NCBI GenBank assembly: GCA_024281675.1
Contig: JAMXAG010000001.1
Location: 1-64,000 of the forward strand
Direction of reading: 5' to 3'
From: Nitrosomonas sp.
GTDB taxonomy: Bacteria > Pseudomonadota > Gammaproteobacteria > Burkholderiales > Nitrosomonadaceae
Length of the DNA: 64,000 nucleotides
How positions within the stretch are numbered: position 1 is the stretch's first letter; every line of letters starts with the position of its first letter. Positions 1 through 64,000 of the stretch are shown piece after piece. The translations under genes and the position numbers were made by a program. The notes below the pieces were generated by a model. That model was not told the origin of the DNA. It did no database searches and was given only the letters and a program-made list of their open reading frames with translations.

Positions 1-341
1 TAAAGTGGTACGTGAGCTGGGTTTAAAACGTCGTGAGACAGTTTGGTCCCTATCTGCCGTGGGCGTTGGAAGTTTGAATGGGGCTGCTTCTAGTACGAGA
101 GGACCGAAGTGGACGCACCTCTGGTGTACCGGTTATAACGCCAGTTGTATTGCCGGGTAGCTAAGTGCGGAAAAGATAACCGCTGAAAGCATCTAAGCGG
201 GAAACTTGCCATAAGATAAGACTTCCCAAGGATTTAATCCTTCTAAAGGTTCGTTGGAGACTACAACGTTAATAGGTCGAGTGTGTAAGCATAGTAATAT
301 GTTCAGCTTATCGATACTAATTGACCGTGTGGCTTGATCCT
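1..341 (+). rRNA. rrl: 23S ribosomal RNA, 3' end (partial)
   Basis: The opening bases carry the conserved sarcin-ricin stretch (CTAGTACGAGAGGACC, about 91-106) and the usual tail of bacterial 23S rRNA, including the region after 'GCTGAAAGCATCTAAGCGGGAA'-type helix sequence. The gene starts outside the window; the 3' boundary near 341 is estimated from the end of the terminal helix and may be off by a few bases. The 5S gene follows about 70 bases later in the normal rRNA operon order. Confidence 0.95.
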
Positions 342-410
342 ATAACTTTAATTACTTATTCTTTTTTAAAATATTACTAATATATATAGTTAATATTATT
401 TACCGATCAT

Positions 411-524
411 ACTTGGTAGTCATAGCGCTTTGGAACCACGTCTTCCCATATCGAACAGAATTGTGAAACGAAGCTGCGCCAATGATAGTGTGCATTCGCA
501 TGTGAAAGTAGGTTGCTGCCAAGT
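411..524 (+). rRNA. rrf: 5S ribosomal RNA
   Basis: A 114-base 5S rRNA. The ends pair (ACTTGG at 411-416 with CCAAGT at 519-524), and the interior has the expected order of conserved blocks (TGGAACCAC, CCCATATCGAACAG, GAAAGTAGG). A T-rich stretch follows directly (TTCTTTTTT), which may serve in termination of the rRNA operon. Boundaries are set by the terminal helix. Confidence 0.93.
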
Positions 525-1194
525 TCTTTTTTAATCATTCCTGAGTTCAATTTACAGAACTTTGTCTGTTTTTATGATTGCTTCTATACCATTTGTGTAA
601 TTTGCAATTGCTGATCGTACTAATTTGAGATGAAGTGAATTTCTTTAGTAAATGATTTAGCCTTTTTATAAAGGCGATTATAAGCATTCGAATTTTAAAT
701 GTACTAGCTCTAGATCTGAGATGACAATTGTCGATTTTTTAGGTGTCTGTCAGTTTAGATTTGATTAAAATTTTTCCCCGTTCAAGCCAAACCGATTACG
801 CGATAAGCTTGCGAGCAAATGGTCGCGCGCCTAAACGAATTTCGGGTTGGTGAAAACAGAGAGGCCCCCTAAATCAGCTGCTGCTATGCATATGAGAGCT
901 CAAGCGGGTGATGTGTTGTCTCCACAAGCATTTCAATACCATGAAGGTAATGCCCGAGACTGTGGTATTACTGCTGTTGTTCCGATCCATTCGGTCGCCA
1001 TAAGAGGTGAATAATTCCAGAACACTGGAAGATAGCCTAATATGTGGTGCGTAAAAATCATACTTGACCACTTTTTAGTTGAATGGAGTTTCCACTATAC
1101 GTGTTACTGTCAAGTTAAACGGAAATGAAACCCATACGGTTGGTCGGCGCTATTACTCAGAGAGTCATTGAGCATCTTAATCTGTAAGACTTCT
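525..1194. other. Intergenic region downstream of the rRNA operon, no gene recognised
   Basis: About 670 bases between 5S rRNA and the convergent end of the polysaccharide operon. Short frames exist on both strands but none has a recognisable family, a convincing ribosome binding site or useful length. A stretch at about 1078-1160 on the plus strand faintly resembles the C-terminal end of an ISAs1-type transposase (reading ...VKLNGNETHTVGRRYY), but too weakly to call. Confidence 0.5.
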
Positions 1195-2556
1195 TTAGAT
1201 ATCACGAGTTTTGCAAAAATCTCTCAGAATCTGATCCACAGTTTTTTGAGCTAAGCCAACAGATCCATTCCATGAAGTTACATCCGGATAAACTTGAGCT
1301 GTTGTTGCCATATACAGTTTTCCCGGTATGAGTACTGTCGGCGGTTTGCGTTTCTGATAACCTATAGTATACAAAGGTTCTACAAAAGGCGCTCGAAACA
1401 AGAAACGATCAACAATATCTTCATTTTGAAGATCTGGAAAAAGTTTTTTCAATCCAACAATATAGTTATCAAGAATCTCATGCTCTGGTTTATTAAAGAG
1501 TGCGTCAGTACGATGTATATAATTCATCAGATAAATCAAATGCATTCCGGCTGTATCTGATTTCTCAAGAAGAGTTGTACTTTCTACTATACCTTGGAAC
1601 GGTATATCTTCATCAATTGCAGCTACCCAATAGTGCTTAGTGAAACCACGACGAAGCATAATAACAGCATTAACTACCCCTTGCATGTCAATAGCACCGT
1701 CAATTTTTGGGCATTCTTCGGCTAATCGACTGCCACTTATTGCCTTGTTAAAAAAAGAGATTGGTGTTGTAATAACTACACGATCGAATACTTCTACTTC
1801 AGAATTAGGAATTAGCACGGAAAGCCGACCCTCAGCATTCAAATCTACCTTTTCTATCGAAGCTTGGAGTTTAATTGTACCTCCTTGCGCTTTGATCGAT
1901 TCAGACAAAGCTTCTACAATACGCCGATAGCCGCCGTGAATATAGCCTTTGCATTCCTTCTTATTGCCGCCTTTCTCGCGATTGAAACGTGTCCAGAACC
2001 AAAGTGCTGGAACCTCATGATATCGATCACCAAATTTGGCTTGCAGCATAGGTTTCCAGAATGTTTCGAATGCTCTTTTTCCTGAAAGACGACTAAGCCA
2101 CTCAACACATGTTACTTCATCCAATCCGTTTGGCGAGCAAATGCTGCCCCATAAGCCAGTTAAACCGACTCTAAATCTATCTATAAATGATAATGGACGG
2201 AAACATAACAATTCAAACGGGGTATTAAGGCCATATAGTTCTCCTTTGTGCATAAAACCAAAGCTAGTGTCTTTCCAATAAACTTTATTTTCTAAATCGA
2301 TCTCTCGCAGAAGACCTAGAAGATGTTTATCACTAGGCAGCATACAATGGTAAAATTTTTCAAGAAAAACATTACGATATTGAAAAAAAGTCCCTAGTCC
2401 ACCTAATTGATCAGATGCTTCATATAGAGTTACAGGTGTACCCGATTTTGAGAGCCAATAAGCAATTGCTAAGCCACTAATTCCTCCACCGATGACGGCA
2501 GTACTGGAATTTTCCATATTTTTGGAAATTTTAGCGCTATTAGTATCCTTAGTCAT
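1195..2556 (-). CDS. FAD-dependent amine-oxidase-like protein (protoporphyrinogen oxidase/UDP-galactopyranose mutase-like)
   Basis: A 453-residue flavoprotein. The N-terminus has the dinucleotide-binding fingerprint AVIGGGISGLAIAYWLS (about residues 20-36) followed by the second conserved strand with LYEASDQLGGLG, as in the amine oxidase/phytoene desaturase/UDP-galactopyranose mutase superfamily. Proteins of this type next to glycosyltransferases are common in polysaccharide and glycolipid clusters; the substrate here is unknown. The start at 2556 (MTKDTN) is preferred over the longer frame because GGAG lies 8 bases upstream and because the gene then begins one base after the stop of the glycosyltransferase. 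It is the last gene of a five-gene minus-strand operon. The C-terminal half (HRTDALFN to GSVGLAQKTVDQIL) has the usual second FAD-contact region. Function inferred from family only. Confidence 0.85.
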   Translation of the reverse strand: MTKDTNSAKISKNMENSSTAVIGGGISGLAIAYWLSKSGTPVTLYEASDQLGGLGTFFQYRNVFLEKFYHCMLPSDKHLLGLLREIDLENKVYWKDTSFGFMHKGELYGLNTPFELLCFRPLSFIDRFRVGLTGLWGSICSPNGLDEVTCVEWLSRLSGKRAFETFWKPMLQAKFGDRYHEVPALWFWTRFNREKGGNKKECKGYIHGGYRRIVEALSESIKAQGGTIKLQASIEKVDLNAEGRLSVLIPNSEVEVFDRVVITTPISFFNKAISGSRLAEECPKIDGAIDMQGVVNAVIMLRRGFTKHYWVAAIDEDIPFQGIVESTTLLEKSDTAGMHLIYLMNYIHRTDALFNKPEHEILDNYIVGLKKLFPDLQNEDIVDRFLFRAPFVEPLYTIGYQKRKPPTVLIPGKLYMATTAQVYPDVTSWNGSVGLAQKTVDQILRDFCKTRDI

Positions 2557-2557
2557 T

Positions 2558-3328
2558 CTATGCTCCACTTCGTTTAGGGTCCACCCGCCAGGAAATTGGT
2601 AGATAACCACGTGTCAATGTGACGACATAACGCCACATAGTACGTAAGATACGCATTTTACTTGCCCCCTCTTTTAGGTCATATCGCAAAATTAGGGGAA
2701 TTTCTGAGGCGCGTGCATTAAGAGAACGTAGATTAAGTAACAATTCAAACATGCAGGAAAAGCCATTTTCACGGATAAAATGATCACCAAAAGTTTGAAT
2801 CAAATGACGCAATGTTTCTGCTTTATAAGCGCGAAATCCACACGTGTAATCTCTTACACCTTGATATCCAACAAGTGTACGAATACCAGCGCTAGCAACA
2901 TGACTGAGAAAAATACGAAACGGCGGCACTCCTATTTCTTGGGCACCAGGCTGGAATCTTGATGCAATTACCACATCGAACCCCTCTCCAAGCCGCTCAA
3001 CCATACTCTTAATTAACATCGGGTCTTGAGAGTTGTCAGCATCCAGTGTTACAACTACATCACTGTCTTGTGCAGCAGCTTTAAGTCCAGTTCTCATGGC
3101 TGCTCCCAATCCCATATTTTGTGGGTGCTGTATTAACTTTGCAGGCATCCGAGCAGCCGCTTCATTGACGATTTGTGCGGTACGGTCATGCGATCCATCG
3201 TCTACGACAAGAATCTGATAATTGTTTGTCCACTCACTCATTGCACTTTGAATTCGATCGAGCAATCCTGGAAGGTCTTTTTCCTCATTATATGCAGGCA
3301 TCATTACAGTAATTTTTTTATCTAGCAT
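2558..3328 (-). CDS. Glycosyltransferase family 2 (dolichol-phosphate-mannose-synthase-like)
   Basis: A 256-residue GT-A fold glycosyltransferase. Visible motifs are the N-terminal VMMPAYNEEKDLPGLL, the nucleotide-sugar Asp pair VVDDGSHD (about 41-48), the metal-binding DXD in TLDADNSQDP (about 94-103), and the downstream region with RDYTCGFRAY typical of DPM1/polyprenyl-phosphate-linked enzymes. No transmembrane C-terminus is seen, so it is the short soluble form. It probably transfers a sugar to a polyprenyl phosphate or to a growing glycan. AGGAGA precedes the ATG at 3328. It sits between a polysaccharide deacetylase and a flavoprotein in one operon, which supports a role in building a surface glycan. 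Confidence 0.9.
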   Translation of the reverse strand: MLDKKITVMMPAYNEEKDLPGLLDRIQSAMSEWTNNYQILVVDDGSHDRTAQIVNEAAARMPAKLIQHPQNMGLGAAMRTGLKAAAQDSDVVVTLDADNSQDPMLIKSMVERLGEGFDVVIASRFQPGAQEIGVPPFRIFLSHVASAGIRTLVGYQGVRDYTCGFRAYKAETLRHLIQTFGDHFIRENGFSCMFELLLNLRSLNARASEIPLILRYDLKEGASKMRILRTMWRYVVTLTRGYLPISWRVDPKRSGA

Positions 3329-3358
3329 TTTTTCTCCTAGTTTTAGGTAAGCGATATC

Positions 3359-4351
3359 TCATGAAGGATTACTTGGGGTCACATGAATTAAGTTTTGACG
3401 ATTGGTAACGATTGCTGCATGTTCACCAACTGTTTTCACATCAAAAAGATTGGTCAAGTTATTTAAACAATGTTCGACAATGTTAATTTTTTCTTTGCTT
3501 GACATTTTCATTGAAGGAAAAAACTTTAATCGGGGTACATCCTCGCCACCCAGGAAATCCAATGGGTGGAGTAAAATCGAAGGCTCTACCCCGAATATTC
3601 GGCAACTCCACAGGGCCGTATAAAAATAGGCTTTTGCTAATACAGGAGAAAATCCAGCAAGAAACATGACATAACTTAGATGAATGGGCACTCGAAAGAT
3701 AGGAAAAGTGGTAACTGGCATTTCTAGTAGGGTCGTTTGATCAAAAGACCAACGATAGGGCTTTAGTGGTCTAAGACCATCCTTCCAGCTGCCAAATAAG
3801 CGATTCAGTTTTTCACGTTGTTCTGCACCAAATTGTCCTGTAGCGAGATAATAGGCCCGTGCAAGCGGGCCTATAAAACTGGGCAGGGAGCTAGCATCGT
3901 ACACATAACCACGACGACTTAATACACGTAGTAGTGCAAAAGATTGACTATAACCAGGGCCACGAAATCCTGTTGGCTTATATCCGGTTGCTGCTTGAAT
4001 GTAACGTTCAGCTTCAGCCAATTCATGCTCTAGTTCCGCTTCAGAAAATAAATGTAGCCAGGGTTCATGTTTTAGCGAATGATTACCGATCTCATGTCCA
4101 GCGCTTGCCAATTGTGAAAGCGCATGGCGATTGTACTCAAGCGCGGCATCCTGACCCACAACAAAAAAGGTAATTCTTAAGTTCCGTGCCGCTAAAGTAT
4201 CCAGTATTCTAGGAATAACTACATTCAAATAAGATGGATAGGTTTCCCATTCTGGATTTTCGTGTGTTTTTAGATACGCCCATTCGTTATCCAAATCAAG
4301 TGACAGGTTTGCAATAGGTTTATTACTACGAACGGATGAAGTCTGAGTCAT
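3359..4351 (-). CDS. Polysaccharide deacetylase (NodB homology domain)
   Basis: A 330-residue carbohydrate esterase family 4 protein. Three NodB motifs are visible: an acidic first motif (LSLDLDNEW, about 17-24), the zinc histidines in GHEIGNHSLKH (H91 and H95), and RGPGY (R130) as the third motif. It has no signal peptide, so it likely acts on a cytoplasmic lipid-linked or nucleotide-linked sugar rather than on wall polymer. It starts 2 bases after the stop of the 2-epimerase gene, so the two are almost certainly co-translated. The first motif has LDLDNEW rather than the common TFDD, the form found in exopolysaccharide-linked deacetylases. The N-acetylated substrate (for example GlcNAc or ManNAc) is an inference from the neighbouring epimerase. 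Confidence 0.88.
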   Translation of the reverse strand: MTQTSSVRSNKPIANLSLDLDNEWAYLKTHENPEWETYPSYLNVVIPRILDTLAARNLRITFFVVGQDAALEYNRHALSQLASAGHEIGNHSLKHEPWLHLFSEAELEHELAEAERYIQAATGYKPTGFRGPGYSQSFALLRVLSRRGYVYDASSLPSFIGPLARAYYLATGQFGAEQREKLNRLFGSWKDGLRPLKPYRWSFDQTTLLEMPVTTFPIFRVPIHLSYVMFLAGFSPVLAKAYFYTALWSCRIFGVEPSILLHPLDFLGGEDVPRLKFFPSMKMSSKEKINIVEHCLNNLTNLFDVKTVGEHAAIVTNRQNLIHVTPSNPS

Positions 4352-4353
4352 GA

Positions 4354-5523
4354 TTAACTATTTTTATGAGTTGTAAAATAATTGCTGATAGCAGATGAAA
4401 TTTGCTCTCCAGCATCGCCTTTTCCAAAAGGATTCTTTGTTTTTACTACTGTATCAAACCATGATTGATCGTCTATGGCTGCTTCAAGCATTTCTCCAAG
4501 ACGCTCACCCGAATGACCAACAAGTTTTCCGACACCGCAAGCCAATACTTCCGGACGTTCAGTAGTATCACGTAATACTAATAAAGGCTTACCTAAGGAG
4601 GGTGCTTCCTCTTGCACGCCTCCAGAGTCAGAAGCAATTAACCAAGCGTTCGAGAGCAGGTGTAAAAAATCCGCATACTCCAGAGGATCAAGACAATGGA
4701 TTCTTTCAATATTTGCAAATTCAGAATTTACGACTGCACGTACAGATGGGTTAGGATGTACTGGAAAAACCAGTTCAATATCCTGGTGCCGCTCTATAAA
4801 TTTTCTTAATGCTTTTAGGTGTGAAGACATTACTTGCCCAAAATTTTCTCTGCGATGCGTGGTTAATACTAACAGTCGCTTACCTTTAGTACTTTCAAGA
4901 AATTTAGCAAGCGCTTCAGAGCATTGTGAATTTCTCAAAATATGATGAAGCGCATCAACGACAGGGTTTCCCGTCAGAACTATGCGTTCTTTTTTGATCC
5001 CTTCGGACAGTAATATTTTTATATTTTCTTCTGTTGCTGCAAAATGTAGATCTGCTAGTTGGCTGATCAAACGGCGATTCATTTCTTCTGGGAATGGGCT
5101 ATGTCGATCACCGGTTCGCAATCCTGCTTCAACATGCGCTACAGGTATGCGCGCATAGAAACCCGCCAAGGCACCCGCAATAGCAGTTGTTGTATCACCC
5201 TGAACAATAATCAAATCAGGTTTTTCTTTTAAGAATATTGGCTCAATTGCTTCAACAACACGCGAGAGAACCGCATTAGGTGTTTGACCAGGGGTCATCA
5301 CAGCAAGATCATGATCTACATTAATTTTTAGATCACGAATAAAAGGGCGCAACAAATCCGTATGCTGTGAAGATGAAACAACAACACTGCGCCAAATGTC
5401 ACTATGTTTTTCTAACGCCCAAATGACAGGGGCTAATTTAATGATCTCAGGTCGTGTTCCAAATAATGTAAGAATTGTTTTTTTATTTACATGCGCCGAT
5501 GCTGAGTTTTTAACTTCTACCAT
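4354..5523 (-). CDS. wecB: UDP-N-acetylglucosamine 2-epimerase (non-hydrolysing)
   Basis: A 389-residue enzyme that interconverts UDP-GlcNAc and UDP-ManNAc in the cytoplasm. Family hallmarks are the N-terminal LTLFGTRPEIIKLAPVIWAL, the VQGDTTTAIAGALAGFY motif, HVEAGLRTGD followed by PFPEEMNRRL, and the C-terminal SDSGGVQEEAPSLGKPLLVLR. The start at 5523 (MVEVKNS) is chosen over a longer frame because AGGAG lies 7-11 bases upstream. The gene is the second of the operon, after the flippase-like protein and before the deacetylase, and presumably supplies UDP-ManNAc for the glycan made by this cluster. All residues expected in the active-site loops appear present. Confidence 0.95.
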   Translation of the reverse strand: MVEVKNSASAHVNKKTILTLFGTRPEIIKLAPVIWALEKHSDIWRSVVVSSSQHTDLLRPFIRDLKINVDHDLAVMTPGQTPNAVLSRVVEAIEPIFLKEKPDLIIVQGDTTTAIAGALAGFYARIPVAHVEAGLRTGDRHSPFPEEMNRRLISQLADLHFAATEENIKILLSEGIKKERIVLTGNPVVDALHHILRNSQCSEALAKFLESTKGKRLLVLTTHRRENFGQVMSSHLKALRKFIERHQDIELVFPVHPNPSVRAVVNSEFANIERIHCLDPLEYADFLHLLSNAWLIASDSGGVQEEAPSLGKPLLVLRDTTERPEVLACGVGKLVGHSGERLGEMLEAAIDDQSWFDTVVKTKNPFGKGDAGEQISSAISNYFTTHKNS

Positions 5524-5551
5524 TACTAGCTCCTGTCTTGTATAGATTCGG

Positions 5552-6547
5552 TTAATTACTTTCTGTTTTTTGAGTTTCTCTACGGAACTCACTCAATCTT
5601 AACCAATAAAATGCACCAATAATCATGTATGGAATATTTACACAGCATGTATATACCACTGAAGCTGCAAAAGGAATTTGCACTTCGTTAATGGCGATTG
5701 AAAGACCTAGCGTAAATGCTAATTGAGTTGTCCCGAGTTGTGCAGGAGAAGAAGGCAAGGTAAGACCAATAACCATTAGTATCCATACTGCAATTGCCAT
5801 AGTGACCGTAGCCGTATATCCGACAGAATAAGCGCATAACCAAATGGCAAAAATTATGCAACTCCATTGCAGAATAGATAGAAAAAATACTTTAATAACT
5901 AACGATGGACTACCTAACGTAGAGAAGCCCACTAAACTGCGCTTGAGCTGACTTCTTATCATTACAGATAATTTTTCTGGAAAGTAACGAATAACCATCA
6001 ATCTGATACTTCTTCTGGTTTTGGATGGAACCAATAAAGAAACAATTGCTATGAGTCCAGCTACCACCATAAATATAGCAACAAAACCAGCAGCAGCAAC
6101 ATAGTCAGGTAATTTCTCGTTGGTAATTAAGAGAACTCCAAACAAAACAATGACCACCATAAAGTCGAAAATTCTCTCAACTCCCACAGATGCAAGAACA
6201 GCACTTGCAGCGATGCGTGAGTTTCTTCCTATTAACGCCGATCTAAGAACTTCACCGGAATGTACGATGATAAGATTGGCGGCCGTTCCAATATAGACTG
6301 CAGAGTGTAGCGCCGAAAAATCGACATGTGTTACAGGATTTAAAATTACTGACCAACGTAGTGATTTTATGAGCATAAATAACAATCCAGCCACAACAAC
6401 CATTACAGCGGGAAAAGGTTTAATGGTGTATAGATTCTCAAGAACCGCATGAACATCTATGTTACGTAAAGAAAGAAGTAAAAAGGCAACACCTATACAA
6501 AGCCCCAATAATGTCCATTTGAATTGAGTATTAATTTTCGTTAGCAT
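5552..6547 (-). CDS. Flippase-like integral membrane protein (LPG synthase TM-domain family)
   Basis: A 331-residue polytopic membrane protein with about eight hydrophobic segments (for example around residues 12-30, 47-62, 125-145, 155-175, 220-245, 250-270 and 290-315). The sequence matches the family named after the membrane domain of lysyl-phosphatidylglycerol synthase (also AglD-like), seen in loops such as LKSLRWSVIL and the polar pair GLTLPSSPAQLG near residue 260-275. Such stand-alone proteins occur in polysaccharide and glycolipid clusters and are thought to move or modify lipid-linked sugars; the exact role is unknown. It is the first gene of the minus-strand operon that continues into wecB 28 bases downstream. 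Confidence 0.8.
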   Translation of the reverse strand: MLTKINTQFKWTLLGLCIGVAFLLLSLRNIDVHAVLENLYTIKPFPAVMVVVAGLLFMLIKSLRWSVILNPVTHVDFSALHSAVYIGTAANLIIVHSGEVLRSALIGRNSRIAASAVLASVGVERIFDFMVVIVLFGVLLITNEKLPDYVAAAGFVAIFMVVAGLIAIVSLLVPSKTRRSIRLMVIRYFPEKLSVMIRSQLKRSLVGFSTLGSPSLVIKVFFLSILQWSCIIFAIWLCAYSVGYTATVTMAIAVWILMVIGLTLPSSPAQLGTTQLAFTLGLSIAINEVQIPFAASVVYTCCVNIPYMIIGAFYWLRLSEFRRETQKTESN

Positions 6548-6808
6548 GTTTTTTTATGGTAGTTAGCTTGTATAAGGGCATAAATTTTTGTTTGGTGTTT
6601 TGGTTTAGAGTGCCAATATAAATGATGGCATTAATTTTCCAAGATAAGAACACAGCACAAATCATAGCTTATTTTTATTAAACATTAGGCATGTGAATTC
6701 ACCACGATGTTTTGCATGGCTGATTTAGTTTTTCCAATTACAATTTTTCTAGTTAAGAACCCAGATTTAGTGTAGCTCACTATTGTACGCTTAAGAGTAC
6801 GGTGCTAC

Positions 6809-7113
6809 TTAGTCGCCGCTGAAAAAGTATCCGACAATTATTTTTTGAAGAAAAAACCGAAGAGAATGTTTGTCAGCATAAACCCAATTTTTAGTGTCCC
6901 CTTGGGTAACGATAGTCGCTTTGCTGCTTCTACCGGGGACAATCCACTTTCTTTGAGAAACTTGACTGATTGCTCCCTAAATTCCTGACTGCTGACTGAG
7001 GCCTTTGCAAAATCCTATTTCCTGAATTTTTATTATTAGAAACAATAACCTAAAAATACACTAAAGAGCTTTTGCAAAAGTCTCTGACTATATTGTGTGC
7101 GGGGTAATTCCAT
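6809..7113 (-). pseudogene. IS3-family transposase orfA remnant, split by a MITE-like element
   Basis: Reading the minus strand from an ATG at 7113 (GGAGG six bases upstream) gives MELPRTQYSQQ, then an 87-bp insertion, then QEFREQSVKFLKESGLSP and EAAKRLSLPKGTLK, a frame change of one base, and NWVYADKHSLRFF before a stop at 6809. This is the helix-turn-helix OrfA of an IS3-family element. At least two frameshifts plus the insertion make it non-functional. No orfB follows it on the same strand downstream, so the element is a fragment. The spacing of conserved residues makes the family call firm although each piece is short. Confidence 0.75.
6993..7089. mobile_element. 87-bp MITE-like element with 5-bp target duplication
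   Basis: The element spans 6998-7084. Its ends are imperfect inverted repeats: left GAGGCCTTTGCAAAA and, read from the other strand, right GAGACTTTTGCAAAA (13 of 15 identical), with further similarity inside (ATTTTTA at comparable distance). It is flanked by direct copies of TGACT (6993-6997 and 7085-7089). It has no coding capacity. It is inserted near codon 10 of the IS3 orfA remnant, so it arrived after that element. The parent transposon is not in this window, but a single similar end lies near 32225. Confidence 0.7.
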
Positions 7114-7321
7114 CTTCATCCTCCATTTCATGAAACTTGGAACTCCATGAAAATCAGCATACCTCATTTTATTGCGAGACGATCCGCATAACCTGAATCA
7201 CGACTCTCATATTCAGATACCTCTACTTTGAAAGTTAACGGGACAATAGTGATTTGACTTACATATACTGACAATAAACAGAAAAGCTCAAAAACATAGT
7301 TATGCAGATGTTTTTTTCATA

Positions 7322-8482
7322 TTATTGGCATCCAGAAGTGGTTAACCACATCGATAATTCACCGACATCTAACAATATTCTATCCGGCCCTAAGTAATAC
7401 ACATGGTTATCAGAATGTGAAACTCCAACGTAAGTATCAGTACCATGATAAAAACGATAAGTATAGGGCGAGGAAAATTGTGAAAGAGCTCCAAGTGGAG
7501 AATATAAGTGGGGATAAGAATTTTCCGCCCAATTAAGCAAACACTCCACTCCAGATGTAACACCAAAGCTTTGCGTGACTTGAGGAGCGGCATTATAATT
7601 AGAATCGCCTGCTTGGTTAGCTGCGATAGTGCAGACTCCTTCGACAAGAGCTCTTACAGTGCTGCCCGTAATGGAGCATATGCTCGGTGTCTCTGATGTG
7701 AATAATATGGGATTACCCGATGAGCCACCAGTTGCTGTGATTGTGCCAGTACCGCCCACACTGATGATGGGCGCCTGTCCAAAGGAAATTGTTTGACTAA
7801 TCAAGACTGGTTGGAAGACATATAATCCTTGCTGTGGATGCAACCATGAATTACTATTCCCATCAATCATCCATGTATTAGCTCGAAATGGGCTATTGGT
7901 TAAAGCAGTGCTTGACTTGACTGGTATTTGAAATTCAAAATTGTGGCCTTGTGCGACGGGCCAAGTGTAGTTATTCGCCGCGTCAGATGATAGGATGGCG
8001 TAAGCTCCGTTATTTAGGGATGAAGCAGGTAATGATTGCGGGCAATCGCTGCCAGAAAAAGAATTGGCATCGTGAAAACAATATATAGGATGGATATTGT
8101 CAATTGCCAGTACTGTGTTTGAAGGTAATTCAATATCGATATAAACTCGAGTACCGCTACAGGGATTACCTATTCCATAGACGATGACATGAATATAATA
8201 TGGAAGGTTTGGTCTAGGCTGATAAGCATTTGGATTAGCGAGGTAACTAACGTAAGTGCCTACACCATACTCTGAATATGGATAGCCTTGAATAATACTG
8301 ACACAGTTAGTAATTACAGAGTACTGAATCGCTCCATCATACCACGAAGCACTGGTTTGCTGTGCCAAAGCTTCTCTTGGCTCCATAGCAGGTAGAAGAA
8401 TAAAAATAGTTAATAGCGTTATAGAAATACAATTCAATTTGGGCAAATTTAAAATCCCTAAATAAGTAAAAACTTGGGTCAA
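7322..8482 (-). CDS. Secreted protein of unknown function
   Basis: A 386-residue protein with an N-terminal hydrophobic stretch (about residues 15-32, NCISITLLTIFILLPAM) ending in a likely cleavage region near EALAQQ, so it is probably exported. Residues 230-305 resemble the short Ig-like repeats of large bacterial surface proteins, with the signature SICSITGSTV and CTIAANQAGDSNYNAAP. The C-terminal 75 residues (CLLNWAENSYPHLYSP onward, rich in Tyr and His, reading TYRFYHGTDTYVG) resemble a small domain found at the ends of secreted proteobacterial proteins. No enzymatic motif is seen. It lies alone between an IS3 orfA remnant and an IS3 orfB remnant, which suggests acquisition or rearrangement by IS activity. 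Confidence 0.7.
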   Translation of the reverse strand: MTQVFTYLGILNLPKLNCISITLLTIFILLPAMEPREALAQQTSASWYDGAIQYSVITNCVSIIQGYPYSEYGVGTYVSYLANPNAYQPRPNLPYYIHVIVYGIGNPCSGTRVYIDIELPSNTVLAIDNIHPIYCFHDANSFSGSDCPQSLPASSLNNGAYAILSSDAANNYTWPVAQGHNFEFQIPVKSSTALTNSPFRANTWMIDGNSNSWLHPQQGLYVFQPVLISQTISFGQAPIISVGGTGTITATGGSSGNPILFTSETPSICSITGSTVRALVEGVCTIAANQAGDSNYNAAPQVTQSFGVTSGVECLLNWAENSYPHLYSPLGALSQFSSPYTYRFYHGTDTYVGVSHSDNHVYYLGPDRILLDVGELSMWLTTSGCQ

Positions 8483-8639
8483 AATGTTGTTACCTTAACA
8501 TGAAATTAACTACACTTCTTTATGTCATCAGCCCTTATTCTCTCAATGTGTGTCACCATTCTGGGAAAGGTGATGAGAGAAATTGTGTTTAATAAATATG
8601 GAACTCAGCACATCAGAGAAGTGTAGTGGTCAAGTATTT

Positions 8640-9130
8640 TCGGACAATAGATAGGCTGTTTTGTTGCTATCGTGATTTTTTCATAAGCATTGGGCGACAC
8701 ATTTCCCAATGTGAAATGCAAACGAATCGAATTATATTATAAAAAGCTACGATATAAAATTGCCTTTTCTACTCATGCTGCATGTAAAGCCAAAGCGATT
8801 GAATAAGGCTTGAATTGATTGCCTCATCATAATGCATGGTAGCCGTCTGGAAGGCCTCGCACACCAGTTTGGCCAACATATTGGATGATAACGCCGGGTC
8901 AATCACCTTACTGAATATAAATTAGTACGATGATTAAATAAAGTCAACCGCTTTGCGTGCGAATGTAGGTGATGTTGTCGGCCCGAGCAAGGTTGGATTT
9001 CTTGGCAATTGGTCGATCGTTTTGGCTATTGTTGGGGATGTTTTCACAGGATGCAGTGATGTTCTTTTATCAAACACCGGATGCGATAGAGGCCGATCTG
9101 GAGGTCTTGTCGCTGTAAACCACCTTGCGG
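8640..9130 (-). pseudogene. IS3-family transposase orfB remnant (rve integrase domain), heavily decayed
   Basis: Pieces of an IS3-type OrfB can be read on the minus strand in changing frames: ADNITYIRTQSG then a stop where Trp is expected and LYL, then a run equivalent to LDLYSRKVID, then PALSSNMLAKLVCEAF, then CSMSRKGN (the conserved SMSRKGNC region) and finally RLHFTLGNVSPNAYEK, the family C-terminus. Several frameshifts, nonsense codons and a deletion around the second catalytic Asp show that it is dead. The end near 8640 (TATTGTCCGAAAATACTTG on the minus strand) may be close to the original IS end. Confidence 0.75.
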
Positions 9131-9191
9131 CGACTATATAAACAGTTTCTTGCTAAATGACCATTTACACAAAATTATCTACAACCCATAC

Positions 9192-11042
9192 TCAAGCATT
9201 TTTGCTACGAACATGCTCTGTAGCGGCGGCGATTTCGGCGCGTATTCTAGCGGATGCGGCGGCAGTTGCCTCCTTGTCGGCTTGAGAGCGAGCAAATAAC
9301 GCTTCTTTCGCCATAATTTCGACTGTTTCCCGTTCAGTTGCGATTTCTAAAGCTTGCGATTCCAGCGTAATGCGTTCTTGTATCGCAATGAGCGTTGCTG
9401 ATTCGGCCCTGGCTTTCTCCAACGTAATTTTGGTGGCAATTTTTTCAGCTTCCAATTTAGCTTTGGCTTTGTTACTGGCGATAATTTTAGCTTGTGCTCT
9501 GGTTATTGCGAGCCCGGTAATTCTTTGCTCGACTTCTAACCGCTCAAGAACAGCTTGTTTCGCGTCATTGAGTGCTTGGGCGCGGATTTCTGAGTCTGCC
9601 AGTAACCGTTGATCGAGCTCTGCTTTAGCCTGGGTATCTTGCGCAATCAGTTCGTCTAGCTGTGCCTTTGCTTCGGCTGTGGTTTTTAATCTGGTTTCTG
9701 CTTCAACTCTTTTTTTCGCGGCGTTACGCGCAACTTGTTCAGCTTGCGCGCGTGCTTCTGCTTCTTTGATCGCTTTTTCGTCTGCTTTTATGCGCTTCTG
9801 ATATTCTTTTTCAGCTTCTTTTTCAGCTTCTTTTTTTGCTTGAGCCATTTGTATTGCTTCTTTTTCGACTTGTAAAGTAGCTTCAGCAGCGGTCAATGCG
9901 GCAGCTTCAACTTGTGCCCGCTGGATGGCTTGCTTGAGTGTTTCAGATTCAGTAATCAGACGGGATTTGATTAAATCAGCCGCAGCATTTTCTTGTGTAA
10001 TGATGGATTCGGCTATTTCCTTGCTAACAGATTCTGCTTCTGCACGATTGCGTGCAGCGATGACCGCGTATTGATCAGCGGCTGTTCTTTCGTTGGCTTT
10101 CTCTATAGCCATTGCTTCAGCTTCCGCTCTGTCTAGGGCTGCATGGGTGGCTGCTATTTCAGCACGAAGACGATATTGTTTTTGGTTTTGGCTCGTTCTT
10201 TCAGCATCAAGTCGTTGTTGGGCCTGCTCAAGCGCTTGTGCTTCTAGGTTTGCAATGATTTGTTTTTCTGCAAAAGTTTGATTCTCGACTGCTTCTCGTG
10301 CTTTTGCTAATGTGAGTATTTTTTGATCTTCTTGTATTTTTGCTTGGATAAGCTGCGTCGTATGCGTTTCAGCTTCGATAATTTCAAGTGCAATTTGTTG
10401 CGCTTCTTCAGCAAGCCGGGCTTTCCGGATGGCGGCTTCGGTGGCTTCCTTTTCTTTCGTAGCGGTTGTGTGGGCTTGATCAAGGGCAATGGCTTCTGCT
10501 GCGACACGTTGTTGCATTTTTTCGATATTCACAGCCTCCAACTTGATTTTTGATTCCAATATGGCATTTAACGCTTTATCGGCTTTAAGTTTTTCTTCGG
10601 CTAAATGCTTGGCTTTGCTTTCAAGTTCGTAGCGAATATTGGCTTCTTTTTCTGCCAGCGCTTCGGCTTTTGCTCTCATTCGCGCTTGCTCAGTGGCTTC
10701 AGCTTCGGCTTGTATGCGGTTTTCTGCTGTAGCCCGAGCGATAGCTTCGACACGGGCACGAGCTTCTGCTGCTACACGCGCTTTATTTTCTGCTTCGATA
10801 CGCTGGCGAGCTTCTTTAATGGTTTGATCTTCTAAGTTTAATCTTTCATGCCGTGTATCTTCAAATTCACGTTGGGTATCTTTGGTAATGTGTATGTGCT
10901 GGTCGTAAGTAAGCGTATCTTGCGAATTTTCATCGGGTTGCGCATGATCATTCTGTATGTCAGCTGCTTCCTGTTCGGTAAGATCAGAGTCTGAGGCAGA
11001 AATTTTACGCAACGAATCAAGCAAGCGTGTTTTAAATGTCAT
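9192..11042 (-). CDS. Large Ala/Glu-rich coiled-coil protein
   Basis: A 616-residue protein that is almost entirely charged and helical: from about residue 55 to the end it repeats short units of the type AEAxARAEAEAxAxEKA, with very high Ala, Glu, Lys, Arg and Gln content and almost no Gly, Pro or Trp. It should form one very long coiled coil, perhaps 80 nm if continuous. There is no signal peptide, no transmembrane segment and no catalytic motif. The composition resembles TolA or IgA-binding-type helical spacers, but no end domain is recognised, so a structural or scaffolding role is only a guess. It takes the position downstream of gmk-rpoZ where many proteobacteria have spoT, but lies 430 bases away and is probably a separate unit. 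Confidence 0.75.
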   Translation of the reverse strand: MTFKTRLLDSLRKISASDSDLTEQEAADIQNDHAQPDENSQDTLTYDQHIHITKDTQREFEDTRHERLNLEDQTIKEARQRIEAENKARVAAEARARVEAIARATAENRIQAEAEATEQARMRAKAEALAEKEANIRYELESKAKHLAEEKLKADKALNAILESKIKLEAVNIEKMQQRVAAEAIALDQAHTTATKEKEATEAAIRKARLAEEAQQIALEIIEAETHTTQLIQAKIQEDQKILTLAKAREAVENQTFAEKQIIANLEAQALEQAQQRLDAERTSQNQKQYRLRAEIAATHAALDRAEAEAMAIEKANERTAADQYAVIAARNRAEAESVSKEIAESIITQENAAADLIKSRLITESETLKQAIQRAQVEAAALTAAEATLQVEKEAIQMAQAKKEAEKEAEKEYQKRIKADEKAIKEAEARAQAEQVARNAAKKRVEAETRLKTTAEAKAQLDELIAQDTQAKAELDQRLLADSEIRAQALNDAKQAVLERLEVEQRITGLAITRAQAKIIASNKAKAKLEAEKIATKITLEKARAESATLIAIQERITLESQALEIATERETVEIMAKEALFARSQADKEATAAASARIRAEIAAATEHVRSKNA

Positions 11043-11471
11043 GGCTGATTAATCAAGGCGTAAAAGATAAATTAAAGTGGATCAACGATTGAGAATCAAT
11101 AAGTGACTACTTTAACAATCTTTGAGAAACAAGCTTGCTTTAAAAAAACAGGGAAATAGCATCTGTTTATGGATTACTGATGAACAGAATCCCTTTGTGC
11201 AGACGAAGATGGTTTTAGTGCAGGAACGCTCTGGTGTTATTTTAAATGATAGTGCATTGTATAATTTTTGAATGTACATTCCGGAATGCGCCGTTCCGGT
11301 TTATTCAGTTTTACCGCATTGTTCTGGATACTTCCATACGATTTAGAAAGATTCTTAAAATTGCAATGTAAAAAATCAAAACAATACGTTCGTTAAAGCG
11401 CGATGTGTTTATAAAGAGTTCAAACGCTAACGGTTTCTTATCTAAACCAATTTATTGCGCAGCTTCAGAAT
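11043..11471. other. Intergenic region between the coiled-coil gene and rpoZ
   Basis: About 430 bases with no supported gene. A small inverted repeat (CCGGAA-7-TTCCGG, 11281-11299) lies in the middle and could be a weak terminator for the rpoZ transcript. The 5' region of the coiled-coil gene probably contains its promoter, but I see no convincing -35/-10 pair. Confidence 0.4.
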
Positions 11472-11678
11472 TTACAGGCTTTTAGGATTAAGAATATCCA
11501 TATCGACTTTGCCTTGGGCCAATTCACGCAAAGCAATAACCGTTGGTTTGTCACGCAAAGGTTCCACCATCGGTGCTGAGCCTATGGCTAATTGCCGAGC
11601 GCGCGCGGTTGCAACCAGAGTCATATCAAATCGGTTAGGGATTCTTTTTAAACAATCATCAACAGTAATTCGTGCCAT
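11472..11678 (-). CDS. rpoZ: RNA polymerase omega subunit
   Basis: A 68-residue omega subunit, which helps fold and assemble the beta' subunit. The N-terminus [20 protein letters not shown] and the following [10 protein letters not shown] are diagnostic, as is the [15 protein letters not shown] segment. Length fits the family for betaproteobacteria (about 67-70 residues). It follows gmk by 47 bases on the same strand, the order conserved in proteobacteria, so the two are likely co-transcribed. The usual downstream gene spoT is absent here. Confidence 0.95.
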
Positions 11679-11725
11679 AGCATCCAGAAAAATAAATGAG
11701 AAAAATTTTGTTCAAAATAGTTAAA

Positions 11726-12340
11726 TTAAGATAACTGACTAATTAAGGCGTGATATTTGATTAACTGTCGGTGTTTTCTTAAACGTTCCGCTTTAATAAT
11801 GCAGACTAATTCATGGAGTGCGTATTCTAACTGATTATTGATGACAATATAATCAAAGTCGTGAATATGGCTGACTTCCTCTCGAGCCGCGGTCAATCTT
11901 TTTTGAATAACTTCTGGATCGTCTTGACCCCTTGAATTCAAGCGTATCGCCAGGGCTTCGAGGGAGGGGGGGAGAATAAAGATACCAATCGATCTCGTAA
12001 AAATCCGCTGCACTTGCTTTGCACCCTGACAATCAATTTCTAGAACAATGTCTTGTCCAGCCGAAATTTTTTCGTGAATCCATTTTTCGGAGGTGCCATA
12101 AAAATTACCATAAACCTCCGCGCTCTCTAAAAATTCTCCATTGTTGAGCATGCGCTGGAAAGTTTCCCGGCTGACGAAATGATAATCTTCGCCATCAACT
12201 TCAGACGAACGAGGTGACCGGGTTGTATGAGAAATGGATAAATTTAAACCAAGATCTGATTGAAGCAATGACTTGACTAAGCTTGTTTTTCCGGCACCTG
12301 AGGGGGCACTGATAATAAACAAATCTCCTGAAGTATCCAT
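11726..12340 (-). CDS. gmk: Guanylate kinase
   Basis: A 204-residue cytoplasmic enzyme that phosphorylates GMP to GDP with ATP. The P-loop is SAPSGAGKTSL (about residues 11-21). The GMP-binding pattern is HTTRSPRSSEVDGEDYHF (Arg, Arg and Glu at the expected spacing), followed by YGNFYGT and the lid/core motif VLEIDCQGAKQV. Length is normal. It is upstream of rpoZ in the usual arrangement. It also offers an internal comparison for the guanylate-kinase-like domain of the TIR fusion at 56.7-57.8 kb: the P-loop Lys-Thr here is Lys-Asp there. Confidence 0.97.
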   Translation of the reverse strand: MDTSGDLFIISAPSGAGKTSLVKSLLQSDLGLNLSISHTTRSPRSSEVDGEDYHFVSRETFQRMLNNGEFLESAEVYGNFYGTSEKWIHEKISAGQDIVLEIDCQGAKQVQRIFTRSIGIFILPPSLEALAIRLNSRGQDDPEVIQKRLTAAREEVSHIHDFDYIVINNQLEYALHELVCIIKAERLRKHRQLIKYHALISQLS

Positions 12341-12371
12341 GGGTTTTCTGATCTGGTATTAATCGTTAATT

Positions 12372-13922
12372 TTATTTAGTGTTCAGTATCGCTAAAACTT
12401 GGCTTTTTAAAATCTTAATCAAACGGATCTCTTCATGCGCTGTTTCTTCGGAAGCATCAAATTCGCGATCGCCATAAATAAAACCAATGGGTCTTTTATT
12501 CAGCACGAGTGGCAAGACAATAAAACTACGCGCATCCGGTAATACAGCACGATACCATTGAGGCAACATTTCAAATACTTTGGGTGCCTTCGCATTGGAG
12601 ATCAGCAGATCAGAGTCTTTTTCCATTGCAAGATAAAATAAATCGACTGACGGTGTAATGGGAAAATGAAAAGCTTTTTGAAATTCAGCGCTGTTCTTAC
12701 CGAAAGAAGTACGTGCACGGTACTGATTTTTTTGCGTATCCCTCAAGCACAATGTAATAAACCGAAATCCGAGACTATTATAATAGTATTCTAAAATCAA
12801 TAACATCAAATCACTGAGCTTATAGTTACCGGTGGTAATGATTTCTGTTACGTCTTGAATGGCAGATAGTAACAATGCTGCTGAATTATAAGGTTTGCCA
12901 CTGGCGTGACGTTGGGTAATTTGTATTTCATCGATGCGCGTATCGGTTAGTGCGAATTCTGCCAGAATATTATCTTTTGCTTTTTGTTCGGATTCAACCA
13001 GTTGCTTGTAACTGGATTCCTTGTCTTCAACAGGATCAGGAAATAAATTAATATTTGCCTTGAGCGCGGTTGTTTCGGTTGTTGCTTGTTGTATCAGAAG
13101 ATCAAGTTTTGGCATATCGAGATTGAACGCTTTGCCAAATCTCGCCAGAGTATTGTTTTTAGAAGATAAGTGTTCTCCAGAGTTGGTATTGATCGCAAAT
13201 TGTGCGGAAGCTTCCCCAAACTCCGCTGCTTGCTGAATCCATTCTTGTTTATTTTTGGCTGGACTAAGCGTGCCTGAGGGTCTATTTTTCGTGGCATGAA
13301 TGATGCTGGCAGGTATATTCCATTTTTCGAGGATGGTTTCTGTAAAATCACTTAAGCTACAAGAATACAATTTTCGTGCAGCTAGCTCCGGGGTACAATT
13401 TTCTTCCTTTGCTAGTGCCATAACTTCTTGGTATTTTTCTGGTTCATAAGCTGCCAGTAGCAAACGTCCCATGTTTTTAAATAAGGCCGCGATGGCAACC
13501 TCTTCAACATGATCAAATTGACTATGTTTGGCAAGTTCTTGACATAGCATGCTTGCTGTAAGCGCTTCGATTAGTTCGGCACGAACAAATTCGGCATGTT
13601 TACCCGCCAATACTTTGTCAACCAGAAGAATCGCCAGCGCGCAGGTCTTGACGGTTTCAAATCCGAGCAAAAAAATTGCTTTGGTGATACTCGTGACAAC
13701 TTGATTAGAACTTGAACGAAAAGCGATGGAATTGGATAGACGGAGAATCTTTTGTGTTAACGATACATCGGACAAAATAAAATGTGACAATTGCCGTATC
13801 GACTCATCTTCGGACGTGGATAATTGCACAATCTGGGTGATTGCGCCTCCTAAAGATGGAAGATCTAAATCATCATCAATGGTTTTTAGAAGTTGCTCTT
13901 TTAAAGAATACCTAGTATCCAC
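12372..13922 (-). CDS. HDOD-domain regulatory protein with GAF-like C-terminus
   Basis: A 516-residue protein. The HDOD domain occupies about residues 10-215: LPSLGGAITQIVQLS at the start, VSLTQKILRLSNSIAF, and the helix IFLLGFETVKTCALA are the usual landmarks, with the degenerate HD site typical of HDOD proteins (no full set of metal ligands). Residues 330-510 have the pattern of a GAF sensor (EYYYNSLGFRFITLCLRD, then FIVLPLVLNKRPIGFIYGD). The pair HDOD-GAF is a common signalling architecture whose partners vary. No signal peptide. It ends 31 bases before gmk on the same strand and may be read together with it. The ligand and the target are unknown. Confidence 0.85.
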   Translation of the reverse strand: MDTRYSLKEQLLKTIDDDLDLPSLGGAITQIVQLSTSEDESIRQLSHFILSDVSLTQKILRLSNSIAFRSSSNQVVTSITKAIFLLGFETVKTCALAILLVDKVLAGKHAEFVRAELIEALTASMLCQELAKHSQFDHVEEVAIAALFKNMGRLLLAAYEPEKYQEVMALAKEENCTPELAARKLYSCSLSDFTETILEKWNIPASIIHATKNRPSGTLSPAKNKQEWIQQAAEFGEASAQFAINTNSGEHLSSKNNTLARFGKAFNLDMPKLDLLIQQATTETTALKANINLFPDPVEDKESSYKQLVESEQKAKDNILAEFALTDTRIDEIQITQRHASGKPYNSAALLLSAIQDVTEIITTGNYKLSDLMLLILEYYYNSLGFRFITLCLRDTQKNQYRARTSFGKNSAEFQKAFHFPITPSVDLFYLAMEKDSDLLISNAKAPKVFEMLPQWYRAVLPDARSFIVLPLVLNKRPIGFIYGDREFDASEETAHEEIRLIKILKSQVLAILNTK

Positions 13923-14182
13923 TTTATCTGGATGTGAAGTAGTCAGATTTTTATCCTTTGCGAAGAGTCGCTATAAAGAAACCTTGTTGTTGGCATAAGT
14001 AAGGAGTATTTGATTGAATGATAATACAGATTACGTTGATAGCAATAGTTTTGTAGTGTGTTCGGCGTGATAAAATTCGCATGCCATCAAGAATATGTGT
14101 ATGCAGTTTCACAAGGTCGTCAAAATTGTAGTCGTTTCCTTGGCGATGAAACAGTCAGAAAATGTAATGATCAATTAAAGCT

Positions 14183-14231
14183 GGGTGCTTTTTAGCATCC
14201 CAATGTAAACAGAGTGACCTGTTTACATTGG
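14183..14231. terminator. Tandem hairpins, probable terminator
   Basis: Two adjacent inverted repeats. The larger has a perfect 13-bp stem (CCAATGTAAACAG at 14200-14212 with CTGTTTACATTGG at 14219-14231) and a 6-base loop. The smaller (GGGTGCT...AGCATCCC, 14183-14200) abuts it. They lie 65 bases past the stop of the haloperoxidase-like gene and before the HDOD gene, so termination of the former on the minus strand is the simplest role. Confidence 0.55.
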
Positions 14232-14295
14232 TTAATGCATCATTCGATTGCTATTCAATGTTTGAAGTATAAAGGGAAGGACATATTTCTGATGT

Positions 14296-16023
14296 TTAGC
14301 TTAATTTCATAACTTGTCCCTGCGTAATATGGATCATTTGGCGATCAAAAGACCGGAAGGTGAAAGCAGTGGGTCTTTCCGCATACTCTAGTGTACGTTT
14401 ACGTAGAATTTCAATTGCGATCTGTTCGCCAAGTCGCATACTTCTGGTATTGTCGCTGCGCCAGTGCACTCCACCCATACTACGACCCATGGCGACATTA
14501 CTCGCAATCTTGTTTAGTTCTCCGCCCACAGTCATTTTGTTAGCATCTTGACCTGCATAGGGCTCAGGTGCATTGAAAATTTCTCCACTAATATGCGTTC
14601 CTGGTTGCAATAAATGTTGCAGTTCCAACGGATCTTTACGGTTTTTGTTTTCTTGTGCGGAACTCAGTAGATCATTCAATTTGGCGTCTTCGTCGAACCA
14701 AGCTTTGAGTACGGTGACGCATGCACCCGCTACAGTGGCATGACCTGCACCATAAGCAGGATGGTTAGGTGAGCCAGCCGAGAATGCAATTGGTAGAAAT
14801 AGGGTTTCATCGCCACCACCGTTTTGCGTATTATTATGCATCTTGATTCTAGCTGCCGCTTCGGTTCCAGCGACCCAAGCAGGTAAGCCATAGTTACGTT
14901 GACGGCAGTTGAATCCATTGAATTGCATTTGCACAAGTCCGCCATAGACTTCCGGTCGAGCGCGGCGGTGAACAAGCCATTTTTGACGCCAAACGACTTT
15001 TAATGCACGGCTTGCGACTTCTGAAACCAGTGTCAATAGATCGGGGCCACCGAGAGTCGCAAAATTACCTTCGCGTGCATATAAATTACCTTTATAGGGA
15101 TTACCATTATTCAATGGCGCACCAATGGAGTCCAGAAACAAAGCTGCATTAAAGTAAGCCTGGTGCAGTGCATCGCGGTTAACAAAACGAGCAAGATCAC
15201 GCATGGTTGAAATATAACGAGTGACTTCAGGATAATAAGTTTCGCGGCCCGCTAATTGGTCTCCGTAATAATTGCACTTGCCATAATCTCGCCCAAACTT
15301 ATCCTTGCCAGTGTTCTGTGCTCGTAACCAATCACTGTGATTTGTTAGAAAATCTTTTCCTCTAATATAGGGAACTTGTCTTGGGTCGATGGTTTGTACA
15401 CCATAAGGGACATTGCGGATAAAAAACTGGCTAACCAGTGGGCCGTATTCCTCATCATGTAATCCGCAACGAAACACGGTTTGTTGTGTAAGATTAAGTG
15501 CGCCATTAGCTTGTGGCAAATCTAAGCCCATTCGCAGCCGACCTTGTGCCATATCAGTGTTTAAAGCTGTGTTAAATACGCTTTCTATCTCTGCTGCAGC
15601 AATCTGGACAGTCGGATCTGTTGCTAAAGAAGCCAGCGGTAGATCACGGAGTAGCGCCATCCAATATAATTCAGTCATTTCGGCAGCAGTGCTGTCAGAT
15701 AAGATGTCTGGCGCTGGTAACATTTCCAGATCCTTGGGATCGGGGCCATGTACTTCAGTTGCTGCGCCAGACAGTGGGCTTGTGAATTTTGCACTTGTTA
15801 AAATGACAAGTGGATCATTGGTTGGGTAAGTTCCTCCGGGAACGTCTTCGAAATTGTTTGGTGCACCAGCTTCGATTTGCAAGCAGGTATTCTTGAATTT
15901 TCGGTAAGCAGAAGCATCGACTTCTCCATATTCATTATGTGGCAGAGTTTTATGAAAGTTGCCAATGAATGGAGTTTCAGAAGTAATTAATGATTCGTCA
16001 TGATTGGGGGTTGGAAAGGTCAT
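14296..16023 (-). CDS. Vanadium-dependent haloperoxidase/PAP2-superfamily protein
   Basis: A 575-residue protein of the vanadium haloperoxidase group. The vanadate/phosphate-binding residues can be found: KWLVHRRARPE (about 349-358), HPAYGAGHATVAG (about 420-432, corresponding to the PSGH block with the catalytic His), and SMGGVHWRSDNTRS (about 512-525, the SRxxxGxHxxxD block). The long N-terminal portion fits bromoperoxidase-like bacterial members rather than short acid phosphatases. No signal peptide or Tat motif is visible, so it appears cytoplasmic, or exported by an unrecognised route. Whether it halogenates, or acts as a phosphatase, cannot be told from sequence. It is flanked by intergenic regions and is probably monocistronic; TCTCCTGT on the plus strand (AGGAGA on the minus) precedes the start. 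Confidence 0.85.
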   Translation of the reverse strand: MTFPTPNHDESLITSETPFIGNFHKTLPHNEYGEVDASAYRKFKNTCLQIEAGAPNNFEDVPGGTYPTNDPLVILTSAKFTSPLSGAATEVHGPDPKDLEMLPAPDILSDSTAAEMTELYWMALLRDLPLASLATDPTVQIAAAEIESVFNTALNTDMAQGRLRMGLDLPQANGALNLTQQTVFRCGLHDEEYGPLVSQFFIRNVPYGVQTIDPRQVPYIRGKDFLTNHSDWLRAQNTGKDKFGRDYGKCNYYGDQLAGRETYYPEVTRYISTMRDLARFVNRDALHQAYFNAALFLDSIGAPLNNGNPYKGNLYAREGNFATLGGPDLLTLVSEVASRALKVVWRQKWLVHRRARPEVYGGLVQMQFNGFNCRQRNYGLPAWVAGTEAAARIKMHNNTQNGGGDETLFLPIAFSAGSPNHPAYGAGHATVAGACVTVLKAWFDEDAKLNDLLSSAQENKNRKDPLELQHLLQPGTHISGEIFNAPEPYAGQDANKMTVGGELNKIASNVAMGRSMGGVHWRSDNTRSMRLGEQIAIEILRKRTLEYAERPTAFTFRSFDRQMIHITQGQVMKLS

Positions 16024-16513
16024 TGGATATTCTCCTGTCTGTTTGTTATGTGTGAATCGGTGGGTATTGCATCAAAGCGAATAGCAGAAAAATTACGCGA
16101 AAATGAACTGTGATTTTCTGATAAAGCTATTTCTTATATTTGCGCAAACATTGTCGCAGTACCCCCCATAAATTATCTGTGGTATTTACCACATAGATTT
16201 AAATGCGCTGCGTCTGATTGAGTGGACGGAGAAGTTATCAGATTCACACTTATCGTTCAGGGAATACCGAAGCAGTCCAACTATTGCATTTCTACAGTAA
16301 GGCGCAGTTTTTTATTGGCTTAGGAGAAGAAGCTTTCAGTACCCAGTTATTTTGGGAAGTCAGTTATGAGTACAAAGCTATTTTGTTGAAACTATCGACA
16401 ATGATAACGAGGAAGTTATAAATCAACTCAAAGTGATGAAAGGAGCGAGAGGAATGTTTGGGCAACTCTGCTCTTTAGAACTCGGTCGCAAGCGACCGAG
16501 TTCTTTATAACGA
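16024..16513. other. Intergenic region between dsbA and the haloperoxidase-like gene
   Basis: About 490 bases without a gene that I can support. A short frame on the plus strand reads FVETIDNDNEEVINQLKVM (near 16380-16440) but lacks a clear start and homology. A strong inverted repeat lies at 16478-16503, just past the end of dsbA. TGTGG-TATTTA-CCACA (around 16180-16196) is a minor inverted repeat upstream of the haloperoxidase-like gene and could be regulatory. Confidence 0.4.
16478..16503. terminator. Inverted repeat, probable dsbA terminator
   Basis: GAACTCGGTC-GCAAGC-GACCGAGTTC, a 10-bp perfect stem that can extend to 12 bp with a 2-base loop, 11 bases past the dsbA stop codon. A short T run (TTCTTTAT) follows on the plus side only; on the minus side the tail is TAAAGAGC, so termination would be atypical or bidirectional. 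Confidence 0.55.
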
Positions 16514-17152
16514 TTATTTCTCCTTGCGTGCTTTGTCAATCAAGGCATTTAACGTTTTGATCGTGTCTTCAGGAGTGGGGCTCATGCCGCCACTGGTTAG
16601 ATATTTGCCATTTACAACTATAGCGGGCACTCCGGTCAGTTGATATTGGCGTGACATTTGTGTCGATTTGGCGACTTGGTTTTGTACGGCAAAGGAGCGA
16701 TAGGTGTCTTCGAATTTTTTCCGATCAATGCCTTCCTTTTCAATCCAGCCGAATACAACGGCTTCATCACTTAGGTCAATCTTTCCGCGATGAATCGCAT
16801 GGTAGATTTTGTCGTGCAATGGATCGAGCAATCCCATTGCCTCTATCGTATAGAATACTTTGGCGCCCGTTGTCCAATTGGGCCTAAAAATCGCTGGAAC
16901 ATAACGGAAGTCGACATCTGAAGGGATGTTTTGCGCCCAAGTTTTGACATGAGGGTGCAAGCTATCACAGTGTGGACAGCCATACCAGAAAAATTCTAAT
17001 ACTTCGATCTTGCTGTCGTCCCGTGTGGGTTGTGAGTTCTTTAGGATGGTGTAATTTTTGCCTTCCACCAATTCAGCATATGCATTGGTAAAACTTACCA
17101 AACTAAAACAGAATAAGAAAAAAAGAGGCATAAAAAAAATGCGATGATTCAT
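16514..17152 (-). CDS. dsbA: Thiol:disulfide interchange protein DsbA
   Basis: A 212-residue periplasmic oxidase that introduces disulfide bonds. Signal peptide at residues 1-26 (FFMPLFFLFCFSLVSFTNAYA, cleavage after AYA). The thioredoxin-fold active site is CPHC in FFWYGCPHCDSLHPH (about 54-60), and the cis-proline loop is GVPAIVVNGKYL (about 168-180). Length is normal for DsbA. It is downstream of a SPOR-domain gene and argS, a gene order conserved in betaproteobacteria. The first-neighbour spacing (114 bases) allows its own promoter. Confidence 0.95.
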   Translation of the reverse strand: MNHRIFFMPLFFLFCFSLVSFTNAYAELVEGKNYTILKNSQPTRDDSKIEVLEFFWYGCPHCDSLHPHVKTWAQNIPSDVDFRYVPAIFRPNWTTGAKVFYTIEAMGLLDPLHDKIYHAIHRGKIDLSDEAVVFGWIEKEGIDRKKFEDTYRSFAVQNQVAKSTQMSRQYQLTGVPAIVVNGKYLTSGGMSPTPEDTIKTLNALIDKARKEK

Positions 17153-17266
17153 TCTAACTCCTTAAAAAAAATGTTTGACCCACTCGCAAATAACGAATGA
17201 TGTATTCTCATTCAAAAACGAACTACCACTTAACAGGTTGTTAAATTGGCACGATATCACAAGTTC

Positions 17267-18016
17267 CTATTGTGTCTTGATAAATTGCGCTGTAATGCCA
17301 TTTTCCCTTAACGAAGCATTCGTTTGATCGGCGTCTTCTTTCTTGGCGAAAGGGCCTACTCGTACCCTATACCACGTTCCTTTCCCTGATAAATCAATCG
17401 GCTGTATTGATGCGAGTATGCCGAGGAGCGCAAGCCTTGCTTTCAGATTTTCGGCATCACTGATCGTTCTGAATGATCCGGCCTGCAGGATGAATTTTTC
17501 TTTTGTGGCAGCAGTCGCATTATTTTTAATTGCGGAAGGTACTGTTTGCGGTGATTGCATCAATTCTTTAGAATGAACGCTGGGGGGAGCAATAGCCTGC
17601 AATGCGGGTTTTTCGGCAGATTTGGTAGTATTATTTTCCTGCGGTTTAGTGTTTGGTGAGGGCGATTGCATTGCACGTTGTGTGGAAGGGTGATCAACTT
17701 CGGGTTCATCAATGCCAGGCAGTATCTTATAAAAATCAAAGCGCGGTTTTTCCTCGACAACGGTGATCGGTGTTTCTGGCATTACTTTTTCCGCTGCTGT
17801 CGATTTTTCAGGGGAGGGCTGTGTGTCTTTCTTCACTGCAGCGGTGGGATTTTTATCATCTGATAAATAAGGGCTAGGAGCATAGCTAAGATATAACCAT
17901 ATACCGATGGCACTCATAATACCGAGTGCATATCCAACAAAACCACCGAAAAAAGCTGACCCCCCTTTTTCAGATGAAGACTTTGAAGATTTCTGTGATT
18001 TATAATCTCGACTCAT
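17267..18016 (-). CDS. SPOR-domain inner-membrane protein (FtsN-like)
   Basis: A 249-residue bitopic protein. The N-terminus is a short cytoplasmic Ser/Lys-rich tail, followed by one transmembrane segment (about residues 24-46, GGFVGYALGIMSAIGIWLYLSY), a long Pro/Thr/Lys-rich periplasmic linker, and a C-terminal SPOR domain (about 172-247, beginning FILQAGSFRTISDAENLKARL and with WYRVRVGPFAKKEDA). SPOR domains bind denuded peptidoglycan at the division septum, so a role in cell division or wall remodelling is likely; the layout matches FtsN. It lies 21 bases downstream of argS on the same strand, the position of ftsN-like genes in betaproteobacteria. Confidence 0.88.
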   Translation of the reverse strand: MSRDYKSQKSSKSSSEKGGSAFFGGFVGYALGIMSAIGIWLYLSYAPSPYLSDDKNPTAAVKKDTQPSPEKSTAAEKVMPETPITVVEEKPRFDFYKILPGIDEPEVDHPSTQRAMQSPSPNTKPQENNTTKSAEKPALQAIAPPSVHSKELMQSPQTVPSAIKNNATAATKEKFILQAGSFRTISDAENLKARLALLGILASIQPIDLSGKGTWYRVRVGPFAKKEDADQTNASLRENGITAQFIKTQ

Positions 18017-18037
18017 GAAAGACCCTATGCAATCCTG

Positions 18038-19795
18038 CTACATTTTATCAGGCGAACTCACTCCCAGTAATTTGAGTCCATTGTGTAATACCTGCCGTAC
18101 AGACGCAATGAGCGCGAGTCGAGCATACATCAATGGCTTGTCATCAACCAAGAATCGTGTTGAATTATAGTAACCGTGAAATTCACTGGCTAATTCTCTC
18201 AGGTAAAAAGTGATCAAATGCGGAGAAAATTCCCTAGCAGCAGTCTCTATGGTACCTGGAAAATCAATGAGCTTTTGCAATAAGCTGAGCTCTGCTGGAC
18301 CGGATAATGTGTGTGTGTCAGTATCCGAAAGCATTGCAAGATCTCCATTCCATTGTGCTAACACGCTACAAATACGTGCATGAGCATATTGTACATAATA
18401 CACAGGATTTTCATTGCCTTGTGATTTGGCGAGATCTAAATCAAAATCCAAATGTTGATCGCTTTTGCGCATTGCATAAAAAAAACGCGCGGCATCATTG
18501 CCAACTTCATGGCGTAATTCTCGTAGGGTAACAAATTCCCCGGAGCGTGTAGACATCGGCATTTTCTTTCCATCTCGATACAATACGGCAAACTGCACCA
18601 AAGCAATTTCCAGCTTTCCGGGATCTACACCCAGTGCTTGCAAGGCGCCTTTGACTCGAGCAATGTAGCCGTGATGATCAGCCCCCCAGATATTGATGAC
18701 CAGATCGAAGCCACGCTCAAATTTACTTAAATGATAAGCAATGTCCGATGCAAAATAGGTAAACTGGCCATTCTCTCGTTGCACTACACGGTCTTTTTCG
18801 TCGCCAAAATTGGTGGATCGGAACCACTTGGCGCCGTCTTTTAGGTACAGGTAATTTTTTTCTTCAAGTAAATTAACCGTGCGACTAACCAGTCCAGAAT
18901 CATAGAGTGACTGCTCTGAGAACCATTGATCGAATTCGATACCAAATTCTAGCAAATCACTGCGACAATCATTAAGTTGTTCTGCTAAAACGAATTGATG
19001 AATCAAAGTGTAGTCTTGATCGAGAATTCTTTTTGCATTTGCGATTAATTGATCTAATTCAGTATCGGTCGTGATAGTGATTTCCAATGCACTCAGCGGA
19101 AAGTTTTCAAAAATGCGTTCGCGCTGCCGTACGAAGCGTTGCGCAAACTGTTCTTGCAGTTGTTGCGCCATCGTTTTGACATAGTCGCCCTGATAGGCGT
19201 TTTGCGGAAAGGGGATCGATACTTGGTGGATTGCCAGATAACGTAGCCAAGTCGATACCGTCAAGATGTCCATTTGCCGGCCCGCATCGTTGACATAGAA
19301 TTCACGAAATACGTCAAAGCCAGCGGTGGCGAGTAAATTGGCGAGACTGGCGCCAATCGCAGCTCCTCTTCCGTGGCCTACATGCAAAGGCCCTGTTGGA
19401 TTGGCGGAAACAAACTCTACTTGAATTTTTCTTCCTTGACCCAATTGGCTAGTACCATAATGCGTTTTGCTCTGCAAAATATGGTGTAAATACTGCTGTT
19501 TCGCTGCGTTCTTGATAAATAAATTGATAAATCCAGCACCTGCAATTTCTATTTTCTCGATGATCGCTGATGCAGGTAGCCGTTCGATCAATAATTGGGC
19601 AATTTCTTGTGGTTTTTTGCGCAACGGTTTAGCCAAATGCATTGCAAGATTGCACGAATAATCACCGTGCGAGCTTTGTTTCGTTCGAGTCAGTTCAATG
19701 TTGGGAGGTTCTGTGGGAACGTCCAGGCTTTGTAAAGCGGTACGAAATAGCTCGATAAAATGTGCTTTGAAATTTAACGAATCAGGTAAAGTCAT
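18038..19795 (-). CDS. argS: Arginyl-tRNA synthetase
   Basis: A 585-residue class I aminoacyl-tRNA synthetase that charges tRNA-Arg. The HIGH-type signature is ANPTGPLHVGHGRGA (about 128-142), the MSTRSGEF stretch (about 380-388) is the region equivalent to KMSKS, and the N-terminal additional domain and the C-terminal DALR-type anticodon-binding domain (about 455-585, starting YVQYAHARICSVL) are complete. Length matches proteobacterial enzymes. It heads the argS-SPOR transcription unit. Confidence 0.97.
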   Translation of the reverse strand: MTLPDSLNFKAHFIELFRTALQSLDVPTEPPNIELTRTKQSSHGDYSCNLAMHLAKPLRKKPQEIAQLLIERLPASAIIEKIEIAGAGFINLFIKNAAKQQYLHHILQSKTHYGTSQLGQGRKIQVEFVSANPTGPLHVGHGRGAAIGASLANLLATAGFDVFREFYVNDAGRQMDILTVSTWLRYLAIHQVSIPFPQNAYQGDYVKTMAQQLQEQFAQRFVRQRERIFENFPLSALEITITTDTELDQLIANAKRILDQDYTLIHQFVLAEQLNDCRSDLLEFGIEFDQWFSEQSLYDSGLVSRTVNLLEEKNYLYLKDGAKWFRSTNFGDEKDRVVQRENGQFTYFASDIAYHLSKFERGFDLVINIWGADHHGYIARVKGALQALGVDPGKLEIALVQFAVLYRDGKKMPMSTRSGEFVTLRELRHEVGNDAARFFYAMRKSDQHLDFDLDLAKSQGNENPVYYVQYAHARICSVLAQWNGDLAMLSDTDTHTLSGPAELSLLQKLIDFPGTIETAAREFSPHLITFYLRELASEFHGYYNSTRFLVDDKPLMYARLALIASVRQVLHNGLKLLGVSSPDKM

Positions 19796-19851
19796 TATGT
19801 ATGGCGTTTTACTAAAAATGAGCAGGTGATTGTAAAGCTATTCTGGACTGG

Positions 19852-20592
19852 CTACGTAGCAATTCTTTGACGATGTGTTTCAAACAAGCAGATGCCGACA
19901 CTGACTGAAATATTCAAACTTCCGACTTGACCAGACATTGGTATGCGCACCATGAAGTCGCAATTTTCACGCGTTAAGCGCCGTAAGCCTTTTCCTTCTG
20001 AACCAAATACCCAAGCCACCGGTTCAGTAATTTTGAAATGGTCTAAATCATGTTCTGCATCGCCGGCTGTACCGATAATCCAGATACCGCGTTGCTTCAA
20101 TTCTTTTAGCGTGCGTGATAGGTTGGTAACCGCAATGAATGGCACTGTGTCAGCAGCGCCGCTCGATACCTTGTGGACGGTCGAATTTAGTCCGACAGCC
20201 CTATCTTTCGGTGCAATCACCGCATGGATTGAAAAAGCATCCGCGATGCGTAAGCAAGCGCCCAGGTTGTGCGGATCTTGAATGCCGTCCAGTATCAGTA
20301 ACCGTGCTGGTTCAGTCAATGCATCCAATAGATCATCCACATCAGTAACGCGTTGCATTGCATCGATGACGGCTACTACGCCCTGATGGTGGTCATTACC
20401 GGCTAGACTGGTAAGTTTTGTCGTGGCGCAATGGGTGATGTGCAGTTTTTGATTTTCTGCGAGCTGGATGAGATTACGCGCACGCTGGTCATGCCGGGCT
20501 GCATCCACAAAGATTTCTTTAATCGAAGCAGGCGATTGCTTGATCCGGCTGGTGATGGCATGAAAGCCAAAAATAATACGATTACCGGACAT
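19852..20592 (-). CDS. rlmB: 23S rRNA (guanosine-2'-O-)-methyltransferase RlmB
   Basis: A 246-residue SPOUT-family RNA methyltransferase that modifies the ribose of G2251 of 23S rRNA (E. coli numbering). It has the N-terminal substrate-binding domain (IIFGFHAITSRI) and the three SPOUT motifs: LDGIQDPHNLGACLR, VFGSEGKGLRRL and IPMSGQVGSLNISVSVGI, the last two forming the knotted AdoMet site. It starts 86 bases downstream of rnr on the same strand, the standard rnr-rlmB pair. Confidence 0.96.
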   Translation of the reverse strand: MSGNRIIFGFHAITSRIKQSPASIKEIFVDAARHDQRARNLIQLAENQKLHITHCATTKLTSLAGNDHHQGVVAVIDAMQRVTDVDDLLDALTEPARLLILDGIQDPHNLGACLRIADAFSIHAVIAPKDRAVGLNSTVHKVSSGAADTVPFIAVTNLSRTLKELKQRGIWIIGTAGDAEHDLDHFKITEPVAWVFGSEGKGLRRLTRENCDFMVRIPMSGQVGSLNISVSVGICLFETHRQRIAT

Positions 20593-20678
20593 TATTTGTT
20601 ATCAATTGAAGTAATACTTTCATCACAGTTAAAAGCATAAAACCGTGCGTATTGTAATGTAATTTATTTATTACAAGG

Positions 20679-22901
20679 CTATTTTTTGCTTTTAGCAGAA
20701 GTTTTGGTTTTGGGTTTGAGTGGTTTCTGATCCATTTCGGCTAAGACAAAGTCAATTTTGCTGGTTTCCAGGTCTACTCGGACAAGTTTTACGCTTAATC
20801 GATCACCCAAGCGATACTGTTTTCCGCTTCGTTCCCCACGGAGTAAGTGTTTGGCAGCATCATAATGAAAATAATCACTAGGCAACTCGGAAATATGTAC
20901 TAATCCTTCTATGTATACTTTATCCAGGGCAACAAACAAACCGAATGAAGTGACGCTGCTGATTACACCGTCGAAGATTGTGCCGATTTTATCTTGCATA
21001 TAGAAACATTTGAGCCAGGATTCCACATCACGTGTGGCATCGTCAGCGCGCCGTTCAGTTATTGAACAATGTAATCCTAATTCGTGCCAATCTCCTGGCT
21101 GATAGGTTTCTCCATTGAGTACGGCCTTGATGGCGCGGTGGACCAATAAGTCGGGATAACGTCGAATCGGTGAAGTGAAATGGGTATAAGTTTCATACGC
21201 AAGGCCAAAATGACCCGTCATGTCAGGACTGTAGATCGCTTGTTTTAACGAACGCAGCATGACAGTTTGTAATAACTGTACATCCGGCCTATCTTGTATT
21301 TTGGAGAGTGTCTGCGCATAGTCTTTGGCACAGGGCTTGTCTCCACCGCCGAGTGGAATGCCAAATTCCTTGAGAAAATCACGCAGCGCCACAATTTTTT
21401 CTGGCACTGGGTCTTCGTGGATGCGATATAGCCCTGGGTGATTATGTTTTTGCAAAAAAGCCGCTGCACAGACATTCGCTGCCAGCATACATTCTTCAAT
21501 CAGGCGATGGGCGTCATTGCGCTGCGTGGGTAGGATTTTTTCAATTTTGCCTTGGTCGTTGAATAGAATTTGTGTTTCAATCGTTTCGAAATCAATTGCG
21601 CCTCGTTTCTTCCGTGCTTTGAGTAAACATTTAAATAATTTGTGCAGCAACTGCAAATGCGGTAGCAATGCGATATGTTCTTCCTTGATAGCAGTGGATT
21701 TTTTTGTTTCTAGCATCTCAGCAACTTCGGTGTATGTTAATCGCGCTTGCGAGAGCATCACTGCCGGATAAAAAAGATAATCAAAAATCTCCCCGCTTGG
21801 TTGAATCTGCATCTCACACACCATGCACAATCTTTTTTGTTGCGGATTCAAAGAACATAATCCATTCGAAAAGATTTCCGGCAGCATCGGGATAACACGC
21901 CGCGGAAAATAAACCGAATTGCCTCGATTGAATGCTTCTTGATCGATAGCATCGCCATGTTTGACATAGTGACTGACATCCGCGATTGCAACATAGAGGC
22001 GATATCCCTTACCATCTTTTTCACAAAATACTGCGTCATCAAAATCACGCGCTGTTTCACCATCAATGGTTACTAAAGGCAAATGGCATAAATCTTTTCG
22101 CCCGGTTGATTCGCGTTTTAATACATTTTTAGGAAATTTGCGGGAAAGTTTTTCGATTTCATCGGGAAATTCATGAGGTAAATCGTGTTTTCGCAAGGCA
22201 ATTTCAATTTCCATCCCTGATGCAGTGTAATCACCTAAAACTTCAACGATTTTACCAATTGGCTGGGATTGTTTGCTGGGCTGGCGTATGATTTCTACCA
22301 TCACCACCTGACCGGTTTTGGCTTTTAGAGAATGTTCCTTGGTAATCAAAATGTCTTGATTGATGCGTTTGTTTTCAGCAACCACGAACAAAACACCATG
22401 TTCGATATATAAACGGCCCACCACTTGTATGTTGGAATGCTCCAGTACTTCTACAATGGCGGCTTCTCTGCGCCCGCGTCGATCCAGTCCAGTTTCGCGT
22501 ACCAGTACATGATCGCCGTGCAGGGCTTTGTGCATTTCTTTGGCACTTAAATATAGATCGCCACTGTTATCATCGGGAATCAGAAAACCAAAACCATCAG
22601 GATGTCCTTGGATTTTGCCTTTTGTTAAATCGAGCTTTTCCATCACGCAAATATCACCTTTGCGGTTACGGAAAATCTGCCCTTCGCGAATCATGGCAGC
22701 GAGGCGTCGAGAGAAGAATCCCTGCTCCTTCTTGTTAATCGATAACAGTTTTTGTAAAGACTGCTCGGCAACCGGAATACCTTGCTGTTGTAATACCTGC
22801 AAAATATATTCTCGACTTGGCAATGGTTGTTCGTAGCGTTCTTTTTCGCGCTGAAGATGCGGATCCAGTTGACGTATTTTTTGTTTCTTGTTGTTTGACA
22901 A
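20679..22901 (-). CDS. rnr: Ribonuclease R
   Basis: A 740-residue 3'-5' exoribonuclease of the RNase II/R family. From the N-terminus: a helix-turn-helix region (about 25-85), cold-shock domains (about 90-235), the RNB catalytic core with the Asp-rich site VTIDGETARDFDDAVF (about 272-287), and a C-terminal S1 domain (about 640-715, with VISSVTSFGLFVALDK) followed by a Lys-rich tail (KPKTKTSAKSKK). It degrades structured RNA in the cytoplasm. Length is within the family range, though shorter than E. coli RNase R. Together with rlmB it forms a two-gene unit; tRNA-Leu lies upstream on the other strand. Confidence 0.96.
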   Translation of the reverse strand: MSNNKKQKIRQLDPHLQREKERYEQPLPSREYILQVLQQQGIPVAEQSLQKLLSINKKEQGFFSRRLAAMIREGQIFRNRKGDICVMEKLDLTKGKIQGHPDGFGFLIPDDNSGDLYLSAKEMHKALHGDHVLVRETGLDRRGRREAAIVEVLEHSNIQVVGRLYIEHGVLFVVAENKRINQDILITKEHSLKAKTGQVVMVEIIRQPSKQSQPIGKIVEVLGDYTASGMEIEIALRKHDLPHEFPDEIEKLSRKFPKNVLKRESTGRKDLCHLPLVTIDGETARDFDDAVFCEKDGKGYRLYVAIADVSHYVKHGDAIDQEAFNRGNSVYFPRRVIPMLPEIFSNGLCSLNPQQKRLCMVCEMQIQPSGEIFDYLFYPAVMLSQARLTYTEVAEMLETKKSTAIKEEHIALLPHLQLLHKLFKCLLKARKKRGAIDFETIETQILFNDQGKIEKILPTQRNDAHRLIEECMLAANVCAAAFLQKHNHPGLYRIHEDPVPEKIVALRDFLKEFGIPLGGGDKPCAKDYAQTLSKIQDRPDVQLLQTVMLRSLKQAIYSPDMTGHFGLAYETYTHFTSPIRRYPDLLVHRAIKAVLNGETYQPGDWHELGLHCSITERRADDATRDVESWLKCFYMQDKIGTIFDGVISSVTSFGLFVALDKVYIEGLVHISELPSDYFHYDAAKHLLRGERSGKQYRLGDRLSVKLVRVDLETSKIDFVLAEMDQKPLKPKTKTSAKSKK

Positions 22902-22955
22902 AACAATGGTTTCCTATAGAATTGCACGCTTTAGTAGTCTGTCAAACTATCCATT

Positions 22956-23040
22956 GCCCAGATGGCGGAATTGGTAGACGCGCATGGTTCAGGTCCATGT
23001 GCCTTCGGGTGTGGAGGTTCGAGTCCTCTTCTGGGCACCA
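22956..23040 (+). tRNA. leuT: tRNA-Leu (anticodon CAG)
   Basis: 85 bases with encoded CCA. The acceptor stem pairs GCCCAGA with TCTGGGC, the anticodon arm CATGG-TTCAGGT-CCATG gives CAG, a long variable arm (TGCCTTCGGGTG) marks a class II tRNA, and the T arm GGAGG-TTCGAGT-CCTCT is standard. It sits between the divergent promoter side of rnr and the end of alaS. The symbol is only a generic name. Confidence 0.95.
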
Positions 23041-23284
23041 AGATATTATTTCAGATAACATCGTATCGAATCCTTTGAATTTATTGTCTTTTAAAGGAAT
23101 TGAACGCTTCATACTGTATCACAAGAAGCCAACGCATACCATTACATTGATGGCATTTCTGTTGGTACTTTTGATATTATTAAGGCAACATCATCAAATA
23201 ACATATTGATGTTACGTGGATGTGGCGAAACAGTGTGGCTTGCGATTGCGCACCGACATCAAACACTACAATAGACTTAGTATG

Positions 23285-25885
23285 TTATTTCTTTTTTTCC
23301 TTAACCCAATCGTAAACGCTGGTAAGCGCGGCAGATAATTGACTGGGGTGTGATCCTCCAGCTTGTGCCATATCGGCCCGTCCTCCTCCTTTTCCGCCGA
23401 CTTGCTGGGCGACGAAGTTGACCAGTTCGCCGGCTTTGACTTTGCCAGTGAGATCAGTGCTGACGCCGGCGATCAGTGTGATTTTACCGTCCGCTACGGT
23501 ACTGAGCACAATCGCACAGGTTTTTAGTTTGTCTTTTAGTTGATCGAGCGTTTCGCGTAGGGTTTTTGCGTCGGCGTTTTCCAGGTTGGTGGCGAGCACT
23601 TTGACGCCGTTGATGTCCTGTGCTTGCGATGCTAGATCATTACTTTGAGAGCCAGCAAGCTTTGTTTTCAGTGTGGACAACTCTTTCTCAATTGCTTTTT
23701 TATCTTGCTGCATATGATAAACAGCCATTGGTATAACACCACCTTGGCGCAAAGGAACTTTTAGCAGTGCCGCACTTGCCCTTCGATCATCTTCCAAAGT
23801 TTCTACATAATGCAATGCACGATCTCCTGTGCAGGCTTCAACACGTCGTACTCCTGCTGCCACACCACTCTCAGAAACGATCTTGAACAATCCAATATCA
23901 CCAGTACGCTTTACATGAGTTCCTCCACACAATTCACGCGAAGAGCCGATATCTAGTACGCGTACTTCGTCACCATATTTCTCACCGAAAAGCATCATCG
24001 CACCAGATTTTTGTGCTTCCCTAATCGCCATTATGCGTGCTTGACACTCAGTATTGATTAAGATCTCTTCATTTACCTTCTTTTCCACCCTGCGAATTTG
24101 ATGCTCAGTCATCGGTTCGTTATGTGAGAAATCGAAACGCGTTCTTTCATGATCCACCAATGAGCCTTTCTGCTGTACATGATCACCCAATACCTCCCGT
24201 AGTGCTTTGTGCATCAGATGCGTAGCAGAGTGGTTACGTGTGGTACGAATGCGCGCCAATGGATCAACTTCAGCCAGCACTTTATCGCCAACGATCATAC
24301 GTCCACTACTCAAAACACCTTTGTGACCAAAAACACTTGCTTGAATTTTTTGCGTATTTGTTACATTAAACGTGCCATTGCCGACCAGCAACTTCCCGCA
24401 ATCGCCGACTTGTCCGCCGGATTCGGCATAAAAAGGCGTTTGATCCAGAACCACCACCGCTTCATCACCGGCTTCGATGAAATCCACCGCACTGCCTTGC
24501 TTGTAAATCGCCAATACCTGCCCTTCATGCTGCAACGTCTCGTAACCATAGAAAGTGGTTTGATTGCCGCTGTATTCAATGCCTTCCTGCATGGTGAATT
24601 TGTTGGCGGCACGCGCTTGTTCGCGCTGGCGTGCCATGGCCTGCTCAAAACCGGCATGGTCGACGCTAATGCCTCGTTCACGCGCAATGTCGGCGGTCAG
24701 ATCAATAGGGAAGCCGAATGTGTCATAGAGCCGGAATGCGGTTTCACCATCCAGTACCTTGATTTTCTGACTGAGTGCAGTTTCCAGAATCTGCATGCCG
24801 TTTTCCAGCGTCTCGGCAAAGCGCTCTTCTTCTTGCTTTAACACGGCCGCAACACGTGCTTTGGCGGCAACCAGTTCCGGATAGGCCTGCCCCATCACTT
24901 TGCTTAAATCTTCCACCAATTGATAAAAGAAAGGCTGTTTTTGTCCGAGTTGGTAACCATGGCGGATAGCGCGGCGGATGATGCGCCTCAGCACATAACC
25001 GCGCCCTTCGCTGCCGGGAATGACGCCATCGGTAATCAAAAACGAACAGGCGCGGATATGGTCGGCAATTACTTTTAAGGAATTATCCGCAAGGTCTTTG
25101 GTATGAGTGACGCGCGCGGCCGCTTTGATCAAGCTTTGGAACAGATCGATATCATAATTGCTGTGCACCTGCTGCATAACCGCGGAAATCCGTTCCAGTC
25201 CCATGCCGGTATCCACCGATGGCTTGGGCAGCGGGTGCAGTGTACCGACACTGTCACGGTTATATTGCATGAATACCAGATTCCAGATTTCAATGTAACG
25301 ATCGCCATCAGCATCGGCGGAACCGGGCGGTCCGCCTTTGACTTCCGGGCCGTGATCATAAAAAATTTCGGAGCAGGGGCCGCAGGGGCCGGTATCGCCC
25401 ATTTGCCAGAAATTATCCATGGTGGCAATCCGTACCAGACGGGAAGCATCGACACCGACTTCGTTCAGCCAGATATCCGCCGCTTCATCGTCTTCCGCAT
25501 AAACAGTCACCCATAATTTTTCGCGCGGGATTTTCAACGATTGGGTTAAAAAATCCCAGGCAAACAGAATGGCATTGCGTTTGAAATAATCGCCAAAGCT
25601 GAAATTACCGAGCATTTCAAAGAAAGTATGATGTCGTGCGGTATAGCCAACATTCTCTAAATCGTTGTGTTTGCCGCCAGCGCGTACACAGCGTTGCGAG
25701 CTTGCAGCACGAACATATGGCCGCTGGTCTTGCCCCAGAAATACATCTTTAAACTGTACCATCCCTGCATTGGTAAATAGTAATGTCGGGTCATTATTAG
25801 GGACAAGGGGACTGGATGGCACAACGGCATGGCCGTGGGAGGCAAAGAACTCGAGAAATCTTTGTCTTATTTCGCTACTGTTCAT
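23285..25885 (-). CDS. alaS: Alanyl-tRNA synthetase
   Basis: An 866-residue class II synthetase that charges tRNA-Ala and clears mischarged Ser/Gly. It has the N-terminal catalytic domain ([13 protein letters not shown], then [15 protein letters not shown] and [12 protein letters not shown]), the editing domain with the HxxxH zinc motif NHSATHLMH (about 554-562) and CGGTH (about 658), and the C-terminal oligomerisation domain with [15 protein letters not shown]. Length is normal. It follows recX by 43 bases on the same strand, so recA-recX-alaS may be one transcription unit, as in many proteobacteria. Confidence 0.97.
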
Positions 25886-25928
25886 AGAAACTTCTACTGA
25901 TCATTAAATTGGAATTGATGATGATGGG

Positions 25929-26402
25929 TTAGTATTCGTTTATCGAGTCACTGGCTTGTACTAGAACTTGCCGGATGGTTTCAGTCGAGAATCCCCTGCT
26001 CATCATAAATCGCATTTGCTTAGCGCGTTCTTCGGCAGTGATCGGTGGTTTACCAAATTTTTTTTGCCAAACAGTCAAAGCGGCTTCTTCTTCAGTGGCC
26101 TTCAAAGTTGGCAATACATCATTAATCAATTGCGCATCGATGCCTTTGGCTCTTAATTCATGAACGATACGTTGGTTTCCATACCGTGATCTTCGATGAT
26201 GGGTTGTCTGTTCAATCACACGTTGCGCTGACAAAAATCCTTTTTGCTCCAAATCATCCAGTACCGTCATCAGTTCTTCGTTTTTCATAGAACTCGCATA
26301 AGCCGAAAGCTTTTGTGCTAATTCTTGCCGCGAGTATTCCCGCCGCGCCAGATAGCGTAGTGCGCGCGTTTTTAGGGTTGTTTTACTGTTGTTCTCAATC
26401 AT
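25929..26402 (-). CDS. recX: Regulatory protein RecX
   Basis: A 157-residue modulator that caps RecA filaments. The family patterns are visible: RALRYLARREYSRQELAQKL at the N-terminus, then LEQKGFLSAQRVIEQ, HRRSRYGNQRIVHEL, and a C-terminal repeat ending FMMSRGFSTETIRQVL. Its ATG overlaps the recA stop codon by one base (TAATG), a sign of translational coupling. Length is typical. Confidence 0.94.
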   Translation of the reverse strand: MIENNSKTTLKTRALRYLARREYSRQELAQKLSAYASSMKNEELMTVLDDLEQKGFLSAQRVIEQTTHHRRSRYGNQRIVHELRAKGIDAQLINDVLPTLKATEEEAALTVWQKKFGKPPITAEERAKQMRFMMSRGFSTETIRQVLVQASDSINEY

Positions 26403-27433
26403 TACTCATCAGTAGTTTTATCTTTGTTTGAGGCGGTTGGTTCTGTAATTCCTACCAACGTACGAATTTTTTGTTCGATTTCGTGCGCAAGCTCTTTATG
26501 TTCTTTGAGGTAATCTCGCACATTATCTTTGCCCTGGCCTATTTTTTCACCTTTATAGGCATACCAAGCGCCTGCTTTGTCAATGATTTTATGCAGAACT
26601 CCTAATTCAATCACTTCACTTTCACGCGAAATACCTTCGCCATACAGAATATCGAAATCGGCTTGTTTAAAAGGTGGCGCGACTTTGTTCTTAACAACTT
26701 TGACGCGTGTTTCGTTGCCGATCACCTCTTCGCCTTTTTTGATCGATCCAGTCCGGCGGATGTCCAGGCGTACTGAGGCATAAAATTTTAACGCATTGCC
26801 CCCCGTCGTTGTTTCAGGATTGCCAAACATCACGCCAATTTTCATGCGAATTTGATTAATGAAAATAACCATAGTGTTGCTGCGCTTAATGTTGGCGGTT
26901 AATTTGCGCAAGGCTTGTGACATCAAGCGCGCTTGCAATCCCATTTGCGGATCCCCCATATCCCCTTCGATTTCCGCACGGGGTGTTAGCGCAGCCACCG
27001 AATCCACTACAATGATATCCACGGAACCCGAGCGTACCAGCATATCGGCGATTTCCAACGCCTGTTCGCCATTATCCGGTTGCGATATCAACAGTTCCTT
27101 AACATTAATGCCAATCTTTTGCGCATATTGTGGATCCAGTGCATGTTCTGCGTCAATGAAAGCAGCAGTTCCACCGATCTTTTGCATTTCAGCAATGACT
27201 TGTAAAGTCAGTGTTGTTTTGCCTGATGATTCGGGTCCATATATTTCGATAATCCGACCTCGTGGTAGTCCACCGACGCCCAGTGCAATATCAAGTCCCA
27301 AGGAACCGGTGGAAACGACTTGTATATCATAGGCTACATCATTTGCACCCAACCGCATGATGGAGCCTTTGCCAAACTGTTTTTCAATTTGTGACAGGGC
27401 TGCATCCAGCGCTTTGCTTCTGTTTTCGTCCAT
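26402..27433 (-). CDS. recA: Recombinase RecA
   Basis: A 343-residue DNA strand-exchange ATPase and co-protease in the SOS response. Walker A is [10 protein letters not shown] (about 66-75), the MAW-type region [21 protein letters not shown] includes Walker B, loop L1/L2 residues are present ([32 protein letters not shown]), and the C-terminus is acidic ([13 protein letters not shown]) as usual. The divergent adk gene begins about 220 bases upstream. I looked for a LexA box of the CTGT-N8-ACAG type in this gap and did not find a good one. Confidence 0.98.
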
Positions 27434-27568
27434 GATTTTTCCTGTAAAAAGTCGTTCAGATTATCGCATAACCTGTGAGATATCAGCTTGACTTACCATG
27501 CGTTTAGTCGATTTTGCCAGAAAATAATGTGGCAAAAAACTCGAGTATCTGGTTTGCCTACGATATAA

Positions 27569-28306
<738 letters not shown>

Positions 28307-28456
28307 CCAATTCGTGTGGTTTTGGCTCGTGCGATCAATAAACACAAATCAAAGAACAATCAAACGAGTAATCAGGTTATTTAGTGCTCATGTGAGTGCG
28401 CGCTTAGGAAATTTATAACATAGTTCACTTGTAATTTAATCAGTCAAGGAGACAAT

Positions 28457-29716
28457 ATGGCTAGTAAAAATGCTTTTTATGCACAGTCTGGTGGTGTTAC
28501 GGCTGTCATTAATGCTTCTGCTGCGGGTGTTTTGGAAACGGCCCGTCAGCATTCGGATAAAATCGCTAATGTGTATGCCGGTCGAAACGGCATTATCGGA
28601 GCGCTTACGGAAGATTTAATTGATACTAATGCTGAATCTGCTGCTGACATTGCAGGGCTTAAATACACGCCATCCGGTGGGTTTGGTTCGTGTCGGTACA
28701 AGCTCAAAAGCTTGGAGCAGAATCGGCGTGAATACGAACGGCTTATTGAGGTTTTCAAAGCGCATAATATCGGTTATTTTTTCTACAACGGTGGTGGTGA
28801 TTCCGCAGATACTTGTTTGAAAGTATCGCAATTGGCCGATACACTGGGATATCCGATACAAGCGATTCACGTTCCCAAAACAGTGGATAATGATTTGCCG
28901 ATTACCGATTGTTGTCCGGGCTTTGGCTCTGTTGCGAAATACATTGCGGTATCTACACGTGAAGCGAGTTTTGACGTGGCAAGTATGGCTAAAACTTCAA
29001 CCAAGGTTTTTGTCCTGGAAGTCATGGGGCGTCATGCAGGCTGGATTGCGGCGGCTGGCGGTTTGGCATCCAGCCCGGATTGTGAAATTCCGATCGTTAT
29101 TCTATTTCCAGAAATTACATTCAATAAAGCAAAATTCCTTGCCAAAGTAGATCAATATGTCAAACAGTATGGCTATTGTTCAGTCGTGGTATCGGAAGGC
29201 GTTAAAGGCGAAGATGGTAATTTTCTTGCAGACCAAGGATTGCGTGATGCTTTTGGTCATGCGCAATTGGGTGGTGTTGCGCCGGTCGTGGCAAATATTA
29301 TCAAAGAAGGCTTGTCATTGAAATTTCATTGGGGTGTGGCAGACTATTTGCAACGTGCTGCGCGCCACATTGCATCGAAAACGGACGTGGAACAAGCGTA
29401 TGCAATGGGTAAAGCTGCGGTCGAATATGCGCTGGCGGGACATAATTCTGTCATGCCAACCATTGTTCGTGAATCTAGTAAGCCTTATAAATGGTCGGTG
29501 GGTATGGCGAAGCTGTCTGAAGTAGCCAATGTGGAAAAAATGATGCCAGCAAACTATATCAGTGAAGATGGTTTTGGTATTAGCCAAGCTTGCCGTGACT
29601 ATTTGCTGCCACTCATCGAAGGTGAAGATTATCCGCCGTATAAAGACGGTTTGCCCGATTATGTAAGGTTGAAAAGTGTTGCGGTTGCTAAGAAATTAGC
29701 GGAATTCAAACTTTAA
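28457..29716 (+). CDS. pfp: Pyrophosphate-dependent 6-phosphofructokinase
   Basis: A 419-residue enzyme that phosphorylates fructose 6-phosphate using pyrophosphate, reversibly. The phosphoryl-donor site reads YNGGGDSADT (about 110-118), with Asp where ATP enzymes have Gly, and the catalytic loop is PKTVDNDLPITD (about 140-151), whose Lys is diagnostic for PPi use. EVMGRHAGW marks the sugar-phosphate site. GGAGA precedes the ATG. Downstream, 220 bases away on the same strand, is the membrane pyrophosphatase; a strong hairpin separates them. Both tie carbon metabolism to PPi, which is known for ammonia oxidisers lacking ATP-dependent phosphofructokinase. Confidence 0.95.
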   Translation: MASKNAFYAQSGGVTAVINASAAGVLETARQHSDKIANVYAGRNGIIGALTEDLIDTNAESAADIAGLKYTPSGGFGSCRYKLKSLEQNRREYERLIEVFKAHNIGYFFYNGGGDSADTCLKVSQLADTLGYPIQAIHVPKTVDNDLPITDCCPGFGSVAKYIAVSTREASFDVASMAKTSTKVFVLEVMGRHAGWIAAAGGLASSPDCEIPIVILFPEITFNKAKFLAKVDQYVKQYGYCSVVVSEGVKGEDGNFLADQGLRDAFGHAQLGGVAPVVANIIKEGLSLKFHWGVADYLQRAARHIASKTDVEQAYAMGKAAVEYALAGHNSVMPTIVRESSKPYKWSVGMAKLSEVANVEKMMPANYISEDGFGISQACRDYLLPLIEGEDYPPYKDGLPDYVRLKSVAVAKKLAEFKL

Positions 29717-29807
29717 CCGTGACAGTAGATATGATTATTCAATATCACATCAACTTAGGAATGCTAATTAGGTAGCGTATCTAAATTCGTTAAATTTCAT
29801 GTACGTT

Positions 29808-29842
29808 GAACGCAAGAACAGATAAAATACGTTCTTGCGTTC
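29808..29842 (+). terminator. Hairpin after pfp, probable terminator
   Basis: A perfect 12-bp stem (GAACGCAAGAAC, 29808-29819, with GTTCTTGCGTTC, 29831-29842) and an 11-base loop, 92 bases past the pfp stop. A mixed T-rich tail (TTGGATTTGAG) follows, so it is not a textbook terminator, but its position between pfp and hppA fits. Confidence 0.55.
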
Positions 29843-29934
29843 TTGGATTTGAGCAAGTGTTTAATAATGTGGGATTTTTTAGGCCAAGATTCTGCATATT
29901 ATTTTATGTGGTCTGACTTTAATTGGAGCTTTTT

Positions 29935-31995
29935 ATGTCTATTGGTTTAACTATCGCAATATTGAGTGCGATTTTGGCCCTTGTATTCAGTGGTGTATGG
30001 ATCAGGGGTATTTACATTCAATCGACCGGTAATCAGCGTATGCAAGAAATTGCATTAGCCATTCAACAAGGTGCATCTGCATATCTGAAACGTCAATACA
30101 CTACGATTGGTATTGTGGGTGCCGTTTTGTTTGCTGCCTTGTGGCTTGCATTAGGTTGGGATACAGCCGTTGGTTTTGCACTCGGAGCTTTCCTATCTGG
30201 CGCCGCTGGTTTTCTGGGTATGAACGTGTCAGTACAATCGAATGTCCGCACAGCACAAGCCGCGACTATTGGATTGAATGAGGCATTAGCGATTGCTTTC
30301 CGTGGTGGTGCAGTTACCGGCATGCTGGTAGTAGGACTCGGTTTGCTGGGTGTTGCTGGATACACCGCGATGCTATTTGATAATGCTGCAGGTTCTGACA
30401 TGGCTGTTAGCGATATTATTAAACCTTTAATTGGTTTTGCATTTGGCGGTTCATTGATTTCGATTTTTGCTCGTTTGGGTGGAGGTATTTTTACCAAAGG
30501 AGCTGACGTAGGCGCCGATTTGGTGGGCAAGGTCGAAGCGGGTATTCCTGAAGATGATCCACGTAATCCTGCAGTGATTGCGGATAACGTGGGTGATAAC
30601 GTAGGGGACTGTGCAGGAATGGCGGCTGATTTGTTTGAAACGTATGCGGTAACCATCATTGCTACCATGATTTTGGGTGCATTATTGTTTACATCCGATG
30701 CGTTGAGCGCAGTGACTTATCCATTGATGTTAGGCGCAGTGTCGATCGTTGCATCGATTGTTGGTTGCTACTATGTCAAAATGCGTGATGGCGGCACTAT
30801 CATGAATGCCTTGTACCGTGGATTGGCAGTTGCCGGCGGAATTGCTTTGTTGGCTTATTTGCCTATTACCATTTGGTTTATGAGTGGCATGACACTGACT
30901 GTTGATGGTACGGATATTACTGGCGGCATGTTGATCTTGCGCGTGTTTCTGGCGGCGGCAATTGGCTTGATTCTAACCGGTTTGATGGTAGTCATTACCG
31001 AATACTATACATCGACCGAATATCATCCAGTACAACACATTGCGGAAGCGTCAACGACAGGGCATGCGACCAATATCATTGCAGGTCTGGGTGTTTCAAT
31101 GCGCGCAACAGGCGCACCGGTATTGGCAGTTTGCTTGAGTATCATATTAGCCTATGCGTTGGCCGGTTTATATGGAATCGCGATTGCAGCGACAGCTATG
31201 TTGTCGATGACGGGTATCATCGTTGCATTGGATGCTTATGGTCCGATCACTGATAATGCGGGCGGTATCGCTGAAATGTCGGAAATGCCTGATTCTGTGC
31301 GGGCGATTACCGATCCTTTGGATGCAGTTGGAAATACCACCAAAGCGGTAACCAAAGGTTATGCGATTGGTTCGGCAGGTTTGGCTGCACTGGTTTTATT
31401 TGCTGACTATACTCACGCTTTGGAGCATGCTGGGCATGCGCTAACTTTCGATTTGTCCAATCACATGGTTATCATTGGTTTGTTTATCGGCGGTATGATT
31501 CCTTATCTGTTTGGTGCAATGTCGATGGAAGCAGTAGGCCGTGCGGCTGGATCGGTGGTGATTGAAGTGCGTCGCCAATTCAAAGAAATTCCGGGCATTA
31601 TGGAAGGAACCAGCAAACCGGATTATTCAAAAGCGGTTGATATGCTGACTAAATCGGCGATTAAGGAAATGATGGTTCCTTCGTTGCTGCCCGTATTGAT
31701 TCCATTGTTGGTAGGTATCATTTTGGGTCCTCAAGCGCTTGGCGGAGTATTAATGGGGTCGATCGTGACTGGCTTGTTCGTTGCGATTTCCATGACCACC
31801 GGTGGTGGTGCTTGGGACAATGCCAAAAAATACATTGAGGACGGTCATTTTGGCGGTAAAGGCAGCGATGCTCACAAAGCTTCGGTAACGGGTGATACCG
31901 TGGGTGATCCTTACAAAGATACTGCTGGTCCTGCGATTAATCCGCTGATTAAGATTATCAACATCGTTGCGTTATTAATCATACCGCTTCTGTAG
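29935..31995 (+). CDS. hppA: Proton-translocating membrane pyrophosphatase (K+-independent type)
   Basis: A 686-residue integral membrane pump with about 16 transmembrane segments that couples PPi hydrolysis to ion transport. Signature motifs are [20 protein letters not shown] and the following [13 protein letters not shown] (about 190-225), and the C-terminal [12 protein letters not shown] and [15 protein letters not shown]. The residue after GNTT is Lys in [12 protein letters not shown] (about 463-474), which marks the K+-independent H+-pumping class; K+-dependent enzymes have Ala there. The ATG at 29935 is chosen because TTGGAGC lies 7 bases upstream; the frame upstream is open to a TTG only. 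It is followed by a clear terminator. Confidence 0.96.
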
Positions 31996-32009
31996 TATTT
32001 TTCTGATAA

Positions 32010-32044
32010 AAAAGCACGTCATGAGAATGGCGTGCTTTTTTTTT
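32010..32044 (+). terminator. Rho-independent terminator of hppA
   Basis: AAAAGCACG and CGTGCTTTT form the stem around a 12-base loop (TCATGAGAATGG region), followed by a run of nine or more T. It begins 15 bases past the hppA stop and is a textbook terminator. Confidence 0.85.
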
Positions 32045-32291
32045 GCATCTTTATCTGGCCTGTCCTTAAGCAATGAACGCGCTGTTGATCGTACAAAATT
32101 TTCCCCAGGATGGCATCATTTGACATTATTATTTTTTTATAACACACTGTGAATACATGAAGAATCGCAATTTCAAGAAATTTAGTTAATAAAAATAGTT
32201 AATTGAATTAACAAGAGAGTTTTTGCAAAGGCCACACTAAAAATTCGTCATTACGCCATTTCTCAATCCATTGTAGATAAGTGTTCCGGTC
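32045..32291. other. Intergenic region with a solitary IS/MITE-like end
   Basis: About 250 AT-rich bases. At 32222-32232 the sequence TTTTGCAAAGGCC matches, in reverse, the left end of the MITE-like element at 6998 (GGCCTTTGCAAAA). The opposite end is not found nearby, so this is probably a remnant. No gene or clear promoter is visible upstream of the HAF-repeat protein. Confidence 0.45.
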
Positions 32292-33437
32292 ATGTTTTTA
32301 CTTCATAGAAAAAAAAGATTCGATGCATCTTTTTCAGCATTCCTTTTTCAAATTCAAATTACCCTAATGCCATTGTTTCTTGCTGGAGTCTTTTGGATTC
32401 CCGCTAATCCGGCTCAAGCTGCCGGAACTTCTTACACGATTAAACAAATCGGCGAACTACCGGTAGGAACAACACATATTGTGCGAGCGGCTAACGATAG
32501 TGGAGATATCGTTGGAACCATTAAGAGAGGGAAGAAAGGGCCTAAAGGAGCGATCTGGGGGGACGGAGGGGAGCGTAGCATTGTGCAGCCTCGCCCCAAT
32601 AGCGATTATAGCGTTGCTCTAGGTATTAATGATGACAGTCAAGTGGTTGGTTCGACAAATACCGAAACTGGCATGAGGGCTTTTCGTTCGCTTGGTGATG
32701 GTAGTAGTGCTTTTCTGGAGTTGCCGCCTGGTGATAATAGTAGTGCGGCTATCGCCGTCAATAGTTTGGGGCAGGTGGTAGGGTGGTCGAGTGGCGCTGG
32801 CGGGGTTAGGGCTGTAACGTGGGATTCTACGGGTAAAGTGGAAGTGTTGGCAAAACTGCAAGGTAGCAGCGCATGCCGAGCGCTTGTCATTAATAATGCT
32901 GGGGACATCGCAGGCACCTGTGATTTTAATTCCAGGTATCGCGCAGTGTTGTGGAAAAGCACCGCTGGAAAAAGTGTGATCGATTTAGGGATGCTTCCAG
33001 GTGATGTTTGGAGTGTGCCTTCTGACATTAACAATAAAGGGGATGTTGTTGGAACTTCCGGTGATGCAGAAAGGCATCGTGCTGTGCTTTGGCCCAAAGG
33101 AGCAAAAACTATCAAAAGTCTCGGTGTGCTCACCGGCCGGGTATCAAGTAAGGCTTTAGGCATTAATGCTAAAGGTGATGTAGTGGGTTATTCAGAAGGC
33201 GGAAACAGTAGAGACCATGCATTTATATGGACAAGCAAAGATGGAATGATGGATCTGAACGACTTATTGCCTGCGAATTCAGGTTTTGTTCTTGTTCATG
33301 CGATTGCTATTAATTCCAAAGGAGCCATCAGTGCGGTTGGTTACGATGAATCCATGAATCCTGAAGGGCATCTGCACGATGAGCAAATACCGCTTCGAAT
33401 TTTTAGATTAAAGAATGATAACACTATTGTAAAATAG
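32292..33437 (+). CDS. Secreted HAF-repeat protein
   Basis: A 381-residue exported protein. The N-terminus has a long signal region (about residues 18-44, with QITLMPLFLAGVFW) and a probable cleavage near PAQAAG. The rest consists of about six imperfect repeats of 40-45 residues with the pattern SxALGINxxGxVVGxSxxxxGxxxAxxW, the 'extracellular repeat, HAF family', for example DINNKGDVVGTSGDAERHRA and GINAKGDVVGYSEGG. Such repeats probably form a beta-propeller. No catalytic site is known for the family. The start ATG at 32292 has no good Shine-Dalgarno sequence; it is kept because the signal peptide needs the basic HRKKR stretch. It precedes another secreted protein on the same strand by 235 bases. 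Confidence 0.8.
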   Translation: MFLLHRKKRFDASFSAFLFQIQITLMPLFLAGVFWIPANPAQAAGTSYTIKQIGELPVGTTHIVRAANDSGDIVGTIKRGKKGPKGAIWGDGGERSIVQPRPNSDYSVALGINDDSQVVGSTNTETGMRAFRSLGDGSSAFLELPPGDNSSAAIAVNSLGQVVGWSSGAGGVRAVTWDSTGKVEVLAKLQGSSACRALVINNAGDIAGTCDFNSRYRAVLWKSTAGKSVIDLGMLPGDVWSVPSDINNKGDVVGTSGDAERHRAVLWPKGAKTIKSLGVLTGRVSSKALGINAKGDVVGYSEGGNSRDHAFIWTSKDGMMDLNDLLPANSGFVLVHAIAINSKGAISAVGYDESMNPEGHLHDEQIPLRIFRLKNDNTIVK

Positions 33438-33672
33438 GTTTGATAGTAAGAAATAGATGTTGAGCAAAGATGTCGAAGGAAAGGTAGGTGTTACCTTATG
33501 CTGATACAAAGACTTCATTCAAATGCCCTTCACAGTCATATTTCTTGGATTACTTCCTTTCGTGTTATGGGGGAAATAATTAGGTTTGCGTCACTATACA
33601 CGTTATTTGCCGATAGATTTGCACTCGAAAATTCCAATTTAAAAATAATTGATTAAGGGCCCCCAACTCATC

Positions 33673-36600
33673 ATGCTGAACAGAATTCTGAAAACTGGTT
33701 TTTTGATCATTGCTACTTTAGTTGCGGGGGGATTTGCCACTATAACTCAGGCTACATCTGACACACTTGGCGAATGGAATTTGATTACGCCGTCACTGCC
33801 GTACTTTCCAGTTCATGCGAATTTGCTGCCTAACGGGAAGGTCATGATATGGCCGGGTGATAGTGGGATATCGGGTGATGATCCCAGGACTTGGGATCCC
33901 TCTGATAACAGTTTAACCAACTTGGCGAAGCCGGGTTATGATCTATTTTGTGTGGGGCATGTATCATTAGCGGACGGTTCGCTGTTTTTGGCGGGTGGGC
34001 ATATTTCTAATTTCGTAGGATTACCCAATGCTTCGAAATACGATTACTTAACCGATACTTGGACTATGCTGCCCAATATGAACGCGGGGCGTTGGTATCC
34101 AACAACTACGGTTCTGGCAAATGGCGATGTGCTTACGATTTCTGGTGATATTGATACCACCATCGGTGTTAATACATTGCCGCAAGTGTTCGAAGTGGCA
34201 ACAGGAACATGGCGTAATCTAACTGGTGCTCAAATCCAACTGGATGATTATCCAAGAATGTTTTTGGCGCCGAATGGCAAAATATTTTATGCAGGTTCTT
34301 CGCCTACAACGCGTTACCTGAATACTTCTGGTACGGGGTCGTGGAGTTTTGTGGCAACTAGATCAGGAGGATACCGTGACTACGGTTCCGCCGTCATGTA
34401 TGCACCGGGTAAGATACTGGTAATGGGAGGAGATCAAGGGCCACCAAAAAGTTCGGCCGAAGTGATTGATCTCAATCAATCATCACCGAGTTGGCGCAAT
34501 GTGGATCCAATGCAATTTCCACGACGTCAAATCAATGCAACATTGTTACCGGATGGTAAGGTTTTGGTTACAGGTGGTACATCTTCAATTGGATTCAACG
34601 ATCCAGCGGGACATGTCGATGCAGCTGAATTATGGGATCCAGTTACCGAGCAATGGACTACGCTGGCAAGCAGTACAGGTATTCCACGTATTTATCACTC
34701 TACGGCGCTGCTTTTACCCGATGGAAGAATCTTTAGTACCGGCGGTAATAATCAACCAGAGATTGAAATATATTCGCCCCCCTATCTATTTAAAGGAGGA
34801 GCCCGACCTACCATCATCTCTGCGCCTTCCAGCGTAGCGTATGGCACGTCATTCTTTATTAATACGCCGGATGCTGCTTCTATAGCTAAAGTTACGGTGT
34901 TGAGAATCGGTTCGGTAACGCATGCCTTTAATATGGGGCAGGTTATTAATGAGCTCAATTTTTCGGTAACCACGGATGGGCTGGATATCTCAGCTCCCAA
35001 TAGTCCTAATATTGCATCGCCTGGTTATTATATGCTTTTTATTTTAAACGGAGACGGGGTTCCGTCCGTTGCTAAATTTATCAAGATTGATGCTGGTGTT
35101 TTACCGACCGTATCGTTAACCTCGCCAGAAAATAATGCGACTGTTGCGGGTGCTTCGGTCAATATTACTGCACAAGCATCGGATAGCGTAGGTGTGGCGG
35201 GGGTTCAATTTAAATTGGATGGTGTCAATATTGGTGTAGAAGATACCGCGCCACCCTTCAGTATCGCATGGGATAGTACGGCCGTGGCTGATGGTCAGCA
35301 TACGCTTACTGCTGTTGCACGAGATACGGACGGGAACTTGACCACGAGTTCAAGCGTTGATATAACAGTCAATAATAGTATCCTTCTTCCTGACTTGGTC
35401 GTGACACAGCTTTCCTATGCCAACGGTATTTTTACCAGCACGGTAAAAAATCAAGGTACCGCCGCAACACCGGCTGGAGTAAGTGTAGGCGTTGGATACT
35501 TTGTCAATAATGTTTGGAGGACTTGGGGCGGTGTATGGGGACCGTTGGCCGCGGGAGCATCTGTTACGATTGGTACAAAAGGGGATCCTTACTTCATTCC
35601 CAATGGAACATTCACAGCGACTGCTAATGTAGATGATGGTAAAAAAATTGCGGAGCTTGACAACGACAACAATCAGTTATCTCAGGAAGTTGCTGGAGGT
35701 ATAACGGATATTACGCCGCCCACTGTATCGATCACGGCCCCTGCAAATGGAGTTACTGTTTCAGGGACTTCGGTTACGCTATCGGCTGATGCAACTGATA
35801 ATGTGGGTGTAGCTGGCGTGCAATTCTCAGTGACAGGCAGCTACCCTCTTAGCGAAGATGTCACAGAGCCGTATTCAATTGTTTGGGATAGTACTGCAGT
35901 CACCAATGGACCTCACACCATTGAAGCCGTTGCTCGAGATGCTGCGGGTAATACCTCAAAAAGCTCGATCACTGTCACGGTAAGCAACGGTGTGTCCACT
36001 CCACTTCCGGATGTGGTTGTTACTCAGCTTTCCTATGCTGACGGTATCTTCACAAGTACTGTACAAAATCAGGGCACTGAGGCCACTCCTGCGGGAGTGA
36101 CGGTAGGTGTCGGTTATTTTGTAGATGGTGTTTGGAGAACCTGGGGATCGGTAGCGGGTCCTTTGGCTGCTGGAGCCTCCGTTACAATTGGTACCAAAGG
36201 AGGGGCTTATGTGATTCCGAATGGCGTACATACCATAAAGGCATTCGTCGATGACGTGAACCGTTTTGTTGAATTGAACGAAACAAATAATGAATTTTCT
36301 CAATCGATTACCATCAATAATACCCAGCCAATCGTCTCAATATCTGCGCCGATCTCAGGCGTTACTGTCGCAGGTACGTCGGTAACGGTTTCCGCCAATG
36401 CATCAGATGATGTTGGTGTCGTAGGCGTGCAGTTTAAGCTGGATGGGAATGATCTCGGTGCAGAAGATACCACCGCGCCATACAGTATCCCATGGGATAG
36501 CACTACTGCCACAGATGGACAGCATACGATTACGGCGGTTGCACGGGATGCGGATGGAAATATGACGACCAGTGCGAATATCAATGTAACAGTCAATAAT

Positions 36601-37545
36601 ACCAATCCAAGTCTTCTTCCCGATGTGGTTGTCACTCAGCTTTCCTATGCTGACGGTATCTTTACCAGCACAGTGCAGAATCAGGGAGGGGCAGCAACAC
36701 CTACGGGTGTCAGTGTGGGTGTCGGTTATCTTGTAGACGGGCAATTTAAAACCTGGGGATCGGTAGCAGGTCCTTTGGCCGCCGGTGCTTCTGTTACGAT
36801 TGGTACCAAAGGAGGGGCTTATGTTATTCCGAATGGCGCGCATACCATAACAGCGCATGTCGATGACGTGAACCGTTTTGTTGAATCAAACGAGACAAAT
36901 AATAATCTTACTCAAGCCATTAATATAAACGACAATAAACCGAGCGTGTCGCTCACAGCACCGATTTCGGGTATTACCGTTGCAGGTGCATCGGTAACGG
37001 TTTCTGCCAATGCATCAGATGATGTTGGTGTCGTAGGCGTGCAGTTTAAGCTGAATGGGAATAATCTCGGTGCAGAAGATACCACCGCGCCATACAGTAT
37101 CCCATGGGATAGCACTACTGCCACGGATGGGCAACATACGATCACGGCGGTTGCACGGGATGCGGATGGAAATACGACGATCAGTGCGAGCATCAATGTA
37201 ACAGTCAATAATACCAATCCAAGTCTTCTTCCAGATGTGGTCGTTACGCAGTTAACCTATGAAAATGGCATTTTCACGAGCACAGTGCAGAATCAAGGGG
37301 GGGCAGCAACGCCTGCGGGCGTTACAGTTGGAGTGGCTTATTCAGTCGATGGCCAAACCAAAACTTGGGGATCGATATGGGGGCCATTGGCAGCTGGCGC
37401 TACCGCAACGATTGGCACAAAAGGTGGTGCATATATAATACCTAATGGAAGCCACTCGATTGCAGCGCATGTTGATGATGTGAACCGTTTTGTCGAAGCG
37501 AATGAAACGAACAATATATTTACACGAACAATTGAAATTCCGTAA
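33673..37545 (+). CDS. Galactose-oxidase-like copper radical oxidase with four Ig/CARDB modules
   Basis: A 1290-residue secreted protein. Signal peptide about 1-27 (MLNRILKTGFLIIATLVAGG, cleavage near TQA). Residues 30-480 form a kelch propeller plus the C-terminal E-set domain (DUF1929) of the galactose/glyoxal oxidase family. The expected copper and cofactor residues are visible: Cys in LFCVGH (about 93), Tyr in GRWYPTT (about 141, the Tyr-Cys crosslink partner would be the Tyr at the following position of the family), Tyr-His in RIYHSTALLLPDG (about 341-342) and His in VTHAFN (about 417). The C-terminal 800 residues are four pairs of an Ig-like domain (GVAGVQFKLDG, WDSTAxxDGQHT) and a CARDB domain (LPDVVVTQLSYADGIFTS). 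It probably oxidises an alcohol or aldehyde outside the cell. Substrate unknown. Confidence 0.85.
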   Translation: MLNRILKTGFLIIATLVAGGFATITQATSDTLGEWNLITPSLPYFPVHANLLPNGKVMIWPGDSGISGDDPRTWDPSDNSLTNLAKPGYDLFCVGHVSLADGSLFLAGGHISNFVGLPNASKYDYLTDTWTMLPNMNAGRWYPTTTVLANGDVLTISGDIDTTIGVNTLPQVFEVATGTWRNLTGAQIQLDDYPRMFLAPNGKIFYAGSSPTTRYLNTSGTGSWSFVATRSGGYRDYGSAVMYAPGKILVMGGDQGPPKSSAEVIDLNQSSPSWRNVDPMQFPRRQINATLLPDGKVLVTGGTSSIGFNDPAGHVDAAELWDPVTEQWTTLASSTGIPRIYHSTALLLPDGRIFSTGGNNQPEIEIYSPPYLFKGGARPTIISAPSSVAYGTSFFINTPDAASIAKVTVLRIGSVTHAFNMGQVINELNFSVTTDGLDISAPNSPNIASPGYYMLFILNGDGVPSVAKFIKIDAGVLPTVSLTSPENNATVAGASVNITAQASDSVGVAGVQFKLDGVNIGVEDTAPPFSIAWDSTAVADGQHTLTAVARDTDGNLTTSSSVDITVNNSILLPDLVVTQLSYANGIFTSTVKNQGTAATPAGVSVGVGYFVNNVWRTWGGVWGPLAAGASVTIGTKGDPYFIPNGTFTATANVDDGKKIAELDNDNNQLSQEVAGGITDITPPTVSITAPANGVTVSGTSVTLSADATDNVGVAGVQFSVTGSYPLSEDVTEPYSIVWDSTAVTNGPHTIEAVARDAAGNTSKSSITVTVSNGVSTPLPDVVVTQLSYADGIFTSTVQNQGTEATPAGVTVGVGYFVDGVWRTWGSVAGPLAAGASVTIGTKGGAYVIPNGVHTIKAFVDDVNRFVELNETNNEFSQSITINNTQPIVSISAPISGVTVAGTSVTVSANASDDVGVVGVQFKLDGNDLGAEDTTAPYSIPWDSTTATDGQHTITAVARDADGNMTTSANINVTVNNTNPSLLPDVVVTQLSYADGIFTSTVQNQGGAATPTGVSVGVGYLVDGQFKTWGSVAGPLAAGASVTIGTKGGAYVIPNGAHTITAHVDDVNRFVESNETNNNLTQAININDNKPSVSLTAPISGITVAGASVTVSANASDDVGVVGVQFKLNGNNLGAEDTTAPYSIPWDSTTATDGQHTITAVARDADGNTTISASINVTVNNTNPSLLPDVVVTQLTYENGIFTSTVQNQGGAATPAGVTVGVAYSVDGQTKTWGSIWGPLAAGATATIGTKGGAYIIPNGSHSIAAHVDDVNRFVEANETNNIFTRTIEIP
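35386..37542 (+). repeat. Tandem Ig/CARDB coding repeats, last copies nearly identical
   Basis: Inside the oxidase gene, four modules of about 600 bases follow each other (CARDB parts start near 35386, 36001, 36610 and 37228; Ig parts near 35104, 35715, 36330 and 36936). Copies three and four share long stretches at the DNA level, for example 36415-36620 against 37015-37225 with only a few mismatches, while the first two have diverged. This points to recent duplication or gene conversion. Confidence 0.85.
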
Positions 37546-37654
37546 AAACTCGAGTGGATAGGTATATTAGTTTAATCTGGAAATCACATCATTTAGTGGT
37601 GGGATTTTTAGGTTTAATTTAATCGATTACTCATGTGGAATAGGTTTGGTGAAA

Positions 37655-39364
37655 TCAGTGCGGAAGCACTGTAGATAATGGTTCTGCTACTCCATTGGAA
37701 AGAATGAAAACGCGATCAGCAGCATTAATAACAGCGGGTTGATGAGAAACTGCGATGATTGTGAGGTTTTCCGCCAGTTTCTGGAGAGTTTCACAAATTG
37801 TTTTTTCGCTTTCAGGATCTAGCGCACTGGTAGGTTCATCAAGAATTAAGAAAGATGGACTATGCGCTAACGCGCGCGCGATTGCAATGCGTTGTCTTTG
37901 ACCACCGGAAAGCAGTCCTCCCCTTTCTCCAACAATGGTTTGTAATCCCTCTGGCAAAGAATTGACAAAATCCCATGCACCAGCTTGACGTAGTGCCCGT
38001 TCAGCATCGATAGCGGTTAGCGTCGATTCTCCTACCAGGATATTATTCATGACGGTGTCATGTAGCAAAATAGTGTCTTGTGACACGTAACCGATCATAT
38101 GCCGCCACTGGCGTAAATTAATATCGTGTATCGATACGTCATCGATTTTGATTTCACCCGATTGTGGTTCGGTCAATCCGCATAGTAAGTCCAACAATGT
38201 GCTTTTGCCAACACCGGAAGGACCCATAACGGCGGTAAATGTATTAATGGGTATTTCTATCGTTAAATCCTTAAAGATCGTTTTTTGACCATAATTAAAT
38301 TTGACGTGCTGTAGCGAGATTCCTTTTTGCAGGGTCGGTTTTATTGTTCCGGTAGCCCTCTCTGCCGCTGCGCGCGCTTCTTCGGCAGCTTTACGCAATG
38401 CCCAGTAGGCGCTTTCTTGTGCAGCCAATTGTTGGTGACGCCGCTGTGTTTTGTTGAGTAGACCCAGTATTCGAGTTAGCAAAAAAACCATTAACATCAC
38501 TTCTGGTAAAGAGAGCTGCCATACGACCAATGCAATGTATAAACCGCTTGCGGTTAATGCAGTCAGAATGGGTTCTTGCAATGCCGTTAGTGCGGCACGG
38601 TTCATGACCTCCTTCCGGGTGGCTTTCTCTAAATGCTGTGTTTGTTCGTGCAAAATGGCATCTGCAACGTTATCGCGTGCCATCGCTTTCAATGATTTGA
38701 CTGAACTCAAAACATCCGATAAATACGTTAACAAATCACGCAACAGATGGGTTTGCTTAGTGCCTGCGCGGCGTGTCGCGGTGACCAGTCGGTTGAGTGC
38801 AATTAACAAGAATAAACCAATTACCAGTGATGCCAGCGTCGCTTCCCAGGATATAAACAATGCCACAATTGCATATACGAATACCTGAATAGCAAGTGCC
38901 AGCACATTAACGCTGTGTTCAAAACCATTCGCTGCACGGTACGCTTCAGTTGCGACAGAGTTAGCCAATGATCCAACCGGTTGTTTGAGATAATACTGCC
39001 AACGACTGGTCAGTAGGGCTTCAATGAGATCCAGGCGTAGCGCGGTTGCAACGTGTGCAACGGTGTAGCCCACTTGTCGATTCGCTAGTAATAATACCAA
39101 TCCCTTAAAGAACATACCGCCAACGATAATAATCAGAATGGTATCAAGCGTGGGTTCAATGCCAATATCACGCAGGGTTTGTTCCATGAATTTACCGATG
39201 CCACTGGATTCACCCGTTTGACTGGATTCACCCACAGCAATCGATAATAGGGGTAGTAGGGCGGTTAAACTTAATCCTTCGGCAATTCCCGCGATCAATA
39301 ACGCAATCAGAACGAACGCGCTACGCCGCGGAAAAACCATGATATAGGTAAATAGAGTACGCAT
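37655..39364 (-). CDS. ABC exporter, fused membrane and ATPase domains
   Basis: A 569-residue half-transporter of the MsbA/exporter type. Six transmembrane segments occupy about residues 15-310, with the first two near 15-40 and 70-85. The nucleotide-binding domain has Walker A GPSGVGKSTLLDLL (about 383), Q-loop, signature LLSGGQRQRIAIARAL (about 480), Walker B FLILDEPTSALD and switch His in VSHQP. It probably works as a homodimer exporting a lipid, peptide or drug; the substrate cannot be told. It lies 100 bases downstream of lolD on the same strand but is unlikely to be part of the Lol system. Confidence 0.9.
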   Translation of the reverse strand: MRTLFTYIMVFPRRSAFVLIALLIAGIAEGLSLTALLPLLSIAVGESSQTGESSGIGKFMEQTLRDIGIEPTLDTILIIIVGGMFFKGLVLLLANRQVGYTVAHVATALRLDLIEALLTSRWQYYLKQPVGSLANSVATEAYRAANGFEHSVNVLALAIQVFVYAIVALFISWEATLASLVIGLFLLIALNRLVTATRRAGTKQTHLLRDLLTYLSDVLSSVKSLKAMARDNVADAILHEQTQHLEKATRKEVMNRAALTALQEPILTALTASGLYIALVVWQLSLPEVMLMVFLLTRILGLLNKTQRRHQQLAAQESAYWALRKAAEEARAAAERATGTIKPTLQKGISLQHVKFNYGQKTIFKDLTIEIPINTFTAVMGPSGVGKSTLLDLLCGLTEPQSGEIKIDDVSIHDINLRQWRHMIGYVSQDTILLHDTVMNNILVGESTLTAIDAERALRQAGAWDFVNSLPEGLQTIVGERGGLLSGGQRQRIAIARALAHSPSFLILDEPTSALDPESEKTICETLQKLAENLTIIAVSHQPAVINAADRVFILSNGVAEPLSTVLPH

Positions 39365-39463
39365 AGAACAGCAAATGAGTAGTAAAACGGAGCGAGGTTA
39401 GCTTACGATCAATTTTGAAACAAAGATATTACCTTATAAATCTGATCAATTTGTAGCAATCAA

Positions 39464-40162
39464 TTAGTTTAATGGCGCAGATTCGATATCATATAACACA
39501 CCATCGACCAGCTGTTTGACATGTTGTGTTCGATTAGCTAGGCGTGGATCGTGTGTAACAATAATTAAACTGGCATTAATTTTTTGATTCAATTCGAGCA
39601 TTAAATCAAATACCGCTTCTGCGGTGTGACGATCCAAATTTCCAGTCGGTTCATCAGCTAAGATACAAGCGGGTTGTGTTACGAGTGCGCGCGCTACGGC
39701 TGCGCGTTGACGCTCTCCTCCAGAAAGCTCGCCAGGGGTATGCGTCAATCGATGAGCTAATCCGACTTGCTGCAGAATGTCTGCTGCGCGATTATAAGCC
39801 TCTTGTTTGGGTAACCTACGGATCAGGAGTGGCATCGCGACATTTTCTAGCGCTGTGAATTCGGGCAGTAAATGGTGGAATTGATAGATAAATCCTAGAG
39901 AAGCATTACGTAGCTGACATCTTTCCACTTCATCGATGGTTGCGATATTCTTCCCAAGAATCTGAATGTTCCCGCTGGTGAGTGTATCGAGACCTCCCAA
40001 TATATGTAGTAATGTGCTTTTTCCAGATCCTGATGCTCCAACAATTGCCAAGATTTCACCTTTGGCTACTGTCAAATTGACTCCTTTTAATACTTCGACA
40101 ATTTGATCGCCCTGCGAAAAAGCTTTGTAGACATTCTGGCAATCGATAACTGGATCATTCAT
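39464..40162 (-). CDS. lolD: Lipoprotein-releasing system ATP-binding protein LolD
   Basis: A 232-residue ABC ATPase that powers release of lipoproteins from the inner membrane to the carrier LolA. Walker A is [16 protein letters not shown] (about 43-58), the LolD-type stretch [21 protein letters not shown] is clearly visible, the signature is [15 protein letters not shown], and Walker B is [12 protein letters not shown]. It overlaps the upstream permease gene by 8 bases, so the two are translated together. Confidence 0.95.
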
Positions 40163-41402
40163 AGCGTAACGCTTCTGCTGGGTTTACTTTGGAGGCACGA
40201 TAACTAGGGTATAGGGTAGCCAATAAACTGAGTGTAAATGATGTAATCGCGACCGTCATCACATCAACGATCTGGGGGTCGGTAGGTATTTTGCTGATGT
40301 AGTAAACTTCACGGGACAGGAATTGTACATTGAATAGCCATTCAATGGAGGCTACGACTTCACCGACATTATATGCCAGCAATAAACCTCCCGTAACGCC
40401 GAGTAGGGTGCCAAAAACCCCAATAAAAGTACCTTGTATGATGAAGATTTTCATGATGCTATGAGGACTGGCGCCCAGCGTTCGTAGAATGGCAATATCC
40501 GACTGCTTGTCGGTTACTGCCATTACGAGTGTCGATACGATATTAAATGCTGCGACGGCGATAATGAGTGCGAGAATTAGTGATAGCATGCGTTTTTCAA
40601 TTTGGATCGCGCGAAAGTAATTAGCGTGTTGTTTGGTCCAGTCCGTGATATAGCTATCAATGGTGAGCATGGATGGTAATTCTTCGACAACTTTTGGGGC
40701 TTGGAATAAATCATTAAGTTTTAATCGTACCCCTGTAACACTATCGTTTTCCATACGATAAAGTTTTTGGGCATCAAAAAGATGGATCAACACTAAGCCC
40801 GAATCATATTCGAAGTGCCCGACTTCAAAAATACCCACGACAGTAAATTGCTTTAAACGCGGCAAAATACCGGCAGGCGTCATTTGACCTTGCGGTGAAA
40901 TGAGTACGATTTTGTCGTCTACAAAAGTTCCTAATGTGCGCGCCAAATCCGCCCCGATAATAATGCCAAACTTACCGGGCTCCAAGTCTTCTAGAGTCCC
41001 GGCTACCATCGTTTTGGAGAAATCGGCGACCTTATCTTCCGTAGTCGGTAGGATGCCACGTACCATCACGCCTTGTACCGCCTGGTTGTGGGATAACATG
41101 CCCTGCCCAGCAACGTAAGGTGCAGCTGCTTCTACAGCCGGGTGTTTAGTGGCTTCTTCCGATGTTTGTTGCCAATGTTCTAAATGACCAACGATGCTGC
41201 CAATCTGCACATGTGAAGCAACGCCCAGGATGCGTGCGCGGATTTCTTTCTGGAAACCATTCATAACCGACATAACTGTTATCAACGCAACCATTCCCAA
41301 AGTGATACCCATTAAAGAGATCAGGGAAATAAATGAAATGAAATGATTGCGTTTTTTGGCGCGTAAGTAACGCAAGCCAATGAAGAATTCATATAGAAAC
41401 AC
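40155..41402 (-). CDS. lolC: Lipoprotein-releasing permease LolC/LolE
   Basis: A 415-residue inner-membrane protein with one N-terminal transmembrane segment (about 25-48, with [20 protein letters not shown]), a periplasmic domain of about 220 residues, and three C-terminal segments (about 270-400), the FtsX/MacB permease layout. The N-terminal [21 protein letters not shown] is diagnostic for LolC/LolE. Only one permease gene is present with lolD, as in species that use a single LolF-type or homodimeric permease, or a second gene lies elsewhere; hence lolC versus lolE is not resolved. Confidence 0.93.
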
Positions 41403-41586
41403 GAAATGGTATGCTCACAGTAATGTACCTGCGCAGTTTGCCACAATTGCGTGTGCTATAACAAATAAACTGACTGTTTAAGAGACATCAATTAGATAGT
41501 GTTTTTGTGGAATGCCCCATTCGGTTCGTAATGATGGTATTTGCATCATGAAGAGAATGGTCGTCAGTCGATACAGTAAACAATAT

Positions 41587-41612
41587 GGATAGCTGAGTTA
41601 TTACAGCTATCC
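41587..41612. terminator. Inverted repeat after sppA
   Basis: GGATAGCTG (41587-41595) and CAGCTATCC (41604-41612) form a 9-bp stem with an 8-base loop, 7 bases past the sppA stop. The sequence beyond it on the minus strand (ATATTGTTT) is T-rich, fitting a terminator for sppA. Confidence 0.6.
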
Positions 41613-41619
41613 AAAGTTG

Positions 41620-42573
41620 TCATTTTAGAAACCATTCAGATCGAGATAAAAATTCCATTACGGCCTGCCCAAAACGTTGTCTACTGAAAAAATCGGAGAA
41701 ACCTTCTCGTGGGCTATAGTCTACCAGCGTTTCGGCTTGGATAATTTCCCGAGCGACATATTCTGCGCTGCCGAGAGCATCGGCTACGCCGAGTTCAATA
41801 CTTTTTTCTCCAGTCCATACAACACCGCTGAATATTTCTGGATGATCCTTTAAACGCTCGCCCCTGCCTTGTTTGACCACAGTAATAAATTGTTCGTGAA
41901 TTTCTTTCAATAATGACTCGGCATATTTTCTTTGTGTTGGGTCAAGCGGCGAGAAAGGATCGAGAAACCCTTTGTTTTCTCCTGAAGTTAGTAACCGTCT
42001 TTCAACGCCCAATTTTTCCAATGTTCCGGAGAAACCGAACCCATCCATAAGGACGCCTACTGAACCAACCAGGCTGGCTTTGTCGACAAAAATTTTGTCT
42101 GCAGCCACTGCAACGTAATAACCTCCAGAGGCACAGATATCAGAAATGACAGCATACAGTGGTGTTTCAGGATATTTAATACGTAATCTATGGATTTCAT
42201 CATTGATATAACCGGCTTGAACAGGACTGCCTCCAGGGCTGTTAATACGTAGTACGACACCTTTTGTGTTTTTGTCTTTGAATGCTGCGTGCAGGCTTGT
42301 AATGATCTTTTCTGCGCTACTCATGGTATCAGCAGCAATCACTCCTTTTAGCTCAATGAGGGCCGTATGATTGTCAGGCAATCGCACGGTGCCTTCTTCG
42401 ATCCAACCGAGCGCAACAAAAAGAACTATAAAAAGATAGAGAAAAATTAGGATCTTAAAAAATATTCCCCATGAGCGGGTACGACGCTGTTCTCGCAAGG
42501 ACGACAATGCAAGATTTTCCACTAAACTTCTTTCCCAATTATCTGGTTTATTTTTTAGTTCTGATTCGTTCAT
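41620..42573 (-). CDS. sppA: Signal peptide peptidase SppA, S49 family
   Basis: A 317-residue membrane-anchored Ser-Lys protease that degrades residual signal peptides. One transmembrane segment (about 37-58, with FFKILIFLYLFIVLFVAL) is followed by the protease domain. Ser in ICASGGYYVAVAADKI (about 148) and Lys in GENKGFLDPFSPLD (about 201) have the spacing of the short B. subtilis-type enzyme. The start at 42573 (MNESELKN) is preferred over 42636 because the longer N-terminus looks non-coding, but neither has a strong Shine-Dalgarno sequence. Confidence 0.93.
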   Translation of the reverse strand: MNESELKNKPDNWERSLVENLALSSLREQRRTRSWGIFFKILIFLYLFIVLFVALGWIEEGTVRLPDNHTALIELKGVIAADTMSSAEKIITSLHAAFKDKNTKGVVLRINSPGGSPVQAGYINDEIHRLRIKYPETPLYAVISDICASGGYYVAVAADKIFVDKASLVGSVGVLMDGFGFSGTLEKLGVERRLLTSGENKGFLDPFSPLDPTQRKYAESLLKEIHEQFITVVKQGRGERLKDHPEIFSGVVWTGEKSIELGVADALGSAEYVAREIIQAETLVDYSPREGFSDFFSRQRFGQAVMEFLSRSEWFLK

Positions 42574-42636
42574 ATAAATTTCACTTAAAGTTGATTGTGT
42601 TATGTGGCGGTGGTTAAACGGTATTATTTCATTCAA

Positions 42637-43008
42637 TCATGACAAGATAAAAAAACCAGGTGCTTCATGCTTTATCATCGGTACTAATATCAGGTATTGT
42701 TTTTTATTTCTATTAAACAGAGTGTTCTAGAGCTGCTGCTATCAGTTTGTTATTTTCTCATATCAAAAGGATTCTATATTGACGAACTCAAGTTGCTTTT
42801 TGTTTCATTTTTAATTCATTCTGAACAGAACTACTTGAACAGTTATCTTTTCCAATGCATGTAGTTTAAAGTTTTTGTTCACTTACTTAACAATAGTTGA
42901 CCTATGTTGTAAGAATTGTTTTGAGACGCTACACTGAACGAATGCTTTAGGTTTTTTAGGTGCTGTTTTTCTCATAACATTGTTTAATTTTTATTAAAGG
43001 GTAACATC
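42637..43008. other. Divergent intergenic region between sppA and the EF-hand gene
   Basis: About 370 AT-rich bases between divergent genes. It must hold promoters for both, but I see no clear -35/-10 pair, no operator-like repeat and no small gene. AAAGGGTAAC just before 43009 is the likely ribosome binding site of the EF-hand gene. Confidence 0.4.
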
Positions 43009-43437
43009 ATGCTCAAGAAGCACAGTCCGTTTTTTTTAGTTATTTTTTGTAGTTTTTTTCTAGCCTCTGGCACTGCTTTTTCTGTTGAATCTGAAAAAGG
43101 ATCTGCATCATCAAAGCCACAGGAACATAAGCATTCTGGCAATTACCAACACAGCCATGCAAAATCTGACGGTTCTTCTAGCCATCACGAACAATGTAGT
43201 CAAAAAATGTCGATGGTCGATCTCAACAAAGATAATAAAATCAGCAAGGAAGAATTCATTAAACATCATGAAGATATGTTTGCAGCCATGGATACGAATA
43301 AAGATGGTTTCTTAGATGAATCAGAAATGCATCATATGATGGACCAAATGCATGGTAAGCATGGCAAAAGTAACCATGGACATCACGGCGAGAGTGACCA
43401 TAAGCATTCTGATCACGGCAAAGAAAAAAGCAAATAG
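43009..43437 (+). CDS. Exported His-rich EF-hand protein
   Basis: A 142-residue protein with a signal peptide (about 1-26, LVIFCSFFLASGTAFS) and two EF-hand loops, DLNKDNKISKEE (about 70-81) and DTNKDGFLDESE (about 95-106), spaced like a pair. Both flanks are strongly His-rich: KPQEHKHSGNYQHSHAKS before and HHMMDQMHGKHGKS, HGHHGESDHKHSDHGK after. It probably binds calcium through the EF-hands and transition metals such as copper, nickel or zinc through the His clusters, in the periplasm. AAAGGGT sits about 8 bases before the ATG. It is a single gene followed by a perfect palindrome. Confidence 0.8.
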   Translation: MLKKHSPFFLVIFCSFFLASGTAFSVESEKGSASSKPQEHKHSGNYQHSHAKSDGSSSHHEQCSQKMSMVDLNKDNKISKEEFIKHHEDMFAAMDTNKDGFLDESEMHHMMDQMHGKHGKSNHGHHGESDHKHSDHGKEKSK

Positions 43438-43519
43438 CATTTTTATTTCAATATGATGTAAGAACAGAATTGGCAGTTGCTTTGCAGAATAAGTTAATCT
43501 AATTTTCCGGAACCTCAGA

Positions 43520-43543
43520 GTGGGTGAGCATATGCTCACCCAC
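43520..43543. terminator. Perfect 24-bp palindrome after the EF-hand gene
   Basis: GTGGGTGAGCAT followed directly by its exact reverse complement ATGCTCACCCAC. As RNA it would fold into a 10-bp stem with a 4-base loop. It lies 82 bases past the EF-hand stop and about 77 bases before mutL, with only a moderate T content downstream (ATTCATTTTAATC). Termination is the likeliest role; a protein-binding operator ahead of mutL is the alternative. Confidence 0.55.
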
Positions 43544-43619
43544 AATTCATTTTAATCACATGTTCAACGAAGCGTTGTTTCGATTTATATCCGTGTATGG
43601 ATAGTGTCACTATTTTTTG

Positions 43620-45461
43620 ATGGCTAGCATTAAGCTGTTACCAGATTTGTTAATCAATCAGATCGCCGCCGGCGAAGTTGTCGAACGCCCGGCTTCGGTA
43701 TTGAAAGAGATTCTGGAAAATAGCTTGGATGCGGGCGCTCAGAAAATCCATGTGCAACTATTACAGGGCGGAGTTAAACAAATCCGCGTAGTTGATAATG
43801 GGATTGGTATCGCAAAAGACGAGCTGGTTCTGGCGCTAACGCGGCATAGTACTAGCAAAATTAGTACCCTGGATGATTTGCATAGAATCGCCAGCCTAGG
43901 TTTTCGTGGTGAAGCACTGGCAAGTATTGCAGCTGTTTCACGTTTAACGCTAGCAAGTTGCCAACATGGGGATGACTATGCTTGGCAGGTCCATGTGGAC
44001 GGTAATTCAGTTTCATCAGCGATGCCTTCCTCGCTGTCCATTGGTACTACGTTAACCATCAATGAATTATTTTTTAATATTCCCGCGCGACGAAAATTTC
44101 TCAAATCTGAAGGGACAGAGTTTTCGCATTGCGATGAAGTTTTTAAACGTATATCACTGTCTGCGCCATCGGTAGAATTTTCCTTGCAGCATAATGGCAA
44201 AACACGGCGTTTGTTGCATCCCGCGACGCCTGCGCAGCGGATCACTGCGATACTCGGGGAAGAGTTTGCACAGTATGCTGTTTGGGTGGATGAGAAATCC
44301 GAGGCAATTCAGTTGCAGGGCATGGTGGCATTGCCGGCCTATGCGCGTTCTTCCAGGGAAGCGCAATATTTTTTTGTGAATAAGCGTTTTGTCAGCGATA
44401 AGCTTATTTCTCATGCTTTACGTGAAGCTTATCGCGATATCTTGCATCTTGATCGTTATCCGGCTTTTGTATTGTTTTTGGAAGTTGATCCGGAAAGTGT
44501 CGACGTGAACGTGCATCCTACTAAAACCGAAGTGCGGTTTCGTGAAGCTCGCGCGGTACATCAATTTATTTTTCACGCGATTAATAAAGCGTTATCAGCG
44601 CCAGATCCACAAAAAAAACAAAATATTGACACTGCGATCAGTTTCGAGCATCGAGATGTCAGTAATACAAGCCCTGTTCGCCCATTGTCAAATTATCCGT
44701 TGTCACGCAATGACAATAGGCCGCGCCAACTATTTCAACCGGAACAAATGTATCAATCGATATACGATACCCGATCATCTGATCCATCGTTGTATCTGGG
44801 TGAAAAAGATAAGTTAGCAGGCGAAGCAGAGACCGCGACCGAATTGAATTCATCCATCGCTTCAGTCGGAAAGGAAAGCTTCTCACTGGGTTTTGCGTTG
44901 GGACAGTTGCAAGGAATCTACATTCTGGCTCAGAATGAACAGGGACTCATTGTGGTCGATATGCACGCGGCACATGAGCGGGTCATGTACGAGAAACTTA
45001 AAAATATATTTGATCAGCAGGTGGTGCCGACGCAATCTTTATTGATTCCGGTTACATTTCATGCCAGTAGCGTTGAAATGAGTTTGGCTGAAGAAAATGC
45101 TGATTTGTTTGATCAATTGGGTTTTGAAATTGCGCCGTTTTCTCCTACGGCCTTGGTTGTTCGTAAAACTCCCGCAATACTGAGTGATGCCGATATCGTG
45201 CAACTTGCTCATGATCTATTAAAAGAAATTGAGGATTATGGTGCGAGTCAAGTATTAACCGCCAGGCGTAATGAAACTTTGGCGACGATGGCTTGCCATG
45301 GCGCCGTTCGTGCTAATCGAAAACTTACCATCGAAGAAATGAATCAGCTGCTGCGTGAAATGGAAGTGACCGAGCGTGCGGATCAATGTAATCATGGCCG
45401 ACCTACTTGGTTCGAAATTACCGTAACTGAATTGGATAAAATGTTTATGCGTGGGAAGTAA
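43620..45461 (+). CDS. mutL: DNA mismatch repair protein MutL
   Basis: A 613-residue GHKL ATPase that links MutS to downstream repair steps. N-terminal motifs are KLLPDLLINQIAAGEVVERP, ENSLDAGA, VDNGIGI and GFRGEALASI. The C-terminal domain has DMHAAHERVMYE (about 447-458), which fits the endonuclease pattern DxHA-x2-E-x4-E, so this MutL should itself nick DNA, as in bacteria without MutH. The linker (about 340-410) is poorly conserved as usual. The ATG at 43620 directly follows an in-frame TTG; no strong Shine-Dalgarno sequence is seen for either. Confidence 0.96.
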   Translation: MASIKLLPDLLINQIAAGEVVERPASVLKEILENSLDAGAQKIHVQLLQGGVKQIRVVDNGIGIAKDELVLALTRHSTSKISTLDDLHRIASLGFRGEALASIAAVSRLTLASCQHGDDYAWQVHVDGNSVSSAMPSSLSIGTTLTINELFFNIPARRKFLKSEGTEFSHCDEVFKRISLSAPSVEFSLQHNGKTRRLLHPATPAQRITAILGEEFAQYAVWVDEKSEAIQLQGMVALPAYARSSREAQYFFVNKRFVSDKLISHALREAYRDILHLDRYPAFVLFLEVDPESVDVNVHPTKTEVRFREARAVHQFIFHAINKALSAPDPQKKQNIDTAISFEHRDVSNTSPVRPLSNYPLSRNDNRPRQLFQPEQMYQSIYDTRSSDPSLYLGEKDKLAGEAETATELNSSIASVGKESFSLGFALGQLQGIYILAQNEQGLIVVDMHAAHERVMYEKLKNIFDQQVVPTQSLLIPVTFHASSVEMSLAEENADLFDQLGFEIAPFSPTALVVRKTPAILSDADIVQLAHDLLKEIEDYGASQVLTARRNETLATMACHGAVRANRKLTIEEMNQLLREMEVTERADQCNHGRPTWFEITVTELDKMFMRGK

Positions 45462-45545
45462 GGGATTCAATTTAAAAGACAAAGATTGAATTTCTTGTTT
45501 CTTCTGTTACAGTATGTTTTTGTTACTTATCTAAGGGGATATTGC

Positions 45546-46226
45546 ATGGAAAAAAGGATTTTGATGGCGCTTGTTTTGCTATCGTTAACTGGATGTGCCT
45601 CGATGAACGGCACACAATCAGGAGCACTGACGGGGAGTGCGCTGGGGGCCGGTGCTGGCGCTGCGCTGGGTGCAATTATAGGTGGCGGAGAAGGTGCTGC
45701 AATTGGCGCGGGTTCTGGCGCAATTCTGGGTGCGGGAGCTGGCTATTTATGGTCACAAAGAATGGAAGAGCAAAAAAAACAAATGGAAGCAGCTACCGCC
45801 GGTACTGGTGTGGAAGTTTCTAAAACTGCGGACAATCGTCTGAAACTCAATATTCCTAGTGACATTTCTTTTGACTCAGGAAAGTCGAACATAAAACCGA
45901 ATTTACAACCGATACTGGATAGCTTTGCCACCAGCCTGAACAATAACCCAAATACCGTGGTGACGATTATCGGCCATACGGATAATACCGGCAGTGACGC
46001 GGTCAATAATCCTTTATCGGTTAATCGGGCTTCCAGTACGCGCGATCATTTGGTAGGGCGTGGTGTTGCAATCAACCGTATCCAGATTGACGGACGAGGT
46101 TCCCGTGAACCTGTCGCAACCAATGATACGCCTGCGAATCGGGCAATCAATCGCAGGGTGGAAATTTTTGTTTCAGAAATTCAACCACCCCCGAGTGGCA
46201 CGCCAGTAGCACCACCACAACAATAA
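45546..46226 (+). CDS. OmpA-family lipoprotein with glycine-zipper region (YiaD-like)
   Basis: A 226-residue outer-membrane lipoprotein. Lipobox LSLTGC (Cys about 17) after a short hydrophobic stretch. Residues 25-75 form a glycine zipper (GALTGSALGAGAGAALGAII and GAAIGAGSGAILGAGAGYLW). Residues 105-210 are an OmpA C-terminal peptidoglycan-binding domain (ISFDSGKSNIKPNLQ, GHTDNTGSDAVNNPLSVNRA, and NRAINRRVEIFV). The start at 45546 is set by AAGGGGAT a few bases upstream and by the lipoprotein signal. It should tether the outer membrane to peptidoglycan. It is separated from mutL by 84 bases and converges on pgpA. Confidence 0.88.
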   Translation: MEKRILMALVLLSLTGCASMNGTQSGALTGSALGAGAGAALGAIIGGGEGAAIGAGSGAILGAGAGYLWSQRMEEQKKQMEAATAGTGVEVSKTADNRLKLNIPSDISFDSGKSNIKPNLQPILDSFATSLNNNPNTVVTIIGHTDNTGSDAVNNPLSVNRASSTRDHLVGRGVAINRIQIDGRGSREPVATNDTPANRAINRRVEIFVSEIQPPPSGTPVAPPQQ

Positions 46227-46253
46227 GCGTTTTTTGTTGAATATGTGCCAATA

Positions 46254-46291
46254 AATACCGGATTGGTGTGCATCTGCGCTGGTCCGGTATT
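46254..46291. terminator. Bidirectional hairpin between convergent genes
   Basis: AATACCGGA (46254-46262) and TCCGGTATT (46283-46291) form a perfect 9-bp stem around a 20-base loop. It lies between the convergent lipoprotein and pgpA genes and probably stops transcription from both sides. No long T run is present on either side. Confidence 0.5.
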
Positions 46292-46325
46292 GGGTTGTGC
46301 GATGTATTTCTATAGTTCTGGCAGT

Positions 46326-46880
46326 TTAACCGAGAGCAATGATCGGTAGTATCCAGGTTTTCCATCCAGCAAAGCATAGCAGAGTCAGAAATGCTGCAAC
46401 AATATCGTCAAACATCACACCGAAACCAGCGCGTAAGTGTTGATCGAAATAACGGATAGGATTGGGTTTGACAATATCGAAGAAGCGGAACAAGATAAAA
46501 GCAGCTAATTGCCATCGCCATTCATCAGGAATGAAAAAAAGCACTAGCAGAAACGCTACTGTTTCATCCCATACCATGCTGCCATGGTCCGGATCGCCCA
46601 ATACTTTACCCGTCAAACCACACGCCCAGATACCGACGATAAACATAATATCAATGACTAATAAAAAATATACTGGGGAAAGTAATTCGTTGAATAGCCA
46701 AAATAAAGGGAACGCAATCAAAGTGCCTATCGTACCCGGCGCCAGTGGGAATAAACCTACACCGCCGGAAAAAGCAATGAAAAAGGCTGGGTGACTAAAA
46801 GCTAGCGCTAAACTGGGTTTGAAAGCCGGTGAATGCTGAGAATACGAGTGATGCTCAGTGCTAGGCAATAAAATGGTCAT
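46326..46880 (-). CDS. pgpA: Phosphatidylglycerophosphatase A
   Basis: A 184-residue inner-membrane enzyme that removes phosphate from phosphatidylglycerophosphate. Motifs are GVGLFPLAPGTIGTLIAFPL near the N-terminus, GDPDHGSMVWDETVAFLLVL in the middle (the conserved D-E pair), and FRFFDIVKPNPIRYFDQHL followed by GFGVMFDDIVAAFLT. Four hydrophobic segments. It overlaps thiL by 20 bases, the conserved nusB-thiL-pgpA arrangement, and is the last gene of the riboflavin operon. Confidence 0.95.
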   Translation of the reverse strand: MTILLPSTEHHSYSQHSPAFKPSLALAFSHPAFFIAFSGGVGLFPLAPGTIGTLIAFPLFWLFNELLSPVYFLLVIDIMFIVGIWACGLTGKVLGDPDHGSMVWDETVAFLLVLFFIPDEWRWQLAAFILFRFFDIVKPNPIRYFDQHLRAGFGVMFDDIVAAFLTLLCFAGWKTWILPIIALG

Positions 46881-47832
46881 ATCCCCTGGTGTCCGGTAAA
46901 ATTAACTTTCCTTGATGATCTTTAATGATTAATTGATGTCCTGTCAGAATTTTACCGATACGTGTGAGCGGTAGATTTAACTCTTTTCCAAGCAACTCAA
47001 CCGCGTTGCGGTTTTTTTCAGATGCGGTAAAGCACAGTTCATAGTCATCTCCGCCTGATAATAAGCACTCTCTTAGTAGCGGTTGTGACAGATTTTTTTT
47101 GATGATCGGTAAACAAGGAATATCTTGTAGATTAATACACGCGGCTGTTGCTGAATTTTTTAAAACATGTCCTAAATCGGCTACCAATCCGTCGGAAATA
47201 TCAATGGCACTGTGCGCCAGATTAACTAATCGTTGCCCTAATTCAACTCGGGCTGAGGGCATGAGCAATGCGGGTAAACACTGCGAAAGTTCCTCGGGTG
47301 TTAAGGTGATTTGCTGTAATTCGTGTTTTAATGCCAGTGCTGCGCTGCCTAATTGACCAGATACCCAAATATCATCACCCACTTGCGCATTGTTGCGGCG
47401 GAGGGCTTTGCCTCGCATGACTTCACCAATGATTTGCACGTTAATATTCAAAGGCCCCGCAGTCGTATCGCCACCGATTAATTCGACTTGATAGGTGCTT
47501 GCCAAATTAAAGAAACCTTGACTAAATTCGGATAACCAAGCGTTATCATGCGCCACCAGGTTCTTGGGTAATGTTAACGCAAGCAATGCCCAGCGTGGCT
47601 TGGCGCCCATTGCGGCCATATCGGAAAGATTAACGGCTAAAGATTTGTAGCCCAGTTTATATGGATCAACATCTGGGAAGAAATGCTTGCCGGATACCAA
47701 CGTATCGGTCGAAATTGCAAATTCAGTATTTTGTGAGGCTGGAACAATGGCAGCATCATCACCGATTCCTACGATCGCATTATAGGTAGGCTTCTGGAAA
47801 AAGCGATCGATAATGTCGAATTCTGAAATCAC
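46861..47832 (-). CDS. thiL: Thiamine-monophosphate kinase
   Basis: A 323-residue enzyme that makes thiamine pyrophosphate from thiamine monophosphate and ATP. The N-terminal EFDIIDRFF, then GIGDDAAIV, STDTLVSGKHFFPDVDPYKLGYKSLAVNLSDMAAMGAKP region, GGDTTAGPLNINV and the late SGGDDYELCFT are the family landmarks, giving the Asp residues that bind Mg-ATP. Length is typical. It starts 5 bases after the nusB stop. Confidence 0.96.
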   Translation of the reverse strand: MISEFDIIDRFFQKPTYNAIVGIGDDAAIVPASQNTEFAISTDTLVSGKHFFPDVDPYKLGYKSLAVNLSDMAAMGAKPRWALLALTLPKNLVAHDNAWLSEFSQGFFNLASTYQVELIGGDTTAGPLNINVQIIGEVMRGKALRRNNAQVGDDIWVSGQLGSAALALKHELQQITLTPEELSQCLPALLMPSARVELGQRLVNLAHSAIDISDGLVADLGHVLKNSATAACINLQDIPCLPIIKKNLSQPLLRECLLSGGDDYELCFTASEKNRNAVELLGKELNLPLTRIGKILTGHQLIIKDHQGKLILPDTRGYDHFIA

Positions 47833-47837
47833 TGGGA

Positions 47838-48344
47838 CTAAACGAGTGGTTGTTTTTTTTCCAATTTCTGCGCGGCTATTTCTACGGCGCGTTGTTTAAT
47901 CGCTAATTTGTCTAAGACCCCATTGACATACTTATGCCCATCGATGCCGCCATAAGTTCTTGCCAATTCAATGGCTTCATTGATGATCGCTTTGTAAGGA
48001 ATTTCTGGGTGATACAATAATTCATAAGCGCCTAGCAACAAAACAGCAAACTCTACCGGACTCAGTTCATGCAAGGCACGATCTAGGCACGGCTGAATGT
48101 GCGTATTCAGTAGTTCAAAGTTCTCAATTGCGCCTTGCAGAGTTTTAGAAAAGTGTTTTTCATCGACATGAACGAATTCGGGAGATTCGCGTAACTGTTG
48201 TTCAATAAAATTTGCACTTTCACCGGTAACTTTCCATTGATACAAACCCTGAACTACAAACTCACGTGCGATTCTGCGACGGCTTTTCGGTTTCTCGACT
48301 TTGTTGTTTTTGTCAGTGGTCGAATCCGCTTGCAAGCTATTCAT
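47838..48344 (-). CDS. nusB: Transcription antitermination protein NusB
   Basis: A 168-residue RNA-binding factor for rRNA antitermination. The core starts [15 protein letters not shown] (about 23-37), continues with the helical bundle ([30 protein letters not shown]) and ends with [19 protein letters not shown] and [11 protein letters not shown], all diagnostic. The ATG at 48344 overlaps the end of ribH by 8 bases; a longer frame to 48473 reads inside ribH and is not needed for the family. The first 20 residues are a poorly conserved extension. Confidence 0.94.
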
Positions 48345-48822
48345 AAGGCAGTTCGTCAATCTTGATTTGCAAATTGGCCATTTCCAATGCAGCCTTTGCA
48401 GCCTCCGTACCTTTTTCATGCATACGTGCAATCGCTTGATCTTCGTTATCGGTAGTGAGAATTCCGTTGGCAACGGGGATTTCTATTTCCAATTGTACGG
48501 CCATCAAACCTCGGGCAGATTCCTCTGCGACGATTTCAAAATGATAGGTGTCACCCCGAATCACTGCACCGAGCGCAATGAACGCGTCGAATTGATTGGT
48601 TAGGGCAATGCGTTTAAGTGCCAAAGGAATTTCCAAGGCACCGGGTACTGTTGCAAGCAATATGTTATGGTTTTGCACACCGTTGCTTCTAAGCTCCGTA
48701 ATGCAAGCGCTTAGTAATCCTTCACCAATGTCCGAGTTAAAGCGGCTCATGACAATACCCATACGTAAATCGCTACCTTCTAAAGTAGGTTCAATTTCGG
48801 GAATGTCATCGTAAAAAGGCAT
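48337..48822 (-). CDS. ribH: 6,7-dimethyl-8-ribityllumazine synthase
   Basis: A 161-residue enzyme of the next-to-last riboflavin step. Landmarks are [33 protein letters not shown] (active-site loop), [25 protein letters not shown] with the conserved Arg/His pair, and [17 protein letters not shown]. Length is normal for icosahedral or pentameric types. TAAGGAGT on the minus strand just before the start is a good Shine-Dalgarno sequence. It is third in the ribE-ribB-ribH series. Confidence 0.96.
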
Positions 48823-48883
48823 GTTTACTCCTTAAGTTGCAGTGTGTTGATACTGGCTGCCATTATAATCCTTTCAGCATCAG

Positions 48884-49996
48884 TCAAAGGTTATCTTTGC
48901 TATGAATTTCCACGTAACTGGAGACTTCTAAACCGAATCCAGTCACACTGGGCATTTTCCGGGGGGTCGCCATCAAGCGCATTTTTCCAACATTCAGGTC
49001 TTTGAGTATTTGTGCGCCAATTCCATGATGACGCAAATCCATTTTATTACTGAAAGATTGGGGGCGTTCATCTTTCGATTCAACGCGCTCGGCTAGTTTT
49101 ATCGGATCATCCCGGCGGTGCATCAGAACAATGACACCACATCCTGCTTCAGCAATCATTTTCATTGCAGTGTAGATATTCCAGGAATGTGAGCCATCCT
49201 CAATATCGAGAAAATCAATGACAGACAATGGTTCATGTACGCGTACCAGCGTTTCATGCGCAGGGTCTATGGTGCCTTTGACCAATGCCAAGTGTGTTAA
49301 ATGCGAGATATCATCCCGGTACGCAATTAATTGAAATGGCCCATGTAGCGTTTGAATGGCACGCTCAGCCACGCGTGTGACCAGACATTCAGTTTGGTTG
49401 CGGTGCTGAATCAAATCGGCGATTGTGCCAATCTTGAGTCGATGCTTGTGAGCAAAGGCGATTAGATCGGGCATTCTTGCCATGCTGCCATCTTCTTTCA
49501 GGATTTCACAAATCACCGAAGCCGCAGTGAGGTTAGCCATTTTGGCTAAATCACAACCAGCTTCAGTGTGACCCGCACGCACCAACACGCCGCCCTTTTG
49601 CGCCATAAGAGGAAAAATGTGCCCGGGTTGTATGAGATCTCTGGGTTTGGCATTTTTTTGCACAGCCACTTGTACGGTTCTGGCGCGGTCTGCAGCAGAA
49701 ATCCCTGTAGTCACACCCTCGGCTGCTTCAATGGAGAGGGTAAAGTTGGTTCCCAAAGGAGACCGGTTGGTCGTTACCATCAAAGGTAAATCTAGCTGAT
49801 TGCAATGTTCTTCGGTGAGTGTCAAGCAAATTAGTCCACGACCATGCGTTGCCATAAAATTAATGGCTGCGGGCGTGACAAAATCTGCGGCAAGCACCAG
49901 ATCTCCTTCGTTTTCGCGATCTTCTTCATCGACCAGCACCACCATTTTGCCGAGTCTGATGTCGGCAATGATTTCTTCAATAGCACTAATGCTCAT
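48884..49996 (-). CDS. ribB: 3,4-dihydroxy-2-butanone-4-phosphate synthase with degenerate GTP cyclohydrolase II-like C-terminus
   Basis: A 370-residue two-domain protein. Residues 1-200 are a complete DHBP synthase ([59 protein letters not shown]), which makes the four-carbon unit of riboflavin. Residues 205-370 align with GTP cyclohydrolase II, but the zinc-binding Cys stretch (normally ECLTGDVFGS-RCDCG) reads [19 protein letters not shown] with no Cys, and the catalytic RQEGRGIG reads HRRDDPIKL. The second activity is therefore almost certainly lost, as described for RibBX-type proteins, and the domain may be regulatory. A separate ribA should exist elsewhere. Confidence 0.93.
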
Positions 49997-50024
49997 TTTC
50001 TCGACTGTATATGTTTAATTTCGT

Positions 50025-50624
50025 TTATATATTGAGTAATCTTGCAACATAACGCGCCAGCATGTCCGTTTCTAGGTTGACTTGTGAACCTAACTGCAGT
50101 TGGCCTAATGTGGTAACCGTCAGGGTGTGTGGAATCAGATTCACTGAAAAGGTATTGTCGATTATCTGATTGATTGTCAAGCTGACACCATCTACCGTAA
50201 CCGATCCTTTGTGTGTCAAGAAGCGTGCAATTGCGCTGGGAACTTCGATATCCAATATAACGCTTTCGCCCGCGGGTGCACATTGAGTGACAATACCGAT
50301 TGCGTCGATATGGCCGCTGACTAAATGCCCACCCAACCGATCAGCTAAGCGTAGTGCTTTTTCTAAATTGATTGTTTTGCCAACGCGATTTAATCCCTGT
50401 GTGCAGCGCAGTGTTTCTTCAGAAACATCAAAATGAATCAGCTGGTTAGCTAAAGATTTAACCGTTAAACAAACCCCATCGACAGCAATGCTATCTCCCA
50501 AATTCACATCGCTCAGGTCAAGACTTCCAGGATCAATGGTTAATGCTAGACTGCTCTCAGGTGTTGCGCTGGATGTATGGATGGCAGTTATTTTTCCAGT
50601 GGCTTGTACGATTCCGGTAAACAT
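50025..50624 (-). CDS. ribE: Riboflavin synthase, alpha subunit
   Basis: A 199-residue enzyme that dismutates two lumazines into riboflavin. It consists of two similar lumazine-binding halves (1-97 and 98-199): MFTGIVQATGKI, GDSIAVDGVCLTV and HFDVSEETLR in the first; GGHLVSGHIDAIG, GSVTVDGVSLTIN and the C-terminal LIPHTLTVT in the second. It is the first gene of the minus-strand riboflavin-nusB-thiL-pgpA operon. The 100 bases upstream show no FMN riboswitch elements. Confidence 0.96.
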   Translation of the reverse strand: MFTGIVQATGKITAIHTSSATPESSLALTIDPGSLDLSDVNLGDSIAVDGVCLTVKSLANQLIHFDVSEETLRCTQGLNRVGKTINLEKALRLADRLGGHLVSGHIDAIGIVTQCAPAGESVILDIEVPSAIARFLTHKGSVTVDGVSLTINQIIDNTFSVNLIPHTLTVTTLGQLQLGSQVNLETDMLARYVARLLNI

Positions 50625-50724
50625 TTAATTTAATGTGAATAAAAAATCATCGCAATACGAGCCATACTCAGATCCAATATAACCATGAAATGATTCAAAT
50701 CGATCCATAGAGCCACTTTTGAAG

Positions 50725-50801
50725 TGGCGCGCCCAACACGATTCGAACGTGCGACCCCCGCCTTCGGAGGGCGGTACTCTATCCAGCTGAGCTATGGGCG
50801 C
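50725..50801 (-). tRNA. tRNA-Arg (anticodon CCG)
   Basis: 77 bases with encoded CCA on the minus strand. The acceptor stem GCGCCCA pairs with TGGGCGC, the D arm carries AGCTCAGCTGGATAGAG, the anticodon loop CTCCGAA gives CCG, and the T loop is TTCGAAT. It lies upstream of ribE. No integrase gene is attached to it, so it does not appear to be in use as an integration site. Confidence 0.95.
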
Positions 50802-51002
50802 GATGAATAAACGATGCGTTAACTCGGGAAAAGTGCACAGGATAGCTGCTTTTGAAACTTACGTCCAACGTGTTGCGCGCACATGTTGGTATGCTACGAC
50901 CAATCAGAGCTTACAGAAAATGAAAGCTATGGTGATTTCAATTAAAAATTTGTTCAATAATCTGAAAAATATAGTCGTAAATTAAACGTGCGTTTCAATT
51001 GA

Positions 51003-52142
51003 ATGAGCAGAATTTTTATAAAAGAGAGACGCTTTATACAGGATCGAGGCCACTATCACGTGAAACTTACCAACGAGAATGACGGAGATGATCGGAAATT
51101 ACCCACAAATAATTTGCCTGATTTGTCATGGAAATATTTTTTTGGGGTTATTCTGATTTGGATCCTTCTGGGATCGATTTTTCTAATAATTTTCCAACGT
51201 TATCAACCGTTGCAGGAATTCAATTCTCATTTCCAACATTATCGGTCGCCGCCTGTACTCAATTCCCATTTTCAACGTTATCAGTCGTTGCTTGAACTCA
51301 ATTCTCAAACGGCCAAGAATGAAGATTCAAAAAAGTTGATATCACAAACGTGTGGATTGTTACCGCCGAATGGATCATCTTATCTGTTTGATCCATCAAT
51401 AATCAATAGAACCGATGTGCTTTACTCAGGATTGGAAATAGAAAATAAGCATGATCATCCAATGGTGGCCATATTGTTTGATCAAACAAGCTCCAAAAGA
51501 CTCCTAGCGCTATCAATCGCAACAGGAAATTCTAATCAAATCGCTGTACCGGTTGGCCAATATGGCATGCAAGTTTTGTTGGGAACTAGCTGGTGTAATC
51601 TAGAGACGGGATTTTCTGACGGTGTTACTGTGACAGTAGAGGGTGGAATTTCAGTGAATGCTGGCGCAGCGACCTCCATGCAATTCAGTGGCTCAGGTAT
51701 TCGTCCCGTTCAACTTGAACTTGCTTATAATGCTTTGCCGATAGATCTTCAGAATTTAGAACAACCATTAGAAGTCATGGGTATTGGAAAACTTGATCTA
51801 CAGCAAACGCGCGAGGGCCACTATTTTAGTTCTGGAGCTGTCAATGGAGTGCCTGTTGTGTTCTTGATAGATACTGGAGCGACAACCGTAACAATATCAA
51901 AACAGATTGCATCACGTGTAGGGATACAAAAGTGCGCCCCTCAACAGATAGCAACCGCAAATGGTATCGTCAATGCTTGTAAAGCCATTGTACCCCAAGT
52001 TACCTTCGGGGAATTCAGATTGACCAACGTTGAAGTCATGGTCATGCCAAATTTGCCTGGAAATCCTCTCTTAGGCATGAATGTGTTGCGCAATTTTCAT
52101 CTTGAGCAGATCGATCAGATCATGAGAATTTCTGCTCGTTAA
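51003..52142 (+). CDS. Membrane-anchored retropepsin-like aspartic protease
   Basis: A 379-residue protein. One transmembrane segment (about 41-63, YFFGVILIWILLGSIFLIIF) anchors it, and is followed by three copies of a 13-15-residue unit (QRYQPLQEFNSHF, QHYRSPPVLNSHF, QRYQSLLELNSQ). The C-terminal 120 residues form a clan AA protease: GVPVVFLIDTGATTVTISKQ (catalytic Asp about 290), then VTFGEFRLTNVEVMVMP and GNPLLGMNVLRNF, the layout of the bacterial TIGR02281 family, which should act as a homodimer. The middle (residues 110-260) has beta-rich sequence of unknown type. Substrate unknown. It borders the integron remnant. Confidence 0.8.
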   Translation: MSRIFIKERRFIQDRGHYHVKLTNENDGDDRKLPTNNLPDLSWKYFFGVILIWILLGSIFLIIFQRYQPLQEFNSHFQHYRSPPVLNSHFQRYQSLLELNSQTAKNEDSKKLISQTCGLLPPNGSSYLFDPSIINRTDVLYSGLEIENKHDHPMVAILFDQTSSKRLLALSIATGNSNQIAVPVGQYGMQVLLGTSWCNLETGFSDGVTVTVEGGISVNAGAATSMQFSGSGIRPVQLELAYNALPIDLQNLEQPLEVMGIGKLDLQQTREGHYFSSGAVNGVPVVFLIDTGATTVTISKQIASRVGIQKCAPQQIATANGIVNACKAIVPQVTFGEFRLTNVEVMVMPNLPGNPLLGMNVLRNFHLEQIDQIMRISAR

Positions 52143-52536
52143 GTTGATTCTCAAGTGAGTGGGAAAGCTTCTTCCCTCGATTCATGAGTGACTAGAAGCT
52201 TGGCTTGAAAACGCTTTGGTTTTTGGAGTAGCATATCAGACACATGATACTGATTGGCCAGATAAGCCAGAATCCTTCCACTTTAACCGCATCTCTATCA
52301 GCCGGATGGTGCTTGCCATTAAACACAATATAGTGTTCAATCTAATCTATGCAATATAGGTTTTTTCGGTACTTAAACGGTAATGCCGTATTTTTCTGAT
52401 TCATCAGCTATTCGGTGAGATATAAACCAGTACTATCATGGCGATAATGACCAACGAACAAGATTATGCGACATTGTCTGTGGATTATTGGACAAAATGT
52501 CTTATATATTACGTTCCCTAACATTGAGCGCTACGT
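52143..52536. other. Integron integrase/attI region, decayed
   Basis: About 390 bases between the retropepsin gene and the first cassette. They contain the integrase remnant described separately (52238-52400, minus). Beyond its truncated end a further frame (DMLLQKPKRFQAKLLVTHES, down to about 52150) continues on the minus strand but is not integrase-like. No clear attI core (GTTRRRY) or cassette promoter is seen; CCCTAAC at 52514-52520 is one base away from the RYYYAAC core. Confidence 0.45.
52238..52400 (-). pseudogene. intI: Integron-type integrase (intI) N-terminal remnant
   Basis: On the minus strand one reads IRKIRHYRLSTEKTYIA, a TAG where Trp stands in the family, IRLN, a frameshift, YIVFNGKHHPADRDAVKVEG, another one-base shift, and LAYLANQYHVS. 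This matches the N-terminal SAM-like domain of integron integrases (RHYSxRTExxYxxWIxxFIxFHGKRHPxxMGxxEVxxFLxxLAxxxxVS). The catalytic Arg-His-Tyr part is missing, so the gene is dead and truncated. Its minus orientation directly ahead of the plus-strand cassettes is the classic integron layout. Other tyrosine recombinases share this domain, but the RHPxxMG/EVxxFLxxLA pattern and the attC sites support intI. Confidence 0.75.
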
Positions 52537-52833
52537 ATGGCAAAATCCTTCCATCTTATAAGAAAAGTAGCAGGTTTATACAACGCGGAAAAACTGCTAA
52601 AGTGCGGAGCGCGATTTGTACGCACGCATAATACCGCAGGTATTGATGCGGACACACAAGCCGCGCTCCGGAGAAAAAACAAGATATTTCGAGTTGATTG
52701 TCCGATGTTTGTTTTAAACAATGATCTGAGTATTACCCCGCACTCAATATCAGAGAACGCGGCATTGGAGGGAACACCGTTCACTTCGTTCACGGCTTCG
52801 CCCCTGTGGGGTATCCCTCAATTTAAACGTTAG
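52537..52833 (+). CDS. Hypothetical protein, possible first cassette gene
   Basis: A 98-residue frame between the integrase remnant and the first GTTAGGC core. The sequence (starting MAKSFHLIRKVAGLYNAEKL) is not recognised, has no signal peptide or membrane segment, and the antisense frame is about as long, so coding potential is doubtful. There is no good Shine-Dalgarno sequence. It ends 2 bases after the start of the attC core at 52829, which is the normal overlap of cassette genes with attC. Confidence 0.3.
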   Translation: MAKSFHLIRKVAGLYNAEKLLKCGARFVRTHNTAGIDADTQAALRRKNKIFRVDCPMFVLNNDLSITPHSISENAALEGTPFTSFTASPLWGIPQFKR

Positions 52834-52835
52834 GC
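52829..52835 (+). other. attC core site (GTTAGGC), 3' half only
   Basis: TTTAAACGTTAGGC is the standard 3' end of an attC site (core GTTRRRY). The partner core RYYYAAC is not found within 150 bases upstream, so the 5' half has decayed or been deleted. It marks the left border of the next cassette. Confidence 0.5.
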
Positions 52836-52881
52836 GTCATACCAGTCACTGCCGCCATTTAAGTATCTGAGGAGGTCTCGT

Positions 52882-53943
52882 ATGTCGAGAGAACGCGAAA
52901 CTCCTAAGACTCGCGACTTTCTGGGTAACGAGAAGGAAGAGATCTTCGAAGACGGTCGCAAGGTAGGTGAAATCAAGTCCGAAGATAGAGGTGGCATATT
53001 AGGAATTGGTGGCGAACAGATGCGCGTCGAGCACGACAACGACGGCAACGAACGGTCGCACACCAAGGTAGAAAGCCGCGGTGCATTCTTGGGAATGGGG
53101 TCTGAGCCCGTCGAGGTCCGATATGACCGTTCTGGAGACGAAGTCGGGACATCCAAAGTTGAAGAGCGCGGCGGCATCTTGGGGGTGGGATCACATCATG
53201 TGAGGGTAGAGCGCGATAGTGACGGAAACGAACTTAGCCAATCAAACCACGAGCGACGAGGTGACTTTCTGGGGATGGGAGGCGAACGTGTAAAAGTCAG
53301 TCGATACTCCGACCGACCCGAAGCTGATGCTGGCGAGCCTGCAAGGGCGGAATATCAGAGCACACAAGGATCATCGATCCAGGCATCCTCCAAGTCATTC
53401 TTCTTACCCCTTGTTTTGATTATTTGTCTCGGGGCTTATCTACTCTCAAACTATCTACGACCCTCCAGCCCGTTGAACCACTTGCCGGCGGACAACTTTG
53501 AACTCCCATCACAAATGCTGGAAAGCGAGAAAACTCCATTTCGTGAATGGTTGCGTGCGAACTCACGCTTTCGACCCGTCGACGTAGCAGAATGTATGTG
53601 TGGTGACGATCTTCCATACATCCGGAAGGCTTACGCTAATCACGATCCGTACTATGCTGCTGGCGATTTCAACGGTGATGGAAGGCGTGACTTTGCGGTC
53701 GTCGTAGTTGATCGAAGCATTTCAGAAGCAGCAACGCCGCCACAGAACTTCAATTCTTGGGTCATCGTGTTTAATCGAACCAACTCTTCAAACACATTCA
53801 AGGCATTCCTACTTCAAGCGACAGGGATACCGAGTTCATCGCTACTATTTCTCAGCCGAGAGACTGGTCAACTTGCAGTTGGCAAATGGGAAGGTGAAGT
53901 GTCACCGATTGTTGCCACGCCGCGCGGGTACTCCTATCAATAG
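52882..53943 (+). CDS. Cassette protein: four N-terminal Gly-rich repeats, one TM segment, FG-GAP-like C-terminus
   Basis: A 353-residue protein not matching a family I know. Residues 25-150 hold four repeats of about 36 residues built on RGGxLGxGxxxVRVExDxDGNExSxxKxE (for example RGGILGIGGEQMRVEHDNDG and RGGILGVGSHHVRVERDSDG). A single hydrophobic segment follows (about 172-190, FFLPLVLIICLGAYLLSNYL). The C-terminal 160 residues include YYAAGDFNGDGRRDFAVVVV, a calcium-binding FG-GAP/VCBS-like motif. With no signal peptide, the repeats should face the cytoplasm and the C-terminus the periplasm. A strong GAGGAGGT lies 6 bases before the ATG. The attC at 54081 ends the cassette. Base composition is more GC-rich than the surrounding chromosome, which suggests a foreign origin. 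Confidence 0.75.
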   Translation: MSRERETPKTRDFLGNEKEEIFEDGRKVGEIKSEDRGGILGIGGEQMRVEHDNDGNERSHTKVESRGAFLGMGSEPVEVRYDRSGDEVGTSKVEERGGILGVGSHHVRVERDSDGNELSQSNHERRGDFLGMGGERVKVSRYSDRPEADAGEPARAEYQSTQGSSIQASSKSFFLPLVLIICLGAYLLSNYLRPSSPLNHLPADNFELPSQMLESEKTPFREWLRANSRFRPVDVAECMCGDDLPYIRKAYANHDPYYAAGDFNGDGRRDFAVVVVDRSISEAATPPQNFNSWVIVFNRTNSSNTFKAFLLQATGIPSSSLLFLSRETGQLAVGKWEGEVSPIVATPRGYSYQ

Positions 53944-54080
53944 ACAATGACGCCTCTCAAGAAACACACCCTAAGTAGTCGATTTGCAAAGACAAGTTTT
54001 GCACCAACACTGTGCGCAGGCGAATCAGGCGGCTTTGTGTATTTCCCACATACGATTCGCGGGCCACGTCCAGCGATGAC

Positions 54081-54191
54081 GCCTAACCCATCGCTCAAGC
54101 GGACGCGCACCGGCATGCCGTTCCAGGCTGTCATTTCATTCTCAGCCTTCCACGTCCTGCCGGCGCTCGCCGCTTAGCTCAAACGTTAGAC
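54081..54191 (+). other. attC site (111 bp)
   Basis: R'' core GCCTAAC (54081-54087) and R' core GTTAGAC (54185-54191). Inside, GCTCAAGCGG pairs with CCGCTTAGC with one unpaired C, the extra-helical base typical of attC. The rest forms an imperfect stem with a variable centre. This is the best-preserved attC in the window. Confidence 0.85.
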
Positions 54192-54216
54192 CTACCAATG
54201 GAAATGTATCGCAGCA

Positions 54217-55305
54217 ATGGCGACCAATAAGAACCAGCACTTTGTGCCTCGCTGCCACTTGCGCCCATTCACGCTGGGAGCTGAAGGCATGGCCATAAGC
54301 TTGTTCAACTTGGAGCGTAAGAAATTAATTTCTAATGCACCGGTCAAGAATCAATGTTCAAAGGACTATTTTTATGGAATTGATGAGCAACTTGAAGAGG
54401 CAATTCAGCTTATCGAATCAGGCTACAGTCAAGCGCTTCGTGACCTGATTCAAGACAGTCGAACCTTTTCCAAAGGCAACAAAACAGTCTTCAGAACATT
54501 TTGGCTTTTCCAACACTTGCGGACAGAGGCCGCAGCCTTGTCTGCCGTCCAAATGGCTGAGTCAACAAGAAATCTAGCCGATCTTCCACCGGAGGAGTTT
54601 TCACTTGGCATTAAGGAGGCTGTTCAGATTGCTTGCCGCACGTTTGCAGGTGCGATGCATGAGCTTGACGACCTGAAGTTCTGCATTATCAAAAACAAAA
54701 CCGATTTTTCATTCATAACTTCCGATAATCCGGCGGTGCTAACAAATAGATGGCAAATCGATAACGGAAAAACTAATGGCCTCTCATTTGGCATAGGTTC
54801 AGCGGGGATACTTGCACTACTTCCGCTAACACCCAAACTATTGCTATTGGGTTACGATGGTGACGTATACAGCGTACCGAACGAAAATGGCATAGTTGAG
54901 ATTAGAAGCACACGTGATGCAATCGCGCTAAATAGACATCAATTTCTTCAGTGCGTTGCGAATGTTTATGTGCATGAAGTCGCGCATGAGGAGGCCCTTA
55001 TGAAGCATTACTCTGAAATTGAGTCAGCACGACCAAAGGCTCGGCACCTTGTGCACTATGCGCAGATTGACCGCATGATCGGCAACCATACTCGCTATGT
55101 AGTTATCCCATCGGAAGAGAGGGACAAAACAAAGGAGGCAATTATGCATTCCCAAGTCATTCATCCAAACCCTGGAATGTGGCCTAGTCAAATAAAAATC
55201 CGTCCAAATGGCTCTGTCTACACCAATGGCACAGGCATGGGTTATGTCAGGTTCTCCCGAACGGTTATGGCGCACGGTCCAGCCTTCAAGCGAGAACGAA
55301 CTTAA
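54217..55305 (+). CDS. DUF4238-family cassette protein
   Basis: A 362-residue protein. The N-terminus NQHFVPRCHLRPFTLG (about 6-21) is the hallmark of DUF4238, followed by a region with FRTFWLFQHLRTEAAA and a middle section SFITSDNPAVLTN (about 165-178), a common DUF4238 pattern, and the C-terminal LNRHQFLQCVANVYVHE. The family function is not established. There is no signal peptide. The start ATG has no clear Shine-Dalgarno sequence, as is frequent in integron cassettes. It is bounded by attC sites at 54081-54191 and 55314-55380, so it is one complete cassette, upstream of the TIR-kinase cassette and in the same orientation. Confidence 0.8.
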   Translation: MATNKNQHFVPRCHLRPFTLGAEGMAISLFNLERKKLISNAPVKNQCSKDYFYGIDEQLEEAIQLIESGYSQALRDLIQDSRTFSKGNKTVFRTFWLFQHLRTEAAALSAVQMAESTRNLADLPPEEFSLGIKEAVQIACRTFAGAMHELDDLKFCIIKNKTDFSFITSDNPAVLTNRWQIDNGKTNGLSFGIGSAGILALLPLTPKLLLLGYDGDVYSVPNENGIVEIRSTRDAIALNRHQFLQCVANVYVHEVAHEEALMKHYSEIESARPKARHLVHYAQIDRMIGNHTRYVVIPSEERDKTKEAIMHSQVIHPNPGMWPSQIKIRPNGSVYTNGTGMGYVRFSRTVMAHGPAFKRERT

Positions 55306-55313
55306 GCGAGCAG

Positions 55314-55380
55314 GTCTAACTAATCGTTCAACGCGGACAAAAATGCTCCGCATTTTTGCCGGTTAACTAGGGCGTTGGGC
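55314..55380 (+). other. attC site (67 bp)
   Basis: R'' core GTCTAAC (55314-55320) and R' core GTTGGGC (55374-55380). CGTTCAACGCGG pairs with CCGGTTAACTAG with an unpaired C (extra-helical base), and the centre folds as ACAAAAATGC-TCC-GCATTTTTG. It begins 9 bases after the DUF4238 stop. Confidence 0.85.
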
Positions 55381-55419
55381 TTTGTAAGCAGGCCTATTGA
55401 TCTATTTGCGAGGGGAATC

Positions 55420-55433
55420 GTGAAAAAACCGTA
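55420..55433 (+). pseudogene. Severed 5' end of the TIR-kinase gene
   Basis: GAGGGGAATC followed by GTG AAA AAA CCG TA. The GTG at 55420 has AGGGGA five bases upstream. The codons run into the IS at 55434; the same reading frame resumes after the IS at CCG TAT CTC TAT (56706 onward). The original protein would start MKKPYLYDAFLSHNS. Confidence 0.8.
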
Positions 55434-56705
55434 AAGACTCCTGCACAACCTCGCCTGCCCTTGCAATAACCCACTAAAATAGAGGTAGTTAAAAGAGAAT
55501 TGGAGCAAAAGATGCAGATGAGTTTTGGAGCACTGGAATTGGCAGAGCGATTGAAGCGAGATAATGTTCTGATGAAGATTGATGCGCTGATTGAGTGGGA
55601 GGAGTTACGTCCGAAGCTTACGGGTTTATACAAGCGCGAGTTATCGCATGGTGGAGGACAGGAACCGTTTGATGTGTTGTTGATGTTCAAAGCGATCCTG
55701 CTGGGTCAGTGGCATAGTTTATCGGATGCTGCGTTGGAGCAAGCGCTGTGTGTACGGATTGATTTTCTACAATTTTGTGGATTGTCCTTGTCGGATGCGA
55801 TACCGGACGAAACCACTTTGTGCCGGTTCCGTAACCGTCTGGTAATCAACGACCGACTAGATGGTTTGCTAGGTTCTATTAATGAGCAGCTTCAATCACA
55901 CGGATTGATGATCAAGGTGCGACAGGAGCGGTCATTGATGCCACGCTGATTGAGTCAGCGGCACGAGCGAGGAAGACCATCCTCTTGAGGAGATACCCGA
56001 AGGTAAGGCTGTTCAGTTTGAAGATGGCAGGCAGCCTGGAATCAGCTGTACCGAAGAACAAAGTGCGGATCCGGATGCGACTTGGCTAAAGAAAGGCAAG
56101 AGTCGCAGTTTGGCTACCGCAGTTACCTGGTGGTGGACGCACAAGACGGCTATGTGCGCGGGGTTCACACACTACCTGCCAACCAGAGTGAAATGATGCA
56201 TTTCGAAGCAGCTATCGATGGTGCGCATATCGAGGCGAATCGGGTATATGCTGACAAGGGATCTGCCAGCAATGCCAATCGGCAGTTTCTAAGAAAGCAA
56301 AAGATCAAGAGCGCAATCATGCATCGTGCGTACAAGAACAAACCACTCTCGGCACGCCAGAAGCTGGCGAATCAATTGATCAGCAAAAAACGTTATATTG
56401 TCGAACAGTGTTTTGGCACAATCAAACGCTTATTCAGAATGGGGCGCCAGCTGCTTCGGTACGGTACGGTAAAAGTAACGCCCAAGTCATACTGAAAAGT
56501 ATCTGCATGAACCTGAAAAAGCAGCCAACAAAATCTTCGTAGACCAACCATTAAGGAGAGCAATCCGTCCAAATGTTGCATAAAGGGAAAATTCCCTAAA
56601 AAAAGGAAAAAACTTCACTTTCTACCAAAATGACGTGCAATAACTCTCAGTTGGATATTTTTCTCTGTCACTACAGCTAAATTCTCGCGGTTGTGCAGAG
56701 GTCTT
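55434..56705 (+). mobile_element. IS5-like insertion sequence, 1272 bp, inside the TIR-kinase cassette
   Basis: The ends are imperfect inverted repeats: left AAGACTCCTGCACAACC and, on the other strand, right AAGACCTCTGCACAACC (15 of 17 identical). The element is flanked by CCGTA on both sides (55429-55433 and 56706-56710), a 5-bp target duplication. It carries a transposase with DDE features of the IS5 family, broken by frameshifts. Insertion happened after codon 4 of the TIR-kinase gene. Confidence 0.85.
55512..56495 (+). pseudogene. IS5-family transposase, frameshifted
   Basis: The N-terminal part (MQMSFGALELAERLKRD to about 55925) is in one frame with LLMFKAILLGQWHSLSDAAL and IPDETTLCRFRNRL. 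The first catalytic Asp, VIDATLIESAARAR, is in a second frame (about 55914-55975), EEIPEGKAVQFEDGRQPG is in a third, and FGYRSYLVVDAQDGYVRG onward, with YADKGSAS (second Asp) and YIVEQCFGTIKR (Glu), is in the frame that opens near 56082. At least three frameshifts are therefore needed to read it, so it is not functional. The ATG at 55512 is a likely original start (AGCAAAAG upstream). Confidence 0.85.
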
Positions 56706-57800
56706 CCGTATCTCTATGATGCATTTCTTAGTCATAACAGTCTAGATAAGCCACTAGTGGAGGAAATCGCTATCGTACTTAAAAGTGCTGGCATTCATGC
56801 CTTCCTTGATAAATGGCACCTTGTTCCGGGGGAACCGTGGCAAGAGTCGATTGAAAATGCTATTGCTAATAGCCGCACATGCGTTGTGTTTATCGGAAAG
56901 TCCGGACTGGGTCCTTGGCACAAGGAAGAGATGCGCGTATTAATTGATCGCGCGATTAAAAATAAAATAAATAAAATTATTCCAGTCTTGCTTCCAAATG
57001 CGGACAGTAACATTATTGTTACTTTGCCTGCATTTCTATCCCGCTACCAGTATGTTGATTTTAGGGTTGGAACTGCATCAGTTGATGCATTTCGGCATTT
57101 AGTGTCCGGAATCAAGGGAACTCCATTTGACAATGTAAAATTCCCCTTTGAAGCTTACCCCACAAAAAAACCAAATAAATTGTGTGTAGTGCTATCTGGT
57201 CCATCGTCAGTTGGGAAGGATGTTGTTATGGGAAGACTGATGGAGGCCGTACGCAAAGAAGGTATCTTTCCCGCATCTCTAAGGAAGTTCACAACAAGAA
57301 TGAGGAGAGAGTTTGAGGAAGAAGACAGCGATCCATTTATATACTTAAGTGAGAAGGATTTTATTGATAAAGTCGACAGAAATCAGATTGGCTGCGTTAG
57401 GTTTAGCTACGGGAACTACTATGGAATTGATGCTAGCTTTTCGGTAGGAATCGAGGGGCATCAAATAATTTTTGTTACACAGCGTTTATATAAAGAGATT
57501 ATTATATTCAAGCAATTAGCATCTGATGCAGGATTTAATGCTATTTCAATATTATTGTTAGCCGATTCTGAAACATTAAGATCAAGAACTCAGCAGCGAT
57601 TATTCGATAAAAATCAAAAAACAAAAAGATCAGCCCAAATCCTTGAAGACGTTCCATTTATTCAAAGTAACATGACCATGCTTAATGATAAATTCGACCT
57701 AATAATTGATAATAGCGATCATTCTAGGTTAGCTGAAACAGTCGAAGCTTCACTTTCCCTAATTAGGGAGAAAATAAAAAAGGCAATAGTTTCTTCTTAA
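56691..57800 (+). CDS. TIR domain fused to a guanylate-kinase/PhnN-like P-loop kinase (5' end rebuilt by IS)
   Basis: A 369-residue open frame starting at a TTG inside the right end of the IS. Residues 7-140 are a TIR_2 domain: YDAFLSHNSLDKPLVEEI, then LVPGEPWQESIENAIANSR (E52 or E55 is the candidate catalytic Glu) and GPWHKEEMRVLIDRAI. Residues 162-365 are a nucleotide-kinase domain: VVLSGPSSVGKDVVM (P-loop with Asp after Lys, as in PhnN), FTTRMRREFEEE (Arg-Arg-Glu spacing of guanylate kinases), YLSEKDF, FSYGNYYGID and a C-terminal LIIDNSDHSRLAE. TIR domains often cleave NAD+ in defence and signalling. The pairing with such a kinase is not one I know. Without the IS the protein would begin MKKPYLYD from a GTG with a ribosome binding site. 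The only gene-level lesion is the insertion; no frameshift follows. Confidence 0.8.
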   Translation: MCRGLPYLYDAFLSHNSLDKPLVEEIAIVLKSAGIHAFLDKWHLVPGEPWQESIENAIANSRTCVVFIGKSGLGPWHKEEMRVLIDRAIKNKINKIIPVLLPNADSNIIVTLPAFLSRYQYVDFRVGTASVDAFRHLVSGIKGTPFDNVKFPFEAYPTKKPNKLCVVLSGPSSVGKDVVMGRLMEAVRKEGIFPASLRKFTTRMRREFEEEDSDPFIYLSEKDFIDKVDRNQIGCVRFSYGNYYGIDASFSVGIEGHQIIFVTQRLYKEIIIFKQLASDAGFNAISILLLADSETLRSRTQQRLFDKNQKTKRSAQILEDVPFIQSNMTMLNDKFDLIIDNSDHSRLAETVEASLSLIREKIKKAIVSS

Positions 57801-57808
57801 ATTGTCGT

Positions 57809-57876
57809 GCCCAACCAATCATTCCACCGGACCTCGTGCAAAAAGCTGCGCAGCGCCGGTTAGCTCTACGTTAGGT
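57809..57876 (+). other. attC site (68 bp)
   Basis: R'' core GCCCAAC (57809-57815) and R' core GTTAGGT (57870-57876), starting 9 bases after the TIR-kinase stop. ACCGG near the left pairs with CCGGT near the right (57826-57831 and 57856-57861), with AAAGCTGCGCAGC in the loop. It shows the TIR-kinase gene is a cassette. Confidence 0.8.
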
Positions 57877-57884
57877 ATAAGACA

Positions 57885-58268
57885 ATGTATTTACTTGGTA
57901 AATATTTTTGCATTTTCATAATTAGCCTTTTTTATTCTCAGGCATATGCAGGTTGTGTCCTTCCAGTTCCTGATGGTGACGGTCCCATTCCATCTCACGC
58001 AAATGTAAAGGGTCACATTGTTTCTATTAAAAACAATATTGTCACAGTTCGCTCAAATATGACAAAAAACAAAGTGTCAGTTATTGTTCCAGAAGACCTA
58101 ACCCTATACAGTGCATTGGGTGGTAGCTCCGAGGCAAAAGGTACCCGCGGGTTATTGGTAGGTCAAAAAGCTTGGGTTTGGTTTGTCGGTTGTAAGCGAG
58201 ACAGAAAAACAATACCAGAAGCAGCGTATTTCCAAATATTCTCCTCAGCCCCCAATGACCAACCTTAA
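57885..58268 (+). CDS. Small secreted cassette protein of unknown function
   Basis: A 127-residue protein with a signal peptide (about 1-22, YFCIFIISLFYSQAYA, cleavage after AYA). The mature part has two Cys (CVLPVPDG and GCKRDRK, possibly a disulfide), and a beta-rich stretch GHIVSIKNNIVTVRSN and KVSVIVPEDLTLYSA that resembles small OB-like folds, but no family is recognised. It starts 8 bases after the attC core and ends at the next attC, so it is a one-gene cassette with almost no leader. Confidence 0.65.
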   Translation: MYLLGKYFCIFIISLFYSQAYAGCVLPVPDGDGPIPSHANVKGHIVSIKNNIVTVRSNMTKNKVSVIVPEDLTLYSALGGSSEAKGTRGLLVGQKAWVWFVGCKRDRKTIPEAAYFQIFSSAPNDQP

Positions 58269-58269
58269 T

Positions 58270-58329
58270 AACTAACCCATTTATCAAGCGGGGCGCGTTA
58301 AAATGCCTCCCTTATGTCAAACGTTAGGC
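58270..58329 (+). other. attC site (60 bp)
   Basis: R' core GTTAGGC (58323-58329) is perfect. The R'' core AACTAAC (58270-58276) differs from RYYYAAC at the second base. TTATCAAGCGGGG on the left can pair with CCTCCCTTATG on the right with one extra-helical base. It separates the secreted protein from the DUF3024 gene. Confidence 0.7.
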
Positions 58330-58338
58330 GCTTTAATC

Positions 58339-58687
58339 ATGGCTATTAGTGAATTCGAAATTAAAAGATGCGAAAAGCTTGCAACTCAATTCATTGAGAA
58401 ACATCGACCACCTGCTCACCTACGTAGTAAATTAGATTTGTGTTTTCGAATCGAAGAGAAAAGCCAGAGCCTAGAGCTCTTTGAAATCAGGCCACATTGG
58501 CAAAATGAAACTGAAAAAATTGAAAACTCTATTGTCAAAGCGACTTATAACAAAAGCAAAAAGAATTGGAAGGTTTTATGGATGCGTGCTGAAATGGCAT
58601 ACCTACAAACCCGTACCAGAAGTTGCATCGCTCGAAGATTTTTTAACATTGGTCTCAGAAGATGAACACGCTTGTCTCTTTAGGTAG
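58339..58687 (+). pseudogene. DUF3024-family cassette gene with a frameshift
   Basis: Frame one reads MAISEFEIKRCEKLATQFIE, RPPAHLRSKLDLCFRIEEKS, LELFEIRPHW and KATYNKSKKNWKVLWMRAE, a typical DUF3024 protein, a family frequent in integron cassettes. At about 58588-58592 the frame breaks: the expected continuation LKWHTYKPVPEVASLEDFL and SEDEHACLFR is found in the +2 frame to 58687. A small deletion between repeated CTGA motifs (GCTGA-CCTGAAATGG to GCTGAAATGG) would explain it. The function of the family is unknown. A truncated product from frame one would have 108 residues. Confidence 0.8.
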
Positions 58688-58694
58688 AATAGCA

Positions 58695-58740
58695 TCTGGT
58701 CCATCATTCAAGCGGGACCCCTGAATTCAAATGTCATGCA
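58695..58740 (+). other. Degenerate attC remnant
   Basis: CCATCATTCAAGCGGGACCCC resembles the left half of attC sites (compare CCATCGCTCAAGCGG at 54088), but the flanking cores are no longer recognisable (TCTGGT on the left, ATGTCATGC on the right). It lies between the DUF3024 pseudogene and the next small gene. Confidence 0.45.
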
Positions 58741-58756
58741 TAAGAAGGTATGTCCA

Positions 58757-59065
58757 ATGGAATTAATTAAAGTCAATGAATACGAAGATCTATCAATGGA
58801 GTTCCAATATCAAATAGTGGCGATCTTGGATAAAAATTTGATAGCCAAGGGAGTTACTAAAACCGACCGCTCTGAAATTTGTGAAAGCTTCCTATTTGAT
58901 CTAGCCATGCTTCTTGATGAAGGTGTTATTGAGCATGGTGAGAAATCATTTACTCCAACGGTAGTGTTTGAATCTTCTAATCAGCTTTATGTGAATTCTG
59001 GAGTTTTATTCCACGAATATGCCTTTGGGGTTGCATCTGATTACTTTGAAAAATCCAATGCATAA
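58757..59065 (+). CDS. Small acidic cassette protein of unknown function
   Basis: A 102-residue soluble protein (MELIKVNEYEDLSMEFQYQI onward) with no recognised family, signal peptide or membrane segment. It appears helical in the first 70 residues (LDKNLIAKGVTKTDRSEICESFLF). AGAAGG lies 8 bases before the ATG at 58757, which is preferred over the longer frame at 58736. It is the last readable gene of the cassette array. A possible R'' core (GCATAAC, one mismatch) directly follows the stop, but no R' core is found before the next gene. Confidence 0.6.
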   Translation: MELIKVNEYEDLSMEFQYQIVAILDKNLIAKGVTKTDRSEICESFLFDLAMLLDEGVIEHGEKSFTPTVVFESSNQLYVNSGVLFHEYAFGVASDYFEKSNA

Positions 59066-59084
59066 CACGGTGTTACAGCGATTA

Positions 59085-60188
59085 TCAAGTCATCCTCTGG
59101 CGCAGTGTGTCACCATTTACCTGTGAGGCGAGAGTCATAGCAAGATGTTTGAGTTTGTCTAGATCTTCAAGTCCATCGAGAAATCGTTTCGGAATACCAG
59201 AAAGACCTACTTGGGCACCTACAAGGGCACCCGTGAGAATAGCGCGGGCTTGATTTTGCCCTCCGCCATTGACCGCATGCAGCACAGCGGATTCGAAGTC
59301 GTTTCGGAAACGAGCAGCAAGATAATAGGCGGCAGGGAGTTGGTGATAAATGGCACAGGGCATGCCGTACACAATCGACACCTTCCATGCTGGTTCTATA
59401 CGTATCTCTATATCTGCCGCAGCTTCAGCCATATAAGACGGCGTGAGCAAGGCATCTGGTGAAGCGAATCGTCTGGCGCGAGGCGGATCGGGATCACCTG
59501 GGCGCGGTGGTTGCAAATCGGCAAAGGTGACGGCATGAAAGGGTAATTTCCCGGTTTTTACCAATTCCATCAATTTTCCAGATAGTGTTTTATCCAGGGC
59601 ATGTCCTTGCACCAACATGCCCAGCACCGCAGCATAAGCTACGGTCATCGAGATTACGGTATCATCGATTTGGGTCAGGTGGGTATTGCTTGCGACCACA
59701 GTAGCAAGTTCAGCAGGCTGAAATGCGTAGCGAACCGCAAGCGCCAGTGTGCGCTCAATTGCTTCCGTGTCATCCGCATGACCACCGGTTTGTCCCCACG
59801 GCAATTTCTGCTCCACACGTCGCCGCCATGCTTCCCGAACGGACTGGCTGGTGTAACCGCCCGGTCCATTCATCGGCGTACCGTCGAGAAACGGAAACAA
59901 CTCTTCATCCATGCGGCGGCAAAAATCCCCCTCATTATATCCGCCATGTTCAACGAGGGATTGGAGCGTGAGAGTAAGAATGATGCCTGCTTGAGAGAGT
60001 TGGCCGGCCTTGCGGCCACTATGATATCGACCAGGCTTGGGATCGGTATAGGTAGTAATCCATTCCCCGTAGTCACGCCGAAGTTCAGCGAGATCATAAT
60101 ACCAATGAGGGCCGAGAGCCAGAGCATCACCGATAAAAGCTCCCATGATGGCGCCGGCGGCGCGTTCTTGTGTGGTCGTGTTTATCAT
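59085..60188 (-). CDS. ADP-ribosylglycohydrolase-fold protein lacking the canonical metal-binding Asp residues
   Basis: A 367-residue protein. The N-terminus AAGAIMGAFIGDALALGPHW and the late GALVGAQVGLSGIPKRFLDG show the DraG/ADP-ribosylglycohydrolase fold. However, the TDDT motif expected after the first helix reads GQLSQAGI (about 63-70), and the late GGDTDT motif reads GGGQNQ (about 315-320), so the two-metal site cannot form in the usual way; HADDTEAIERT (about 135-146) is the only Asp pair. It may bind ADP-ribose without classic catalysis, or use another mechanism. The gene is on the minus strand, opposite to the cassettes, 20 bases past the last one. Confidence 0.8.
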   Translation of the reverse strand: MINTTTQERAAGAIMGAFIGDALALGPHWYYDLAELRRDYGEWITTYTDPKPGRYHSGRKAGQLSQAGIILTLTLQSLVEHGGYNEGDFCRRMDEELFPFLDGTPMNGPGGYTSQSVREAWRRRVEQKLPWGQTGGHADDTEAIERTLALAVRYAFQPAELATVVASNTHLTQIDDTVISMTVAYAAVLGMLVQGHALDKTLSGKLMELVKTGKLPFHAVTFADLQPPRPGDPDPPRARRFASPDALLTPSYMAEAAADIEIRIEPAWKVSIVYGMPCAIYHQLPAAYYLAARFRNDFESAVLHAVNGGGQNQARAILTGALVGAQVGLSGIPKRFLDGLEDLDKLKHLAMTLASQVNGDTLRQRMT

Positions 60189-60323
60189 GATGGCCCTTAT
60201 TTAATTTTGAACCGCTGATGGGTACTGTTGCGTGGGGTAAATTCCTGAAGCCTGGCGCGTTTGTGTGTATTTTTTTACGGTATTCTCTTGAATGCCGTAA
60301 AAACAACGCTAGAATTCTTACAG

Positions 60324-61358
60324 CTAAGGCTTCCGTCCAGTTACGATACTGTAGTAGCCGAAGGCTTTGTGGATTTGAATGTCCTCAAATCCAATTTCCT
60401 TCAGCATGGTTGATAATTCCAGACCGGAATATTGCTTGCCTTCGGTCCAGCCCATCATCATCATACTGAATGCTGCAGGGGCAAAAGGACCTGTTTTTTG
60501 ATCATCATAGAGCATTTCATGGATTACGATGCGTCCGCCGGATTCAAGGCTATTGAAACTCTTTGCGGTCAGAAAATGACACTTTTCCGCTGTCCAGTCG
60601 TGATAAATGTTGGAGAAAAAATGCAAATCTGCTGCTGGCCAATGGTCGCTCCAAATATTAATTTCCTGTGTTTTAATTCGTTCCTGCAAACCATATTGAT
60701 TAATATATTCTTGAGCTATCTCGCATACCTGACGAAAATCCAGAAAGATTACTTTCACGTTTGGTAACTTCAATGCTGCGCCAATCGAATGAGCAGCAGA
60801 GCCCCCCGCAACATCGAGCATTACCCGATGCTGAGAAAAATCCGTGACCTCAGGCCAAAAGAATGCTGAGGTTCTACTGATGCTGTGCATTCCGCGAGTG
60901 AAGCGCTGAAGCAATTCGATTTGCTCTTCATGAGACTTAAAAATATCACCGCCTCCGTAAGCCTGCGGAGCATCTGTAAGAATTGCTTTTTCCAGACTTG
61001 TGAAGGAAGACACCTGATAATTATCGATCATCAGATCCCAGAAAAATCCGAAATAGTTGGGACTCTTTTCCAGTAAATATTCTTCTGACACCGCAGTCAG
61101 AGAGTAACGCCCTTCTTGCAATGACAAAAAACCTAATGCGGTAGCTGCTGTCAGGATTGCCTCTGCCGGACGTTGCTTGATATTTAACGAATTGCAAATA
61201 TCTTCTATTGTTCGCGGACCCGCTGCAAGCAAAGCAAAGACTTTTAGTCGATGCGCCAGCAGTAATGCCGGATAGCCATAGACCGCAAAGATCACATCCC
61301 ATACCGGACGATCATCAACTCGTGGTGTCTGAATATTGGAAGAAACATCTTGTGCCAT
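60324..61358 (-). CDS. O-methyltransferase (acetylserotonin/CrtF-like, class I AdoMet)
   Basis: A 344-residue protein. The N-terminal winged-helix dimerisation domain spans residues 20-100 (VWDVIFAVYGYPALLLAHRL, then LNIKQRPAEAILTAATALGF). The AdoMet-binding domain has VMLDVAGGSAAHSIGAALK (about 180-198), the acidic strand VIFLDFRQVCEIA, and FFSNIYHDWTAEKC with the His-Asp-Trp of the O-methyltransferase family 2 (catalytic His). It probably methylates a hydroxyl of a small secondary metabolite or carotenoid-like molecule. The start at 61358 is supported by AGGAGG upstream; a longer frame to 61394 is not needed. It is divergent from nothing near and follows a SRPBCC gene by about 90 bases, possibly as a pair. 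Confidence 0.85.
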   Translation of the reverse strand: MAQDVSSNIQTPRVDDRPVWDVIFAVYGYPALLLAHRLKVFALLAAGPRTIEDICNSLNIKQRPAEAILTAATALGFLSLQEGRYSLTAVSEEYLLEKSPNYFGFFWDLMIDNYQVSSFTSLEKAILTDAPQAYGGGDIFKSHEEQIELLQRFTRGMHSISRTSAFFWPEVTDFSQHRVMLDVAGGSAAHSIGAALKLPNVKVIFLDFRQVCEIAQEYINQYGLQERIKTQEINIWSDHWPAADLHFFSNIYHDWTAEKCHFLTAKSFNSLESGGRIVIHEMLYDDQKTGPFAPAAFSMMMMGWTEGKQYSGLELSTMLKEIGFEDIQIHKAFGYYSIVTGRKP

Positions 61359-61450
61359 CAGTCCTCCTTTAACCTTAACTGGTTTACAAAACACCCATCA
61401 CAGGTGTCCATTATTTATTATTAGATACTCAGGCTGCTATATCGTATGAT

Positions 61451-61972
61451 TTAAAGTGATTTTTGATTAACCGAAGCTCTCTTGGTTTTTTCTGCCTCGA
61501 CCAAACGTTTGATGTTCTGAACCGTTCGCTCGGCACCATCTTTTATAGCGACTCGGACTAACCCTTCGAAAGGTCGCATGATCGCCAGAATTTCAAGCAG
61601 CTCAAAAGAAAATGTTAGCTTGGTTGAATTTTCAGGATTGATTGCCTGTAATTCATACGTACAGCGGTAGGGATCGGATACTCCAATAAGCGTTAAACGT
61701 ACACCGGGCTCATACGTAGAAATTTTAAACTTGGATTCTGTACGACGCCCCTGATCAACACGCACTTGCCGTCCTTCAGTCCCCAGTTTTACTGGCCCAG
61801 GAGTGATTTGTTCAAGCTCTTTAACCTCTGGCGACCATTTGGGGTAGTTCTCGAATAAACCTTCCCCGAGATATTGGAAAATCTCGCTGGCTGGGCATTC
61901 TACTATTGTATGCGCCTTGCCTACGACCGGCTCAGTGGAGCCTAAATTGAGCATGGAACCTAAATTGAACAT
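61451..61972 (-). CDS. SRPBCC (START/polyketide cyclase-like) family protein
   Basis: A 173-residue protein with the helix-grip fold signs: KAHTIVECPASEIFQYLGEG, NYPKWSPEVKELEQI, then the middle strands (SKFKISTYEPGVRLTLIG, CTYELQAINPENSTKLTFSF) and the long C-terminal helix (GLVRVAIKDGAERTVQNIKR). Such proteins bind hydrophobic ligands in a cavity, sometimes as cyclases or aromatases. The start at 61972 (MFNLGS) has AAGGA 9 bases upstream; a TTG at 62005 could add 11 residues. It is 92 bases upstream of the O-methyltransferase on the same strand, so a shared pathway is plausible. Confidence 0.75.
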   Translation of the reverse strand: MFNLGSMLNLGSTEPVVGKAHTIVECPASEIFQYLGEGLFENYPKWSPEVKELEQITPGPVKLGTEGRQVRVDQGRRTESKFKISTYEPGVRLTLIGVSDPYRCTYELQAINPENSTKLTFSFELLEILAIMRPFEGLVRVAIKDGAERTVQNIKRLVEAEKTKRASVNQKSL

Positions 61973-62417
61973 ATTGCTTAGTCCTTTTGGCTGCTGGATA
62001 TCCAATCCAGCATATTGATTGGCAATTGGTTTAAACGTTAAACCAATAAAGGATCAGTTTCAAGCACTATATCAGTAAGGCAGACAAGAAGAAAATCGCA
62101 TGTAAGCTTAAAAGTCTTTTTGTCTTTAAAATTTTTCGTTTGATCTGATAGCATAAAAACATTTATCTTTTACAGCATGAGTATGATTAAAAACATTTTT
62201 ATGAGAAAATACTTTAGCGTTAATCGCAATCATACCTGCTTCAGTTTTAGTCGCTATTGGTAAAGTACAGCTTGACAACCTATTTAATTCTGGATATTTG
62301 TGTTTCCAATAGTTCCAACGAATGGCTTAAGCTTGGGACTGACTATCAGCACCAAGATATGATCAACTGCAAAAGTACCGAAACACGGAACCATCTGTTC
62401 TATAAGGACTGCAAGTT
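61973..62417. other. Divergent intergenic region upstream of the P-type ATPase
   Basis: About 445 AT-rich bases. A possible sigma-70 promoter lies at 62272-62300. A broken small frame is visible at about 62200-62330: MRKYF then, after a one-base shift, ALIAIIPASVLVAIGKVQLD, ending in a stop near 62311; it resembles a short signal-peptide-like peptide but is not intact. No CueR-type dyad is seen. Confidence 0.4.
62272..62300 (+). promoter_or_regulatory. Possible sigma-70 promoter of the P-type ATPase gene
   Basis: TTGACA at 62272-62277, a 17-base spacer, and TATTTG at 62295-62300. The -35 is perfect, the -10 is only moderate. The predicted start would be about 110 bases upstream of the ATPase ATG. 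Confidence 0.35.
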
Positions 62418-64000
62418 ATGACTCACGAACATCACGAACATCACGAGCATGTACAGCATGACCACGATCATCACACGAATCACCGTGCTATAGCGACCGA
62501 TCCCGTTTGCGGCATGCAGGTCGATTCACATACAGCGAAGCATCGCGCTGAGCATAATGAACAAACTTACTATTTTTGCTCTGCCCACTGTCACGATAAA
62601 TTCGTGGCCGAACCCGATATTTATCTAGTGGGCAAGATCCCAATCGAGGAATCCGCATCCGGCGCTATTTATACTTGTCCGATGCATTCACAAATCCGGC
62701 AAGTCGGGCCGGGAAGTTGTCCGATTTGCGGCATGGCATTGGAGCCGGCAGAAGTATCACTTGACGATGTGGCTAGCCCGGAACTTGCTGACATGACCCG
62801 TCGCTTCTGGATTGGCCTCATATTGACTGCGCCAGTCTTTATTCTGGAGATGGGCGGCCATCTAATTGGACTGCACCTCATGTCTACGCAGACTTCCAAT
62901 TGGGTGCAATTGTCGTTGGCGACACCGGTTGTCTTGTGGACAGGGTGGCCGTTTTTCGTGCGCGGATGGCAATCGATCATGAACCGAGCGCTGAACATGT
63001 TCACACTGATTGCGATGGGCACCGGTGTGGCATGGATCTATAGCATCGTTGCCACTGTTGCGCCTGATCTCTTTCCCGATGCTTTTCGCAGCAGTGATGG
63101 ATCGGTCGCAGTTTATTTCGAGGCTGCGGCGGTTATCACTGTGCTGGTGTTATTGGGTCAGGTACTGGAATTACGCGCGCGCGAACGTACCTCGGGTGCG
63201 ATTAAAGCCTTGCTCAATTTGTCGCCGACTATCGCCCGCCGTCTTAACGATGCAGATGTGGAAGAGGAAATTAGCCTGGATCAGGTGGTAGCAGGCAACC
63301 GCCTGAGAGTTCGTCCCGGTGATCGAGTACCCGTCGACGGCATAGTGATCGAAGGTGGCTCAAACATTGACGAGTCGATGGTAACCGGAGAATCCATGCC
63401 GGTTCGCAAGCAACTCGACGACAAGGTGATCGGCGGCACCATCAACGGTCAGGGCAGTTTCGTGATGCGTGCTGAGAAAGTTGGACGTGACACGATGTTG
63501 GCGCAGATCGTTCGCATGGTATCGGAAGCGCAGCGCTCGCGCGCACCAATTCAGCGCTTGGCAGACATCGTCGCTGGCTGGTTCGTTCCGGCAGTCATTC
63601 TGATCGCCATACTTGCTTTTGCCGCCTGGGCGGTCTGGGGTCCGCCGCCCGCTATGGGATATGCGCTAATTGCCGCTGTCAGCGTGCTGATCATTGCTTG
63701 TCCATGCGCACTGGGTTTGGCGACACCGATGTCGATCATGGTCGGCATCGGACGGGGCGCGACCGAAGGCATTCTGATCAAAAATGCCGAAGCATTGGAA
63801 CTCATGGAGAAGATCGATACGATCGTGATTGACAAGACCGGCACGCTGACCGAAGGCAAGCCTAGGGTCACGGCAATTCGTACTACAGGTGAGATCAACG
63901 AAACTGAATTGTTGCGCCTCGCGGCCAGCCTGGAGCAGGGAAGCGAACACCCTTTGGCTGCCGCTATTGTTGCCGTAGCCAAAGAACGCTCAATTGTGCT
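62418..64000 (+). CDS. copA: Copper-translocating P-type ATPase (partial, runs off the window)
   Basis: The first 527 residues of a P1B-type ATPase. A His-rich N-terminus ([20 protein letters not shown]) is followed by a YHS-type metal-binding segment ([15 protein letters not shown], about 29-43), a heavy-metal-binding domain (YTCPMHSQI and [10 protein letters not shown], about 85-112), transmembrane segments, the actuator motif [10 protein letters not shown], the ion-binding CPC in [13 protein letters not shown] (about 427) and the phosphorylation site [11 protein letters not shown] (about 471). CPC marks monovalent copper/silver transport. Its N-terminus lacks the usual HMA domains and has YHS plus HMBD instead, as in SilP/CopA2-type pumps. 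AAGGACT lies 8 bases before the ATG. The ATP-binding domain and the end are beyond 64000. Confidence 0.93.

Follow-up and report, generated by a model that had tools for sequence, protein, structure and literature searches.

We found that an integron cassette of Nitrosomonas carries a gene in which a TIR_2 domain and a guanylate-kinase-like domain share one frame (Table 1), and that a second, distantly related bacterium carries it as well; this protein, here called TIR-GK, is therefore a real, apparently very rare protein type. It would most likely be a self-sensing anti-phage protein. TIR enzymes are an immune currency common to bacteria, plants and animals; their triggers are often unknown, and the TIR-GK pocket offers a defined place to look for a trigger or a product.

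Domain structure of TIR-GK and its occurrence in a second genome

A Pfam scan of the 369-aa frame located TIR_2 at residues 12–138 (88.2 bits against a curated cut-off of 28; profile positions 2–122 of 122) and Guanylate_kin at residues 165–353 (27.3 bits against 25.2; profile positions 4–177 of 182). The original prediction, that TIR_2 and P-loop kinase domains lie in one frame, was thus borne out, with both matches above the Pfam cut-offs and at near-full profile coverage. A P-loop pattern scan of GTDB species genomes yielded one full-length relative, a 370-aa protein from a Rhodospirillales MAG (L038:597–1709, minus strand) that, like the presumed original Nitrosomonas gene, has a GTG start. 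Across the two domains its identity to the Nitrosomonas fusion is 50%: they agree at 74 of 132 aligned positions in the TIR, at 98 of 188 in the kinase part and at seven of 21 in the 21-residue linker. This relative scored 83.1 bits with TIR_2 (cut-off 28) and 35.5 bits with Guanylate_kin (cut-off 25.2). The prediction had been staked beforehand on the fusion being present in some other genome and on catalytic residues not being lost from both domains; a second genome does carry it, at the identity given above, and, by sequence, residues of catalytic type are kept in both domains.

The scan used the pattern GP-S-x-[AV]-GKD-[VIM], with minor codon freedom, on contigs of at least 3,000 bases and, since it requires this form of the P-loop, fusions with a different P-loop would be missed; 80 of its 95 stretches were examined directly and 15 (L118–L132) by profile search only. 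No further TIR-GK fusion was found in the sampled genomes, plasmids, phages and viral contigs. Full-length queries covered 300, 398, 248, 289 and 170 genomes, at E limits from 1e-3 to 1e-25, and kinase-only queries 61, 249 and 274 genomes, the sampled-genome searches coming to 1,994 in all, with overlapping samples. On viral contigs, the P-loop pattern gave five matches, all chance-like (L034 has a stop codon within the motif), a motif pattern gave a single match to an unrelated phage-like protein, and the three loci with DUF4238 relatives had no TIR-kinase match. Outside the genome with locus L096 (below), frames of 310–413 aa with Gmk matches were in every case (10 of 10: L159, L170, L195–L202) ordinary Gmk with no upstream TIR or cyclase match, and a candidate whose match reached the P-loop region (G254:C25) was a TIR protein without a kinase-profile match. 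Among the loci compared, the best kinase-domain match outside the fusions was L096, where a kinase-like domain is joined to a class III nucleotide cyclase. L096 may be a sister of the fusion kinase, but the link is weak: it ranked first by only 2 bits (55.3 bits, against 53.3 for an ordinary Gmk), and in a tree it had a very long branch and was not grouped with the fusion kinase.

An integron cassette interrupted by an IS5-family element

The TIR-kinase gene is an integron cassette, with attC sites bearing complementary R″/R′ on both sides and the DUF4238 cassette upstream. Its opening R′ (GTTGGGC, 55374) and the R″ with which the closing attC begins (GCCCAAC, 57809) are exact reverse complements, and the preceding cassette is likewise exact (GTTAGAC, 54185; GTCTAAC, 55314). 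Two of the three testable links are thus exact; for the third, the ACCTAAC expected after the gene of the next cassette has its sole occurrence at 58096, within the gene itself. Because two stricter scripts (7/9 or 7/8 ungapped complementary stem bases) found no attC in the window (the whole 64,000-nucleotide stretch of DNA analysed), the attC assignments rest on folding, in a search that had no chance control, on the exact R′/R″ of two successive cassettes and on direct reading. The same genome encodes an integron integrase (G000:C28; 453.4 bits against 265) on a contig different from that of the window.

Although the domain fusion and the cassette array beside DUF4238 agreed with the original prediction, its reading of 55420–57800 as one coding stretch had to be abandoned. 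An IS5-family element, with transposase, inverted ends and a duplicated target (CCGTA, at 55429–55433 and 56706–56710), lies a few codons inside the gene, so that the interval cannot be read as a single frame and this copy is possibly silent. The transposase is in two frames (55500–55949 and 56082–56495), both matched by NF033581 transpos_IS5_4, each piece under the whole-protein cut-off. A Shine–Dalgarno-like GAGGGG precedes the GTG at 55420, across the element from the 369-aa frame, whose TTG start sits within the element's end. Whether the Nitrosomonas copy is a dead remnant is a question separate from the function of the family, and we consider a remnant slightly more probable than a working gene: the element, matched 29 times within the same genome, parts the start region from the body with its target repeated within the first codons, so that nothing would be made from this copy. 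Against this, the downstream frame is stop-free throughout and the TTG could in principle start it.

Table 1. Features of the TIR-GK cassette and its surroundings (positions in the window).
Feature	Position	Strand	Evidence or remark
DUF4238 gene, upstream cassette	54217–55305	+	Pfam E 9.9e-44; PADLOC DUF4238-Pers only 22.9 bits
attC of upstream DUF4238 cassette	55314–55380	+	R″ GTCTAAC 55314, R′ GTTGGGC 55374; inner part 55326–55380 folded
Integron gene cassette with TIR-kinase gene (about 55375–57870), through its own attC	55374–57876	+	R′/R″ complementarity
Presumed original 5′ end of TIR-kinase gene (GTG 55420, few codons, then IS)	55420–55433	+	Direct reading
IS5-family IS splitting TIR-kinase gene near its start	55434–56705	+	NF033581 transpos_IS5_4, inverted ends, CCGTA
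369-aa open frame, TIR-GK fusion	56691–57800	+	First 15 bases are the IS end
TIR_2 domain, residues about 9–138	56715–57104	+	Pfam TIR_2 E 7.7e-25
Guanylate-kinase-like domain, residues about 162–353	57174–57749	+	Pfam Guanylate_kin E 3.4e-6
attC closing TIR-kinase cassette	57809–57876	+	R″ GCCCAAC, R′ GTTAGGT, 68 nt
DUF3024 gene, downstream in array	58303–58665	+	PADLOC defence candidate PDC-S43, 102.7 bits

The TIR domain

Alignment with AbTIR (chains 8g83/7uwg) pairs Glu80 of TIR-GK, in GPWHKEEM, with the W-x-x-x-E motif Glu in WTNYEL, and its counterpart is kept in the L038 relative. We take this Glu to be the catalytic residue of AbTIR; Glu80 is the probable catalytic Glu of the fusion, whose TIR domain is probably an NAD-destroying enzyme. 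Bacterial proteins of the TIR NADase type (AbTIR, the TIR protein 3h16 and Cat1, 9mud) have a TIR by sequence in common with TIR-GK, their chains matching the TIR part only. Likewise, in Thoeris ThsB, TIR-NLR, SAVED-TIR and the DUF1883-TIR of PDC-S66, a TIR lies within a defence protein or system, and PADLOC models of several of these match the TIR part of TIR-GK; unlike these, TIR-GK has a nucleotide-kinase-like partner domain. As to Thoeris, the PADLOC models for ThsB gave at most 19.7 bits on TIR-GK, and Pfam detected no ThsA-like domain in nine further ORFs scanned in its surroundings. The best PADLOC scores of TIR-GK were for bSEFIR (44.3 bits) and PDC-S66 (42.4 bits), models that TIRs match in general. 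The best stretch of the bSEFIR model extends into the kinase region (residues 90–336; 90–315 in L038), but we claim no shared second domain, because the kinase part by itself matched no PADLOC model with E values of up to 1 allowed.

The guanylate-kinase-like domain

This domain contains the P-loop GPSSVGKD (170–177), TTRMRR (201–206), SYGNYYG (239–245) and lid Arg residues at 303 and 313. Common to both fusions are the P-loop Lys-Asp, Arg203 and Arg206 of TTRxxR, and Arg303 and Arg313, and these Arg residues presumably have the roles expected for catalysis. Gmk (TIGR03263, PRK14738; PDB 1z6g, 2j41, 4qrh) has the P-loop, TTRxxR, GNYYG and two lid Arg in common with TIR-GK and provided its best-scoring NCBIfam kinase models, yet the scores (45.2 bits against 263 and 40.7 against 160.45) were far under these equivalog cut-offs, and the fusion has additional residues ahead of the TTR and ahead of the C-terminal strand. 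Moreover, the guanine-site Glu found in 91 of 91 Gmk rows is Cys (Cys235) in both fusions, and the residue four before the TTR Arg, Ser or Thr in all 91, is Lys in both; two further rows labelled Gmk were set aside as PhnN loci (L149, L150), and the D98-equivalent column, misaligned for the fusions, was excluded. The replaced positions are presumably Glu69 and Ser34 of yeast guanylate kinase, which recognise guanine. With the guanine site altered in this way, GMP, a substrate that had been suggested for the kinase, is disfavoured.

PhnN is ribose 1,5-bisphosphokinase, and the Lys-Asp P-loop of TIR-GK had been taken as its mark. It is not specific to PhnN, since Asp also follows the P-loop Lys in 19 of 30 guanylate-kinase rows (loci L154–L185); these rows were not chosen by the Asp-requiring pattern, but were retrieved with a three-member profile whose members all carry Asp, so the share may be inflated. 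PhnN models, NCBIfam TIGR02322 among them, have a cut-off of 156 bits but reached 18.3 and 24.3 bits here, well under the Gmk scores. PhnN is like the fusion in its Lys-Asp P-loop (shared with many Gmks), in having a basic residue at the Ser34 position (Arg in three of three PhnN rows, Lys in both fusions) and in being without the guanine-site Glu; the same three rows are, however, without Arg206, which the fusion keeps, and without the first Thr of TTR.

Possible function of the fusion

The account that we favour, with confidence just short of even, is of an immune-type protein, a single-gene TIR NADase effector governed by a kinase-derived nucleotide sensor. The N-terminal TIR would be the effector that, once activated, hydrolyses NAD+ and stops the infected cell, and the C-terminal, guanylate-kinase-derived domain would act mainly as a sensor or switch rather than make a product, binding ATP and a phosphorylated acceptor, with guanine not bound in the usual manner. 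The state of its pocket would control assembly of the TIR domains into their active form, and the ligand might be a nucleotide arising in phage growth or host DNA breakdown. The fusion itself, the residues of both domains and the guanine-site change, conserved in two distant genomes, support this account; the cyclase-linked kinase-like domain of L096 also points to a sensor, by a weak link. Against a sensor, only two members were found, and the kinase residues of catalytic type, unneeded by a pure sensor, are kept. Such a domain, with its phosphate site conserved and its base site changed, lies within a single compact protein open to assay.

These kept kinase residues, together with an acceptor site that departs from Gmk partly as in PhnN (basic residue, no guanine-site Glu), are also what would be seen in a bifunctional enzyme, the TIR breaking NAD+ and the kinase phosphorylating an ADP-ribose-type product or a ribose phosphate, so as to yield a new signal or block the rebuilding of NAD+. 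We think this unlikely, given the low scores with PhnN models, the presence of Arg206, absent from the three PhnN rows, and the fact that a fused enzyme need not use its partner's product. A two-step signal maker, in which the TIR opens NAD+ and a kinase with a rebuilt pocket phosphorylates an ADP-ribose-type molecule, is more unlikely still; if true, the outcome would be a phosphorylated immune signal of a kind so far undescribed, or else a dead end that keeps phages from rebuilding NAD+. By ADPR-PP we mean pyrophosphorylated ADP-ribose. In favour of the bifunctional enzyme, NARP1, a phage pathway that restores NAD+, uses a compound named ADPR-PP, according to the accessible part of PMC12774641.

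Loss of the guanine-site residues can be read otherwise. In eukaryotic MAGUK proteins, the guanylate-kinase domain serves as a scaffold for protein binding or oligomerisation, and that of TIR-GK could in the same way sense a phage protein, bacterial TIRs being joined to non-enzymatic partners too, such as the pentapeptide repeats in the same genome. We hold this less likely again, since at 50% overall identity the P-loop, the Asp that follows and the two lid Arg residues have been conserved, unlike in a decayed pseudokinase.

The kinase-derived sensor that we prefer has a counterpart, as an idea, in phage defence: DndF of DndFGH, a different protein with a different effector, has a derived P-loop kinase that has been put forward as a sensor of nucleotides (accessible part of PMC10853773). 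We found no description of a TIR paired with a guanylate or nucleotide kinase in the accessible parts of PMC9503650, PMC10853773, PMC10907252 and PMC13012725, mostly open-access literature, nor was the pairing of TIR and kinase apparent from the titles and abstract openings of PMC12133306, PMC13276377 and PMC10810196. For defence genes in integron cassettes, precedent is cited in PMC12444791, as far as its accessible part goes.

Genes around the L038 relative are for proline dehydrogenase and arginine-deiminase-family proteins on one side and ABC transporters on the other, with regulators also present. The Rhodospirillales locus (L143) has 18 other ORFs of 100 aa or more; 11 of them were scanned with Pfam or PADLOC and none was a convincing defence gene, and the PADLOC matches there were weak, resembling helix-turn-helix or receiver-domain matches; this counts against a defence role. 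Carriage by the integron of a rare metabolic or signalling protein, with no part in defence, would suit these neighbours of the sole relative but is the least likely account, given array company rich in TIR and defence candidates and the PADLOC scores for bSEFIR and PDC-S66, generic to TIRs though these are. The array context of TIR-GK is defence-like. The claim of a mobile defence gene thus gains from PDC-S43 nearby and from the TIR and defence candidates at the integrase, and loses from the metabolic, transport and regulatory genes scanned in the second genome and from the IS in this copy. More broadly, the original interpretation survives in the recurrence of the fusion, the residues kept by sequence and the defence-like array; its PhnN mark is not specific, and a GMP kinase is disfavoured. 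Adjoining the integron integrase are genes for DUF1883-TIR (PDC-S66, 223.7 bits), pentapeptide-TIR, AbiJ_NTD5 and PDC-S63, and the first two fit TIR effectors with exchangeable input domains: the integron arrays of one genome gather TIR proteins with differing partner domains.

Domain composition of the fusion and its interruption

A TIR domain and a nucleotide-kinase-like domain are joined in one open frame, as in the original prediction: Pfam assigned residues 12–138 to TIR_2 (88.2 bits, E 7.7e-25) and residues 165–353 to Guanylate_kin (27.3 bits, E 3.4e-6), both above the curated cut-offs, and in a search of solved structures the N-terminal half matched TIR proteins and the C-terminal half guanylate kinases. 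The top NCBIfam kinase models were those of Gmk (PRK14738, 45.2 bits; guanyl_kin, 40.7 bits), with PhnN below them at 18.3 bits, and no kinase model, Gmk and PhnN alike, reached its equivalog cut-off.

The predicted interval, 55420–57800 as a single frame, had to be revised, since an IS5-family element intervenes, placed by its inverted ends, IS5 transposase matches and a CCGTA repeat on both flanks (55429–55433 and 56706–56710). The GTG at 55420, preceded by a GAGGGG stretch, lies a few codons upstream of the element, and the 369-aa frame takes its first codon, a TTG at 56691, from within the element's right end; thus, the gene is interrupted near its start in this Nitrosomonas genome. Across this 2.8-Mb genome the element has 29 matches, of which 16 (window copy included) are nearly full length with 89–100% identity. 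The transposase occupies two frames in the window copy and a 371-aa open frame in another (L189). Several short matches lie at contig ends, so the element probably breaks the assembly.

Features of the fusion locus, the integrase-bearing contig and the cyclase–kinase locus
Feature	Position	Strand	Remarks
TIR–kinase open frame	56691–57800	+	369 residues
IS5-family element	55434–56705		inverted-repeat ends, IS5-model matches of transposase pieces, flanking CCGTA repeat
Closing attC of TIR–kinase cassette	57809–57876		starts GCCCAAC
Integron integrase	L186:7426–8421		contig C28, own genome; 453.4 bits
AbiJ_NTD5 gene	L186:10180–10920		beside integrase; weaker PADLOC match than PDC-S66/PDC-S63 genes
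DUF1883–TIR gene	L186:12109–12948		beside integrase; PADLOC candidate PDC-S66, 223.7 bits
Pentapeptide–TIR gene	L186:13670–14899		beside integrase; weaker PADLOC match than PDC-S66/PDC-S63 genes
DUF6933 gene	L186:16414–16944		beside integrase; PADLOC candidate PDC-S63, 79.8 bits
Class III nucleotide cyclase + guanylate-kinase-like domain protein	L096:6302–7489	-	Anaerolineae MAG

A relative in a second genome

Occurrence in another genome had been proposed as a check on the fusion, and a degenerate P-loop pattern scanned over GTDB species genomes returned 95 stretches. Among them, L038, a stretch of a Rhodospirillales MAG, carries the gene for a full-length relative of 370 aa with a GTG start. 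The two proteins are identical at 180 of 357 residues spanning both domains and, judged from their sequences, the pairing is no chance product of the Nitrosomonas genome. Identity of 74/132 in the TIR and 98/188 in the kinase part, against 7/21 in the linker, suggests that both domains are constrained while the linker drifts. The best stretch of the PADLOC bSEFIR model crosses the TIR–kinase boundary in both fusions (56958–57698, residues 90–336, in the window, and the matching part of L038), with no match to the kinase part alone.

The fusion appears to be very rare: searches of 300 genomes of the order and 398 of the phylum, of 248 of the order and 289 of the class, and of 170 relatives of the L038 genome (its own copy apart) yielded no further two-domain match, in samples that overlap and at differing thresholds. 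One match in the 300-genome sample that touched the P-loop region was a TIR protein without a fusion-type kinase. A kinase-only search of 61 genus and 274 class genomes gave the window gene and weaker matches in Gmk-length frames, and no fusion relatives were found in plasmids, phages or viral contigs. Nor did we find the TIR–guanylate-kinase pairing described in the open-access literature searched, read as passages or as titles with abstract beginnings; the nearest statement in these excerpts concerns a SLOG–guanylate-kinase fusion in phages (PMC9503650).

Among 186 sequences (window and loci), the best non-fusion match to the fusion-kinase profile (55.3 bits) was L096, whose kinase-like domain follows a cyclase domain of class III (48.3 bits). 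Because ordinary Chloroflexota Gmks score up to 53.3 bits, its kinship with the fusion kinase, possibly within a wider module, is no more than suggestive. A profile including L096 brought up no second cyclase–kinase fusion when 249 genomes of its class were searched: L096 itself scored 324.2 bits and the runner-up 61.5, and the ten other matches in frames of at least 310 aa were ordinary Gmks.

Conserved and changed residues

Catalytic-type residues appear to be retained in both domains, as originally envisaged: the TIR Glu, and the P-loop Lys with Arg203, Arg206, Arg303 and Arg313 of the kinase. The TIR motif reads GPWHKEEM in the window protein and GPWHNEEM in its relative, and the second Glu of the former aligns with that of WTNYEL in AbTIR, which we take to be catalytic. 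For the kinase part, the comparison set comprised 93 Gmk-labelled rows, including two that are PhnN loci (L149, L150). Both fusions have the P-loop Gly-Lys and Arg203 (each 93/93 rows), Arg206 (90/93), Glu210 (89/93), Arg303 (91/93) and Arg313 (90/93). However, both have Cys235 where true Gmk rows have Glu (91/91), presumably the guanine-reading residue, and Lys four residues before Arg203, where Ser/Thr stands in 91/91. This combination suggests that ATP and acceptor-phosphate residues remain while guanine recognition would be lost.

At the Ser34 position PhnN has Arg (3/3), and the fusions are similarly basic (Lys), but they resemble Gmk in having Arg206 and the first Thr of TTR. Originally read as a PhnN mark, an Asp following the P-loop Lys is not specific to PhnN, being present in 19 of 30 Gmk rows not selected by a D-requiring pattern, a share perhaps inflated by a fetching profile with Asp in 3/3 members. 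In a tree, the fusions form a separate clade (support 100/99) apart from Gmk and PhnN rows, on a long branch flagged by a long-branch warning.

Integron cassette and possible function

The gene is an integron cassette, upholding its assignment to a cassette array. GTTGGGC, the opening sequence of this cassette at 55374, is matched by its exact reverse complement, GCCCAAC, at the start of the closing attC. The DUF4238 cassette upstream shows a corresponding pair (GTTAGAC/GTCTAAC), but the next cassette downstream does not. Two stricter pattern searches requiring an ungapped stem missed these attC sites. The integrase lies on a different contig of the genome, well above its cut-off of 265 bits. 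PADLOC matched the window's DUF3024 gene to PDC-S43 (102.7 bits) and its DUF4238 gene weakly (22.9 bits). Relatives of the DUF4238 protein occur on three viral contigs (L190:3001–4086, L191:3001–4053, L192:3001–4089), one being 75% identical across residues 1–362. Just past the array lies an ADP-ribosylglycohydrolase family gene (59085–60188, minus strand, 187 bits).

TIR effectors commonly have exchangeable input domains, and TIRs with several different partners occur in this genome (DUF1883–TIR, pentapeptide–TIR). Together with DndF, for which a kinase-derived sensor in defence is proposed (PMC10853773), this leads us to favour, tentatively and at slightly under an even chance, a TIR NADase effector that would be controlled by a kinase-derived nucleotide sensor. 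The retained catalytic-type residues make a kinase that uses the TIR product as substrate the main rival, albeit an unlikely one. The setting of the L038 relative speaks against any defence reading: it lies amid genes for proline dehydrogenase, an arginine-deiminase-family protein and an ABC transporter, and there was no convincing defence neighbour among the 11 ORFs scanned by Pfam or PADLOC, out of 18 others in L143 that reach 100 aa.
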